Shown: piece by piece, positions 1 to 39,661 of the stretch
Layout of the letters: every line of letters begins with the position of its first letter
How positions within the stretch are numbered: position 1 is the stretch's first letter
IMG/VR virus record: IMGVR_UViG_3300018875_000038
Location: 1-39,661 of that record
Length of the DNA: 39,661 bases
Source: a virus
Direction: 5' to 3' (one strand)
Notes under the pieces: model-generated
Seen by the model: only the letters and a program-made list of their open reading frames with translations
Databases searched by the model: none
What the model was told of the DNA's origin: nothing
Made by a program: the position numbers and the translations under genes

Positions 1-1
1 G

Positions 2-121
2 GCTTACGCCGAGCGCGAAGGCATTCCTTACCGAGTCGAAGAGCCAAAAGAGCTCAAGCGCCGGACGATCTCCTATTCCGACAATTTCAAGTTCAATCGC
101 GTCGGTCCCTGGACCCATTGA
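2..121 (+). CDS. Host ETC complex I subunit (NDUFS4-like), C-terminal fragment
   Basis: The frame is open from the window edge and ends in TGA after 39 codons. The end of the protein reads NFKFNRVGPWTH, close to the conserved C-terminus of the NDUFS4/'ETC complex I subunit conserved region' family, an accessory subunit of NADH:ubiquinone oxidoreductase found in mitochondria and Alphaproteobacteria. Upstream residues (ERE-GIPYRVEEP) also fit that family. The start lies outside the window. It is host chromosome, outside the prophage, and it is one of the main clues to the host class. Confidence 0.8.
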   Translation, partial: AYAEREGIPYRVEEPKELKRRTISYSDNFKFNRVGPWTH

Positions 122-147
122 TGCGCCCGCGGGCAAAGCCCGCCTAT

Positions 148-224
148 GGCCCCGTAGCTCAGCTGGATAGAGCAACTGCCTTCTAAGCAGTAGGTCGCAG
201 GTTCGAGCCCTGCCGGGGTCGCCA
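148..224 (+). tRNA. tRNA-Arg (anticodon TCT)
   Basis: A 77-nt cloverleaf can be drawn by hand: acceptor GGCCCCG pairs with CGGGGTC (one G-U pair), D arm GCTC/GAGC, anticodon stem ACTGC/GCAGT around loop CTTCTAA (anticodon TCT), T arm GCAGG/CCTGC with loop TTCGAGC, discriminator G and an encoded CCA. The 3' part, from the anticodon stem onward, is also the left attachment site. The host supplied the 5' part and the phage core restored the 3' part, so the tRNA should remain functional. Confidence 0.95.
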
Positions 225-225
225 A
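178..225 (+). other. attL core (48-bp direct repeat with attR)
   Basis: Positions 178-225 are identical to 39367-39414. The identity starts in the anticodon stem of tRNA-Arg and runs through the CCA plus one base. Sequence diverges immediately on both sides except for a short GAAATC shared just after one mismatch. This is the typical geometry for tyrosine integrases that use tRNA genes. Confidence 0.93.
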
Positions 226-259
226 TGAAATCAAACACTTAGTGGGTTTTATGCCCGGT

Positions 260-295
260 CATTCCGACAAGCCGGCAGCGGCTCATTCCGACAAA
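260..295 (+). repeat. Putative integrase arm-type sites, attL side (two copies)
   Basis: CATTCCGACAA occurs at 260-270 and again as CATTCCGACAAA at 284-295, in the same orientation and 24 bp apart, between the att core and the integrase gene. The second copy overlaps the integrase stop codon. Two further copies lie near attR, so the motif flanks both att cores as arm-type sites of lambda-like integrases do. Integrase binding is inferred. Confidence 0.7.
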
Positions 296-1578
296 TCGGC
301 CCGTTTCGTTCTCACCTGCCGCCGCTTTTTAGTACCTGCGACGATCTGCCTTTGCGTGCTTTTCACGTAGCGGGGGAGGGTTCGCGAGCTCTTGTGCCGG
401 CTGATAGCGCGGATCTGCGCGTCGGTGAGATCAGCATCGCCAAGTTCGGTCATCCCGCCATGGCGGAACGATGTGAATGACAGTTCGTCTCTGAGTGCAG
501 CCAGGCGGATCAGATCCTTGGTACGGTGGCGCATATAGGTAAGGTCGCCCGATCTGGTGACCCATGGCACCGGCACGCCTTCCGTCTCGTCCTTCCAATC
601 GCGAACGATCATCAGGCCGCCAATACGTTCACGCTTGATGGTGTCGAGGCGTTCCATCAGCTCAGGGAACAGCGGCGCCCCGTCGTCGTCGAAGAGCGGA
701 ATCCAAACCTCTTCGCCCGTTTTGGGGTGAACGATGAATACCTCTTTGGGGTGCTCTTTCGGGCGATAGTGCTCAACCTTGAAGGCCCCGAAGATGTGTT
801 CTTCGCGCTGAAGCCACTCCCAAGCCACCATGGCTGCAGTCCCCAAGGAACTCAGTCCGCTTTGGTCTGCTGCGGCGACGAATGCCATCAGGTCTGCATA
901 GTCTGCGGTCGGCGTCGTCTTTGACTTGTCCTTGAGGCCCATCTTCGCGAATGGGTTGAGCGCTGGAACGAGATCGTCATGCGCGCGATGAACCACGTTC
1001 CATGCCCTGCGGCATGATTTCATAGCGTGGTTCGCCATTGCTCGGCGTTCCCGCCTGCGAACGATCGCCGTCCCGTCCTCGCCAAGCGCGGGAGAGCCGT
1101 CATCATTCAGCACGGGCTCTTCGACAGTCAGTATCTTTGCGTACAATTTGTCGATCACGGCGGGCTTGATGCTGGTCAGGACCAAAGTGCCGAACCGGCG
1201 GCCGTCCTTCAGCACGTAATCTGCGACCAGGCTCATACCGAGATCGTGCAGCTTCTGCTGTCGCTTGCTGACCTCTTTGTACTTGGCCGTGCTTTTATAG
1301 GTAGCAGCGAGCCAGTCGAATGTCCCAGGCGGCGCTCTTTCCGGCACAAGATCCGCACGTCCGCCCGAACGCCACGAGTCGAACTGTTTCAGAAGCACCT
1401 CTTCGGCCCGGGTGCATGCGGACGTATAGTCAGTGCCGAGCGCTTCGCTCGCGACCGGGCAGCCTGCTTTTCTGGCCCAAGTTGGCGGATCGAAGAAATA
1501 TCCCCATGCTCGCTGGCTCGTCAGCCACTTGCGGCGCACGTATCGAGGCAGCTTCAGACGAGGCTCGCGCGGCTTCAT
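283..1578 (-). CDS. int: Tyrosine site-specific integrase
   Basis: A 431-residue tyrosine recombinase that should integrate and excise the phage at tRNA-Arg. The C-terminal catalytic domain is recognisable: FRHGG with the catalytic Arg near residue 372, the RH pair of the ISRHKSS box near 394-395, and the nucleophile in PRYVKS at about Tyr404. The N-terminal half has the basic, helical look of arm- and core-binding domains. The gene lies directly beside attL and is transcribed toward it. Its ATG overlaps the stop of the preceding small gene (ATGA), so the two are probably translationally coupled. Length is normal for phage integrases. No defect is visible. Confidence 0.93.
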   Translation of the reverse strand: MKPREPRLKLPRYVRRKWLTSQRAWGYFFDPPTWARKAGCPVASEALGTDYTSACTRAEEVLLKQFDSWRSGGRADLVPERAPPGTFDWLAATYKSTAKYKEVSKRQQKLHDLGMSLVADYVLKDGRRFGTLVLTSIKPAVIDKLYAKILTVEEPVLNDDGSPALGEDGTAIVRRRERRAMANHAMKSCRRAWNVVHRAHDDLVPALNPFAKMGLKDKSKTTPTADYADLMAFVAAADQSGLSSLGTAAMVAWEWLQREEHIFGAFKVEHYRPKEHPKEVFIVHPKTGEEVWIPLFDDDGAPLFPELMERLDTIKRERIGGLMIVRDWKDETEGVPVPWVTRSGDLTYMRHRTKDLIRLAALRDELSFTSFRHGGMTELGDADLTDAQIRAISRHKSSRTLPRYVKSTQRQIVAGTKKRRQVRTKRADLSE

Positions 1579-1853
1579 ATCAGGGCCGATACATCTTCGT
1601 CGCTACGGTCACGCTCTAGGATCTGGTGCCGTCTGGCAAGGAATCTTTCGCAGGCCTCACGAGCCCATACCGGCTCCTTTGCCCGCCCCTTGCCCCTGAT
1701 CGAGGTCGGAGGCGGGGCTTCGCCTTGTTGAACTTGCCGGGCCAGTTCAAGCGTGTCCCGACAGTCGAAATATGCTGCGGCCATGTCGGCCCGCATGACT
1801 GCCGGCCATGCGCCAAACGGCGGGAACCGAGCGGGCTGAGCACGCGAGCCCAT
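1575..1853 (-). CDS. Small excisionase-like DNA-binding protein
   Basis: This 92-residue protein sits just upstream of the integrase, overlapping it by ATGA, where phages often keep a recombination directionality factor. The middle reads MRADMAAAYFDC, then a loop ending in ...AKEPVWAREACERFL, resembling AlpA/excisionase-type winged-helix proteins that begin 'M-aa-YL'. I chose the ATG at 1853 because GGGAGGTG precedes it at ideal spacing. An in-frame ATG six codons earlier lacks this site and would overlap the upstream gene. Function as Xis is inferred from position and HTH-like pattern only. Confidence 0.6.
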   Translation of the reverse strand: MGSRAQPARFPPFGAWPAVMRADMAAAYFDCRDTLELARQVQQGEAPPPTSIRGKGRAKEPVWAREACERFLARRHQILERDRSDEDVSALI

Positions 1854-1855
1854 AT

Positions 1856-2263
1856 TCACCTCCCACACCATACTCTCAAACGCGCGGCCTTTGCCTCTGC
1901 TCCATCTTTCCAGGGCAGGGCTAGACCTTCGCGAATAAGAACGGTTCCGACATCCCGTCCGCCGGGTAGAACAAGCCTTGCCAGCGTGCGCCGGTAGCGG
2001 TCATGTCCGTCGCGGACGATCTCAACCCGGGAGACGCGGACGAGCTGCGCCAAGCGTTCTTTCGCCTTCAGTCCAGCAATAAGCTCGGCTTCACATCTCG
2101 AGCGGAAGCTTTCGGGTGCATCGATATTCAGGATGCGGACTGTCTCAGATCCGAACTTCACCGTATCGCCATCGACGATGACGGCTGAACGGCCATCAAC
2201 CGTCTCGGCAGCGGCCGGCACTGTTAGCGCCGTGAGCAATGCGAGTGCGCGGAACAACCCCAT
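1856..2263 (-). CDS. Secreted thermonuclease-like (SNase) protein
   Basis: A 135-residue protein with an N-terminal signal peptide (hydrophobic residues 3-19 ending in AAA) followed by an SNase-fold domain: DGDT near residue 32, the RILNIDAPES strand near 43-52, and DRYRRTLA near 88-95. These correspond to the calcium-binding and catalytic Asp/Arg/Glu positions of micrococcal nuclease relatives. It probably degrades nucleic acid in the periplasm. Two bases separate its stop from the next start, so it is co-transcribed with the integrase. Its benefit could be exclusion of incoming DNA or nutrient release; neither is shown by the sequence. Confidence 0.8.
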   Translation of the reverse strand: MGLFRALALLTALTVPAAAETVDGRSAVIVDGDTVKFGSETVRILNIDAPESFRSRCEAELIAGLKAKERLAQLVRVSRVEIVRDGHDRYRRTLARLVLPGGRDVGTVLIREGLALPWKDGAEAKAARLRVWCGR

Positions 2264-2265
2264 CG

Positions 2266-2508
2266 CTACCCCTCCCTTGTCTGTGGGCGGGTGGGGAGAG
2301 GACGCCAGTGCGTCGGGCCAAACCCGTCATCTTCGCACCAAGTGAAGTTGCCCCCTGGGCACTCCCAAATGCCGTAATCCTTCGACACGAGCGGATTGAA
2401 CCCCGCCACGTTCCAGCGCATGACGCCCCAAAACGTCTCCTGATCCGTCACCTCGATTTCGGTCCCATCGCGCGGGGCGGTTTCAATCGGACGCCAATCG
2501 TCACCCAT
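2266..2508 (-). CDS. DUF551-like phage protein
   Basis: An 80-residue protein beginning with a W-x-PIETAPRDGT motif and ending THWRPLP, the hallmark ends of DUF551-type phage proteins. The function of this family is unknown. It overlaps the upstream gene by 8 bp and lies 2 bp before the nuclease gene, so it is part of the long leftward operon. A second protein with the same end motifs is encoded at 4352-4930. Confidence 0.75.
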   Translation of the reverse strand: MGDDWRPIETAPRDGTEIEVTDQETFWGVMRWNVAGFNPLVSKDYGIWECPGGNFTWCEDDGFGPTHWRPLPTRPQTREG

Positions 2509-2839
2509 GCTCGCTCTCCTTTGCGATGAGGGCGGGAAGGTGCGGTTCGTGGGGTCCGAACCCTTCCTCTGTTTCCATCAATCGTTCGATAGCGGCATCT
2601 ATCGCGGCGAGGCTTTCTGACGTCGGGAGTGTGAGGTTACCGGCATCGTCCTCTTCCATGCCGGCAGGGCACTCATAATCGCCCGTGACGTCCTGCTTTT
2701 GCTGGCAACGGCCATTTGCTTCCTCGACCGTCCGCGCCCCGCACACAGGGCAAGTCGCTGGAGCCATGACGACGGGCGGTATTCGATCCGGACCCATCGC
2801 CTCGCACACCCTCTGCTGCAACTCTTTCAGGTCAGGCAT
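2501..2839 (-). CDS. Hypothetical protein with Cys pairs
   Basis: A 112-residue protein I do not recognise. It has CPVC near residues 30-33 followed by two further cysteines (GRCQQ and YECPAG), which could form a small zinc site. The C-terminal part is acidic with a helical stretch around residues 75-93. It overlaps both neighbours by 8 bp, which argues for translational coupling in the leftward operon. Confidence 0.65.
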   Translation of the reverse strand: MPDLKELQQRVCEAMGPDRIPPVVMAPATCPVCGARTVEEANGRCQQKQDVTGDYECPAGMEEDDAGNLTLPTSESLAAIDAAIERLMETEEGFGPHEPHLPALIAKESEHG

Positions 2840-3074
2840 GGGAGGGCTCCACGGACGTAATGCTTTTGCCAGGGACGATTTTGAATTCCTCGGGCTTGCC
2901 GCCGTCCCCGCGGTAGAGCGATCGCAGGTAGTTCACGAGGTACTCCCTGGCGGCTCCCTCAGTCGGATGGACGGTCGGGGACCACACATCGCCATCAGGG
3001 TTCAGAATCACCCAGCCGCGCATTTCAAAGGGCTTCGGCGCGTCACCGAATGTCGTCAGTCTCTTCTCGCCCAT
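2832..3074 (-). CDS. Hypothetical protein
   Basis: An 80-residue protein of unknown function. The start at 3074 is supported by a good GGAGG site 6-7 bases upstream. The gene begins inside the last 32 bases of the upstream coiled-coil gene and overlaps the next gene by 8 bp. Motifs are few: an aromatic-rich segment (MRGWVILNPDGDVWSP) that could be a short beta hairpin. Confidence 0.62.
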   Translation of the reverse strand: MGEKRLTTFGDAPKPFEMRGWVILNPDGDVWSPTVHPTEGAAREYLVNYLRSLYRGDGGKPEEFKIVPGKSITSVEPSHA

Positions 3075-3678
3075 GATCGGCCTCCGATGAGGTGGCGCGG
3101 GAGCGGAGACCGCGGTTTTCGATTTCGAGCTGGAGCATCGTCCGAGCCATCTCGTTATTCGCGCTTTGCAGGTCGTCCCGCTCTTTCGTCAGCCGGGCAA
3201 CTTCGGCTTCGGCTTTCTCGGCGCGGGCTCTCCAGTGAGCGCCCTCTATGCAGAGCGCGGCCATGTCCTTGAGCGACGTAGCGCACTCGGTAAGCATCAA
3301 GGCTTCGTTTACCTCCGTCTCCAGTTCCGCGATGCGTGCGTCTTGCTTCGCTAACTCAGCGGCAATGTCGGCTTGCAGCCCTTCATAGGTCTGCTTGTTC
3401 AAACCCGTGTAGCGGGCCGTCCCGCCGCATGGACTTGGGTAGCCTTCATTGAAAAACCGCTCCGCAATCGCCTTCGCCCGCACCCTTGCATCAGGGCTGG
3501 GGGTGCGGGGGCGTGCCAGTTCAACCTCAATTTTCCCTGCCATGTTCGCCGCCCATCCGGCGGCATAGCTCGCACGCAGCCCGACTGATTGGGTGTATCT
3601 CCAGCGGCGGGCTTGCTCCTTCATCTCCGTTACAATGTCGCGCAACCGCGCCACCACATCAGGGCTGTCTGTCGTCAT
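3043..3678 (-). CDS. Hypothetical coiled-coil protein
   Basis: A 211-residue, strongly charged protein. Two helical stretches are visible, near residues 104-122 and from about 145 to the C-terminus (ERDDLQSANNEMARTMLQLE region), with heptad-like spacing. The central part has FFNEGYPSPCGG. There is no recognisable catalytic motif. The start follows AGGTGA. It lies in the leftward operon between a tiny membrane gene and small unknown genes. Confidence 0.62.
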   Translation of the reverse strand: MTTDSPDVVARLRDIVTEMKEQARRWRYTQSVGLRASYAAGWAANMAGKIEVELARPRTPSPDARVRAKAIAERFFNEGYPSPCGGTARYTGLNKQTYEGLQADIAAELAKQDARIAELETEVNEALMLTECATSLKDMAALCIEGAHWRARAEKAEAEVARLTKERDDLQSANNEMARTMLQLEIENRGLRSRATSSEADHGREETDDIR

Positions 3679-3681
3679 GGG

Positions 3682-3750
3682 TCACCTGAAAAGGGTTAGT
3701 ATCAAGAGGACGATGCCGAGGAAGCCGAGCAGGGTTTCAGGACTTGGCAT
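3682..3750 (-). CDS. Tiny single-pass membrane protein candidate (22 aa)
   Basis: The reading frame encodes 22 residues, MPSPETLLGFLGIVLLILTLFR, so nearly the whole peptide is one hydrophobic helix with a terminal Arg. It fits snugly: the ATG lies 14 bp inside the end of the upstream gene, its TGA is 3 bp before the next ATG, and AGGCGG precedes the start. The fit and the hydrophobicity suggest a real gene, but so short a frame could be chance. Confidence 0.45.
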   Translation of the reverse strand: MPSPETLLGFLGIVLLILTLFR

Positions 3751-4054
3751 GGCCCGCCTCTTCTTTCAGGGCGGCGTCATAAGCCGCTCTACCGGCATCG
3801 GTGATTTCATATCCCGCAATGTAGAGGCCGCCCGTTGGCCAGCGTTTGTGATGGAATTGGGCAAGGCCTTTTCTCATTAGGCGAGTGCCCATTGCGCCCC
3901 CGATCCGGCCTAGTCCTTGCGGCTTCATCGGGTAACCGCTGCGTTGCAGCCCGCCGGTGATAGCTTCACCTAGGCCAGCGGGTGTTTTCCAGGATCTCGC
4001 GAGCGCCGCGAGTGCAGTCATCTGCGCCTTCGTCAGCTTCACAGGCTTACCCAT
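3737..4054 (-). CDS. Hypothetical protein
   Basis: 105 residues from the ATG at 4054, which overlaps the upstream gene by 8 bp and is preceded by CCGGAGGCGAG. The N-terminal half resembles a helical bundle (LTKAQMTALAALARSW), followed by GGLYIAGYEITDAGRAAYDAAL. The last part looks like the 'YEITDAGRAAL' wing of winged-helix proteins seen in many phage hypotheticals. It could bind DNA, but no partner is evident. Confidence 0.65.
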   Translation of the reverse strand: MGKPVKLTKAQMTALAALARSWKTPAGLGEAITGGLQRSGYPMKPQGLGRIGGAMGTRLMRKGLAQFHHKRWPTGGLYIAGYEITDAGRAAYDAALKEEAGHAKS

Positions 4055-4355
4055 GGCTCGCCTCCGGGGATGTCTTGGAGAGGCGAGACACTTCGGCCTC
4101 GATCTCGTCGGTGCTCCAGCCATGGAATGCTGCCAGCGTCCAGAGCGCCGCGATCCGTCGCGCTGCTTGTTCGCGTTCGCCTTGGGTCAGTCCATAGGAA
4201 TAGGTGGTGGTCGCTAGCCCGATGTTTCCTTGGGGCATCCCGAGGCGGACGCTTCGCCACTGATCCCAATAGGCGCGCTTGAGGGTGATCGGCTCGTTGT
4301 CGCCTTTGCGAGCGCCGATGATGCGCTCGACCTCTTTTTCAGCTTCCGACATCAT
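4047..4355 (-). CDS. Hypothetical protein
   Basis: 102 residues, unknown function. N-terminal charged helix (SEAEKEVERII), then a Trp/Arg-rich middle, then a helix (EREQAARRIAALWTLAAF) and the C-terminal SPEASHG. The ATG overlaps the stop of the upstream gene (ATGA). The codons for its SPEA end supply the Shine-Dalgarno of the next gene. Confidence 0.62.
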   Translation of the reverse strand: MMSEAEKEVERIIGARKGDNEPITLKRAYWDQWRSVRLGMPQGNIGLATTTYSYGLTQGEREQAARRIAALWTLAAFHGWSTDEIEAEVSRLSKTSPEASHG

Positions 4356-4930
4356 GGCTGGATCGCCTCCGGGGATGGAGGGGCGGGCAGGACGATGAAA
4401 TGAGTGGGTGCAAAATAGGGTGGGATTGGACGGTTTTCCTCATTTACCAGGCACAATCCATCGCCAAGATCTTGGTATGAGCAATCTTTGAACCGCATGC
4501 GGACGTGATGCTGATCGACTGTCACCTCGGCGAGTAGATCGAACTTGGTCCCATCCCTCGGAGCCTCGTTGATCGGCCGCCACTGGTTCGGGGTCGCGAT
4601 TGGGAACGCCTTAATGAGCTGGTCGCGTATGGCGATTAGCTCTTCCTGGCAGATGTTTATTGTGCGGGTTTTATACCGCCCGCGTTCGTCTGCCTCCCAG
4701 TCGAGGTCCTCGTCCTGGAAGGCGAAATAGCCCGAGCCATCTTTGTCGCCGTAACCTTGGACGTAGATGCCGAGAGTGCCGCCCTCAAACCCAAACTGAT
4801 GGCTATGTTTCAGGCCCAGTGATCGCGAATGGTCGGGGAACGCAGGTCGCAAAGGGGGGCGTTCGACTTGCTCGTCCTCTCGCTTCTCGGCGTTGCCAGC
4901 CGGGGCTACGACGGGGGTGTTAGTTGTCAT
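4352..4930 (-). CDS. DUF551-like protein with N-terminal extension
   Basis: 192 residues. The start at 4930 is chosen because GGAGGCCC precedes it and the frame farther upstream overlaps two other genes and is low-complexity. The C-terminal third carries a W-x-PINEAPRDGTKF motif and ends APTHFIVLPAPP, matching DUF551-type end motifs also seen at 2266-2508. The N-terminal 100 residues contain a beta-rich segment (HQFGFEGGTLGIYVQGYGD). Role unknown; the two DUF551-like genes may descend from one duplication. Confidence 0.62.
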   Translation of the reverse strand: MTTNTPVVAPAGNAEKREDEQVERPPLRPAFPDHSRSLGLKHSHQFGFEGGTLGIYVQGYGDKDGSGYFAFQDEDLDWEADERGRYKTRTINICQEELIAIRDQLIKAFPIATPNQWRPINEAPRDGTKFDLLAEVTVDQHHVRMRFKDCSYQDLGDGLCLVNEENRPIPPYFAPTHFIVLPAPPSPEAIQP

Positions 4931-5129
4931 GATGGGCCTCCGCTTGGGCGATGGCATCGCGAGCGGCTTTCCATGCGGCCGCACGGCCCTCGTCGGTGAA
5001 GGCCACGTCGGGATCGGTTTTGTTGTCGCGATCCTCCATCTCAACCAGGGTACGGAGCGCGGCCAGCATCTTGGCGTTGAGCGATGCGAGATACCCCAGC
5101 CCGAAAACGACAGTGATTTGGCTCGCCAT
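4920..5129 (-). CDS. Small protein with N-terminal hydrophobic segment
   Basis: 69 residues from the ATG at 5129, one base after the previous stop and preceded by GGGGCGGTGAG. Residues 4-17 (QITVVFGLGYLASL) are hydrophobic and could be a membrane anchor or core helix. The rest is helical and charged, ending AQAEAHHDN. Overlaps the downstream start by 11 bp. Not recognised. Confidence 0.58.
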   Translation of the reverse strand: MASQITVVFGLGYLASLNAKMLAALRTLVEMEDRDNKTDPDVAFTDEGRAAAWKAARDAIAQAEAHHDN

Positions 5130-5130
5130 C

Positions 5131-5772
5131 TCACCGCCCCTTCTGTGCCGCTTCGTGGGCGGAGATGGCGCGACGAGCTTTTTGCATTTGCTGAGGGAAG
5201 ATGGCCTGCTCTGGATCGGCGGCTTCACATGCCGCGAGGAGATCCGTCAGCGCCTCACACATCTTCTTGCTCACATCCTCCGGTGGGAGGGGTTGAGCGG
5301 CGATGAGAGAGCGGATGAAGTTGACGGACGCGACGATGAACGCTGCATCGTCGTCCGCATCTGCAAGCGGCGTTGCGGGGTCGTTTTCGTTGTGCTCGTC
5401 GCGCGCACTGTCCCAGGCTTCGGTGTCGGCGACCGTTGCTCCAACATGCGGATCTGGTGATCCAGCTAGAATGACACTCCCCGACTGAAACCACGGCGAG
5501 CCACTCTGATACCAAGTTCCCTTAGTCGCCTTCGCGCTCAGCTCCCTTAGCTCCTCCGGTATCGCCGGGAGTGCTGTGGCGGTGAGGGCGGCTTGGAGAT
5601 CGGCATAAGCGGCGCGCAGCTTCTCAAGCTCAGTCGGCTTGCTATGCCACTCGTCGCTCAGCCAATCGCACGACGGCACATCCTTGTTGATCTCTTCGAG
5701 GTGGTAGATAGCCTGGGCAAACGCCTTAAGCCCCGCCTCTAATCTCTCTGCTGTGGTCATGGGCGCGGTCAT
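5131..5772 (-). CDS. Ead/Ea22-like phage early protein
   Basis: 213 residues. I placed the start at 5772 because an upstream GGCGGAGG lies at usable spacing and the next gene's stop is one base away; the longer frame runs back through the neighbour. The middle part has ELRELSAKATKGTWY and later DAAFIVASVNFIRSL, a pair of motifs typical of Ead/Ea22-like proteins of lambdoid early regions. Their function is unknown. It is acidic and has no membrane segment. Confidence 0.6.
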   Translation of the reverse strand: MTAPMTTAERLEAGLKAFAQAIYHLEEINKDVPSCDWLSDEWHSKPTELEKLRAAYADLQAALTATALPAIPEELRELSAKATKGTWYQSGSPWFQSGSVILAGSPDPHVGATVADTEAWDSARDEHNENDPATPLADADDDAAFIVASVNFIRSLIAAQPLPPEDVSKKMCEALTDLLAACEAADPEQAIFPQQMQKARRAISAHEAAQKGR

Positions 5773-5773
5773 G

Positions 5774-6526
5774 TCAGTGAGCCTCCGCCTCTTCGCGAGT
5801 GATGTAGAAGTGAATGCCGGACGAGCACTCATCCTGCCAATTGTCATCCCAGGCATCGGGCTCGACGCGCTGACCCGCGACATACGTGGTCTTGCTGTCG
5901 TGAAGGCTGACGCCCTTCTCGGCACCGATCACCTCAACCACATCGACAAACGATGCGCGGCACTTGCGCCCGAAAGCGTGTGAACGCTTGGCGTCGGCTG
6001 GAATGCGAAGTTTGACGATCACTCCGTCTCGGCACTTTTTCCAGCCGATCAGGTCTCCTTCCGGCAGGATGCGCGTTCTGGCGATGGCAAGCTCAGCGCC
6101 CTTGGCACCCGCGAGGTTGGCATCCGCGAGGTTGGCACCCGCGAGGTTGGCATCCGCGAGGTTGGCACCCGCGAGGTTGGCATCCGCGAGGTAGGCACCC
6201 GCGAGGTTGGCACCCGCGAGGTAGGCACCCGCGAGGTTGGCACCCGCGAGGTTGGCATCCGCGAGGTTGGCACCCGCGAGGTTGGCATCCGCGAGGTTGG
6301 CATCCGCGAGGTTGGCATCCGCGAGGTAGGCACCCGCGAGGTTGGCACCCGCGAGGTAGGCACCCGCGAGGTTGGCACCCGCGAGGTTGGCACGCGCCCC
6401 AGTCGCCCACTGGACAGCCAGTCCGACCTTGACGGAGCGCGGAGCGCCTTCGTCACATTCGATCTCGGCAGTGAACTGAACCTTGCCGGAAAAGCGGTTG
6501 AAAATGTCGAATTTGATGAGAGGCAT
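5774..6526 (-). CDS. Pentapeptide-repeat protein with conserved C-terminal domain
   Basis: 250 residues in three parts. Residues 1-45 are a beta-rich N-terminus ([16 protein letters not shown]). A block of 19 consecutive pentapeptides A[N/Y]LA[G/D] follows, predicted to form a right-handed quadrilateral beta helix. The C-terminus (about residues 158-250; [22 protein letters not shown] is its first part) resembles the DUF5758 domain found behind pentapeptide repeats in phage proteins. Some relatives mimic DNA (Qnr/MfpA); here the repeat has Asp on one face only in part, so DNA mimicry is speculative. The repeat DNA is unusually uniform. Confidence 0.82.
6107..6391. repeat. 15-bp tandem repeat, 19 units (inside pentapeptide gene)
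   Basis: Nineteen head-to-tail 15-bp units read GCC-[A/T]AC-CTC-GCG-G[G/A]T on the coding (minus) strand. Only two positions vary, giving Asn/Tyr and Gly/Asp; every other base is constant. Because the unit is a multiple of three, gain or loss of copies keeps the gene in frame. All three minus-strand frames are open across it, which explains the overlapping shadow frames. Confidence 0.97.
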
Positions 6527-6532
6527 CGCCCG

Positions 6533-6595
6533 TTACTCCGCAGCCATGAGGAAGGGGCGAGCGGCAACAGGCGTATGAGAGACGGTCGTAATCAT
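6533..6595 (-). CDS. Very small peptide gene (20 aa), doubtful
   Basis: The ATG at 6595 overlaps the stop of the 34-aa gene (ATGA), and the frame ends in TAA 6 bp before the pentapeptide gene start. The peptide is MITTVSHTPVAARPFLMAAE. Its last codons, GCTGCGGAGTAA, form the Shine-Dalgarno of the next gene, the same arrangement as at 9047 and 9690. It may be mainly a translational linker rather than a functional protein. Confidence 0.35.
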   Translation of the reverse strand: MITTVSHTPVAARPFLMAAE

Positions 6596-6696
6596 GCTGC
6601 CTCCAAGGCGTCGATGTTGTGCGGGTGGACGGAAAAGCTCAGGGCGGCGAACACGCGCACCATCGGCCCGGAGAAGATCAGAGGACGGTCGGTCAT
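6592..6696 (-). pseudogene. Short remnant with 'RPLIFSGPMVR' N-terminus
   Basis: A 34-residue frame starting at 6696 (ATGA overlap with the upstream stop). It begins MTDRPLIFSGPMVR, which is the standard start of longer phage proteins that continue with a K-T-Q-T-R-R motif (ASCH-like). Here the sequence switches to VFAALSFSVHPHNIDALEAA and stops. This looks like a 5' remnant fused to other sequence by deletion. It could still be translated. Confidence 0.5.
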
Positions 6697-7028
6697 CACT
6701 CGACCTCCGACACGCGCACGTCGTCCGGCGCTTCCAGCGTCAGCTTCGTGCTGTAGCCGTTTGATGCGAGTTCCCAACGCATCGGCCAATCGGGCAGCGG
6801 AACGTCCTCTTCCAGCGGGCAAATGCCGATGGTCCAGCAGCCCGGAAGCCCATCCGGGCGCTTAGGAGGGTTGTACAAGGCGGCCACGAACAACCCGGCG
6901 TGATCGTTGGCGACCTTCACTGCCGCGATGCGCTCAAAGCAGCCGATCTCATCCGGCTCGCCCGCTCGTGTTCCTTCAATCTCAAACAGATCGTCGGACG
7001 CGCCATAAAACTGGAGTGTTCTGCTCAT
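6696..7028 (-). CDS. Hypothetical phage protein
   Basis: 110 residues beginning MSRTLQFYGASDDLFEIEG, a start seen in several phage hypotheticals. A beta-rich central region (HAGLFVAALYNP, GCWTIGICP) is followed by an acidic C-terminus (RVSEVE). Overlaps the HNH gene stop by 4 bp (ATGA). No catalytic motif is visible. Confidence 0.65.
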   Translation of the reverse strand: MSRTLQFYGASDDLFEIEGTRAGEPDEIGCFERIAAVKVANDHAGLFVAALYNPPKRPDGLPGCWTIGICPLEEDVPLPDWPMRWELASNGYSTKLTLEAPDDVRVSEVE

Positions 7029-7417
7029 TTCTCTCGCCTTACGGGTAGGCCGGTGGCTCTCCAGACACGGGTTCCATCCAGCTTGATCTTGATGGGGCTG
7101 TCTTTGCTGCCGGGGAGCTTGCGGCGGCTCTCCGGCTTGATGCCGAGGTGATGCATCTTCTGACGCTTGGCCTTGTTGATCCGGGCCATGTCGTCTTTGG
7201 TTTTCAGCTTGGCGCAGTGCTCATGAACCGGAGCGCGGTTGTCCCAATCGTTCGAGCCGGCCAAGCCAAGGGCACGCATGTGCTCGTCGATCCACTTCTC
7301 TCCGACCTGGATGCGCTGTTCGCAGAGCGGGCAGATGCCCTTGAAGGCTTCGAACAACGCAAGCCGCTGGCGAGGGGTGAGGACTTTGCGGGGCGTGGTG
7401 CCGAGGTCTTCGGTCAT
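7025..7417 (-). CDS. HNH endonuclease family protein
   Basis: 130 residues from the ATG at 7417, which overlaps the membrane-protein gene by ATGA; the longer frame upstream is a shadow of that gene. CPLC (near 30-33) pairs with a later HEHC to form the structural zinc site. Between them lies WIDEHMRAL, with the DNRAPVHEHCAKLKTK segment forming the rest of the HNH beta-beta-alpha metal fold. Basic helices follow (INKAKRQKMHHLGI). It probably nicks or cuts double-stranded DNA. Its position in the early leftward operon, near a Rad52-like gene, suggests a recombination role rather than the packaging role of HNH genes beside terminases. Confidence 0.8.
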   Translation of the reverse strand: MTEDLGTTPRKVLTPRQRLALFEAFKGICPLCEQRIQVGEKWIDEHMRALGLAGSNDWDNRAPVHEHCAKLKTKDDMARINKAKRQKMHHLGIKPESRRKLPGSKDSPIKIKLDGTRVWRATGLPVRREK

Positions 7418-7713
7418 AGCCAGCGCTCCACTTCCTTGACGGCAAGGACGAAGAGACCACCAGCAACGAGCCCACCAAGCGGGCCGTTGATGCCGAACTC
7501 GAAGTAGAGGCCGGTGAGCACCCCGCTGACCGCCGCTGTGCAGGATAGCCCGCAAACCACGATCATGGTGGCTTCCCGCTCCTTCAAAGCCTTGGTGTGT
7601 TCGGCCTTGAGAGCGCGCCACCGAGCAAGATCGCGGGCGTATTGCTCACGGTCCTTGTTTGTAGCCCATGGCGAGAGCGGGCAGGGCGGTAAGGGTGGGG
7701 GCAGGAACATCAT
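7414..7713 (-). CDS. Small inner-membrane protein
   Basis: 99 residues. Pro-rich N-terminus, a charged amphipathic helix (residues 18-48) and then two hydrophobic segments (about 50-70, MIVVCGLSCTAAVSGVLTGLY, and 77-92, PLGGLVAGGLFVLAV). The predicted form is a two-pass membrane protein with a cytoplasmic helix. Unknown function. Both ends overlap neighbours by 4 bp. Confidence 0.65.
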   Translation of the reverse strand: MMFLPPPLPPCPLSPWATNKDREQYARDLARWRALKAEHTKALKEREATMIVVCGLSCTAAVSGVLTGLYFEFGINGPLGGLVAGGLFVLAVKEVERWL

Positions 7714-8045
7714 AGTCTTGCCCCCGCTCGGTGATTGGCGTCCTCAGCCACCCATTCGCTGAACCGCATCTTGAGGTAATCGCGCTCGACACGCGCACGG
7801 TTGGCTGCCTTGCGTGCCCGCACCATCCCTTCAATCCAGCGCCTCCACTCGGGAGATGCCTTCACCAAGGTTTCAGCTTTCGTGACGGAGAGCTTCGGAT
7901 CGTCTTTGATCAGGTCCGCGACCCTCTCGGAGAGAACGGCGCTCTTCGTCTCTTCGAGCATTTGGGCGGCGGCTTCGGCATCGACATGATCGAGCGCTGC
8001 GCGGTGCCATTGTTCGGAAATCGGGATATTGGCGCGCGTGTTCAT
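7710..8045 (-). CDS. Hypothetical protein
   Basis: 111 residues from the ATG at 8045, which overlaps the preceding short gene by ATGA. Mostly helical: EQWHRAALDHVDAEAAAQML, then KSAVLSERVADLIKDDPKL, then a basic C-terminal half (RARKAANRARVERDYLKMRF) typical of DNA-associated helices. Not assignable to a family by eye. It follows the annealing-protein gene and so may belong to the recombination module. Confidence 0.65.
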   Translation of the reverse strand: MNTRANIPISEQWHRAALDHVDAEAAAQMLEETKSAVLSERVADLIKDDPKLSVTKAETLVKASPEWRRWIEGMVRARKAANRARVERDYLKMRFSEWVAEDANHRAGARL

Positions 8046-8212
8046 GCCCCGCGCTCCTTGATGAACTTGAGCGCAGCCCACACTTCGCGCTTGTCCTCTT
8101 GGGGAAGGGTGCTCAAAACCGCGCGGTTGTCGGCAATGAAGCGGTCCACCTCGTGAGGATCACGGCAGAACGTGCGGATGATGGTGATGAGGCGAGAGGC
8201 GAGGTCGGTCAT
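8042..8212 (-). CDS. Small hypothetical protein (56 aa)
   Basis: A 56-residue frame starts at 8212 inside the end of the annealing-protein gene (GAATGA junction) and stops at the ATGA that starts the next gene. It reads MTDLASRLITIIRTFCRD and ends WAALKFIKERGA. The frame fills an otherwise empty 170-bp gap, both junctions are coupled, and GGAGGCGGCGG precedes the start, so I consider it real. Helical; function unknown. Confidence 0.65.
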   Translation of the reverse strand: MTDLASRLITIIRTFCRDPHEVDRFIADNRAVLSTLPQEDKREVWAALKFIKERGA

Positions 8213-9042
8213 TCCGCCGCCTCCAATTGTGCGCGCCTCTCTTCAGCAACCCGGAAGCCCCGCGCCATTTCCTTCCAGACTTCACGCAGGCGCGCGGTCC
8301 ATTCTTCCGGCAAGGACTCCACGTCGGCTTGGTATTCGGTGCTGAACTGACGCAGCTCGCGTTCGCTGGCGCAGTCAGACAGGACCTTGCGGCACCACAG
8401 TTCGCGGGCCTGTTCGCGCCATGTCTGTGGGAGCCCGCTAATGCGGGTCAGATTGGCCTTGATCCACAAGAAGGCGGTGGGGGTATCTTCGATGCTGTCA
8501 ACTTCAGCTTCGATCTTCTGCCAGTCGCCGTCGCGCTTGGCCTGAGCGGATGATTTCGGCTTTTCGGCCTCAACCATCTCCCGGCGCAAATCGCTGACGT
8601 ACTTGCTATCGTCGTAGCGACCGAGGAAGATATCGCCGGCAAAGCCAATCATACTAAGGGCTTTCACCAGCCCGTCTGTGACCGACTTTTTGGGGGCATC
8701 CTCGTCTGTGAACGGCTTTCCGTTGGCCCGCTTGCCCGAGAAAACCGTCTGCCCAACGTGCTCTACCGACCCACGCTTGCCGTTCCACTCGTACCAGACC
8801 CGGACGCGCGCCATGTGGATGCGCTCATAAAAACCGGGTTCGAGCAACGCGCCGTCTAGCAGCTTCTCTTCGACGATTTCGAAGCCCCAGCCGATGCCGC
8901 ACGGACCAAACGCCTCGGTCGCCTTCAAGACGATGTAATGAGGTTTCGGAGAGTTGCCCTGGTATGCTTTGCCAGTGATCGGCTTGGTGTGGCTCGGATC
9001 GGTCTTTTCGACCTGGTGCCAGAGCGCGAGGTTTTCATTCAT
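8209..9042 (-). CDS. Rad52-like single-strand annealing (recombination) protein
   Basis: 277 residues from ATG 9042. The N-terminal 150 residues match the pattern of phage Rad52/Sak-like proteins: NLALWHQVEKTDPSHTKPI, then a beta-rich core with VRVWYEWNGKRGSVEHVGQT, then KKSVTDGLVKALSMIGFAGDIFLGRYDDSKY, the 'T-D-x-KALs-lGF-aDiflGryDD-kY' box. Such proteins anneal complementary single strands during phage recombination and replication. The C-terminal half is a charged helical region ending QLEAAE. The assignment is by motif only. The HNH gene and small helical genes downstream would suit a recombination operon. Confidence 0.65.
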   Translation of the reverse strand: MNENLALWHQVEKTDPSHTKPITGKAYQGNSPKPHYIVLKATEAFGPCGIGWGFEIVEEKLLDGALLEPGFYERIHMARVRVWYEWNGKRGSVEHVGQTVFSGKRANGKPFTDEDAPKKSVTDGLVKALSMIGFAGDIFLGRYDDSKYVSDLRREMVEAEKPKSSAQAKRDGDWQKIEAEVDSIEDTPTAFLWIKANLTRISGLPQTWREQARELWCRKVLSDCASERELRQFSTEYQADVESLPEEWTARLREVWKEMARGFRVAEERRAQLEAAE

Positions 9043-9046
9043 CGCT

Positions 9047-9298
9047 CTACTCCGCTGCCTGAAGCTTGGGGCGGGCTTGGACGGCGAGGGCCTTGTCAAT
9101 CAGAGCCTCGTACTCGGCACACCATTTCCGTAACTTGCGAAGGGTCTCGATACGGGTCTCGGTCAGGTTGTAAGCGAGGGGATCGCGAGCCAAGCGGCCA
9201 AGCGGTTCGTTCGCCTCAGAAAGCGCTTGCTCAGCGCGCCTGACGCATGCGTCAGCGATGAGATCGGCGTTCTCGGGAACGATGCAGAACGGGGTCAT
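9047..9298 (-). CDS. Hypothetical helical protein
   Basis: 83 residues from ATG 9298 (ATGA overlap with the previous small gene). Two predicted helices: ENADLIADACVRRAEQALSE and ETRIETLRKLRKWCAEYEAL. Ends in KLQAAE, whose codons GCAGCGGAGTAG provide the ribosome site of the annealing-protein gene 5 bp further on. Function unknown. Confidence 0.6.
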   Translation of the reverse strand: MTPFCIVPENADLIADACVRRAEQALSEANEPLGRLARDPLAYNLTETRIETLRKLRKWCAEYEALIDKALAVQARPKLQAAE

Positions 9299-9465
9299 GA
9301 CGCTTTCCTTGTTTGCTTCATCCGGCGCACGTCCTGGCGCAGCGCGGCTGTGATCAGCTCGCGAAGCCGAGCTTTGTCGTCGGATGCGGTCTCGTGTCGT
9401 TTGCGCTTGCGGCTGATGCGCTCGCGAAGCTCTTCGATCTGTTCGCGGGTGACGGTGCGCTTCAT
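9295..9465 (-). CDS. Small basic helical protein (56 aa)
   Basis: A 56-residue frame from ATG 9465 to the ATGA at 9295. It begins MKRTVTREQIEELRERISRK and is almost entirely charged helix, with a net positive charge (RKRKRHE, RRMKQTRK). It starts 4 bp after the stop of the small membrane gene and fills the gap to the next start exactly, which supports it. Basic helices could bind nucleic acid; no family recognised. Confidence 0.62.
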   Translation of the reverse strand: MKRTVTREQIEELRERISRKRKRHETASDDKARLRELITAALRQDVRRMKQTRKAS

Positions 9466-9468
9466 GGC

Positions 9469-9684
9469 TCACCAGTCCTCGCGGTTCAGCGGATGCCGGA
9501 AGAAAGAGGCAGCGACTGCCAGCACCGAACCGATCAGGACGGCAGCCAGCAGATACCCGCCAAGATCGGCGCTATCGCTCGGGGGCGCGGCTTCCGCCGC
9601 GATGGCGTAGGCAATCAGCGCGATGCCGCCGCCGATCATGGAGCATGCCGCAAAGACGGTGCCGAGAGGGGAGTAGCGGGTCAT
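9469..9684 (-). CDS. Small two-pass membrane protein
   Basis: 71 residues with two hydrophobic segments, about 9-29 (TVFAACSMIGGGIALIAYAIA) and 42-60 (GGYLLAAVLIGSVLAVAAS), joined by an acidic loop and ending in RHPLNREDW. A ribosome site is supplied by the upstream gene end (AGCGGAGTAAGGG). Predicted inner-membrane protein of unknown role, second gene of the leftward early operon. Confidence 0.62.
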   Translation of the reverse strand: MTRYSPLGTVFAACSMIGGGIALIAYAIAAEAAPPSDSADLGGYLLAAVLIGSVLAVAASFFRHPLNREDW

Positions 9685-9689
9685 GGCCC

Positions 9690-9974
9690 TTACTCCGCTG
9701 CGATCAGGTAAGGGACTGGCGCTGGCGTCGGCAGCGCTACGGGCGTCGTTTCAAGGAACGCGACAGGCTGGCCATCGACCGTGAAAAAGTCGCCGCCGGC
9801 CAACTCTTCGTAACCGACAGTCTCGGCATCAACACCGGCCCAATCGGCAACGCGGTCACGCGCTTCCTCGAACACCGAGTCGGTGTGGGCAGGCCATTCG
9901 CTCAGTACGCGATTGGCGACCGTCTTGAGCTTGGTGATTTTGGTGGAGGCTGAGAACCGAGGCATGTGAGCCAT
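9690..9974 (-). CDS. First gene of the leftward operon, hypothetical
   Basis: 94 residues from ATG 9974, or 91 from the ATG at 9965. The protein is mostly alpha/beta with helices (KITKLKTVANRVLSEW) and ends ALPTPAPVPYLIAAE. The first ATG is buried in an 8-bp hairpin (9969-9993) and neither start has a strong Shine-Dalgarno. The promoter-like TTGACA and operator-like repeat lie just upstream. Being first in the operon it could be an N- or Cro-type regulator, but there is no sequence match that shows this. Confidence 0.55.
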   Translation of the reverse strand: MAHMPRFSASTKITKLKTVANRVLSEWPAHTDSVFEEARDRVADWAGVDAETVGYEELAGGDFFTVDGQPVAFLETTPVALPTPAPVPYLIAAE

Positions 9975-9993
9975 CCCGTCAGTGAGGATGGCT
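9969..9993 (-). promoter_or_regulatory. Hairpin over the first start codon of the leftward operon
   Basis: AGCCATCC at 9969-9976 is the exact complement of GGATGGCT at 9986-9993, with a 9-base loop. In the leftward mRNA this would hide the ATG at 9974 and place the ATG at 9965 just after the stem. A role in translation control is inferred; no T run follows, so it is not a normal terminator. Confidence 0.45.
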
Positions 9994-9997
9994 TCAC

Positions 9998-10037
9998 GTT
10001 ATATATCTACATAAAACGTGTCAACATGAATTATGTT
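9998..10037 (-). promoter_or_regulatory. Leftward early promoter with overlapping operator-like repeat
   Basis: On the minus strand TTGACA (10019-10024) is followed 15 bp later by TATAAC (9998-10003) inside an AT-rich patch. The spacing is shorter than ideal. The inverted repeat AACAT-GAATT-ATGTT (10023-10037) overlaps the -35 box. The word ATGTTGACA recurs in the repressor/Cro intergenic region, so this is a likely repressor-controlled early left promoter (pL equivalent). Confidence 0.55.
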
Positions 10038-10054
10038 AGTTTTTGCAGATGATG

Positions 10055-10282
10055 CTAGTTGAGCCGTGGCCTCGTGATCCCAATCAGGGTGCCATGGCTC
10101 CCTTCACAGCGGCTGCAGGCGAACTCTAGGGTGTTTACGATGCGGCTGCGCAGCAGCTCGTCAGTGCTGCGTGGCGCGGGCTCGGGTATGTCAATGTTTT
10201 GGGTGTGGATGTTGTGACAGTCGTGGCACCTGATAAGCAGGCGGAACCTAGGAGCAATCGTCACATCCTGGCAGTCCATCAT
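10055..10282 (-). CDS. Small zinc-ribbon-like protein behind a LexA box
   Basis: 75 residues with two Cys pairs, CHDCH near residues 19-23 and CSRC near 56-59, the spacing of a zinc ribbon. The C-terminus is GTLIGITRPRLN. It is transcribed leftward as its own short unit between the repressor gene and the early promoter. A GTTC-N7-GTTC direct repeat lies 22 bp before the start, so damage-inducible expression is plausible. It might be an antirepressor or a regulator; the sequence shows only the zinc-binding pattern. Confidence 0.6.
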   Translation of the reverse strand: MMDCQDVTIAPRFRLLIRCHDCHNIHTQNIDIPEPAPRSTDELLRSRIVNTLEFACSRCEGSHGTLIGITRPRLN

Positions 10283-10303
10283 AGCCCTCTTAGCAATGGG
10301 AAT

Positions 10304-10318
10304 GTTCTCATTCTGTTC
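10304..10318. promoter_or_regulatory. Putative LexA box 1 (GTTC-N7-GTTC)
   Basis: GTTCTCATTCTGTTC matches the alphaproteobacterial LexA operator, a direct repeat GTTC-N7-GTTC. It lies 22 bp upstream of the Cys-rich gene start at 10282. An overlapping inverted repeat (TCTGTTC / GAACGGA, 10312-10331, one mismatch) extends from its second half. Binding is inferred. Confidence 0.55.
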
Positions 10319-10413
10319 GCGGTAGAACGGAATGTCGACAGAGGGTCGATGACGCGAGTTAATTGCGGGGATAAGTAGCCGCTTGCATTTTATCGATTGC
10401 GCCTGCGGCCAAG

Positions 10414-11145
10414 TCAGGCCGGCAGTCTGGTGTGCCGCCGAACAGGGTTGCTCACTGACACGACAAGGCCGAGGATTCGGACCTCTTCGCCTTCAACTTC
10501 GGCATCGTGCGGCACCACGATGGGGCGATGACGTTTGTTGGTTGACCGAGGGTGGTACTCGGTGCGGTCGTCGTGGAGCTCGACCTCCTTGATTGTCCAC
10601 TCGCGGGTAAAGCCTCCGTCGCGCGTTCGCTCCACGGCCACCAGCAGCCCATCCATTACCGGCAGTCCCGTATCCTCAAAGTCGACGCAGATCACTTTTG
10701 CGCCGTCAAGGATAGGCGGGTCCGCTGCGTTCATCGAGTCGCCCTCGACCTCCAGAGCAAACATGCGGGCATTCGGGAATTCGCGGTCCCGCTCAGCAAG
10801 GATGAGTTCAGGTTCTAAGTCGTCGTACTCGATCACTTCGCGAAACACGCCAGCCGCCGCCTTGCCCACAACTGGAACCTCGCGCAAGTTTCTTTTAATT
10901 AGCTTTGCGCCGGAAATTGTTCCCATCGGCGGCGCTCCGCTATCGCCGCCTGTCATGAGCCAGCCCGCCGAAACCTTGAAAGCCTTGCCGTATTTAGCCG
11001 CGGTCGCGGGGTCGAACTCGTTCTGTCCGTTTTCATGCGCCGCATAGGTCGAGGGCGTCCAGCCATGCTTGAGGGCTGCCGCCCTCGCTGACTTGAACCC
11101 TGCCTTTATCCGCGCGCTACGCAGCCGATCGCCCATTGTTTCCAT
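10414..11145 (-). CDS. S24-family self-cleaving CI-type repressor
   Basis: 243 residues from ATG 11145 (ATG 11136 is an alternative). The N-terminus is an XRE-type HTH (MGDRLRSARIKAGFKSARAA, then WTPSTYAAHENGQN). A linker follows with an Ala-Gly cleavage candidate in GKAAAGVF. The C-terminal S24 peptidase domain has the Ser in EVEGDSMN and the Lys in REWTIKEVEL, so the Ser-Lys dyad looks intact. It should keep the prophage silent and be inactivated by RecA-stimulated self-cleavage. It is divergent from the Cro-like gene at 11221, with operator-like repeats between. Confidence 0.88.
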   Translation of the reverse strand: METMGDRLRSARIKAGFKSARAAALKHGWTPSTYAAHENGQNEFDPATAAKYGKAFKVSAGWLMTGGDSGAPPMGTISGAKLIKRNLREVPVVGKAAAGVFREVIEYDDLEPELILAERDREFPNARMFALEVEGDSMNAADPPILDGAKVICVDFEDTGLPVMDGLLVAVERTRDGGFTREWTIKEVELHDDRTEYHPRSTNKRHRPIVVPHDAEVEGEEVRILGLVVSVSNPVRRHTRLPA

Positions 11146-11164
11146 GGGGCGACCATCACATTTT

Positions 11165-11197
11165 ATGTTGACAGAAATCATGTTGACTTGATCAACA
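11165..11197. promoter_or_regulatory. Repressor/Cro operator region
   Basis: ATGTTGAC occurs twice (11165-11172 and 11180-11187), and the second copy is part of the perfect inverted repeat TGTTGA-CTTGA-TCAACA (11181-11197). The TTGAC within each copy also resembles a -35 box. The same half-site reappears at the leftward early promoter (10019-10027 region). Lying between divergent repressor and Cro-like genes, this is the expected right operator. Confidence 0.65.
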
Positions 11198-11220
11198 CGA
11201 TTTGTGTACATTTGAGCCCC

Positions 11221-11487
11221 ATGCAGACGATATCCGACATTTTCGATGCCTTTGGTGGGCCGACTGCGGTTGCCCGGGCTCTGAACATCAACCCGTCCAC
11301 TGCTTCTGAGATGAAGCGCAGGCGGTCGATCCCGTCCGAGTACTGGCTGCAGTTGGTCAGCGAGGCGAAGAGGCGCGGCGTCGACGGCGTGACCAGTGAT
11401 GCCTTGGCGCTCATTCATGCCAGGGAGCGCGGGAGACTTCCCGCTCCTTCGACCAAAAAGACAGTCTCTGCCGGGAATCTCGCATGA
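11221..11487 (+). CDS. Cro-like / YdaS-type HTH regulator
   Basis: 88 residues from ATG 11221. Residues 5-30 (SDIFDAFGGPTAVARALNIN) followed by PSTASEMKRRRSIPSEYW form the helix-turn-helix common in Cro-like and YdaS-like proteins divergent from phage repressors. It should bind the same operators and favour the lytic state. No clear Shine-Dalgarno precedes the ATG, so a leaderless or very short leader transcript is possible. An upstream in-frame ATG at 11188 lies inside the operator and is rejected. The stop overlaps the next start by ATGA. Confidence 0.8.
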   Translation: MQTISDIFDAFGGPTAVARALNINPSTASEMKRRRSIPSEYWLQLVSEAKRRGVDGVTSDALALIHARERGRLPAPSTKKTVSAGNLA

Positions 11488-12071
11488 GCGACACCCTCGA
11501 CAACGTCGCTGGCGAACAGCTCCTCTCCTTCATCGAGCGCGCCGAGCGCCTGCATGAAGAGAAGAAGGGTATCGAGAACGACCTGAAGGAGCTCTACGCC
11601 GAAGCCAAAGGCAACGGCTTCGATACGAAGGCCATGAAGAAGATCCTCGCCCGGCGCCGCAAGGACTATGCGGAGCTGCAGGAAGAAGAGGCCATCGAAG
11701 AACTCTATCTCGATGCAATTGAGCGTGCGGAGCGCAATCGCTCCTCGCGTGCGCGTACACAGGCGCGCGACGCGCGTGAGGCCGAAACACCCAAGCACGA
11801 CCCCGAAACCGGGGAGATCAAGGAACAGGACACCCATTCTGAGGCGAGCAGAACTGAAATCGGCCGTGAACGTGACGGCCCGGTGGAGGGGGGCACCGAT
11901 CATCTCGCCGCCCGCCCAAATATTCCGCTCGAGAGCGCTAACGGGGCTGCACAACCGGACGATGGCGAGCATAAAGCCCGTCGCCGGGTCGAAGCGATGC
12001 CGGACATTCCCGACTTCCTCCGGCGCGATGGCTCCAGCGTCGAAATGCGCGTTGGCGAGGTCGCCATATGA
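11484..12071 (+). CDS. GapR-like (DUF2312) DNA-binding protein with long C-terminal tail
   Basis: 195 residues. Residues 6-80 match the DUF2312/GapR family closely: VAGEQLLSFIERAERLHEEKK, AEAKGNGFDTKAMKKILARR, QEEEAIEELYLDAIE. GapR of Caulobacter binds overtwisted DNA ahead of forks and stimulates topoisomerases. Cellular GapR is only about 90 residues. Here a 115-residue charged, apparently disordered tail follows, with HDPETGEI and a terminal segment (MPDIPDFLRRDGSSVEMR) that looks folded or partner-binding. The gene is second in the rightward early operon, before the replication genes, so a role in phage DNA topology during replication is reasonable. Confidence 0.85.
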   Translation: MSDTLDNVAGEQLLSFIERAERLHEEKKGIENDLKELYAEAKGNGFDTKAMKKILARRRKDYAELQEEEAIEELYLDAIERAERNRSSRARTQARDAREAETPKHDPETGEIKEQDTHSEASRTEIGRERDGPVEGGTDHLAARPNIPLESANGAAQPDDGEHKARRRVEAMPDIPDFLRRDGSSVEMRVGEVAI

Positions 12072-12418
12072 CGCTGCACCAATCATCACAGAGCTTCAGC
12101 GAGCGGTTCGCTGAAGGCCGGGCGATCCTCTGGGCCCGGCATCGTCAGAGCAGTTGGGTTGGGCGGCGCGCAAGCCTCGTCCCGCAGAATTGTTCGACGC
12201 CCCGAACCGCATACTTGGGGCGGAGCCTTCACACGCTCCGCCCATTTTCTTCCGTCCTCGCGCCGCGCCGAAATGTAGCCGTCCCAGCTCGTATCCGCGC
12301 GGCTGATCAGATCCATCCCGTCCACCGTCATACAACGCCTAGCTCTGTCCATTGGACTCAACGGACCACGGACGGCTTTGCGCGTGCGGCAAATTCCTTT
12401 TGCGAGCGGCGCAAATGA
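12068..12418 (+). CDS. Doubtful ORF linked by ATGA at both ends
   Basis: A 116-codon plus frame starts by ATGA overlap with the GapR-like gene and ends by ATGA overlap with the gene at 12415. Those junctions favour a real gene. The protein, however, is rich in Arg, Ser, Pro, His and Thr, with no hydrophobic core or motif, and looks like an antisense frame. A more protein-like frame lies on the other strand (12086-12316). Only one of the two is likely to be coding, and I cannot decide. Confidence 0.35.
   Translation: MTLHQSSQSFSERFAEGRAILWARHRQSSWVGRRASLVPQNCSTPRTAYLGRSLHTLRPFSSVLAPRRNVAVPARIRAADQIHPVHRHTTPSSVHWTQRTTDGFARAANSFCERRK
12086..12316 (-). CDS. Alternative antisense ORF, possibly frameshifted
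   Basis: From ATG 12316 the minus frame reads MDLISRADTSWDGYISARRE and continues DGRKWAERVKAPP, which looks like a genuine protein. After KAPP the frame becomes less convincing, while the adjacent frame reads KYAVRGVEQFCGTRLARR and then stops. A single-base slip at a CCGCCCC run would join the two. It would be the only leftward gene inside the rightward early operon. Either a pseudogene or a sequencing error could explain it. Confidence 0.35.
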   Translation of the reverse strand: MDLISRADTSWDGYISARREDGRKWAERVKAPPQVCGSGRRTILRDEACAPPNPTALTMPGPEDRPAFSEPLAEAL

Positions 12419-12771
12419 ACCCGGCTGCGCTCATCGAAGATGCCCGGCACTGGGCGAATGCTCTCATCCATCGCGAGAGCCGCGGGCCGGGCGATACCAG
12501 CAACGCCATCAAGCGCACCGCGCGTCGGCATGGCCTGCAGTTCAGCGAGCTATGGGCGCTCCGCTACCGGCCGCCCAAGCGCATCTTCGCCGATGTCTAT
12601 TTCCGCCTGCGCGCGGCCTACGAGGCCGAATGCCAGCGCCAACTCAGGTTGCTTGAACATGAGCTCGAACGGACCAAGGCCGTCGCGGGGCCTGATAACC
12701 GCGCTGTGGTTGCGGCTGAGGCTTTGCTGGGCGCGCGTGCTGCGCGGGCGGAATCCGCTGTGGCGGAGTAA
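12415..12771 (+). CDS. Hypothetical phage protein with HTH-like segment
   Basis: 118 residues from ATG 12415. Residues 25-50 (DTSNAIKRTARRHGLQFSEL, then WALRYRPPKRI) look like a helix-turn-helix with a basic wing, followed by a long helical segment (RAAYEAECQRQLRLLEHELE) and an Ala-rich end. This arrangement is common in alphaproteobacterial prophages between regulators and replication genes. DNA binding is inferred. Confidence 0.65.
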   Translation: MNPAALIEDARHWANALIHRESRGPGDTSNAIKRTARRHGLQFSELWALRYRPPKRIFADVYFRLRAAYEAECQRQLRLLEHELERTKAVAGPDNRAVVAAEALLGARAARAESAVAE

Positions 12772-12786
12772 GGGGAGGGCGGCGCA

Positions 12787-13143
12787 ATGAACCTGATCCT
12801 TGGAGAGGCGCAACCGGGGGGGCTTCTGACCCCATATTTGACCCGGCCGCAGGGCGAGGCGTTGGCGTCTCAGCAAGCCGCCACCGTTCCCGGCATGGCC
12901 TTTTGGGCAATGACCGGCCCCGAGGGCGAAACGTGCCGGACCTGCAAGTTCTGGGGAGTGTCGAGCCGTTTCCGGCGCAATCCGGAAGGGTACTTGCTCC
13001 CGCGCCGCTGCATGATGTTCACGCGCCTCTCTCACGGCGCAATCGGTGCTGGCATCCCGGATGCTCAGGCAGCCTGCAAATACTTCAAGGCGCGGGAGAA
13101 AGCGCCGGAACAGCGCAAGCCGAAGGGCGAGGGCGCTGAATGA
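12787..13143 (+). CDS. Hypothetical Cys-rich protein
   Basis: 118 residues. The central part has CRTCKFWG near residues 51-58, RRCMMF near 73-78 and ACKYFK near 96-101. Four cysteines with this spacing could bind zinc or an iron-sulfur cluster. N-terminal residues are flexible and the C-terminus is Lys/Glu/Pro-rich. Separated from the upstream gene by 15 bp with GGGGAGGG as ribosome site. ATGA overlap with the next gene. Confidence 0.65.
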   Translation: MNLILGEAQPGGLLTPYLTRPQGEALASQQAATVPGMAFWAMTGPEGETCRTCKFWGVSSRFRRNPEGYLLPRRCMMFTRLSHGAIGAGIPDAQAACKYFKAREKAPEQRKPKGEGAE

Positions 13144-13403
13144 TCACCTTTGCGCGCCAGTCCGAAGCCCTGAAAATCTCCGAGGAACAGGCCCTTGAAG
13201 GCTTTTTCTACTTCACGCGGACGCGGGGAGAAAAAGCCGAGAAGTACCCGGACTACGTGAAGGCGCGCAGGGAGGCCTCGAGAACGCTCGACCGGCTCGC
13301 GAAATTGGCTGACCTCATCGGCAGCGATGAACAGTTGAGCGGCTGGCTCGATCAGCAGATCGAGCGGCTGGAGCAGCGGCGCTTATCCGGGGAGGCGGCA
13401 TGA
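13140..13403 (+). CDS. Hypothetical helical protein
   Basis: 87 residues, ATGA-coupled at both ends. Starts MITFARQSEALKISEEQALE and continues as alternating charged helices, ending EQRRLSGEAA. Its last codons contain GGGGAGGCGG, the ribosome site for the next gene. No family recognised. Part of the rightward early operon. Confidence 0.62.
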   Translation: MITFARQSEALKISEEQALEGFFYFTRTRGEKAEKYPDYVKARREASRTLDRLAKLADLIGSDEQLSGWLDQQIERLEQRRLSGEAA

Positions 13404-13624
13404 CCCTCCGCTTCCCAAGCCGCGTCACCTATTTCGAGAACGTGAAGGAGCGAGGCCCTGAGCCTGCACAGGTGCTTGCTCATGCGATCCCGCTATGGCG
13501 AGCCGGTCTCGACACCGACGCCATCACCCGTCGTCTCAACGACGAGTACGGCTGGCTGCTGCATCCGGCCCTGGTTGCAAATGAGATCGCGCGTTGGCGT
13601 GATGGTCGAGCGAGGGCCGCATGA
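13400..13624 (+). CDS. Hypothetical protein, possible HTH
   Basis: 74 residues. AQVLAHAIPLWRAGLDTDAI followed by TRRLNDEYGWLLHPALVANEI has the look of a helix-turn-helix of the type 'W-x-GLs-x-x-IA-x-LN'. It is coupled by ATGA to the gene before and by the same overlap to the methyltransferase gene after it. Small regulator or accessory factor; not proven. Confidence 0.6.
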   Translation: MTLRFPSRVTYFENVKERGPEPAQVLAHAIPLWRAGLDTDAITRRLNDEYGWLLHPALVANEIARWRDGRARAA

Positions 13625-14760
13625 ATGGCGCCCGCGCTTACTATAACGAAATCGACCCGTTCGCCGCGGCGTGGCTTCGCAGCCTCGCTGCAACTGGACT
13701 TATTCTCCCTGGAGACGTGGACGAGCGCGACATCCGAGACGTCCATCCCGACGATCTCCGCGGCTACACCCAGTGTCATTTCTTTGCCGGTATCGGCGTC
13801 TGGAGCTACGCGCTCCGTCTCGCCGGATGGCCTGACGACCGTCCCGTCTGGACGGGATCATGCCCCTGCCAACCTTTCAGCGCGGCAGGCCGAGGCGGCG
13901 GGTTTGCTGACGAGCGGCACCTATGGCCGCACTGGCACCATCTCATCCGCGAGTGCCGCCCTCCAACAATCTTTGGCGAGCAGGTTGCAAGCAAGGACGG
14001 CCTCGCTTGGCTCGACCTTGTTCAAGCTGACCTGGAAGGAGAGGACTACGCCTGCGGGGCGGTCGATCTCTGCGCTGCGGGCGTCGGCGCGCCGCATATC
14101 AGACAGCGACTGTGGTTCGTGGCCAACGCCAACGAAGTCGAACGGGGACGGGGGACAGATCGCCAAGGATTGCTCGCCAACGGGCAAACGATCGGACGGC
14201 AGCAAGGCCACGGTGAGTCTGAACCAGATCGCTCAGCTTTCCTCTTGGGCAACGCCGAACACGGTAGACGCGAAAGGCGGCACGCGGAACGGCCCTGGCC
14301 AAGTGCAACTTTGTCATCAGGCGAAGCTAGCAGGTTGGGGCACGCCGAACGCTTCAGCCCCCGGCGGAACGCCGGAGCAGGCGCTAGCGCGCAAGGCGGG
14401 CCTGTCGTGCGGCCAGAGTGTGACGACGCTGGACCATCAGGTGCAGTTGGCGGGTTGGCCTACGCCGATGGCTGGGACGCCAGCGCAGAAGGGCTACAAC
14501 GCGGCGGGCAACACGGACAGTTCGCGCACGACGCAGGCGCTTGTGACGGCGCTGGAAGGCCCGGCCCGACTAACGGCTTCTGGCGAGATGCTGACTGGCT
14601 CTTCTGCCGGGACGGAAAGTGGCGGCCAGTTGAGCCCGGCACATTCCCGTTGGCTCATGGGGCTCCCGCCCGCGTGGGACGCCTGCGCGGTTACGGCAAT
14701 GCAATCAATGCCGAAGCGGCGGCGCAGATGATCGCGGCGGCTATGGAGTGTCTGACGTGA
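13621..14760 (+). CDS. DNA cytosine-5 methyltransferase (Dcm-like)
   Basis: 379 residues. C5-MTase motifs in order: I, FFAGIGVWSYAL near 53-64; IV, GSCPCQPFSAAGRGGGF near 78-95 with the catalytic Cys in PCQ; VI-like FGEQVAS near 118-124; VIII, QRLWFVA near 161-167; and X, GYGNAINAEAAAQMI near the C-terminus. The part between VIII and X is the target-recognition region and holds spaced 'L-[AG]-[NHY]-A' segments. It probably modifies phage DNA against host restriction. Uniquely, a second long frame (+1) is open through almost the whole gene and itself looks conserved. ATGA overlap with the preceding gene; stop overlaps the next GTG start. Confidence 0.9.
   Translation: MNGARAYYNEIDPFAAAWLRSLAATGLILPGDVDERDIRDVHPDDLRGYTQCHFFAGIGVWSYALRLAGWPDDRPVWTGSCPCQPFSAAGRGGGFADERHLWPHWHHLIRECRPPTIFGEQVASKDGLAWLDLVQADLEGEDYACGAVDLCAAGVGAPHIRQRLWFVANANEVERGRGTDRQGLLANGQTIGRQQGHGESEPDRSAFLLGNAEHGRRERRHAERPWPSATLSSGEASRLGHAERFSPRRNAGAGASAQGGPVVRPECDDAGPSGAVGGLAYADGWDASAEGLQRGGQHGQFAHDAGACDGAGRPGPTNGFWRDADWLFCRDGKWRPVEPGTFPLAHGAPARVGRLRGYGNAINAEAAAQMIAAAMECLT
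13625..14731 (+). CDS. Overlapping +1-frame ORF inside the methyltransferase gene
   Basis: This frame is open for 368 codons within the methyltransferase gene. From about 13850 onward it reads like a real protein: GLLTSGTYGRTGTISSASAA, STLFKLTWKERTTPAGR, and a C-terminus ending SPAHSRWLMGLPPAWDAC. Four W[PAG]TP motifs (about 14120, 14246, 14336, 14456) recur with an 'H-Q-x-x-LAGW' lead-in. I recognise such sequences from stand-alone phage hypotheticals. The first 75 codons look like shadow, and there is no obvious ATG near 13850, so how it is translated is unclear (internal start or frameshift). Confidence 0.5.
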   Translation: MAPALTITKSTRSPRRGFAASLQLDLFSLETWTSATSETSIPTISAATPSVISLPVSASGATRSVSPDGLTTVPSGRDHAPANLSARQAEAAGLLTSGTYGRTGTISSASAALQQSLASRLQARTASLGSTLFKLTWKERTTPAGRSISALRASARRISDSDCGSWPTPTKSNGDGGQIAKDCSPTGKRSDGSKATVSLNQIAQLSSWATPNTVDAKGGTRNGPGQVQLCHQAKLAGWGTPNASAPGGTPEQALARKAGLSCGQSVTTLDHQVQLAGWPTPMAGTPAQKGYNAAGNTDSSRTTQALVTALEGPARLTASGEMLTGSSAGTESGGQLSPAHSRWLMGLPPAWDACAVTAMQSMPKRRRR

Positions 14761-15410
14761 GTTCGCCGGGCGAAGCCATCAAACGCATGATCGAACTCGG
14801 CGCCACGCCTGAGATGGTCGCGGCTGCGGTCGATGCTATCGTTTCCGCAACAGCCAACGCAGGGCCTTCCGGTTCTGCCCGCACCGCCCGTCAGGAGCGG
14901 AACGCTCGTTATTACCAGCACCGCAAAGAGCGTCTCAAAGCGTCTGAAACGTCTGAATTAAGACGGTTTCAGACGGTTTCAGACGGTGTGTCGGTCCCTC
15001 CTCCCGAGGAAATGTCCCCCACACCCCCTAAAACTCAACCCTCTACCCAAGACTCCTCTTCGCCTCCTCCGGAGGCTCAGGCCCCCTCATCGGCGAGAAC
15101 CTCTCGGGGCCATCGCTTGCCTCAGGACTGGCAGGCCAGCGAAGCCGATCGAGACTTCGCCCGTCAGCAGGGCTGGACCGATACTGAGATTGACCAAGCC
15201 GAGGCGGAATTCCGGGACTACTGGCATTCCGTGCCCGGCAAGCAGGGGACCAAGCTCGACTGGTCCGCGACGTGGCGCAACCGGATCCGCCAGATGGGGC
15301 CCCGCCGGACGCGAACGAATGGCCGCGATCCGCCGCGCAATCCCTGGATTGCCGAAGCCGAGAAGCATCACCGCAACCTGGAGGCCAAGCGCCATGAACG
15401 CCCTCACTAA
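14757..15410 (+). CDS. Phage replication initiation protein (O/DnaT-like)
   Basis: 217 residues from the GTG at 14757, which overlaps the methyltransferase stop (GTGA) and has GGAG 8-9 bases upstream. Three parts: a helical N-terminus to about residue 60 (EMVAAAVDAIVSATANAG, RNARYYQHRKERL), a Pro/Ser/Thr-rich linker (about 75-115), and a C-terminal domain with LPQDWQASEADRDFARQQGW, then FRDYWHSVPGKQGTKLDWSA and TWRNRIRQM. The last block is the signature end of DnaT-like and phage replication proteins that recruit helicase. An iteron-like DNA array lies in its linker-proximal part, as in lambda O. Confidence 0.72.
   Translation: MSSPGEAIKRMIELGATPEMVAAAVDAIVSATANAGPSGSARTARQERNARYYQHRKERLKASETSELRRFQTVSDGVSVPPPEEMSPTPPKTQPSTQDSSSPPPEAQAPSSARTSRGHRLPQDWQASEADRDFARQQGWTDTEIDQAEAEFRDYWHSVPGKQGTKLDWSATWRNRIRQMGPRRTRTNGRDPPRNPWIAEAEKHHRNLEAKRHERPH
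14931..14990. repeat. Iteron-like array, candidate phage replication origin
   Basis: Copies of GTCTGAA or its near-match occur at 14932 (GTCTCAA), 14942 and 14951 in one orientation. The reverse form TTTCAGAC occurs at 14967 and 14977, and AGACGGTTTC is repeated exactly at 14961 and 14971, with AGACGGTGTG at 14981. The units are phased at about 10 bp, one DNA turn. The array lies inside a replication-protein gene and is followed by a pyrimidine-rich stretch, the layout of lambdoid origins. Confidence 0.6.
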
Positions 15411-16167
15411 ATCACAGCGCGGAGTTCCGCCCCAGCCGGCGTCCCGGGAACTGGTTGACCTCATCGCCCGGTTCTCCAGCGCTATTGAGGAAATCCCGGG
15501 TCAGTGGCGGCACCGCGCCATTCTGGACACCTACGCCCCGAAGGGAGCCGAACGTCAGGTTCTCGAAGCAAGACGGGAGGCCCTGAACGCGGCGCTGACC
15601 CCGGCGGACCCCGATTTCATCGGGCGCAGCATCAGCGCCCTGAAATCCGCCTTCCCGTATCGCAACGAGGACAGCTCCGATGTCGAGAAGGTCAAGCGCC
15701 TCTACATCGCGGCCCTGCAAAGCTTTCCGGAATGGGCGATCTCAGAGGCATGCCGTCGCTTTCTGGAGGGCAGGGTAGGGAACCGGACCTTCGCTCCGAC
15801 GCCTCCGGAGCTTGCCGCGGAGTGCCGCAGCATCTTGGTGGCCGTCCACGAGGAGGCAGGCAAGATCGATCGTATCCTTGAGGCGCAGGTTTACCGGCTG
15901 CCTTCCCCGGAACAGCAGAGGCGCATCGAGGAAGGTTTCGCGAAGCTCCGCGATGAACTCTTGAGCCAAGCCAATCCGGAGAAGCGGCGCGACGATGCTC
16001 CGGTGAAGCAGCTCGCGGAGACAAGCCAGCGCCTTGTCGAGCGAGAGCTTGCCGCCGCCGGAATCGGTGACGGGCTGAACATGAGCTTAGCCCTCCGAAA
16101 CAAGATGGCTGGGATCAGGGCAGACCTGGAGGCGAAGCAAAAGCTTGCGGCGACACCGTCCCGCTAG
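15394..16167 (+). CDS. Replication-associated protein (helicase-loader candidate)
   Basis: 257 residues from ATG 15394, overlapping the upstream gene by 17 bp. Contains YIAALQSFPEWAISEACRRF and then LEGRVGNRTFAPTPPELAAE, a pattern common in phage proteins directly after the initiator gene. The C-terminal half is helical and charged (QQRRIEEGFAKLRDELLSQ; QRLVERELAAAGIGDG). No Walker A motif is visible, so it is not an ATPase of the DnaC type. A role in primosome loading or as a helicase partner is inferred from position. Confidence 0.62.
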   Translation: MNALTKSQRGVPPQPASRELVDLIARFSSAIEEIPGQWRHRAILDTYAPKGAERQVLEARREALNAALTPADPDFIGRSISALKSAFPYRNEDSSDVEKVKRLYIAALQSFPEWAISEACRRFLEGRVGNRTFAPTPPELAAECRSILVAVHEEAGKIDRILEAQVYRLPSPEQQRRIEEGFAKLRDELLSQANPEKRRDDAPVKQLAETSQRLVERELAAAGIGDGLNMSLALRNKMAGIRADLEAKQKLAATPSR

Positions 16168-16176
16168 ACGTGGTAT

Positions 16177-16191
16177 GTTCTTGATACGTTC
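16177..16191. promoter_or_regulatory. Putative LexA box 2 (GTTC-N7-GTTC)
   Basis: GTTCTTGATACGTTC lies 10 bp after the stop of the replication gene and 60 bp before the next start, in a short non-coding gap. It fits the alphaproteobacterial LexA operator and shares the form GTTCTTGNTNCGTTC with box 3 at 37519. It should place the following gene under direct SOS control. Confidence 0.62.
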
Positions 16192-16250
16192 TCATCTGGT
16201 CCGAACACGCGAATAAGGCGGGCGGGCCGCAACCTAAGGAGCCTCGACAC

Positions 16251-16862
16251 ATGGGGGCAGATTGCATCGCTCATCGGAGCAGACCGCGCACTGCGGGCCG
16301 ATACAGCCAAGTTTCCCTGGCCCGTCCGCCCGGGGATCATCTCCCGAAAGAGGGGAGGCAAGGCGCGCATATCACCGTTGTGCACGGTGCCGTGGACGAT
16401 CCGAACTCCACGCTTCGCGGCAGGCGGCAGCGCGTCGCCATCAACGCCCAAACCGATCCGCTCGAATACGAGTATTCAAGGGGGCGCATGAGCGAAGCCG
16501 CCTATCGCGCCGGCCGGATCTACCAACGCATCCTGGAACGATCAGGTCAGATGCCCACGGGCTCGCAATGGCGCCAAGGGGATCGCGTCGATGCCGCTAC
16601 GGCGCATGAGCTGGCGATCATCCGGGCGATCGAGACAGCCACCGCCGCCGTGAGGATGTTGGACGATCTTCGCCCGATCATCGGCATGATGGGAGAGCGC
16701 ATCCTGTATATGGCCTTAATCGAGAGAAAGCCGCTTTCCGACATCAGCCAGCGCATGACGCAATCGAACGATCGGCACGCCACCCGGTGGGCGGGCTGGA
16801 TGTTCCGGCAGGCGCTAGAAGCCATTGCGGATCACTGGGCGAAAACCCTCGCGCCCTCTTGA
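16251..16862 (+). CDS. Hypothetical protein, candidate late regulator
   Basis: 203 residues from ATG 16251, preceded by TAAGGAG at 9-bp spacing. Residues before about 60 look poorly conserved, and a GTG at 16380 could be the true start. The rest reads DPLEYEYSRGRMSEAAYRAG, then RIYQRILERSG, and ends with a helical domain (MFRQALEAIADHWAKT). This pattern resembles DUF6456-like proteins of Alphaproteobacteria, which I recognise only loosely. It is the last rightward gene before the late block, the position of Q-type regulators, and lies behind a LexA box. Antitermination or activator function is inferred. Confidence 0.55.
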   Translation: MGADCIAHRSRPRTAGRYSQVSLARPPGDHLPKEGRQGAHITVVHGAVDDPNSTLRGRRQRVAINAQTDPLEYEYSRGRMSEAAYRAGRIYQRILERSGQMPTGSQWRQGDRVDAATAHELAIIRAIETATAAVRMLDDLRPIIGMMGERILYMALIERKPLSDISQRMTQSNDRHATRWAGWMFRQALEAIADHWAKTLAPS

Positions 16863-16905
16863 CTGTACACCTCGATTGAATCACTTTGGACATGATCTAA
16901 CGATT

Positions 16906-16933
16906 GCGCCCCGAGCCGAAAGCTGCGGGGCGC
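16906..16933. terminator. Hairpin between convergent genes
   Basis: GCGCCCCG (16906-16913) pairs with CGGGGCGC (16926-16933), and the loop AGC...GCT can extend the stem. It sits between the rightward gene ending at 16862 and the leftward gene ending at 16950. There is no T run on either side, so it is a weak or factor-assisted terminator. Confidence 0.5.
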
Positions 16934-16949
16934 ATGTGTTTAGTAACGC

Positions 16950-17276
16950 TTAATCGCTGATCCGTACCAGTCGCGCTTGGAACGTGACGCCCGGCGCTTC
17001 TGCTGCCTTGCCGGTCATCACTCCGGTGTCGCCATCGGTTACGCCTTCCAAAGAGATCGTTACCCGATCCACGCCGAATACCGACCTGATGCTTGGATCA
17101 GAGGCGTGCCGGTTCGTAGAGACTGAGGCGGTGAAGCGATTGCCTTCCAGTCTGTACGTTCCGATGTAGTAAAGGGCGGAATCGCCGCCCCAGATCTTGC
17201 CGCCTAGCATGTGCACCACTCCGGCGCCCATGCCGAGCTTGGTCTGGAACTCAACCTTATACAAGCCGTCACGCAT
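16950..17276 (-). CDS. GrlR-like regulatory cargo protein
   Basis: 108 residues from ATG 17276, with GAGGAC upstream. The sequence MRDGLYKVEFQTKLGMGAGV, a GGKIWGGDSALYYIGTYRLE block, and RFTASVSTNRHAS match the GrlR-type beta-barrel family ('MRDGLY-V-FqT..G.G.GVv.l..G...GGDs..yY.G.Y'). GrlR inhibits the LEE activator GrlA in enteropathogens; relatives in Alphaproteobacteria have no known target. It is transcribed opposite to the flanking early and late blocks, which marks it as a cargo gene expressed from the prophage. Confidence 0.8.
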   Translation of the reverse strand: MRDGLYKVEFQTKLGMGAGVVHMLGGKIWGGDSALYYIGTYRLEGNRFTASVSTNRHASDPSIRSVFGVDRVTISLEGVTDGDTGVMTGKAAEAPGVTFQARLVRISD

Positions 17277-17357
17277 TTTTGGGTCCTCATGATTCCGGCT
17301 CATACGAGCCGTTCCCATTTGTGCATGGTTTGTTCCCGTGGTCACCAGCGGTGGCGC

Positions 17358-17390
17358 TTTTCCACATTTTCCACAACTGGTTGTGAATAA
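17358..17390. repeat. Cluster of three DnaA-box-like sites before terS
   Basis: TTTTCCACA at 17358-17366 is followed directly by a second TTTTCCACA at 17367-17375. On the other strand TTATTCACA lies at 17382-17390. All three fit TTWTNCACA. The centre also forms the inverted repeat CACAAC-TG-GTTGTG. The cluster lies 12-45 bp before the TerS start and could be a DnaA-responsive promoter element or an origin. The palindrome might also bind a regulator. Confidence 0.55.
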
Positions 17391-17402
17391 ACGAGGAGGC
17401 TC

Positions 17403-17966
17403 ATGCCGATCCTCAAGAACCCAAAGCATGAGCGCTTCGCTCAAGAGCTAGCGAAAGGTCAGACGCCCGAAGCTGCCTATGCCGCAGCAGGGTTCAGGCC
17501 ACATCGCCAGAACGCACATCGTTTGATGACGAATGATGACATTCAGGAGCGTCTTGCGGAGATCCTTCAGCGAGGCGCTGAGCGGGCCGAAATCACGGTC
17601 GAGCGTGTCATGCGCGAGCTGGCGAAGATCGGTTTCGCGGACATACGCAAGGCGGTGCGTTGGGGGAGAAGCCCGGGCGATAAAGAGGCGGAGAGCGCCA
17701 ATCCGAACGGCTTGGGTATCTATCCTGTCGAGTTGGTTCCGAGCGAGCAAATAGACGACGATACCGCCGCCGCAGTCGCTGAGGTCTCGCTTACTCAGAC
17801 AGGCATCAAGGTCAAACTGCACGACAAGCTCAGCGCTTTGGAAAAGATCGGCAAGCAGCTCGGGATGTTCGTGGATCGCAGCGAGAACGTGAACATTGTC
17901 CGCGACATTAGCGATGAACCCCTCTCCGATGACGAGTGGGAGGGCAGGCACGGCACCGCGCACTGA
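17403..17966 (+). CDS. terS: Terminase small subunit
   Basis: 187 residues. NPKHERFAQELAKGQTPEAA followed by YAAAGFRPHRQNAHRLMTND and IQERLAEIL is the classic terminase_2 N-terminal DNA-binding domain. The rest provides the oligomerisation part and an acidic C-terminus. It recognises the phage packaging site and loads TerL. ATG 17403 is supported by GAGGAGGC. It starts the rightward late block and overlaps the large-subunit gene. Confidence 0.88.
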   Translation: MPILKNPKHERFAQELAKGQTPEAAYAAAGFRPHRQNAHRLMTNDDIQERLAEILQRGAERAEITVERVMRELAKIGFADIRKAVRWGRSPGDKEAESANPNGLGIYPVELVPSEQIDDDTAAAVAEVSLTQTGIKVKLHDKLSALEKIGKQLGMFVDRSENVNIVRDISDEPLSDDEWEGRHGTAH

Positions 17967-19389
17967 GTATGTCTGGCGTCCGCAGCCGGGACCACAGAAA
18001 GCGCTCGTGGATTGTCCGCTGCCTGAAATCTTCTTTGGCGGAGCCCGTGGGGGCGGGAAGACGGATGGCGTCCTCGGGAAATGGGCACTGAAGGAAAAGC
18101 GCTACGGGCCGCATTTCAACGCGGTCATGTTCAGGCGCACAACGGTGTCATCCGAGGACGCCATTGACCGCTCCAAGCAGATCTACGGGCCCCTCGGGGG
18201 CAAGTTCAACGAGTCCAGGCGGTCATGGCGGATGCCGAATGGCGGGCGCGTTGCCTTCGCGTATCTGGACGGCGTTGACGATGCCCAGGAGTACCAGGGC
18301 CGCAACCTGACCGATGCCTGGATCGAGGAGGCTGGCCAGTACCCGTCGCCGGAACCGATCGACCGCTTGTTCGGTGTGTTGCGTTCCGCGGCTGGCGTCC
18401 CGGTGCAAATGATCCTGACTGCTAACCCTGGTGGCGCCGGTCAGCACTGGATACGGGACCGCTATCAGCTTCACCCGTTCCCGCGTGGACCAAAGGTGGT
18501 GACGCGCATCCTGTCCAATGGCGCCGCGCACAAGATGGCCGTGATACCCTCTCGGATCACGGACAACCGAGCGCTGATGACGGCCGATCCGGGTTATGTG
18601 AACCGGCTCCATCTCGTCGGTTCGGCGCAGCTCGTGAAAGCCTGGCTCGAAGGCGACTGGACGGCGGTTGAAGGCGCATTCTTCGATGAGTGGAGCGAGG
18701 CCCGCCACGTCCTGCCGCCATTTGCGGTGCCGGAACACTGGCTGCGCTTCCGCTCCGGCGATTGGGGCTCGGCCAAGCCGTTCTCGTTCGGCTGGTGGGC
18801 GGTTGTCTCAGATGAATTCAAGGTGCCCGGGTCCAGCCACATCCTGCCGCGTGGGGCCATTGTCCGGTATCGGGAGTGGTACGGCGCATCGAAACCGAAT
18901 GTCGGCTTGAAGCTGACGGCTGAGGAAGTCGCCAAGGGGATCGTCACGCGAGAGCTTGGAGAGCATATCTCCTACGGCGTGCTCGATCCGGCGTGCTTTG
19001 CCGAAGATGGCGGGCCTTCCATTGCCGAGCGGATGGCAGACCATGGCGCGGACTTCCAGCGGGCCGACAATGCCCGCGTCGGACAGCGTGGGGCTCTTGG
19101 CGGCTGGGATCTGATGCGGGCACGCCTCAGAGGCGACGGTGACGGCAGGCCGATGCTCTACGTGTTCGAGACCTGCAAGGACTTCATCCGTACGGTACCG
19201 GTGCTCCAGCACGACCATGCACGACCGGAAGACCTCGATACCGACGCCGAGGACCACGTTGCGGACGAAACCCGCTACGCCTGCGCCTCACGGCCTTGGA
19301 TTGCGAATGACGAGTCCAGGCCTGGCATGCTGGAACCTGAAGACATCCGCCGCTGGCGCGATGAGGACGGCGAGTCCTGGCGCATTTGA
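17914..19389 (+). CDS. terL: Terminase large subunit
   Basis: 491 residues from ATG 17914 (ATG 17929 or TTG 17896 are alternatives). ATPase: Walker A FGGARGGGKT at 41-50, Walker B LTDAWIEEA near 132-140, coupling motif LTANPGG near 168-174. Nuclease domain: SGDWGSAKPF with Asp near 283, GVLDPACF with Asp near 358, and an acidic C-terminal patch (TDAEDHVADETRYA) for the third metal ligand. It packages DNA into the prohead through the portal. It overlaps terS by about 50 bp. Length is normal. Confidence 0.93.
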   Translation: MNPSPMTSGRAGTAPRTEYVWRPQPGPQKALVDCPLPEIFFGGARGGGKTDGVLGKWALKEKRYGPHFNAVMFRRTTVSSEDAIDRSKQIYGPLGGKFNESRRSWRMPNGGRVAFAYLDGVDDAQEYQGRNLTDAWIEEAGQYPSPEPIDRLFGVLRSAAGVPVQMILTANPGGAGQHWIRDRYQLHPFPRGPKVVTRILSNGAAHKMAVIPSRITDNRALMTADPGYVNRLHLVGSAQLVKAWLEGDWTAVEGAFFDEWSEARHVLPPFAVPEHWLRFRSGDWGSAKPFSFGWWAVVSDEFKVPGSSHILPRGAIVRYREWYGASKPNVGLKLTAEEVAKGIVTRELGEHISYGVLDPACFAEDGGPSIAERMADHGADFQRADNARVGQRGALGGWDLMRARLRGDGDGRPMLYVFETCKDFIRTVPVLQHDHARPEDLDTDAEDHVADETRYACASRPWIANDESRPGMLEPEDIRRWRDEDGESWRI

Positions 19390-19415
19390 ACACTGACTAT
19401 CTCCACGGTGCGCGC

Positions 19416-19493
19416 ATGAGCCAAACCATTCTCGACCCGCGCACCGGGCAGACTGTTACATTGCCGAAGCCTGCTCCTGAAAAGCCGAAGTGA
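19416..19493 (+). CDS. Small peptide gene between terL and portal (25 aa)
   Basis: A 25-residue frame, MSQTILDPRTGQTVTLPKPA then PEKPK, starts 26 bp after terL and ends 7 bp before the portal start. No strong ribosome site is visible. It fills the only gap between the two genes and has an orderly, soluble composition, but it could be chance. Function unknown. Confidence 0.4.
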   Translation: MSQTILDPRTGQTVTLPKPAPEKPK

Positions 19494-19500
19494 ACCCGCC

Positions 19501-21396
19501 ATGGACAGCATGAACGCCACAGAAGCGCCCGCTGCCGCAGGGCAGGAGGGCACGCAAGACGCGGAATACCTGGCTCGCCTCAAGAGCATGTTCGAGGAGG
19601 CGCGCAACACGACGGAATCGGCCCGCAAAGAGGCTGAAACCGACCTCGACTACTACCATGGCCAGCAATGGACCAAGGCGGAGCTTTCCGAGCTGAAAAA
19701 GCGCCGTCAGCCGCCGATCACGTACAACCTGATCCGGGTGAAGATCGAGAGCATTTGCGGCGTCGAGGAGAAGACACAGACGAGCCCGAAGGCTTGGCCT
19801 CGGACACCCGCCGATGAAGATGCAGCGGAGGTTGCCACCGACGTTTTGCGCTACGTGACGGACCTGAACCGCTTCGACAAGACCCGCATCGATGTCTTGC
19901 GCGACATGCTCGTGAGCGGCACTGGCGGCGCCATTGTCGAGGTGCAGCCCAAGGGGCAGCGGTTCGACATCATCATTCGCAAGATGCGCTGGGAAACCAT
20001 CGTCTATGATCCGTTTTCCCGCGAAACCGACTTTTCGGACGCCCGTTATCTCGGAACCGCGATCTGGATGAACGACAGCGACGTGATCGCCATGTACGGC
20101 GATCGGGCGCGTCCAGCGATCGAGGCATCGCTTGCCGATCCGGGGCTATCTCGGGCAGGGCAGGCGACGGACAGCTACTCAGACCGGCCCAACTTCACAT
20201 GGGCCGATGAAAAGCGCCGCCGTGTGCTTGTCGTGGAGCTTTATCACCGCGAGGGTAATGCGTGGCAGCACTGCGTTTTCACGGGTGGCGGTGTCATTCT
20301 CGCGGGGCCGTCATCCTATCTCGATGCCGACGGTGTTCCGAGCTGCCCGATTGAGCTGGTTTCAGCCTATGTGAACCGGGAGAATGAGCGGTACGGCCTC
20401 GTCCGCGACATGCGCTCGCCTCAAGATGAAGTGAACCACCGCCGCTCGAAGCTGCTGCACCTGCTGAACACCCGACAGACGTGGCGCAAGGAGGGCTCCA
20501 TCGCTGCCAAGGACCCGCAGGCGCTGCGCCGCGAACTGAACAAGCCCGACGGTGACGTGGTGATTGCGAAATCCGCGACGTGGAACGAGGACGTCGGGAT
20601 CATCGACACCAACACACAAATGCAGGGGCAGGCCGAACTCCTGCAGGACGCCAAAACCTTCCTGGATCGCTTGGGGCCGAATGCCGGGTTGATGGGCCGC
20701 GGTACGGAAGATCAGTCCGGCCGGGCTATTCTGGCGCAGCAACAGGCCGGTCTAGCCGAGTTGGCTACGATCTTCGGGGCGCACAATGACTGGGTGCTGC
20801 GGATTTACCGCCAGATCTGGGCGCGGGCTCGCCAGTTCTGGAACGAACCCATGTTCATCCGCGTCACGGATGACATCGGCTCCCCGAAGTTCGTCCAGGT
20901 CAATGAGATCGTCGGTTACGAGACGGTGATGGACCAGAATGGTCTGCCCGCGATGCAGCTCGTCCAAGATCCGTCCACCGGTCGGCAAACTGCGAAGCCG
21001 CTGCCGCCTCAGCCGATCATGCGGAATCGACTTTCGGAGATGGGCGTTGACCTGATCGTGGATCGTGTCGAGGCGACGGCGAACCTCCAAGCCGAAGAGT
21101 TCCAGACTCTCGCGGACCTGGCCCGCAACGGCATGCCGATCCCGCCGCAGGCCATCATCATCGCGTCGTCACTACGGAATAAGCAGCAGATCCTCGATGC
21201 AATCGAGCAGCAAACGGCTGGTCCTGCGCCCGATCCGGCCGCTGTGGAATTGGCGCAGCGTCAGGCCATGGCAGAGGTCGCCAAAACCGAAGCGCAGGCC
21301 ACGGAACACGCCGCAAAGGCACAGAAAACGCAGGTCGAGGCGCAACGGGCCATGATGTCGCCGGTCGTGGCGCCGATGCCAGGCCCGCTGCAATAG
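19501..21396 (+). CDS. P22-like portal protein
   Basis: 631 residues. The opening YLARLKSMFEEARNTTESAR, then DYYHGQQWTKAELSELKKRR and QPPITYNLIRVKIESICGVE, is typical of P22-type portals. Mid-protein segments (RWETIVYDPFSRETDFSDAR; RYGLVRDMRSPQDEVNHRRS) match wing and stem regions. The C-terminus is a long helical Ala/Gln/Glu-rich barrel (LAQRQAMAEVAKTEAQATEH). It forms the dodecameric DNA channel at one capsid vertex. Length fits the family. A terminator follows directly. Confidence 0.9.
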   Translation: MDSMNATEAPAAAGQEGTQDAEYLARLKSMFEEARNTTESARKEAETDLDYYHGQQWTKAELSELKKRRQPPITYNLIRVKIESICGVEEKTQTSPKAWPRTPADEDAAEVATDVLRYVTDLNRFDKTRIDVLRDMLVSGTGGAIVEVQPKGQRFDIIIRKMRWETIVYDPFSRETDFSDARYLGTAIWMNDSDVIAMYGDRARPAIEASLADPGLSRAGQATDSYSDRPNFTWADEKRRRVLVVELYHREGNAWQHCVFTGGGVILAGPSSYLDADGVPSCPIELVSAYVNRENERYGLVRDMRSPQDEVNHRRSKLLHLLNTRQTWRKEGSIAAKDPQALRRELNKPDGDVVIAKSATWNEDVGIIDTNTQMQGQAELLQDAKTFLDRLGPNAGLMGRGTEDQSGRAILAQQQAGLAELATIFGAHNDWVLRIYRQIWARARQFWNEPMFIRVTDDIGSPKFVQVNEIVGYETVMDQNGLPAMQLVQDPSTGRQTAKPLPPQPIMRNRLSEMGVDLIVDRVEATANLQAEEFQTLADLARNGMPIPPQAIIIASSLRNKQQILDAIEQQTAGPAPDPAAVELAQRQAMAEVAKTEAQATEHAAKAQKTQVEAQRAMMSPVVAPMPGPLQ

Positions 21397-21423
21397 CCGC
21401 CTGAGACAATCCGAGATCGAACG

Positions 21424-21448
21424 AGCCCCGCCAAGTGCGGGGCTTTTT
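21424..21448 (+). terminator. Intrinsic terminator after the portal gene
   Basis: AGCCCCGC and GCGGGGCT (21424-21431 and 21437-21444) form an 8-bp stem with a 5-base loop, followed by a short T run. It separates the portal gene from the scaffold gene inside the late block. Confidence 0.8.
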
Positions 21449-21560
21449 CGTGGGTGCCGCCGACCCTGACGGGCGCATTCCGAGTGCCGGTGCTCGCATC
21501 ACCGGACCCGCCGCCGGGGAACGGGCGCTCCCGTGACGACGACGAGACAGGTCGACTCCA

Positions 21561-22397
21561 ATGGACGACAACACTCCTGGTTTCTTGAACGACGAACTCC
21601 TGAATCAGCCCGACACGCCGGCAACGGCGGCCCCTCAGGGCGCACCGGTACCGGCATCGGAGCCGCCCCCGAACGCTGCGGCGCAAGCCCCAGCACAAGG
21701 GGAGGCAACACCCGCCGCCACCGCCACAGCTGTTCAGCCGATGACAGCCCCGGCAACTCCGGCATCGTCCGAGCCGCACCATGTGCCGCTCGTCGCGCTG
21801 CTGGACACGCGGGAAAAGCTCAAGGAGCTGCAAACTGAGCGGGATCAGCTCAGGTCGCAACTCGAAGAACTGCAACGGCAAAACCAGCCGCCGCAGAAAC
21901 CGCAGCTTCCAGACCAGTTCACCGATCCCGAGGGATTCGCGCAGGCTGTCCTTGCTCAGGCCGAGCAGGCGGCACTCAGCCGGATCATCGGCAATAGCCT
22001 GGACGCTGCTGAGGAGCGCTACGGCGATACATTCAGGCAAGCTTTCGCCGCCGTCGAGAAGAACCCGGATGTCGTCCGGCAAGTATTGGCTTCGCGTGAT
22101 CCCGGCGAAGCCATCGTGAAGTGGTATCAGCGCCAGCAGATCGTCACCGCCATTCCCGAGGACATCACTGACCTCGATGAATGGGTGAAGCAGCGCTACG
22201 CCGCAATGACCGCACAGGCCGCACAGCCGACGTCCGGTGTCCCCGGTGCCCAGGGTGCTGCCCCGGTCGCCCCTCACATCCAGCAACCCGCGGCTCCGGC
22301 CGCTCCTCCGCCGTCTCTCGCCAGCGCCCCAGGCTCAGCGAACGCATTTCAGGATCAAGTTCCTGACAGCGCATTTGCCTATGCCTTCGGTCGCTGA
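21561..22397 (+). CDS. Scaffolding protein
   Basis: 278 residues: a Pro/Ala-rich flexible N-terminus (1-75), a coiled coil at about 88-115 (REKLKELQTERDQLRSQLEE), a helical middle (GFAQAVLAQAEQAALSRIIG; RQAFAAVEKNPDVVRQVL), and a Pro/Ala-rich tail ending QVPDSAFAYAFGR. Composition and position between portal and capsid genes fit P22-type scaffolding, which guides prohead assembly and then leaves. The Shine-Dalgarno is weak. Confidence 0.75.
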   Translation: MDDNTPGFLNDELLNQPDTPATAAPQGAPVPASEPPPNAAAQAPAQGEATPAATATAVQPMTAPATPASSEPHHVPLVALLDTREKLKELQTERDQLRSQLEELQRQNQPPQKPQLPDQFTDPEGFAQAVLAQAEQAALSRIIGNSLDAAEERYGDTFRQAFAAVEKNPDVVRQVLASRDPGEAIVKWYQRQQIVTAIPEDITDLDEWVKQRYAAMTAQAAQPTSGVPGAQGAAPVAPHIQQPAAPAAPPPSLASAPGSANAFQDQVPDSAFAYAFGR

Positions 22398-22434
22398 CGG
22401 GCTCTGACGGCACGTCACGAAAGGAACAGCCATC

Positions 22435-23547
22435 ATGGCTACGATTGAACTCGCTCCTGCATCCAGGAAGAAGGTTTGGACCGCGAAGCGCTACGACGAA
22501 TATGTCCGCGCTTCCGGCTTCAAGCCTTTCATGGGCAAGGATGCCAACAAGATCATCCATGTGCGCTACGACCTGAAGAACGAGCGCGGCGACACCATCA
22601 ACATCCCGCTCTTCGCCAAGCTGCAGGGCGAGCCCAAGCGCGGCGCACAGCCGATCGAGGGCAATGAGAAGGGAATGGCGAACTTCAACTTCCCGATCTC
22701 GATTGATTGGGTCGGTGACGGTGTCGCAGTCTCCAATTCCGAGCAGTTCCGCACCGAGATTGAATTGCTCGATGCCGGCAAGGCCGGGCTCGTCAGCTTC
22801 ATGGGCGAGGTGACGCGCAACGACATCATCGATGCGCTGAACTCGAAGGGCGGTACCCGAGACGTCACCAACGTCGAGGGCTACAACCCGGCCTCAGCGG
22901 CTGTCCGCAACAACTGGGTCACCAAGAACAAGGATCGCGTGCTGTTCGGTGCCGATACGGCCAACTACAACGCGACCTTTGCCACGGCGCTCGGCAATGT
23001 GGACGCGGCGGACGACAAGCTGTCCAAGAAGGTTGTGCAGCTCGCTCGTTATGCGGCCCGGACCGCCAAGCGCATTGTCCGTCCTTCAATGGTGGAAGAG
23101 CGCAAGGGTATGTCCGGCGAGGGCGGCAACATCGTCGAATGCTACGTGATGTTCGTCGGCGGGCGGTCGTTCTACCACCTCAAGCAGGATGCGGAGCTGA
23201 AGGAAGATCTCCGCTACGCCATGGACCGCGGCGTGAACAATCCGCTGTTTCAGCCGGATGACCTGATGATCGATAACGTCATCATCCGCGAGATCCCGGA
23301 GATCACGGAACGGTGCTTGCTGGCTGGTGCTGGCAACGGCGGTGTGGACGTGGAGCCCTACTATCTCTGTGGTGCGCAGGCTGTCGGCTACGCCATCGGC
23401 CAGGACCCGAAGTTCACCACCGATGCGCGCGACTACGGGCACATCAACGGCGTCGCGGTGCGTGAGCTGCGCGGCATCGAGAAGACGGTCTTTGACGAGG
23501 TCGACCACGGCCTGGTGACCGGCTTCGTCGCAGCCCCGAACGCGTAA
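22435..23547 (+). CDS. Major capsid protein (N4-gp56 / DUF4043 type)
   Basis: 370 residues. Start VWTAKRYDEYVRASGFKPFM then GKDANKIIHVRYDLKNERGD, and ISIDWVGDGVAVSNSEQFRT, match the DUF4043 / N4-gp56 family of HK97-fold capsids. It forms the icosahedral shell. Length is in the family range. AGGAAC precedes the start. It follows the scaffold gene and precedes a decoration-type gene, as in other podoviruses of this group. Confidence 0.88.
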   Translation: MATIELAPASRKKVWTAKRYDEYVRASGFKPFMGKDANKIIHVRYDLKNERGDTINIPLFAKLQGEPKRGAQPIEGNEKGMANFNFPISIDWVGDGVAVSNSEQFRTEIELLDAGKAGLVSFMGEVTRNDIIDALNSKGGTRDVTNVEGYNPASAAVRNNWVTKNKDRVLFGADTANYNATFATALGNVDAADDKLSKKVVQLARYAARTAKRIVRPSMVEERKGMSGEGGNIVECYVMFVGGRSFYHLKQDAELKEDLRYAMDRGVNNPLFQPDDLMIDNVIIREIPEITERCLLAGAGNGGVDVEPYYLCGAQAVGYAIGQDPKFTTDARDYGHINGVAVRELRGIEKTVFDEVDHGLVTGFVAAPNA

Positions 23548-23577
23548 GCGCACATCCCGCTGACACACTGAACCCGA

Positions 23578-23598
23578 GGGCGCTCCGGCGCCCTTTTT
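23578..23598 (+). terminator. Intrinsic terminator after the capsid gene
   Basis: GGGCGC-TCCG-GCGCCC followed by TTTTT. The stem is 6 bp with a 4-base loop. It lies 30 bp after the capsid stop. Confidence 0.78.
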
Positions 23599-23624
23599 CG
23601 TTCCTCGTTCAAAGGAAACATCCC

Positions 23625-24044
23625 ATGTTCAATGCAAACCAGCCCGTCCGCACCACGGACGCGAGCGGCCACGGCGTTGGTAGCAGCGCCAAGGTGGCGA
23701 GCGGCGAATACTCGCTTTCCGCCGCGCTCACCCTCAACCAGGTTATCCCGATGGTCCCGGTGCCGACCGGAGCCCGCATCCTCGATACGATCCTCTCTAC
23801 TGACGATCTCGATGGCGGCGCCGGTCTCACCCTCGATGTAGGCGACGGCGACGATCCCGACCGCTTCATTGCGGCTTCTGATGTCGGCCAGGGCGGCGGC
23901 ATTGCCCGTCTTGGCACCCATATCGGGCACCTGCACCGGTACGCCGCTTCTGACACCGTGGACGTGACCGTGAAGGCGGCTCCGGCGGCGGGTGTTGCCT
24001 CAGGCAAGATCCGGCTGACGGTCCTCTACGTCATCGAAGGCTAA
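23625..24044 (+). CDS. Capsid decoration / head protein candidate
   Basis: 139 residues, beta-rich, with VPTGARILDTILSTDDLDGG and then AGLTLDVGDGDDPDRFIAAS, and a Gly-rich segment before HIGHLHRYAASDTVDV. This pattern is common in small proteins just after capsid genes of podovirus-like phages, where they may decorate or cement the shell. No Cys or catalytic motif. Flanked by terminators on both sides, so possibly made in different amounts from its neighbours. Confidence 0.55.
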   Translation: MFNANQPVRTTDASGHGVGSSAKVASGEYSLSAALTLNQVIPMVPVPTGARILDTILSTDDLDGGAGLTLDVGDGDDPDRFIAASDVGQGGGIARLGTHIGHLHRYAASDTVDVTVKAAPAAGVASGKIRLTVLYVIEG

Positions 24045-24046
24045 CC

Positions 24047-24076
24047 GGCGGGCGGCTTCGGTCGCCTGCCCCTTTT
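24047..24076 (+). terminator. Intrinsic terminator with UUCG loop
   Basis: GGCGGGCGGC and GTCGCCTGCC (24047-24056, 24061-24070) form a 10-bp stem (two G-T pairs) closed by TTCG, the very stable tetraloop, followed by CCTTTT. Confidence 0.82.
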
Positions 24077-24095
24077 CACTCACTCAGAGGCCGCC

Positions 24096-24533
24096 ATGAA
24101 GAAATTCGTCACTTACCTACCGCCCGAGAACAGCCACGACTTTCCGCGGGTGACCTTCCAATTCGGGTACCGCTTTCCCGCAGGCGAGGCAGTCGAGGTT
24201 TCAGACCCAAAATCCCTTCGGAAGCTCGCCGGCAATAAGCTGTTTGTCGTGGCCGATGAGCCCGTTGGGAAGCGCCCGCCCAGCAGCGGCGATGCTGAGG
24301 CCTTGAGCGCTGCGAGAGCCGAAATCGATCACCTCAAGTCCGTGATCACGGATGGGCTGGCTGCCAATGAACGGCAGGCTGAGCAAATCAAGAGCCTCAC
24401 CGAGCATCTGCAGGCCGCCAAAGCTGAAAACGAGAGACTGAAATCAGAACTCGATGCGGCAACAGCGCAGCTCGAGGAACTGACTAAGCAGCAGGCTGAG
24501 TCACAGCAGCCGAAGGCTGGCAGCAAGAAGTAA
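24096..24533 (+). CDS. Hypothetical virion-region protein with C-terminal coiled coil
   Basis: 145 residues. N-terminal 50 residues read FPRVTFQFGYRFPAGEAVEV, a small beta domain. From residue 68 to 135 it is a long coiled coil (ARAEIDHLKSVITDGLAANE; QAAKAENERLKSELDAATAQ), ending QPKAGSKK. The position between decoration and tail-accessory genes suggests a head or head-tail joining role. Not assignable further. Confidence 0.6.
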   Translation: MKKFVTYLPPENSHDFPRVTFQFGYRFPAGEAVEVSDPKSLRKLAGNKLFVVADEPVGKRPPSSGDAEALSAARAEIDHLKSVITDGLAANERQAEQIKSLTEHLQAAKAENERLKSELDAATAQLEELTKQQAESQQPKAGSKK

Positions 24534-24538
24534 TCCAG

Positions 24539-24566
24539 GCCCGCGGGGTCGCTCGCGGGCTTCTCG
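24539..24566 (+). terminator. Weak hairpin terminator
   Basis: GCCCGCG (24539-24545) pairs with CGCGGGC (24554-24560), with an 8-base loop and then TTCTCG. The poor T tract makes partial read-through likely. Confidence 0.5.
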
Positions 24567-24581
24567 TTCAAGGCACGTCAC

Positions 24582-24944
24582 ATGGCCGTCACCAAGGCTC
24601 AACTATTCAAGCACGCGCTGCATGTGCTCGGGGTGCTCGCCAACGGGCAGAGCGTATCTGCTGAGGATGCCGATACCCTGGAGCCCATCATGGCGAGCGT
24701 CGTGGCTCTTCTCGCCACCAAGCGCGTGATCGCGCTGTCCTCAGAGCTGGCAGCCGATGCCTTCCCCGACGAGCTGTTGCTGCCGCTCGGCGTCATTCTG
24801 GCCCGGCACGCCGCTGCAACTTACGGCATTTCGGGAAACGACCTCGCGGTCATCAAAGTCATGTCCGACGACGCCGAGGACGACATCCGCGCCATGTTCC
24901 CGAGCGAGCGCGGTGCTCAGCCGACACCGGGGACCTATTTCTGA
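24582..24944 (+). CDS. gp4-like tail accessory / head completion protein
   Basis: 120 residues, mostly helical: KAQLFKHALHVLGVLANGQS, then LEPIMASVVALLATKRVIA, and LPLGVILARHAAATYGISGN. It resembles P22 gp4-type neck proteins, which bind the portal after packaging. It is directly followed by a gp10-like gene in overlapping frame (TGATG), the P22 gene order. Shorter than P22 gp4, so the match is tentative. Confidence 0.62.
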   Translation: MAVTKAQLFKHALHVLGVLANGQSVSAEDADTLEPIMASVVALLATKRVIALSSELAADAFPDELLLPLGVILARHAAATYGISGNDLAVIKVMSDDAEDDIRAMFPSERGAQPTPGTYF

Positions 24945-26362
24945 TGGTCGCCATTCCGTTTCCGACCTCCTCGCGTCCCGGCGAGCGGCCGGCGCTCGGC
25001 CAAGGACGGCTCGTGAACGCCTTTGCCACCAAAGAGGGCAAGGCCATTCGCTGGAAGCGCGTCCCGGGGCTGAAAGTCTTTGCTGAGCCCTCGCAGGCGG
25101 TGGCTTCGGTATTCACGGGCCCGCGTGGGCTGTTCTGGAGCGGCAACGATCTCGTCGTTGCCGTCAAGGATCGCATCGCCCGGCTCAACTCGTCGGGCAC
25201 GATCACGATGCTTAACGGCACCTTTGCCGGTGACACGCCGGTGACGATCGCGCGGAACAACAACGCGACGCCGGACATCGTTGCGGTTGCTTCGGCCAGT
25301 GTTGTCACCATCGGCGCATCGTCTATTTCGCCCTATGGCGACGGCGATGTCGGGGTGCCGAACTCGGTTTCGTCTCTCGACGGGTACCTGATCTTCACCT
25401 ACGGCGACGGCACGATCCGCGCCACGGGCCTGAACACCATCAGCGTTGATGGGCTCTCTTCCACCAAGGCAGAGAGCAACCCGGACGGGCTTTTGCGTGG
25501 CCTCGTTTCGGCGCAGCTCTTCTATGCCATGGGGCAGGCCTCGATTGAGGTTTACCAGGATGTCGGAAAGTCGCCGTTCCCGCTCGAGCGGGTCGCCGTG
25601 ATCCCGGTGGGGCTCATGGCGCCGTTCGCGGTCGCCGGAGGACAACAGGAAGGCTGGGACACGCAACCCATCTTCGTGGCCCGGGACGGCACTGTGCGCC
25701 GGCTGAGCGGCTATCAGGAAGAGATCGTTTCGACTCCGGACGTGGTTCGGGACATCCTTGCGGTGACCGAAAAGAGCACACTCGTAGCGAGCGTCTACGT
25801 CGTCGGTGAAACGGCGATCTGGTCGCTCTCGTCACCTTCCTGGACATGGGAGCTCAACGTTTCGACGGGTGAATGGCACCAGCGCCGCAGCTACGGGCTG
25901 AACCGCTGGCGTGCCGCCTTCTCGGCCAATGCCTTCGACAAGTGGATTGTCGGTGACACCCAAAGCGGGACGCTGTTCGAGGTTTCGGCGGCGGCTCAAA
26001 TGGAAGGGGCGGACCCGCTCATTTTCGAGGTCGAGAGCGAGTCCGTGAAGAGCTTTCCGGCTCGCATCCAGTGCCGGCGTGCCGACTTCGATTTCGTGGT
26101 CGGCTACGGTGAAGAAGAAGGGCGCGACCCGATCGAGCTCAATCCGCAGGTTGAGATTTCATGGTCCGATGACGGCGGCGTGACCTGGGGCACGCCAGTA
26201 CACCGGCCGCTCGGGCGCGAGGGCAGGTTCGGACAACTCGTTTCCGTCCTCAACACCGGTCAGGCAGGAGCGCAGGGCCGGAAGTGGCGGCTCCGGGTCT
26301 CCGATCCCGTCGATTGCACGCTGATGGGTGGCGACATGCAGGCCACGGCAAGGATCGTCTGA
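24944..26362 (+). CDS. gp10-like packaged-DNA stabilization protein
   Basis: 472 residues with beta-propeller character: repeated 'W-S-g-x-L-v-v-a-v' strands (GPRGLFWSGNDLVVAVKDRI), LDGYLIFTYGDGTIRATGLN, GGQQEGWDTQPIFVARDGTV, ETAIWSLSSPSWTWELNVST. It matches the P22 gp10 family, which closes the tail end below gp4. Start overlaps the upstream stop (TGATG). Length is close to P22 gp10. Confidence 0.85.
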   Translation: MVAIPFPTSSRPGERPALGQGRLVNAFATKEGKAIRWKRVPGLKVFAEPSQAVASVFTGPRGLFWSGNDLVVAVKDRIARLNSSGTITMLNGTFAGDTPVTIARNNNATPDIVAVASASVVTIGASSISPYGDGDVGVPNSVSSLDGYLIFTYGDGTIRATGLNTISVDGLSSTKAESNPDGLLRGLVSAQLFYAMGQASIEVYQDVGKSPFPLERVAVIPVGLMAPFAVAGGQQEGWDTQPIFVARDGTVRRLSGYQEEIVSTPDVVRDILAVTEKSTLVASVYVVGETAIWSLSSPSWTWELNVSTGEWHQRRSYGLNRWRAAFSANAFDKWIVGDTQSGTLFEVSAAAQMEGADPLIFEVESESVKSFPARIQCRRADFDFVVGYGEEEGRDPIELNPQVEISWSDDGGVTWGTPVHRPLGREGRFGQLVSVLNTGQAGAQGRKWRLRVSDPVDCTLMGGDMQATARIV

Positions 26363-26505
26363 TGCCGGTCACTGACAAGCCGCCACAGGTGCCACCGCCT
26401 GGCACCATTCTGATCGATGCCCAAGGACGCCTGACCAAGCAGGGCTATGACTTCCTGATCGCCCTGGTCCGCTACCTCGAAAAGCTTCGCGCCGCGATAC
26501 CGTAG
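26362..26505 (+). CDS. Small protein between gp10-like and ejection genes
   Basis: 47 residues from the TGATG junction at 26362: MPVTDKPPQVPPPGTILIDA then QGRLTKQGYDFLIALVRYLE, ending RAAIP. Soluble, half flexible and half helical. It is where P22 has the tail-needle gene, but it is far too short for a trimeric needle. Small proteins of this type occur in several alphaproteobacterial podovirus genomes. Confidence 0.6.
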   Translation: MPVTDKPPQVPPPGTILIDAQGRLTKQGYDFLIALVRYLEKLRAAIP

Positions 26506-26513
26506 GGTCTGAC

Positions 26514-27443
26514 ATGAGCAATCCGTTTTCCGCCAAGAACGCCCGCAAAGCGGCCATCTGGACGGCCTCTTACCTCGACGGGAAACAGGGAGAAGCCTTT
26601 GGCCTCATGGACAAGGGCAAGCAGGCTGCTCAGGGCTACTTGGACCAGAGCAAGGCCGGGTACGGCACGGCCTACGATCAGGCTCGCACGCTGCTGACCA
26701 AGGGCTACGGCGACGCCAACACGGCCCTGACGAGCGCCAAGAGCCATTGGCAGCCTTACCAGGAGAGCGGCGTCAGGGCGAACGCGGCCTATGACGATGC
26801 TATGGGGCTCAACGGGGCGGAAGGTCGGGCCCGGGCCACGGACGCCTTTCGATCCAATCCCGGCTACGAGTGGATGCGCGATCAAGGCATGGACTCGATC
26901 ATGCGGACCGCGGCTGCACGCGGCGGGCTCAGCTCCGGCAACACGTCGGTCGATCTTCTGAAATACACCACGGGCTTGGCCGACCAGACCTATGGGAACT
27001 ACCTCGAACGCCTGCGCCCGATCATTCAAGGCGGCCAGACCGCCGCCGCCGGCATGTCTCAGGTCGACTCGCTCGTGGCGCAGCTCGCGCAACAGCGCGG
27101 GCGGGACCAAGCCAATCTCGAAACCGGACTCGCCGACAAAATCGCGGCGCTGAATACTGGCCATGCCGGTCTCGAAAGCGATCTCGCCAACAACAAGGCG
27201 AACGTGCTGCTCGACATCGCCGGCCAGACCGCCCAGGCCGGACAGAATGCCTTTGCGGCGGCCGACAAAGCGGCGGCGAACCGCTTCGGCGCCATCACAG
27301 GCGGCATCGAACTGGCAACCAAGCTGCTCAGCGCCGCCTTTGGTGGCCCGGCGGCCGCTGCCGGTGGGGCAGGCGGCGGGGCCGGAGGGGGCGGCGGGTT
27401 CATGCAAGGCATTCAGTCATTCCTCAAGGGCTTTGGGGGTTAG
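26514..27443 (+). CDS. DNA transfer / ejection protein (gp7-like)
   Basis: 309 residues, Ala/Gly/Gln-rich and helical: GEAFGLMDKGKQAAQGYLDQ, SKAGYGTAYDQARTLLTKGY, SNPGYEWMRDQGMDSIMRTA, and RGGLSSGNTSVDLLKYTTGL. 'NPGYEWMRDQG' is a hallmark of the gp7-like ejection proteins. It ends in a Gly-rich segment and MQGIQSFLKGFGG. It should be packed in the capsid and injected with the DNA. First of three ejection genes. Confidence 0.78.
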   Translation: MSNPFSAKNARKAAIWTASYLDGKQGEAFGLMDKGKQAAQGYLDQSKAGYGTAYDQARTLLTKGYGDANTALTSAKSHWQPYQESGVRANAAYDDAMGLNGAEGRARATDAFRSNPGYEWMRDQGMDSIMRTAAARGGLSSGNTSVDLLKYTTGLADQTYGNYLERLRPIIQGGQTAAAGMSQVDSLVAQLAQQRGRDQANLETGLADKIAALNTGHAGLESDLANNKANVLLDIAGQTAQAGQNAFAAADKAAANRFGAITGGIELATKLLSAAFGGPAAAAGGAGGGAGGGGGFMQGIQSFLKGFGG

Positions 27444-27446
27444 CCG

Positions 27447-29252
27447 ATGGCGATTCCGGTCAATTTTCAGCGGTTCCAGTCGCAAAACGAGGGGCCGCCG
27501 GTCATCAACACCCACGCGATGCTCAGCAGCATCGGTGACCCGCTCCTGAAAGCCCAAGAGAATGCTCGCAAGCAGGCCAAGGAAAACGAGCAGCGCGCAG
27601 CGCTCAGCGAGGCCGCTCAGGAGCTCGAGAGCGGGACGTACGACCACAACAAGCTGGCAGCGAAGCTGCTGAAACTTGGGCAGGTCGATGCTGCGAGCGC
27701 GATCCTCAAGCGGGGCGAAGAAAAAGCGCTACGCCTGCAACAAGCGGCGGCCGGAGAAGAGTTCTCCAATGCCCTGAGTTCAATGTTTGGCGGGGGCGGC
27801 ACATCGACCGCGCCTCAAACGCCTCGCGCGAACATCTCGGGCGCCGTGCATCATGCCGAGACCGAAGAGGATGTGCAGCGCCTGGAGCGCGCCACCGGCA
27901 TGAACGTTGGCCCGGACCTGGATAAGATCGTCCGCACGGTCTACGGCGAAGCCGGGGGAGAGGGCGCGGTCGGGCAACAGGCCGTGGCCGGCGTGATCAT
28001 GAACCGGGCCAAGCAGTCCGGCATGACGCCCACGGATGTCGTATTGGCGAAAAGCCAGTTTGAGCCCTGGTGGGATGCGGAAGCTCGGGCGCGCATGGAG
28101 CGCCTTGACCCGAACTCGCCCGAGTATCAGCGCATCAAGGCTGCTATCGAGCCGGTCATCACCGGGCAGGCCCCCGATCCAACCGGCGGCGCAGATCACT
28201 TCTACGCACCGGAAACGCAGGCTGCGCTGGGACGCAAAGCGCCGTCCTGGGATGATGGTACAGGCCGAGACATCGGCAATCACCGCTTCTTCAAGCGGGG
28301 CTACAACCCGAGCGGCCCCGTGCAGGTCGCGGACATCCCCGCTGCAGGTGCACAGCCAACCCAATTCCAGATCCCCGGCGCTCCGACCGCGCAGGCTCCG
28401 TCCGGGACAGCGACCGATGCAGCTGCGCTCGGACTGCCCCAACAGCTTTCACGGCGCATTCCCTTGCTGATGCGCGCCGCGTCGAACCCGAACCTGCCAG
28501 AAGGTCAGCGTCAGCTCGCGAATACCCTGCTCAAGGAAGCGCTCGACGAAAGCAGGCTGACCAACGATCAGAAGGAATATTTGATGGCCCGCACCCAGGG
28601 CTATCAAGGCACTCTCTTGGATTACCTACGCGATCTCAGGAAGGCCGGCGCGCAGAACATCAACGTCGGCGGCGGATCTGATAAGCAGATCTTCGACACG
28701 ATGGAAAAAAGCGCCGAAGCGGCTCGCGCAGCTGCAACCGGCTTTCAGGCGATCCAACAGGCTCGCCAAGCAGTTGAAGCCGGCGGCATTTTCGGGGCTG
28801 GCGCTGATCAGCGGCTTGCCCTTCAGAAGCTCGGGGTATCTCTCGGGCTGGCGGACCCTGAAAGGATCGTCAACACAGAAACTTTCCGTGCGGCCATCGC
28901 TCCGCAGGTTGCCGCCATGCTCAAGGCGACGGTGGGGAATATCCAGGTCTCGAATGCTGACCGCGAGTTTGCCGAGAAGGCGGCGGGCGGGGCGATTACG
29001 CTTGATGAGAAATCCATCAAGCGGCTGCTCGATGTAATGGAGCGGGGCAACCGCGCTGTGCTCGAGCAGCATCAGAAGCGGCTTGAAGCCGTGTACCCGG
29101 ACGGAGGTAATTTCGTCCGTGAACGGGCGCTGTTCGGTGTTCAGGCGCCGTCTGGAGCGCCGGTACGGGTCACGACACCTGACGAGGCCCGCCAGTTGCC
29201 CAAGGGCACGCGCATCATCCTGCCGGACGGCTCGGAGGGAGTTGTACCATGA
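27447..29252 (+). CDS. Ejection protein with SleB-type cell-wall hydrolase domain
   Basis: 601 residues. Residues about 160-285 are a SleB/hydrolase_2 domain: KIVRTVYGEAGGEGAVGQQA, then VAGVIMNRAKQSG, SQFEPWWD, GADHFYAPE and GRDIGNHRFFKRG. The catalytic Glu is in VYGEAGGE (near 168). Flanks are helical and look like ejection-protein sequence. It should cut peptidoglycan as the ejection apparatus crosses the wall. Starts 3 bp after the gp7-like gene. ATGA overlap with the next gene. Confidence 0.8.
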   Translation: MAIPVNFQRFQSQNEGPPVINTHAMLSSIGDPLLKAQENARKQAKENEQRAALSEAAQELESGTYDHNKLAAKLLKLGQVDAASAILKRGEEKALRLQQAAAGEEFSNALSSMFGGGGTSTAPQTPRANISGAVHHAETEEDVQRLERATGMNVGPDLDKIVRTVYGEAGGEGAVGQQAVAGVIMNRAKQSGMTPTDVVLAKSQFEPWWDAEARARMERLDPNSPEYQRIKAAIEPVITGQAPDPTGGADHFYAPETQAALGRKAPSWDDGTGRDIGNHRFFKRGYNPSGPVQVADIPAAGAQPTQFQIPGAPTAQAPSGTATDAAALGLPQQLSRRIPLLMRAASNPNLPEGQRQLANTLLKEALDESRLTNDQKEYLMARTQGYQGTLLDYLRDLRKAGAQNINVGGGSDKQIFDTMEKSAEAARAAATGFQAIQQARQAVEAGGIFGAGADQRLALQKLGVSLGLADPERIVNTETFRAAIAPQVAAMLKATVGNIQVSNADREFAEKAAGGAITLDEKSIKRLLDVMERGNRAVLEQHQKRLEAVYPDGGNFVRERALFGVQAPSGAPVRVTTPDEARQLPKGTRIILPDGSEGVVP

Positions 29253-31006
29253 GCGATCCCTGGGCAGAATTCCGGGTGAAGCCCTCCGCGCCAGCGGGAG
29301 GCGATCCCTGGGCGGAATTCCGCGTCAAACCGGTTGATCAAGCACCGCTCCCAGAGCAGGCGCCATCCCCGGCATCAGCGATGCCGAAGGTAGGCGAAAC
29401 CTGGAAAGACCCCGAGACCGGAGAGACGAGACTGATCGTCGAACCGTCCATCAGCCGGAAACCCGGTGAATGGACGCTTGCCGATGTCGAAAGCCGCATG
29501 GCCACTCTCGCCAAGGGCAGCCCGCAATTGCCGGAGGTCGGCAACCTGGGACCAACAACGGTTGAGCCGTCCGACCCTGCTGCCTTGGCAGAGGCCGCCA
29601 GAAACGATGAGTTCACGCAGCGTGTGCTGGCGGAAAATCCCTCTCCTCTGACAATACAGGTCGTAGGCAGACAACGCGCGTCTGATCGATCGGCGTTAGA
29701 GACGGGAGCATGGGAGGCGGCGAATACATTTGCTGTCGGCCTGCCGCGCCTAGCCAAGGCAGCAATGAGTTCAACGCCGCTGGATGCAGAGCATGAAATC
29801 GAAAAGGCGGCTGATGCCGCTGCGCGCGTCGAGCATCCCAGGGCTGCTCAAGCGGGCCAAATGGTCGGGATTGCGGGGCAGGCGCTGGCGACGCCAGCCG
29901 CGGCTGTGGCGACGCCGCTGCGGGCTGCGGTAACGGGCGGGGCTCTGTCCGGCATTCAGACAGCGGCAGACACGCGAGGCGATATCGCGGAAACCGTGAA
30001 GAGCGCCGCAACCGGGGCGGCACTCGGAGCCGGGGCTGCCAAGATCGCCGGAGCCCCGCAGACGACATCGCGCCAGTTCATTGCGGAGAACGCGCCAACA
30101 GCTGAGGCATTGAAGCAATTTGCCCGCGAGAGCTACGAGGCGGCGCGGGCAAGCGGGGTCCGCTATGCGCCGGAAGCCATAGCCAACACCTTGAGAAACA
30201 CTGCGCAAACGTTGTGGACGGAGGGGTTCAGGCCCATTAATCAGCCCAAGAGTTTTGCGCTCCTGAAGGAAATCTCGAAGCTCAAGGATGGCGGCGACGT
30301 TGCCGATCTCGAAAGCCTCCGCAAGGCTGCGCAGCGCATTGCTGCGGATCATACCGAGAGCGCGTCGGCCGGCATCATTCGGCGCGCGATCGATGACCTG
30401 ATGGACAATACCACGCCGTCCGATGTCCTGGCCGGAGACCCACAGGCTGCGGCAGCCGCAATCAAGGATGCTCGTGGAAATTACGGCGCCGCGAAGCGCA
30501 GCGAAATGCTGTCCGAGGCAATGGAGAATGCGCGGCTCGATGCTCAAAAGACCGGTGGCAGTCTTGAAGGCACCCTTCGAAATCAGTTCCGGAGCCTTCT
30601 CAGAAACAAGGAGGCTATGCGTGGATTTTCCGATCAGGAAAAGGCCGCAATCAGGGCTGTCGTCCGTGGTGGACCGGTGCAAAACGTCGCTCGCATCCTC
30701 GGCAAGATGTCGCCTCAGAACCCCGTGGCGGCGTCGTTGCTAACAGCGCTCGGGTACAATGTTGTCGGTGCATCCATTGTGGCGCTCCCGGTCGCCGCCG
30801 CTGCCGCGAGGCGATACACGGAACGGACAGCAGAGCGGAAGGCGAGTTTTGCAGAAGCCCTAACTAGGGCGCGTGCACCGGCTTATTCTGCTCAAGTTGA
30901 CGCTCTGCTCGCAAACGCTCAGCGGCAGCAACTCCCTCCGCAAGGGCTCGTTCTCGCGCAGCGTCTGATGGACCTAGCCACCCGGCAGCCCGAGCGAACA
31001 AGATAA
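29249..31006 (+). CDS. Large ejection protein
   Basis: 585 residues. The N-terminus repeats DPWAEFRVKP at 3-12 and 19-28, a motif common at the start of phage internal proteins. Then a flexible Pro-rich part, Ala/Gly-rich helices (ATPAAAVATPLRAAVTGGAL; KSAATGAALGAGAAKIAGAP), a helical middle and a hydrophobic segment (ALGYNVVGASIVALPVAAAA) that may enter the host membrane. This composition fits the third, membrane-spanning ejection protein (gp16/gp20 class). Last gene of the head/ejection block. A minus-strand gene overlaps its 3' end. Confidence 0.7.
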   Translation: MSDPWAEFRVKPSAPAGGDPWAEFRVKPVDQAPLPEQAPSPASAMPKVGETWKDPETGETRLIVEPSISRKPGEWTLADVESRMATLAKGSPQLPEVGNLGPTTVEPSDPAALAEAARNDEFTQRVLAENPSPLTIQVVGRQRASDRSALETGAWEAANTFAVGLPRLAKAAMSSTPLDAEHEIEKAADAAARVEHPRAAQAGQMVGIAGQALATPAAAVATPLRAAVTGGALSGIQTAADTRGDIAETVKSAATGAALGAGAAKIAGAPQTTSRQFIAENAPTAEALKQFARESYEAARASGVRYAPEAIANTLRNTAQTLWTEGFRPINQPKSFALLKEISKLKDGGDVADLESLRKAAQRIAADHTESASAGIIRRAIDDLMDNTTPSDVLAGDPQAAAAAIKDARGNYGAAKRSEMLSEAMENARLDAQKTGGSLEGTLRNQFRSLLRNKEAMRGFSDQEKAAIRAVVRGGPVQNVARILGKMSPQNPVAASLLTALGYNVVGASIVALPVAAAAARRYTERTAERKASFAEALTRARAPAYSAQVDALLANAQRQQLPPQGLVLAQRLMDLATRQPERTR

Positions 31007-31058
31007 GGCCGGCAGCGGCGAGGATCATCAGCAGACGTTGTAGTTTTTGATCGGACAT
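30864..31058 (-). CDS. Small membrane protein antisense to ejection gene end
   Basis: 64 residues: MSDQKLQRLLMILAAAGLIL then FARAAGWLGPSDAARERALA, with one transmembrane helix and a charged cytoplasmic or periplasmic helix. GAGGCGGCGG precedes the ATG. It overlaps the last 143 bp of the rightward ejection gene on the opposite strand. Shape resembles an i-spanin or small holin, but it is far from the lysis genes and in opposite orientation. It may form a pair with the frame at 31126-31242. Confidence 0.45.
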   Translation of the reverse strand: MSDQKLQRLLMILAAAGLILFARAAGWLGPSDAARERALAEGVAAAERLRAERQLEQNKPVHAP

Positions 31059-31125
31059 CCGCCGCCTCTAACCGCCCCACGCGGCATGTAGAAGATGATA
31101 GGAGCGGGATGGGGACGCAAGGGCG

Positions 31126-31242
31126 TCAGTGCTTTGCACGTCTTGGATCGAGCAAAGCACAAATGATTGCAAGGGCGCTCGTCCAGAGCAAAGCCCCTGC
31201 CAGCACATCAGTGAAAGCGCCAAACTGATCAAGGAAGTCCAT
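31126..31242 (-). CDS. Tiny membrane protein candidate (38 aa)
   Basis: 38 residues: MDFLDQFGAFTDVLAGALLW then TSALAIICALLDPRRAKH. A hydrophobic helix (about 11-30) ends with a positive tail, a typical small single-pass membrane protein. No clear ribosome site. It is in the otherwise empty 31007-31353 gap and directly upstream of the 64-aa antisense gene. Could be chance; the helix and end charges make it more likely than random. Confidence 0.4.
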   Translation of the reverse strand: MDFLDQFGAFTDVLAGALLWTSALAIICALLDPRRAKH

Positions 31243-31313
31243 CGGCGGATACGGATTTAGGAAAATCCGCCGTTTATCGCGCAACCAGCGCGTGCACGCA
31301 AATGCTTAAGCTT

Positions 31314-31338
31314 AAGGCTCGCTTCGGCGGGCCTTTTT
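31314..31338 (+). terminator. Intrinsic terminator before tail fibre gene, UUCG loop
   Basis: AAGGCTCGC and GCGGGCCTT flank a TTCG loop (31316-31322 with 31327-31333, one G-T pair), followed by TTTTT. It ends 15 bp before the tail fibre ATG, whose ribosome site is GGAGAAGG. It would stop transcription coming out of the ejection genes. Confidence 0.78.
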
Positions 31339-31353
31339 CATTGGAGAAGGTGA

Positions 31354-32619
31354 ATGCCCGCCGTCCTCTGCCCTTTGTCCCTGCAAACCATTTTCGACAA
31401 TGGCCGTCCGCTCGTGGGTGCCAAAGTGCTCGTCTACCAAGCCGGAACGACGACACCGAAAACGGTTTACGTCGATAGCAACCTCCAGGCCGCCCATCCT
31501 CGCCCGATCCTTACGAATGCGCAGGGCCGGATTCCGCCCATTTATGTCGGGCCGGGAAACTATCGCGTCCGTGTCCTGACACCTGGAGATGTGGCGATCG
31601 AAGACGTAGACGGCCTTATCGGGGCTGTCGAGAACGAGGAAGGCGGGGAGACCTACCCGCTCACCGATCCTAACGCGGTCTTGAAGACAGGTGACGTGAT
31701 CTGGTCGTTTGGGACCGGAACGCGCGCTGGCTTCGCCCGGCTGAATGGTGGGACCATCGGTTCCGCTGCATCCGGTGCGACAGAGGTCGCCGTTGGCGTC
31801 GCATCGAATCAGACGCAGCCGCAGGGATCGGCTTACGCGCTCTTCGTGAAACTTTGGAGCGAAGCCCCGAGCCTGCCAGTGTACTCGGGCGGGGTCCAAG
31901 TGGCTCGCGGTGCTACGGCCAACTCCGATTGGGACCAGAACCGCCAGCTCGCGATGCCGGATGCTCGGGGGCGCGCGCTCTTTGGCCTCGACGACATGGG
32001 GCGCAGCCCGGCGAACGTGATCCAAATTGCGACCACGATCACGACCACAAATGGTTCCGCATCCGCCATCGTCTCTTCGGCGGCGGGGTTGGTCGTTGGA
32101 ATGTCGGTGGCTGCAACCGGCATTCCGGCCGGCACCATAGTCAACGCAATCTCGGGAACGACGCTCACGCTCTCGGCTGCCGCGACCGCGACCGGTTCGG
32201 GTGTCGCTGCGCGGTTCTCACTCTTCCCGGATGCTCATCGGCTCGGTGCTGTGGCGGGACGGGCCGCCGAAACGCTGACCAATGCACAACTGCCGGACCA
32301 TACGCACACCGCCACAACATCATCGGCAGGCGCTCACTCCCATAGTGGGAGTGGTTCGACCAACGTCGCTGGTGGGCACACGCATTCAGTCCAGGGGGCG
32401 GCGAATACCTCCCAATCCGGCACTGCCGGTGTGGCTATCGCGCAGGCGTCCACCCAAGGGACAAGCTACGCCGGCGACCATCAGCACTCGGTTTCAATCA
32501 CAACCGACACGCAAGGCGCGCATACGCATACCGTAACCGTCAATAGCTTTGGCGGCGGTGGCCAAGCACACAACAACCTGCCGCCTGCCATGCTCGGCAC
32601 CTGGTACATGAAGCTCTGA
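31354..32619 (+). CDS. Tail fibre with His-rich receptor-binding end
   Basis: 421 residues. N-terminal adapter-like domain: LQTIFDNGRPLVGAKVLVYQ, AGTTTPKTVYVDSNLQAAHP, GNYRVRVLTPGDV. A middle part with GRALFGLDDMGRSPANVIQ precedes a Thr/Ala-rich shaft. The C-terminal third has repeated H-x-H motifs (PDHTHTAT, GAHSHSGSG, GGHTHSV, GDHQHSVS, GAHTHTV), like T4 gp12 short tail fibre tips where such pairs bind metal ions. It ends NNLPPAMLGTWYMKL, also typical of such tips. It likely contacts the host surface. Confidence 0.82.
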   Translation: MPAVLCPLSLQTIFDNGRPLVGAKVLVYQAGTTTPKTVYVDSNLQAAHPRPILTNAQGRIPPIYVGPGNYRVRVLTPGDVAIEDVDGLIGAVENEEGGETYPLTDPNAVLKTGDVIWSFGTGTRAGFARLNGGTIGSAASGATEVAVGVASNQTQPQGSAYALFVKLWSEAPSLPVYSGGVQVARGATANSDWDQNRQLAMPDARGRALFGLDDMGRSPANVIQIATTITTTNGSASAIVSSAAGLVVGMSVAATGIPAGTIVNAISGTTLTLSAAATATGSGVAARFSLFPDAHRLGAVAGRAAETLTNAQLPDHTHTATTSSAGAHSHSGSGSTNVAGGHTHSVQGAANTSQSGTAGVAIAQASTQGTSYAGDHQHSVSITTDTQGAHTHTVTVNSFGGGGQAHNNLPPAMLGTWYMKL

Positions 32620-32628
32620 GGTTAAGCG

Positions 32629-32970
32629 ATGCTGGCGCATGTACGCTTTCAGCCCATCACCAACCGCGAAACCTGGCTCGATCGCGTTGAGATCCGGGAC
32701 GAGTCCGGAGCCGTGATCGACCTGTCGGATGCGGACGCTCGGCTCGAGGTTCGCGCGCAGCCAGATGGTGGAACGGCGCTGTCCGCGCGCTCCGGGGACG
32801 GCACGCTGAGCACGTCCGCGTCGGGGCTGATCGAGTGGCAGTTCTCCGAGACGAAAACCCGCAATCTTGCACCTGGGCTCTATAGCGTCGGGCTCGTTTA
32901 CACGCTGAATGGGATCACGACGCAGGTGCTTGTGGGTGAAATCGAGATCGTTGACGGGGTGCTGTCATGA
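32629..32970 (+). CDS. Tail-associated small beta protein
   Basis: 113 residues, almost all beta strand: RFQPITNRETWLDRVEIRDE, SGAVIDLSDADARLEVRAQP, LYSVGLVYTLNGITTQVLVG. Resembles the small immunoglobulin-like or BppU-like proteins found between tail fibre genes. ATGA overlap with the next fibre gene. Probably joins fibres to the tail; not shown. Confidence 0.6.
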   Translation: MLAHVRFQPITNRETWLDRVEIRDESGAVIDLSDADARLEVRAQPDGGTALSARSGDGTLSTSASGLIEWQFSETKTRNLAPGLYSVGLVYTLNGITTQVLVGEIEIVDGVLS

Positions 32971-34457
32971 CGGTGCAGGTCAGGCTTGTTCCGCGCTCGC
33001 ATGTGCACGTCCGTCAGATGGGTGCCGGCCCGGCCGGGCAAGACGGCTGGACGCCCGTCTTTGCCTCGGCGGTCGACGGTGACCGGCGCGTACTACAGGT
33101 GATCGACTGGGTTGGGGGCGAGGGACAGAAACCCGTTGCCGGTCAGTACGTCGGCGCTACAGGGCTGGTTGAGGCGATTGGCTCTGCCGTCGATGTGCGA
33201 GGCCCAAAGGGCGCGGCCGGTTGGGCTCCGGTTTTCGCCGTCGCCAGCGATGGGCTCCGTCGCGTTCTGCAACTCGTGGATTGGGCCGGGGGCGAGGGCA
33301 CTAAGCCCGCCATTTCAGGAGCGGACGGCGCCACGCTCTATCTCGGCACATCCGGGTTCGTCATCGACATCACGCAAGCGGTCGATATACGCGGGTCGCA
33401 AGGTATTCAGGGCGAAAAGGGCTGGGCCCCTGTCCTCTCTGTTCAGGCAGATGGGGAGCGGCGTGTACACCGCGTCGAAGACTGGGCCGGCGGGCAAGGG
33501 GGCAAGCCAGCTACGGGGCAATACATCGGAGCGTCCGGCCTTGTCGCGACAGCGGACGAAGCAGTCGACATCCGCGGCCAGACCGGCTCCCCGACGACAA
33601 ACGACAGTATCACGAATGCCCACCTTGCCGATGTGCCGCAGCAGACGCTCAAGGGGCGCGTGAGTGCGGGGAATGGCGACCCGCAGGATCTAACGGCCGA
33701 TCAGGTCCGATCCATGCTCGGAAACATGGCGCATGGCCAGTGTCGGTTTGAGTATGTCAGTGGCACGACCTGCCGTCTGCGAACGCATAACGGCAATAAG
33801 CTGATCATCAACGGTGCCCAGCGGGAAATCCCGAGCGCAGGCGTTGATTTGTCAAATACGGGACTAGCCGCGAGCACCGTGTACTACGTGTACGCATACT
33901 GGACCGGCACGGCTATTGCACTCGAAGCATCGATTACCGGGCACGTAACCGATCCCCCCACCGGGGTCGAAATCAAAGCAGGTGACGCCACGCGCACGTT
34001 GGTCGGCATGCTCCGGCCCAACACCGCAGGACTGTTCGCGAACACTCTAGCCTATCGCGCGGTGCGGTCCTGGTTCAACGAGCCGGGCATTGTCGGGCAC
34101 CGAGCGGCATCGTCAGCTGGAAGCACATCCTCAACCACAAACGTCGAGGTGGCCAGTGACGTTCGCCTGGAATGCCTGCTGTGGCTTCAGGAGCAGATCA
34201 CAATCACAGGAATGATCGGGGGGAGCACGGCAAGTGCCGCCGTAGCCTATGCCAACATTGGTTTGTCGGGCTTGGCCGCCGTAAGTGGTGCTTACTCGTA
34301 TGCATCGACCGGGAATGGGGTGGTGAATCTTACGCCAATGGCGAGTTACGTCAGCACGTCAGAGGGTTTCTATGATTTCCGTCTTCTCATCCAGGTGAGC
34401 GCCTCGACCTTCTCGTTTGGCTATCGACAGCAGCAATACATCACCATGAGGAGCTGA
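32967..34457 (+). CDS. Tail fibre with threefold 60-residue repeat
   Basis: 496 residues. Three copies of a repeat of about 60 residues, each starting G-W-[TA]-PV[FL] with 'DG-x-R-R-V' and 'DW-[VA]-GG-[EQ]-G-x-KP' and ending in 'AVD-[IV]-RG' plus a collagen-like GxxG stretch (near residues 27-85, 86-150, 150-205). A C-terminal beta-rich region (about 290-496) would be the receptor-binding part. Repeat arrays separated by short collagen-like linkers are typical of fibre shafts. Probably a second receptor-binding protein. Confidence 0.78.
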   Translation: MTVQVRLVPRSHVHVRQMGAGPAGQDGWTPVFASAVDGDRRVLQVIDWVGGEGQKPVAGQYVGATGLVEAIGSAVDVRGPKGAAGWAPVFAVASDGLRRVLQLVDWAGGEGTKPAISGADGATLYLGTSGFVIDITQAVDIRGSQGIQGEKGWAPVLSVQADGERRVHRVEDWAGGQGGKPATGQYIGASGLVATADEAVDIRGQTGSPTTNDSITNAHLADVPQQTLKGRVSAGNGDPQDLTADQVRSMLGNMAHGQCRFEYVSGTTCRLRTHNGNKLIINGAQREIPSAGVDLSNTGLAASTVYYVYAYWTGTAIALEASITGHVTDPPTGVEIKAGDATRTLVGMLRPNTAGLFANTLAYRAVRSWFNEPGIVGHRAASSAGSTSSTTNVEVASDVRLECLLWLQEQITITGMIGGSTASAAVAYANIGLSGLAAVSGAYSYASTGNGVVNLTPMASYVSTSEGFYDFRLLIQVSASTFSFGYRQQQYITMRS

Positions 34458-34459
34458 CC

Positions 34460-34831
34460 ATGCTCGGACCGTCTTTTGCGGACGATTTGGCTGGTGCGGG
34501 CTTATCCGGACTGCCCATCGTATGGTTCGAGGACGGATCGATTACCGGCCGCGAGAACCTGACGCCAGAGCAGAACGCCGCTCTTGATGCAGTGATCGCC
34601 GCGCACGACCCAGCCCAAATGCCACGCCGAAAGGTCGCGAAGTCCGTCGTGCAACAGCGTCTGATTGACCGAGGGAAGATCGGCGCGGCTCTTCAAGGCT
34701 TGCAGGCGGATCCGGCGAAGTTCGCACGGTGGTTCGCCCCGGATCATCCAGAGGTTTACGCGGACGACCCGGAAGCCATCGCATTCGTCCAGGCGCTTGG
34801 CGAAGATCCGGGTGTGATCCTAGCCCCTTAG
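34460..34831 (+). CDS. Hypothetical protein after tail fibre
   Basis: 123 residues. An N-terminal segment (GLPIVWFEDGSITGRENLTP) leads into LTPEQNAALDAVIAAHDPA, then a basic helix (RKVAKSVVQQRLIDRGKIGA) and an acidic end. Position directly after the fibre gene, 2 bp apart, suggests a tail fibre assembly or chaperone role. No family confirmed. Confidence 0.6.
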   Translation: MLGPSFADDLAGAGLSGLPIVWFEDGSITGRENLTPEQNAALDAVIAAHDPAQMPRRKVAKSVVQQRLIDRGKIGAALQGLQADPAKFARWFAPDHPEVYADDPEAIAFVQALGEDPGVILAP

Positions 34832-34855
34832 TTGTTCTCCCAACACAACATCCGC

Positions 34856-34877
34856 GCCGCCTCCGGGCGGCTTTTTT
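34856..34877 (+). terminator. Intrinsic terminator before lysis genes
   Basis: GCCGCC-TCCG-GGCGGC followed by TTTTTT. It ends 12 bp before the endolysin ATG and separates the tail fibre block from the lysis block. Confidence 0.82.
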
Positions 34878-34889
34878 ATTGGAGCTATT

Positions 34890-35657
34890 ATGGCAGCCGA
34901 GAACTTCGAGCGTGCTCTTCAAGAGGTGTTTGGTCACGAGGGCGGGTACAGCGCTGATCTGCGTGACCCTGGCAACTGGACCGGCGGCAAGCGCGGGGTG
35001 GGGCAGCTCAAGGGCACCAAGTACGGCATCAGTGCCGCGGCGTTCCCGCACCTCGACATACGAAATTTGACCCTGAAGCAGGCCGGTCTGATCTACCGTG
35101 AGCGGTATTGGAAAGCCGTTGGGGGAGATGCCTTAGAGGGCGGCGTTGATTTGGCCGTGTTCGACGCCGCCGTGAACTCGGGCGTGTCGCGGGCGCGCAA
35201 GTGGTACGCCTCGGCACGGCTGCAATCCCCGACTGAGACGGTGAAGCGCTTCTGCGATGTGCGCCGGTCATTTCTCCGCGGCCTGTCCACGTTCAAGGTC
35301 TACGGCAAGGGCTGGCTTCGCCGTGTCGCGCGGATCGAGGCAACCGGTGTGCGCTGGGCGCTGGAATTTGCCGGACTGCCGTCGCGTGCCGTGAAAGCGC
35401 GCCTTGAGCTCCATGCAAAGGAGGCCGCAACGAACTCTGCGGCTGCTCGCAGCCAGGCCAAGGGTGCAGCCGCCGGGACTGTTGCGACCGATGCCGCCAT
35501 CACGGCCACCGATACGGGTCTACACGGTTCGACGCTGGCCCTCGCCATCATCGCCATCCTGATCGTCGGCGGCCTCTGTGCCGCCGTCCTCATCCACCGT
35601 TCCCGCGCCAAGCGGGAGGCTGCCAAGGCCTACGCAGAACAGGCCGCAATCATCTGA
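34890..35657 (+). CDS. GH108 endolysin with C-terminal membrane segment
   Basis: 255 residues. N-terminal glycoside hydrolase family 108 domain: FGHEGGYSADLRDPGNWTGG (catalytic Glu17), VGQLKGTKYGISAAAFPHLD, LTLKQAGLIYRERYWKAVGG. A PG_binding_3-like part follows (AVFDAAVNSGVSRARKWYAS; FLRGLSTFKVYGKGWLRRVA). Unusual: residues 214-235 (STLALAIIAILIVGGLCAAV...) form a transmembrane helix, followed by a basic tail. It should cut the glycan backbone while tethered to the inner membrane, or depend on the holin for release of the folded domain. Only a weak Shine-Dalgarno is visible. Confidence 0.85.
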   Translation: MAAENFERALQEVFGHEGGYSADLRDPGNWTGGKRGVGQLKGTKYGISAAAFPHLDIRNLTLKQAGLIYRERYWKAVGGDALEGGVDLAVFDAAVNSGVSRARKWYASARLQSPTETVKRFCDVRRSFLRGLSTFKVYGKGWLRRVARIEATGVRWALEFAGLPSRAVKARLELHAKEAATNSAAARSQAKGAAAGTVATDAAITATDTGLHGSTLALAIIAILIVGGLCAAVLIHRSRAKREAAKAYAEQAAII

Positions 35658-35681
35658 CACCTGAGCCCGTGGGGGACCATC

Positions 35682-36233
35682 ATGAACACCTGGAAAGACG
35701 TTGCCGGCACGTTTGCGCAAGCCGGTCTCTCTGCCATCGGCACCGCCCTTGGCGGGCCGCTCGGTGGTGCTGTTGGCGGGCTGCTCGGACAAGCTGCTGC
35801 TGCTGCCCTTGGCGTGGAGCCGACACCAACCGCCGTGCAAGCGGCGATCGAGCGAGATCCGGAGGCGGCAGCATCGAAGCTCGCGCCGGTCGAAGGGGAG
35901 GCCTCCGCATATCTCGAGCAAGAGGCCAAGATGCTGGCTGAGGTGAACGCCACCTATCGCGAGGAGATGCGTGGCGATCGCGTGCAGCGCTGGTGGCGGC
36001 CGGTCAATGGCTATGCCCTGGCGCTTCTCGTCTTTGCCTATGGATCGGCAGTTGTGGCGGCAGCCTTCCGGGGCGTGTTTCTGCTCGATGCCGGGGCGCT
36101 CAACGTCATGGCGGCCCTGCTCAACGGTGTCGCGAATATGACCTTGCTGCTGACGCCGCTTGGAGCCGTGGCTGGCGTCGCGGCATGGTCGCGAGGGCGG
36201 GAGAAGATTGCCGCGCTGAGGACCGGCCAATGA
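35682..36233 (+). CDS. 3TM holin (gene-transfer-agent type)
   Basis: 183 residues. Gly/Ala-rich N-terminal helices (IGTALGGPLGGAVGGLLGQA), an amphipathic middle (AYLEQEAKMLAEVNATYREE), then RWWRPVNGYALALLVFAYGS, the signature of the 3TM holin family (RWWRP), with two further hydrophobic stretches. The family releases GTA and phage particles. It lies between endolysin and spanin-like gene; ATGA overlap with the next gene. Confidence 0.82.
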   Translation: MNTWKDVAGTFAQAGLSAIGTALGGPLGGAVGGLLGQAAAAALGVEPTPTAVQAAIERDPEAAASKLAPVEGEASAYLEQEAKMLAEVNATYREEMRGDRVQRWWRPVNGYALALLVFAYGSAVVAAAFRGVFLLDAGALNVMAALLNGVANMTLLLTPLGAVAGVAAWSRGREKIAALRTGQ

Positions 36234-36502
36234 GCCCCGAGACCAACGCCGCGCGCAAGCCTCGCTTCGACCCGACCGTCAATCTTGGCCACGTGATGAC
36301 CTTCCTTGGCTTCATGCTGGCCGGGATCGGGGCTTACTACGGCGCCCGCATGGAGCTGAGCGCGATAGGGCTCCGGATCGGCGTCGTGGAACGTCAAATA
36401 GACAAGCTGGCGACTATCCTTGTCACCGATGCCCGCCAGGACGAGCGCATGAGCCAGATTGAGCGTCGGGTTGAACGGATCGAGCGTGAACAGTCCCGAT
36501 GA
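36230..36502 (+). CDS. Membrane/coiled-coil protein, i-spanin-like or holin accessory
   Basis: 90 residues. A hydrophobic helix (VMTFLGFMLAGIGAYYGARM) follows a short polar N-terminus, then a coiled coil (IGVVERQIDKLATILVTDAR; MSQIERRVERIEREQSR). One-helix plus coiled-coil proteins beside holins are often i-spanins or XhlA-like accessory factors. No outer-membrane partner gene with a lipobox is obvious downstream, which weakens a spanin pair. Confidence 0.65.
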   Translation: MSPETNAARKPRFDPTVNLGHVMTFLGFMLAGIGAYYGARMELSAIGLRIGVVERQIDKLATILVTDARQDERMSQIERRVERIEREQSR

Positions 36503-36504
36503 GC

Positions 36505-36526
36505 GCCGGGACAAAAACGTCCCGGC
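36505..36526 (+). terminator. Hairpin after lysis genes
   Basis: GCCGGGAC and GTCCCGGC (36505-36512, 36519-36526) form a perfect 8-bp stem with loop AAAAAC, 2 bp after the stop of the spanin-like gene. No T run follows immediately (CATCCGTGTTTT), so termination is likely but not certain. Confidence 0.55.
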
Positions 36527-36583
36527 ATCCGTGTTTTCGCCGATCCCATCACACAAAGTTGTGGCTTATTAATCAAAAGGAGA

Positions 36584-36676
36584 ATGTCGCAACGGCAGAT
36601 GCGAAAAGGTGCCTCCACCTTTGCCGTATTCCTGTGCATTCTAGTCCTCGCTCATCAGCAGGTGAGCCGGGATTGA
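36584..36676 (+). CDS. Small hydrophobic peptide gene (30 aa), doubtful
   Basis: MSQRQMRKGASTFAVFLCIL then VLAHQQVSRD: a positive N-terminus and a hydrophobic stretch, like a signal peptide or a tiny membrane protein. AAAAGGAG lies immediately before the ATG, too close for ideal spacing, though the second ATG five codons later is about 17 bp away. The lipobox-like 'LCIL' lacks a good LxxC order. It could be a very short o-spanin-like peptide, but that is a guess. Confidence 0.35.
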   Translation: MSQRQMRKGASTFAVFLCILVLAHQQVSRD

Positions 36677-36830
36677 CGGCCCGAACCAAGCGTACACGGC
36701 CCTCGGCCTATGGCCGGGCGGCCGCGGGAGATCCGCAAGGATCTGCCGGGGTGTACGCCTCTGGCCCGTCAAACCCGCGTGTCCGTCCGGCCACCCCAGC
36801 CGAGCAACGACACACGGGGAACCTTCAAGA

Positions 36831-37055
36831 ATGTTGCATCTGCTAGATCGTGGCGAGCACTCCGTTTGCGAGAAGGAGGCCGCCGAACTGCTTGCGCGAA
36901 TTGTCGATCGGATGAGCATTGATTGCGAAGAGCAGGGGCCGATCCTGATTACCGTCGAGGCCGATGACGATCTCGTTTCGGGATTGTGCCTGTGGGGAGC
37001 TTGCACAGAGGACCTGGAAGACGATGACCCGGTAGAGGATGACGGCCACAGCTAG
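36831..37055 (+). CDS. Small acidic protein
   Basis: 74 residues: MLHLLDRGEHSVCEKEAAEL, LARIVDRMSIDCEEQGPILI, then a very acidic tail (EDLEDDDPVEDDGHS). Composition is sensible and the frame is followed by a strong terminator. Ribosome site is poor (CAAGA). An acidic surface could mimic DNA, but there is no family match. The 154 bp before it (36677-36830) hold two small hairpins and no convincing gene. Confidence 0.5.
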   Translation: MLHLLDRGEHSVCEKEAAELLARIVDRMSIDCEEQGPILITVEADDDLVSGLCLWGACTEDLEDDDPVEDDGHS

Positions 37056-37161
37056 CGCCGGATCCGAAGAATTCACCCGGCTCCGTTAGCCGGAACGAAA
37101 TAGGAGGCGGGGTTCATAGGCTCCGTAGGTGGAGCGCGCCCTTCCACCTCGCTCGACTACG

Positions 37162-37197
37162 AGACCCTCGCGCTGCGGACTGCGCGAGGGTCTTTTT
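37162..37197 (+). terminator. Strong intrinsic terminator
   Basis: AGACCCTCGCG (37162-37172) and CGCGAGGGTCT (37183-37193) form an 11-bp perfect stem, followed by TTTTC. It lies between the rightward gene ending at 37055 and the leftward gene ending at 37207. Confidence 0.88.
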
Positions 37198-37206
37198 CAT
37201 TGAGGG

Positions 37207-37353
37207 CTAGCCGTACTGCATCCCAATAAGTCGAGTCAGGCGCTCAAGCAGACGCTGCAGGAGTTCTATGTCACCGCTTCGACGGGCGGCCTCGCACCGC
37301 TTCTCAAGGTCGGCCATTTGCGTCTTGTACTGAGAGGGGGAAAGTCGTGTCAT
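37207..37353 (-). CDS. Small charged helical protein (48 aa)
   Basis: 48 residues: MTRLSPSQYKTQMADLEKRC, EAARRSGDIELLQRLLERLT, ending RLIGMQYG. Mostly helix with alternating charge. The start at 37353 has GGAGGTAAAC upstream, the best ribosome site in this part, so it is probably translated. Unknown function; leftward orientation among rightward genes points to cargo expressed in the lysogen. Confidence 0.6.
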   Translation of the reverse strand: MTRLSPSQYKTQMADLEKRCEAARRSGDIELLQRLLERLTRLIGMQYG

Positions 37354-37518
37354 GTTTACCTCCATGTGCGCTCCGATGGCGCAAGCACAAAGAGTTGCAT
37401 GCTTCAACTTCGCGCGCACCGCACAGGAATGCTCAGCACTGCGCGGCGGCCGGAGTAGAGCGCAGCGATTATCGCGAGCGCGAGTCGCTGTCCTGGCGGC
37501 GAGGGCTGGTTTTTATTT

Positions 37519-37533
37519 GTTCTTGGTTCGTTC
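37519..37533. promoter_or_regulatory. Putative LexA box 3 (GTTC-N7-GTTC)
   Basis: GTTCTTGGTTCGTTC ends 18 bp before the ATG at 37552. It fits the alphaproteobacterial LexA operator and shares GTTCTTGNTNCGTTC with box 2. The 3' part (GGTTCGTTCCCGTG) also resembles a segment before terS at 17327-17340. Confidence 0.58.
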
Positions 37534-37551
37534 CCGTGTTTATCCTCGCCC

Positions 37552-37809
37552 ATGGCGAACATCCACCGACTCGATGATCTGCAATTCCAAGTGATCGAAT
37601 GGGCCGACGATGGCTCCGGCATCATAGAGGTTCTGGCGGCCGCTTCGGTATTCTCCCTGGCCGAAGTCGCCTATGACAAGGCGCTGGAGGTCCGTCCGCG
37701 ATCTTACATCACTCTGCAACAGGGGATTCGGGTGGTGCGGGAGAGGAAAGGGCAGGGGGGGCGGACTCCGAATAAGTCTATCGAACCTTCGCGTGATGGG
37801 CGTGCGTAA
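37552..37809 (+). CDS. Small hypothetical protein behind a LexA box
   Basis: 85 residues: MANIHRLDDLQFQVIEWADD, IIEVLAAASVFSLAEVAYDK, and a basic C-terminus (RVVRERKGQGGRTPNKSIEP). A mixed alpha/beta small protein of no known family. No Shine-Dalgarno is visible; the LexA box would overlap its promoter. An induced toxin or inhibitor is possible but only suggested by regulation. Confidence 0.55.
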   Translation: MANIHRLDDLQFQVIEWADDGSGIIEVLAAASVFSLAEVAYDKALEVRPRSYITLQQGIRVVRERKGQGGRTPNKSIEPSRDGRA

Positions 37810-37887
37810 AGGCTTTCTACAACCTTCTCTAGATGTCGCATTCAGAACTTGCTATTTGCCTCCGGAGGGGTGACGGGACGATTCTGA

Positions 37888-38256
37888 ATGAGCACGCGCT
37901 CTAAAGAAAAGATTGTCTTAGCTAGGGTCGAGCAACGCTACGCAACGGCGCGGACAGCAATCAGGGCCATCGGCGGCGTCGCTGCAGCATACGTCCTTAG
38001 CGACATTGTCGAGGCGATCGCCGGTCAAACGACGAACTTTCATTTTTCCGTCTTTGCGGATCTTAAGTTCGCTGCAAGTATCACTGTGGCAGGTTTGTCT
38101 GTAGTATGGGCGCTTAGAGAGCGATGGTTGCGCCACCGCAAGGTAGAGCAGTTGCAGGGGCGGATCCGGGAGCTTGAGATGCGCATTGATCCACATCGGT
38201 CCTCATCGGGCTTGACCCCAAAAGGTCAAACCAACCCACGGGACAAGAGGAAGTAA
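37888..38256 (+). CDS. Membrane protein with coiled coil and conserved tail (cargo pair, first gene)
   Basis: 122 residues. Two hydrophobic segments, about 25-45 (AIRAIGGVAAAYVLSDIVEA) and 57-76 (FADLKFAASITVAGLSVVWA), then a charged helix (RERWLRHRKVEQLQGRIREL) and the tail DPHRSSSGLTPKGQTNPRD. I recognise the 'R-[ST]-S-S-x-L-T-x-x-G-x-T-x-P' tail from many small bacterial membrane proteins of unknown function. The stop is 1 bp before the next gene's ATG. DNA here is visibly more AT-rich than the virion genes. Likely lysogenic-conversion cargo. Confidence 0.7.
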   Translation: MSTRSKEKIVLARVEQRYATARTAIRAIGGVAAAYVLSDIVEAIAGQTTNFHFSVFADLKFAASITVAGLSVVWALRERWLRHRKVEQLQGRIRELEMRIDPHRSSSGLTPKGQTNPRDKRK

Positions 38257-38257
38257 C

Positions 38258-38812
38258 ATGCCGATGGAAGCATTGCAGGGCCTTCTCGCAGTTGGATTTC
38301 TCCTCCTACTGCTCTATGGACCATGGCAATGGGTTTGCACCGATTGCGCTCGGCAGCTCGTTTTTGAGCGACGGGACGCAGTGTTTGATCTCGCGGCAGA
38401 CGGTAAGCTCAGCTTTGAATCGTACGAGTATCGTACGATACGGCGTACTCTGGAGAGGAGCATCCGCTTCGCTCATGAACTAACGCTTCCTCGCTTCTTA
38501 ACATTTACCTTAGCGCTATCTTCGGTGGAAGTGGAGAAGAAGAGCGAATTACGCCAAGCAATTGAAAGAATAGAGGACGAAGCCACGCGCAAATCCGTCG
38601 AGCAATTGGTCTTTGAGGCGCATAAGGCGCTAATTCTGATGATGCTGGCAAAGTCACCGCTCGCTATGGTGTTTGCGCCGGTGGTTGGGCTCGTGGTTCT
38701 GGGCGCCGTTATTTTGGAAATGGTCCCACGTAGCCTTGGCGACATTGCACGCAAGACTGGTGAGTTGCTCCAAGTCGAGGCCGAGCGTGCCCCATCGGCT
38801 GCCGCGGCTTAG
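38258..38812 (+). CDS. Membrane-anchored helical protein (cargo pair, second gene)
   Basis: 184 residues. An N-terminal hydrophobic helix (LLAVGFLLLLLYGPWQWVCT), a long helical cytoplasmic part (RRDAVFDLAADGKLSFESYE; ERSIRFAHELTLPRFLTFTL; ELRQAIERIEDEATRKSVEQ), and a C-terminal hydrophobic helix (AMVFAPVVGLVVLGAVILEM). The 'YR-x-x-R-x-x-x-x-x-x-IRFAHELT' phrase is shared with bacterial hypotheticals. It is one base after the first gene, so the two act together. Two-helix anchored sensors of this kind are frequent in exclusion systems, but no effector domain is recognisable. Confidence 0.68.
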   Translation: MPMEALQGLLAVGFLLLLLYGPWQWVCTDCARQLVFERRDAVFDLAADGKLSFESYEYRTIRRTLERSIRFAHELTLPRFLTFTLALSSVEVEKKSELRQAIERIEDEATRKSVEQLVFEAHKALILMMLAKSPLAMVFAPVVGLVVLGAVILEMVPRSLGDIARKTGELLQVEAERAPSAAAA

Positions 38813-38863
38813 CGGGGGCGTTGCTAGGGGGCTAGGCGATCCCTCTTGCGCAGATGGCTCTAG

Positions 38864-38886
38864 CGTGGCTGGTCGTACCAGTCACG
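38864..38886. other. Hairpin in right-end intergenic region
   Basis: CGTGGCTGGT and ACCAGTCACG form a 10-bp stem (one G-T pair) with a 3-base loop, 50 bp after the cargo pair and 88 bp before the next gene. No T run; could be a weak bidirectional terminator. The rest of 38813-38973 holds no convincing gene. Confidence 0.45.
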
Positions 38887-38973
38887 CGTGAATTGTGGTG
38901 TGCCTGGCATAATATCTGCTGTACGGTCTTGTGTGCAGTGAGGACCGCGTAGAGATTACGCCAGCGGTTAGCA

Positions 38974-39225
38974 TCAGGGCGTCTTCTTGCGGCTGCGGAT
39001 TTCCTCGAGGTGCTGCAAATCCTGTCGAAGCCTCTCCGCCACCTGCGGCCCCCGAATGGCGATCACGCCACGATTGCCGGCTTCCTTATCGCCGTTGAAG
39101 AACACTTCCCGTTCCGATTTGGACATGGCGAGTACGGCTCTTAGCTCGCACTCATGACGCCATTCCTCGGACCAGGTGCTGACGGGTTCGCCGGTTAGTT
39201 CTGAGATCGCTGTGGTGTCGCGCAT
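38974..39225 (-). CDS. Hypothetical phage protein next to attR
   Basis: 83 residues from ATG 39225: MRDTTAISELTGEPVSTWSE, EWRHECELRAVLAMSKSERE, and RGPQVAERLRQDLQHLEEIR. The 'TGEP-x-x-x-W-S-E-E-W-R-x-E-C-E' phrase is frequent in phage hypotheticals from Alphaproteobacteria. The ATG lacks a good ribosome site and a longer frame to 39330 exists. Leftward, last phage gene before attR. Confidence 0.6.
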   Translation of the reverse strand: MRDTTAISELTGEPVSTWSEEWRHECELRAVLAMSKSEREVFFNGDKEAGNRGVIAIRGPQVAERLRQDLQHLEEIRSRKKTP

Positions 39226-39273
39226 AGAGAGGCCGGTAGACCGATTCCGACCTCTGCTGCAAACGGCGATCGT

Positions 39274-39339
39274 CATTCCGACAAACCAAAATTCGCAAGC
39301 ATTTTCAATAGCAGTACGAACCATGAACATGTCGGAATG
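39274..39339. repeat. Putative integrase arm-type sites, attR side (two copies)
   Basis: CATTCCGACAAA at 39274-39285 is identical to the copy at 284-295. TGTCGGAATG at 39330-39339 is the same motif inverted. They lie 27-92 bp before the att core. Together with the attL pair they make four copies flanking the att site. Confidence 0.7.
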
Positions 39340-39366
39340 GCGCTTGATATTGTTTGTGTCTCAAGC

Positions 39367-39414
39367 GCCTTCTAAGCAGTAGGTCGCAGGTTCGAGCCCT
39401 GCCGGGGTCGCCAA
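39367..39414 (+). other. attR core (48-bp direct repeat with attL)
   Basis: Identical to 178-225. It is the host's original tRNA-Arg 3' end (anticodon stem to CCA plus one base), displaced by the insertion. It lacks the 5' half and is not a second tRNA gene. Host sequence resumes at 39415. Confidence 0.93.
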
Positions 39415-39485
39415 CGAAATCGATGCTTTGGCTAAAATTCTGACTGACCGTCACTTACAATAACGGCCAGTCATGACCAGCAGCA

Positions 39486-39661
39486 TCAAAAATTCGTCAC
39501 GCTGGGCGGCTGCCCGTTTGTCAGGAAATCCGCCTCAAACCGCCCGTTCCGAGTGTCTGCGGCGCATTGGATTTTGACGGCGCCTTTGTAAGGGTTTCCG
39601 AAGCGGCAAGAGCCTGTGGCTTTTATCCCGCTCGCTTTCCCGTTGATGGCTGTGATCACCG
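39486..39661 (-). CDS. Host protein C-terminal fragment
   Basis: The frame enters from the right window edge and ends in TGA at 39486-39488, giving about 57 residues: TAINGKASGIKATGSCRFGN, PYKGAVKIQCAADTRNGRFE, ending PPSVTNF. Two Cys with beta-strand context suggest a small secreted or periplasmic domain with a disulfide. I do not recognise the family. Host DNA. Confidence 0.6.
   Translation of the reverse strand, partial: VITAINGKASGIKATGSCRFGNPYKGAVKIQCAADTRNGRFEADFLTNGQPPSVTNF

Follow-up and report, generated by a model that had tools for sequence, protein, structure and literature searches.

A phage C5-cytosine methyltransferase gene (alpha) contains, nested in its +1 frame, a second gene (beta), and both frames have stayed intact in hundreds of phages that are only distantly related. 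The existence of the second frame and its overlap with the methyltransferase are confirmed, and there is strong support for long dual coding in which both proteins are constrained. We propose, with a probability of roughly 0.83, that the two products are subunits of one C5-methyltransferase, in which a catalytic alpha chain (motifs I-VIII and X) would be complemented by a nested beta chain with a helix-hairpin, WxTP modules and motif IX. The window, by which we mean the whole stretch of 39,661 nucleotides analysed, is an IMG/VR virus record (IMGVR_UViG_3300018875_000038) with repressor, exonuclease, terminase, portal, head and tail genes. The original prediction of a +1 frame open for 368 codons inside the methyltransferase gene was borne out by the coordinates of the two reading frames (Table 1).

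Table 1. Position of the two overlapping reading frames and of their motifs in the window.
Feature	Positions	Strand	Evidence
Alpha ORF, C5-cytosine methyltransferase, 379 aa, motifs I-VIII and X	13621-14760	+	PF00145, phrog_363 and M.HhaI matches
Beta ORF, nested, +1 frame, 368 aa	13625-14731	+	phrog matches, stop avoidance, synonymous constraint
Alpha motif I, FFAGIGVWS	13780-13806	+	kept in alignment A2
Alpha motif IV, PCQPFS; onset of +1 amino-acid constraint	13864-13881	+	
Beta conserved core, helix and beta-hairpin (ALQQSLASRLQARTASLGSTLFKLTWKERTTPAGRSISALRASARR)	13949-14095	+	AlphaFold2 pLDDT ~84-93, remainder low
Alpha motif VI, FGEQV (counterpart of ENV)	13972-13986	+	aligned to ENV motif
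Alpha motif VIII, GAPHIRQRLWFVA	14086-14124	+	M.HhaI and A5 alignments
Beta WxTP modules, W at 14120, 14246, 14336 and 14456; proposed target-recognition region	14120-14470	+	mismatch pattern, +1 identity
Beta motif IX, GGQLSPAHSRWLMGLPPAWDA	14621-14683	+	hhalign, 21 columns, E 4.5e-5
Alpha motif X, GNAIN	14695-14709	+	kept in alignment A2

Family assignment of the two proteins

Alpha has the features by which a C5-methyltransferase is recognised, namely motif IV with PCQ, motif VI, motif VIII with QRxR and a match to PF00145 (3.2e-10, above the cut-off, residues 78-173 only). It matched phrog_363 over its length (9e-84) and M.HhaI across residues 73-173. Beta matched phrog_31772 (1.2e-40) and phrog_1008 (2e-33), and these families were also matched by all 26 of the 26 beta members tested; it had no relative in Pfam, and a sequence search of the PDB with the beta profile gave no match. 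The strong PHROGs matches of the two proteins are to three families that are all described, as shown, as 'DNA methyltransferase', and the layout as two frames of one gene is unmentioned in these descriptions. The main frame had been credited with all C5-methyltransferase motifs; it has I, IV, VI, VIII and X, and is without IX.

Stop codons are avoided in the +1 frame

Relatives fetched with the +1 protein showed the overlap in an identical relative phase in every case. Because such a sample is biased to the +1 frame, the relatives were refetched by the methyltransferase alone, and 76 distinct loci selected in this way were scored between roughly codon 50 and a point close to the end of the gene. 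The survey of homologous loci for frequent +1 stops, suggested with the original prediction, found none: 0 stops were seen, as against 198 expected from synonymous-codon shuffles within each gene. No avoidance was observed in the +2 frame of the same 76 loci (950 stops seen, 841 expected) or in an in-gene control upstream of the +1 gene, alpha residues 6-39, where 238 +1 stops were seen and 179 expected. Synonymous shuffles of individual parts of the overlap predicted 223 +1 stops over alpha residues 82-175 and 149 in the variable region, and none was present in either. Alpha residues 46-81 had 5 +1 stops compared to 72 expected, yet were without amino-acid constraint; this part of the overlap looks translated in the +1 frame but free in sequence. 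Together with the constraint on fourfold sites described below, the absence of stops strongly supports the earlier suggestion of an overprinted (overlapping) gene.

Each frame is constrained in its own parts of the gene

Third-base entropy at fourfold sites was followed along alpha in about 156 genes. It amounted to 1.75 bits over residues 1-30 and 1.72 bits over 46-80, decreased to 1.15 over 81-130, 0.80 over 131-175 and 0.52 over 311-362, and was 1.57 beyond residue 362. Some fourfold sites were invariant where the main frame allows any base, for example V337 (GTT in 146/146) and P339 (CCC in 140/140). This profile indicates that the +1 amino-acid constraint runs from the PCQ motif to near the +1 stop. 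A constraint of the +1 frame across the entire methyltransferase gene was rejected, as the fourfold sites revealed none before PCQ.

In the variable region, pairwise identities taken from frame-0 alignments are inherently biased towards frame 0, and they were replaced by frame-neutral DNA matches. Ungapped matches were in phase in 46,457 of 46,457 cases, and disjoint pairs were used so that each gene counts once. Before PCQ, mismatches of the disjoint pairs fell mostly on frame-0 third positions (0.21/0.18/0.60 for frame-0 positions 1/2/3), while in the variable region (~96 disjoint pairs) the distribution was 0.53/0.27/0.20, corresponding to +1 third positions. Identity of the disjoint pairs in this region reached 0.72 in +1, compared with 0.44 in frame 0 and 0.47 in +2, which is non-coding; the corresponding values for the window's own matches were 0.74, 0.46 and 0.47. 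Constraint in the variable region hence acts on the +1 frame; the main frame is kept open and is otherwise as free as the non-coding frame.

Purifying selection, for which a test of both frames had been advised, was found in both, each in its own parts, by fourfold sites as well as by mismatch positions. The view that dual coding constrains both proteins holds in that both are selected, and has to be amended in that the constraint is unequal along the gene: it bears on alpha only before PCQ, on both proteins over PCQ-VIII and over IX/X, mainly on beta in the variable region, and on alpha after motif X.

Start of the beta gene

Asp40 of alpha is encoded by GAT, which creates a +1 ATG, in 74% of the sequences, compared to 22-55% at other Asp positions, and an ATG was present within the suitable +1 range in 197/207 genes. 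These figures fit a putative beta start near alpha codon 40 in most relatives. The window is an exception: it has GAC, not GAT, at alpha codon 40 and so is without the relatives' commonest start. Its +1 frame stays open back to the ATG at 13625, which lies 4 bases past the alpha ATG (ATGAATGG). In phage N15 (gp58, L170), no more than about 14 codons ahead of PCQ are open in +1, and they offer no start codon; beta would therefore begin later there than in other phages.

Beta carries motif IX and a modular region

The C-terminus of beta (QLSPAHSRWLMGLPPAWD) aligns, via in-frame relatives, to motif IX of M.HhaI (LHPRECARVMGYPDSY). Comparison by hhalign of single-frame methyltransferases (alignment A5) with beta gave one matching place, 21 columns around LxPxFVEWMMGLPxGW. 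In the A5 alignment the same place of M.HhaI is motif IX, followed by motif X; the link between beta and M.HhaI is thus one of 21 columns made through a bridging alignment. Against alpha, A5 gave matches to motif VIII only. The +1 frame therefore carries motif IX, and the main frame motif X; at this locus the two motifs do not stand together in one chain after the recognition region, as frame 0 has X only. The +1 protein had been read as a phage hypothetical; it carries instead the missing motif IX and the modular region between VIII and IX. Its most likely identity is therefore that of the enzyme's own beta subunit.

Each W[PAG]TP of the modular region had also been described as lying over an L-[AG]-[NHY]-A segment of the main frame. 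This is correct for LGNA, LGHA and LAYA, and not for the first segment, VANA, which has V instead of L. Two AlphaFold2 models, for which rows from the phage collection were left out of the alignment, were confident for the helix-hairpin only; the first, of beta alone, had a mean pLDDT of 60, and the second was weaker. A Foldseek search of the PDB with the first model returned no structural relative. The poor predicted folding of beta on its own would fit a chain that requires a partner.

Motif IX is found in different frames in related loci

A DNA pattern of motif IX, chosen regardless of frame, gave 97 evaluable loci. The motif was nested in +1 in 33 of them, in the main frame in 30, in a split +1 arrangement in 29 and elsewhere in 5. 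In the split class the +1 ORF overlaps the end of a methyltransferase that is without C-terminal motifs. WxTP-like modules were present in the +1 frame of 30/32 nested, 29/29 split and 30/30 in-frame loci (89/91 altogether) and in the main frame of 4/32, 13/29 and 12/30, respectively. Across phages, motifs IX and X thus shift between frames, and the WxTP modules remain in +1. No free-standing beta without a methyltransferase was encountered among the loci studied.

We think it rather probable that, among small phage C5-methyltransferases, dual-frame coding is the general rule for a very large group, with recognition modules in +1 relative to the catalytic domain and with IX/X switching frames by lineage (nested, split or frame 0). 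If this is true, evolution could alter specificity by swapping modules in phase, the modules having to remain open in the catalytic frame without having to carry meaning there. The layout is present in N15 gp58, epsilon15, Vequintavirinae and Krischvirus, and also on plasmids and in bacterial genomes, mostly of Proteobacteria and of other phyla too. In the split relatives L261:2694-4371, L267:200-1247 and L279:12737-13925, the methyltransferase ends after VIII and the +1 ORF consists of WxTP modules, IX and X. A single-frame relative (L262:7545-8518) has IX and X in frame 0; it still has an ORF in +1, which comprises the helix-hairpin and PTP modules and ends before IX.

Proposed enzyme and alternative explanations

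We propose that frame 0 is translated into alpha, which would supply the SAM-binding and catalytic motifs I-VIII as well as motif X, and that the +1 frame is translated from its own ATG into beta, which would supply the helix-hairpin, the modular WxTP region and motif IX. Target recognition most likely falls to beta, whose WxTP region would read the target sequence. The two polypeptides would associate into the active enzyme, both chains presumably being required for activity, and the assembled enzyme would methylate phage DNA. Its likely use would be to shield this DNA from host restriction.

Beta could alternatively be a separate phage protein of other function, e.g. anti-restriction or regulatory, that overlaps the methyltransferase gene by chance. 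A helix-hairpin core without likeness in Pfam or the PDB would agree with such a protein, but it is precisely motif IX, missing from alpha, that the beta C-terminus matches. Moreover, the +1 ORF of the split relatives also has motif X, alpha ending there after VIII, and a methyltransferase domain lies upstream in 97/97 evaluable motif-IX loci; we regard a separate function as unlikely. A programmed ribosomal frameshift, originally considered as a source of the +1 product, would join the N-terminal part of alpha and the C-terminal part of the +1 product in one enzyme. The constrained beta core, however, lies over alpha motifs VI-VIII, so that a fusion loses one or the other and no shift geometry retains all conserved parts. 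In addition, the avoidance of +1 stops sets in at about alpha codon 46, ahead of the onset of constraint and of any useful shift site, and the GAT bias at Asp40 provides a +1 ATG. The +1 frame directly follows alpha and, in split relatives, carries the missing C-terminal motifs, which would agree with a frameshift; we consider one quite improbable.

Finally, the open second frame might be a by-product of high GC content, codon usage and repeated DNA modules. Long open off-frames do occur in high-GC genomes and the window contains many chance ORFs, but the synonymous shuffles, the control upstream in the same genes, the abrupt limits of fourfold constraint and the mismatches at +1 third positions all speak against composition, and the +1 frame is open and conserved in AT-richer phages too. 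Within the sample used, the shuffle and in-gene controls ruled out an artefact of composition, an explanation that we find hardly credible. The two-subunit methyltransferase is the reading that we retain.

Comparison with known two-chain methyltransferases

Lee, Kam and Shaw reportedly described in 1995 that the small chain of M.EcoHK31I is coded in another frame inside the large-chain gene; that gene is said to be nested in +1, as beta is here. By motif layout, alpha and beta resemble the two-polypeptide C5-methyltransferases M.EcoHK31I (YGGCCR) and M.EaeI, which have the same division of motifs. In M.EcoHK31I, motif IX alone is on the small chain; the large chain holds motifs I-VIII and X and is also predicted to hold the target-recognition domain (PMC3404938). 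In contrast, the variable region of our locus is constrained in the small-chain frame (identity of 0.72 vs 0.44). Since the recognition region would thus lie in the small chain, unlike in the published M.EcoHK31I, the locus represents a variant of the known arrangement. It also differs from M.EcoHK31I and M.EaeI in that it belongs to a phage, and the neighbouring genes of the window that were tested included no recognisable restriction enzyme. In M.AquI (CYCGRG) the motifs are likewise split over two chains, with a break before IX-X (PMC3404938). The catalytic motifs I-VIII and the C-terminal motifs are separated in the same way, with the second ORF in +1, in L261, L267 and L279, whereas alpha of the window retains motif X and the overlap takes up almost the full length of both ORFs. 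Among the papers searched, there was no account of dual coding in phage C5-methyltransferases.

DNA genomes rarely contain long same-strand overlaps in which both frames are selected. The present one, with about 280 codons under +1 constraint, occurs in unrelated phages, plasmids and prophages, and is a clean natural test case of two proteins sharing one DNA sequence. Among the phage cytosine methyltransferases annotated so far, many probably represent only one half of an enzyme, whose other chain, the likely determinant of the target, is unannotated or mislabelled. Methylation assays of alpha on its own, whether recoded or cloned, could be unsuccessful or misleading, as beta would be destroyed by codon optimisation.

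Neighbouring gene and annotation of the locus

The gene that follows the methyltransferase in the window (14748-15410) matches primosomal/replication-initiation families. In epsilon15 a gene for a DnaT-like replication protein follows the methylase likewise, which suggests that the order from methyltransferase to replication gene is conserved between the window and epsilon15.

Existing annotations cover the two frames to different extents. In Klebsiella phage VLCpiM12a (L172:2213-3088) beta alone is annotated, as 'DNA methyltransferase', and the overlying alpha frame is unannotated. The annotation covers only a C-terminal piece of beta in Erythrobacter phage R6L, Komagataeibacter phage phiKX1 and cyanophage Cy-LDV1. 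Both frames are annotated in a few phage records, L084 (2476-3468 and 2558-3463), L166 (1868-2662 and 1956-2618) and L167 (1910-2734 and 1998-2690), where they are labelled as two methyltransferases or as a methylase and an 'Mte8-like protein', the overlap being unremarked in the fields shown.

Follow-up and report, generated by a model that had tools for sequence, protein, structure and literature searches.

To our knowledge, the replication origins of most phages are unmapped. In phage lambda, the iterons and an AT-rich tract are described as lying inside gene O, with the origin containing four 19-bp iterons, each of which is an inverted repeat (PMC7466680). For mycobacteriophages, an origin located upstream of or inside repA has been proposed, and no repeated motifs were reported between the tail genes and parS-L (PMC7157519). 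Here we describe a locus in the virus record IMGVR_UViG_3300018875_000038, the whole of which (39,661 bases) was analyzed and is referred to below as the window. The locus resembles the lambda origin in that a repeat array occupies the middle of an initiator gene and separates its N-terminal from its C-terminal part, a strand-asymmetric stretch lies beside the array, and a candidate helicase loader gene adjoins the initiator gene.

Results

The initiator gene and its surroundings

The window encodes a P22-like portal and a terminase, assigned through profile matches, and also a CI/LexA-like repressor and a major head protein. Among named phages, 231 records showed DNA similarity; in the 20 matches listed of these 231, the matched features were the upstream methyltransferase or hypothetical proteins, all in the same stretch. 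Partial matches were present in 5 and 14 records of the plasmid collection, and no relatives were returned from the viral collection when either the whole initiator or the portal protein served as the query. GC skew along the window did not indicate an origin anywhere. A cytosine methyltransferase gene (13621-14760) lies directly 5' of the initiator gene, and a DNA methylase gene is also found shortly 5' of the initiator gene in Mycobacterium phages Xeno and LOCV2. Tandem Repeats Finder also reports a 15-bp unit present in 19.7 copies at 6102-6397, a repeat denser than the array in the initiator gene. It consists of direct copies with no inverted pairs and lies within a minus-strand open reading frame (5774-6526). 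Most of the profiles matched by this open reading frame have no known function, and one is that of a tail fibre protein. The features of the initiator locus are collected in Table 1.

Table 1. Features of the initiator locus, in window coordinates
Feature	Position	Strand	Remarks
Replication initiator gene, 217 aa	14757..15410	+	GTG start; second in-frame GTG at 14748
Modelled N-terminal part, proposed array reader	14766..14972	+	AlphaFold2; unit tracking; putative binding
Array of six 8-bp units	14931-14985	three + then three -	Mirror axis at about 14958; proposed core of the origin, for initiator binding
Strand-asymmetric stretch, proposed opening/entry region	14988..15090		C-rich, G-poor + strand; GC skew to -0.48; putative function
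C-rich element TCCCCCACACCCCCTAAA	15015..15032	+	27 nt past last repeat
DnaT-like C-terminal domain (residues ~117-180)	15105..15296	+	Alignment, model, structural neighbours
Next gene, 257 aa, candidate lambda P-like loader	15394..16167	+	17-nt overlap with initiator gene; model, Foldseek

Two profiles were matched by the initiator protein, phrog_1408 (E 1.6e-11), labelled "replication initiation protein", and phrog_3992 (E 3.2e-11), labelled "primosomal protein"; no Pfam family was matched. An AlphaFold2 model built from 27 sequences (mean pLDDT 80, pTM 0.42) predicts helices at residues 4-13 and 18-34 and a long helix at residues 39-72 with a basic sequence, followed in turn by a stretch of low confidence, a compact domain spanning roughly residues 119-180 and a last helix. 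As modelled, the N-terminal part would be a helical hairpin with a long basic helix. Ranked first among the structural neighbours of the compact domain were the DnaT single-stranded DNA-binding domains 4ou6 (Z 6.1) and 6aeq (Z 5.9), in a ranking limited to chains pre-selected by Foldseek and with both Z values below 8. The match to these DnaT domains covers residues ~116-185, with an rmsd of 3.1 over 63 residues (Z 6.1) and 12-14% identity, and has a Foldseek E of 4.1. With E values up to 1 allowed, the Pfam DnaT model was matched by 3 of 27 relatives, the best of them at 0.0029, and a profile search of solved structures with the same limit returned three sequences, with DnaT not among them. 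There is moderate evidence that the C-terminal domain of the initiator resembles DnaT.

The preliminary description had placed the array between the N- and C-terminal domains of a DnaT/O-like protein. Its position is upheld, and the DnaT-like character of the C-terminal domain has moderate support (Z 6.1 and 5.9). No O-like profile matched the window initiator; among 27 relatives, the "O-like" profile phrog_345 matches two and phrog_678 matches one. Using tblastn, the C-terminal part of the initiator was found in 149 named phage records, the rows listed starting at residues 114-117, and none of these records spans 80% of the initiator. One such relative, gp52 of Pseudomonas phage F10, is encoded directly 5' of DnaC-like and DnaB-like genes.

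A mirrored repeat array constrained as DNA

With a unit defined as an 8-mer having at most one mismatch to CGTCTGAA, the array contains three plus-strand units (14931-14938, with one mismatch, 14941-14948 and 14950-14957) and three minus-strand units (14958-14965, with one mismatch, 14968-14975 and 14978-14985), and it encodes residues 59-77 of the initiator. The repeat block is confirmed as real: the GTCTGAA-type units in both orientations noted earlier correspond to these six 8-mers, three per strand, and the exact 10-bp direct repeat, described as present twice with a near copy, was recovered as AGACGGTTTC at 14961-14970 and 14971-14980, with the near copy at 14981-14990. Tandem Repeats Finder reports this part as 14961-14987, with a period of 10, 2.7 copies and 100% matches. 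The phasing of about 10 bp that had been proposed fits the 10-bp spacings but is not uniform, as the unit centers are spaced by 10, 9, 8, 10 and 10 bp. As a refinement of the earlier description, the block is mirror-symmetric, and its arms (14931-14950 and 14966-14985) are 90% complementary.

CGTCTGAA occurs five times in the window compared to 1.34 expected, a count of five or more being reached in 2 of 100 shuffles, and four of the five copies are confined to 45 bp. In 200 first-order Markov simulations of the window, no 8-mer exceeded three copies per 60 bp; the observed maximum is four, attributed to CGTCTGAA, which the tandem repeat at 6102-6397 could tie. In addition, a codon-resampling control was conducted in which the peptide was fixed and codons were drawn from 17 window open reading frames in 20,000 trials. 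The 15 direct 7-mer pairs observed were reached in none of these trials, the 12 inverted pairs in one, and their sum in none. Each of the three minus-strand units falls in a codon phase of its own, and the array is therefore not a peptide repeat. The constraint on the array acts on the DNA.

Arrays in related initiators

Alignment with six phage initiators yielded at least 577 relatives in the viral collection, the best 80 of which were used. The locus set, made up of these best relatives, named phages and the window, comprised 87 loci with the C-domain motif, which were dereplicated to 75 and reduced to 74, window included, by removal of one locus at a contig end (L081). As only the best 80 of at least 577 relatives were used, the 74 loci lean towards the window protein.

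In a repeat profile spanning -900 to +600 nt around the C-domain start of these 74 loci, direct repeat pairs peak at 11.3 at -120, compared to about 0.3-1 far away, and inverted pairs reach 1.8, compared to about 0.3-0.6. The linker is equalled by at most 5% of the other segments of its locus at 49 of the 74 loci for the total score, at 53 for direct pairs and at 23 for inverted pairs. Codon resampling gave p ≤ 0.01 for 53 of the 74 linkers (window included) versus 1 of the 74 C-domain stretches; by pair type, 51 linkers reached this threshold for direct and 20 for inverted pairs, and 21 of the 74 failed the control. Arrays are therefore common in this initiator family, with only a minority of them mirrored. 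In the family as a whole, the stretch preceding the C-domain has a slightly raised A+T content, up to 0.05 above that of its locus, and a purine/pyrimidine asymmetry about twice that found elsewhere.

Three further sequences were recorded in these searches. The string CCAATAACC/GGTTATTGG is present in seven of the 74 linkers and in none of the flanks (loci L012-L091), and may represent either another signal common to these loci or a repeat at the coding level. A striking GGGGTCAGAATGTGACCCC array is found in the initiator open reading frame (1093-1896) of Pseudanabaena phage Pam5 (L004), whose record does not annotate this open reading frame and has an annotated coding sequence starting at 1697. 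The exact 20-base array pattern TTTCAGACGGTTTCAGACGG was matched in one viral contig (L011, 9263-9287), where the repeat lies at or just past the apparent end of a coding stretch and is followed by a G run; this match was set aside as unrelated after its surroundings had been read.

Array units and the initiator N-terminal part

Unit sharing was assessed in a set of 112 entries, dereplicated to 101, of which 96 initiators contained repeated 6-mers. When the N-terminal parts were similar, pairs shared a unit in 12 of 51 cases where the C-domains differed and in 52 of 191 where they were alike; the corresponding counts for pairs with different N-terminal parts were 115 of 1855 and 125 of 2463. 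A permutation test of unit sharing gave p = 0.0002 for the N-terminal part and p = 0.51 for the C-domain. It is the N-terminal part, and not the C-domain, that the array units track. Shared descent explains part of this tracking, which consequently supports recognition of the units without proving it.

Individual loci fall on both sides of this trend. L103 and L092 have N-terminal parts similar to that of the window and share its units, as does L106, with a slightly lower N-terminal score. Under the three-copy rule, L118 (the best N-terminal match to the window, 33.1 bits) and L113 have no repeated 6-mer in common with it, and L052, L058, L088 and L125 have one unit in common with the window without N-terminal similarity. 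By eye, a window-type N-terminal part together with GTCTGAA units was seen in L103, L106, L110, L113 and L127, and also in Falsochrobactrum shanghaiense (L293). The C-terminal parts of L103, L106, L113 and L127 do not carry the motif of the window. Minus-strand units number three in L127, two in L103 and one each in L110 and L113, and this variation in unit number among relatives is as expected of iterons.

A C-rich element beside the array

Among the 74 loci, which were not selected for the C-rich element, a relaxed form of it is present in eight linkers (window included), five times on the sense strand and three times on the other, and in two places outside the linkers in about 4.9 kb per locus. 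Only some members of the family therefore have the element. A relaxed form is carried on the other strand by the Mycobacterium phages L005 and L006. The exact 18-mer TCCCCCACACCCCCTAAA was found in 46 viral stretches and 25 bacterial genome stretches, and, under a separate array rule, an array lies 5' of it at 27 of the 45 viral loci tested and at 8 of the 23 from genomes, the latter eight having Alphaproteobacterial or Bacteroidota titles.

The side on which the array lies was determined for 71 loci with the five-C form and 56 with the six-C form; 6 and 9, respectively, were skipped owing to contig ends or too little background, and removal of near-duplicates left 46 and 40 distinct loci. The array is on the 5' side of the C-rich strand at 29 of the 46 five-C loci and on the 3' side at 3, compared to about 1.4 expected, and on the 5' side at 22 of the 40 six-C loci and on the 3' side at 1. 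Reading frames were taken from the longest overlapping open reading frame, a rule that can choose the wrong frame, as it did once for the window. By this rule, the 22 six-C loci with arrays read the element in frames 0, 1 and 2 in 8, 4 and 8 cases and antisense in 2, and 24 of the 29 array-bearing five-C loci read it in one frame, which counts against frame independence; the evidence on frame comes from the six-C form. Since the searches were keyed to exact strings, the identity of the element among these loci is by construction, which does not apply to the results on side and frame.

In all loci, 115 matches to the encoded SPTPPKE stretch were found, 39 in the exact codons and 76 in other codons, and an array lies upstream of 18 of the 39 versus none of the 76. 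The 76 are perhaps largely unrelated proteins, so all that follows from this comparison is that no other spelling turned up next to an array. We conclude that the C-rich element is kept as DNA, with a fixed polarity to the array. No description of the element was found in the literature searched, which covered full text for its spellings and titles and abstract openings for origin topics, most subscription journals lying outside this search.

A candidate helicase loader

Foldseek with a model of the next gene product ranks lambda P bound to DnaB first of 199 (E 0.099, rmsd 26.5). The gene (15394-16167) has no Pfam match, and tblastn found no relatives of it among named phages. Relatives were found in ten loci, each just downstream of and overlapping the initiator open reading frame; this nearness is partly built in, because initiators or the C-rich element had been the basis for selecting the loci. 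These signs of an initiator-loader pair are consistent but weak.

Discussion

From the sequence, we predict that the array is probably the initiator-binding core of the phage replication origin, lying inside the gene of its own initiator. Computationally, this prediction is well supported by the DNA-level constraint on the array, the initiator profile matches, the recurrence of arrays in 53 of 74 linkers, the tracking of the N-terminal part by the units, the DnaT-like domain, the candidate loader and the position of F10 gp52 before DnaC-like and DnaB-like genes. Counting against it are the 21 of 74 linkers that fail the control, with only 20 passing by inverted pairs, the loci at odds with the unit tracking, the modest structural matches and a GC skew that indicates no origin. 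In the proposed mechanism, the N-terminal part of the initiator would bind the mirrored CGTCTGAA sites, all six of them nearly on the same helix face, and the bound initiators would bend or wrap the DNA, forming a compact nucleoprotein complex. The asymmetric stretch that contains the C-rich element could then be opened or used as an entry site, and the DnaT-like C-terminal domain, on a disordered tether, together with the candidate loader, would bring the host DnaB helicase. The binding step draws on the DNA-level constraint, the recurrence in linkers and the unit tracking, and the later steps on analogy with lambda.

Mirrored short sites are typical of operators, and the phage has a CI/LexA-like repressor gene, so the array might instead be an operator at which a phage regulator, or the initiator itself, binds and controls how the replication genes are transcribed, with the origin elsewhere. 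We consider this unlikely, as the site lies mid-gene in the initiator linker, where arrays recur in most relatives tested, and its units track the initiator's own N-terminal part; autoregulation and origin function could coexist at the array. The symmetry might also reflect an RNA hairpin in the initiator mRNA, acting in translation control or termination. A strong hairpin is predicted for the array stretch (-36.8 kcal/mol, z -5.46), with 0 of 200 shuffles as stable, and z ≤ -3 was obtained for 14 of the 74 family linkers versus 2 of the 74 controls; yet the hairpin is weaker in seven loci that have units of this kind (z -1.65 to -3.44), and most family arrays are mainly direct repeats, which need not fold, making such a role quite improbable.

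Boundary sequences have been discussed as exchange joints for lambdoid phages. That the array and the C-rich element are a homology joint for exchange of initiator domains, with no role in initiation, would fit the finding that different C-terminal domains follow the element in loci where the N-terminal part and the array are similar, but it leaves the phage-specific units and the mirrored arrangement unexplained, and exchange is compatible with origin function; as a sole explanation it seems highly improbable. Plain peptide repeats such as SPSPSP and TETETE do occur in the linkers of some relatives, as expected if the repeats were a by-product of coding for a low-complexity protein linker, an explanation to which we give almost no weight, since it is contradicted by the codon resampling, the three codon phases and the 53 of 74 relatives passing the control.

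For the origin reading, the C-rich element suggests a tentative extension, to which we give slightly less than even odds. TCCCCC(C)ANACCCCC(C)TA may be an undescribed shared part of phage origins, a DNA signal standing always to one side of arrays that otherwise differ from phage to phage, retained in any reading frame and found in phages or prophages from more than one bacterial phylum, that would mark the site of strand opening or of helicase/primase entry. The N-terminal domain with its array, the C-rich element and the interchangeable, loader-recruiting C-terminal domains would then be three exchangeable modules. If the origin sits in the initiator linker, it would be predictable for many phages and prophages from a DNA-level array, sometimes accompanied by the C-rich tag. 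Each array paired with its likely reader domain would also provide a natural collection of protein-DNA specificities, and the role of the C-rich tag is posed as a concrete question.

DnaT is a restart-primosome protein and is not known to bind origins; the likeness here is to its C-terminal single-stranded DNA-binding domain, in the predicted fold of window residues ~116-185. As in iteron plasmids and with mycobacteriophage RepA, short putative initiator sites are tightly linked to the initiator gene. RepA of phage Miko is described as supporting plasmid replication (PMC7157519); Miko repA lacks the C-domain motif of the window family and a comparable array, and therefore neither supports nor refutes an origin in the window. 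An origin inside an initiator gene, of the lambda type, is of an already known kind. The earlier suggestion that the array is placed as in lambdoid origins holds for the mid-initiator linker; the adjoining element is C-rich and not AT-rich. Unlike the lambda origin, the window has six 8-bp mirrored half-sites about 10 bp apart and a C-rich element without an adjacent AT-rich tract, the GC fraction being 0.51 at 14900-14999 (the array), 0.55 at 14950-15049 and 0.62 at 15000-15099. Unlike lambda O, the window initiator has no O-like profile match and has a DnaT-like C-terminal domain. New features are the shortness and mirrored arrangement of the sites, the C-rich element that accompanies them and, among relatives, a modular organization.
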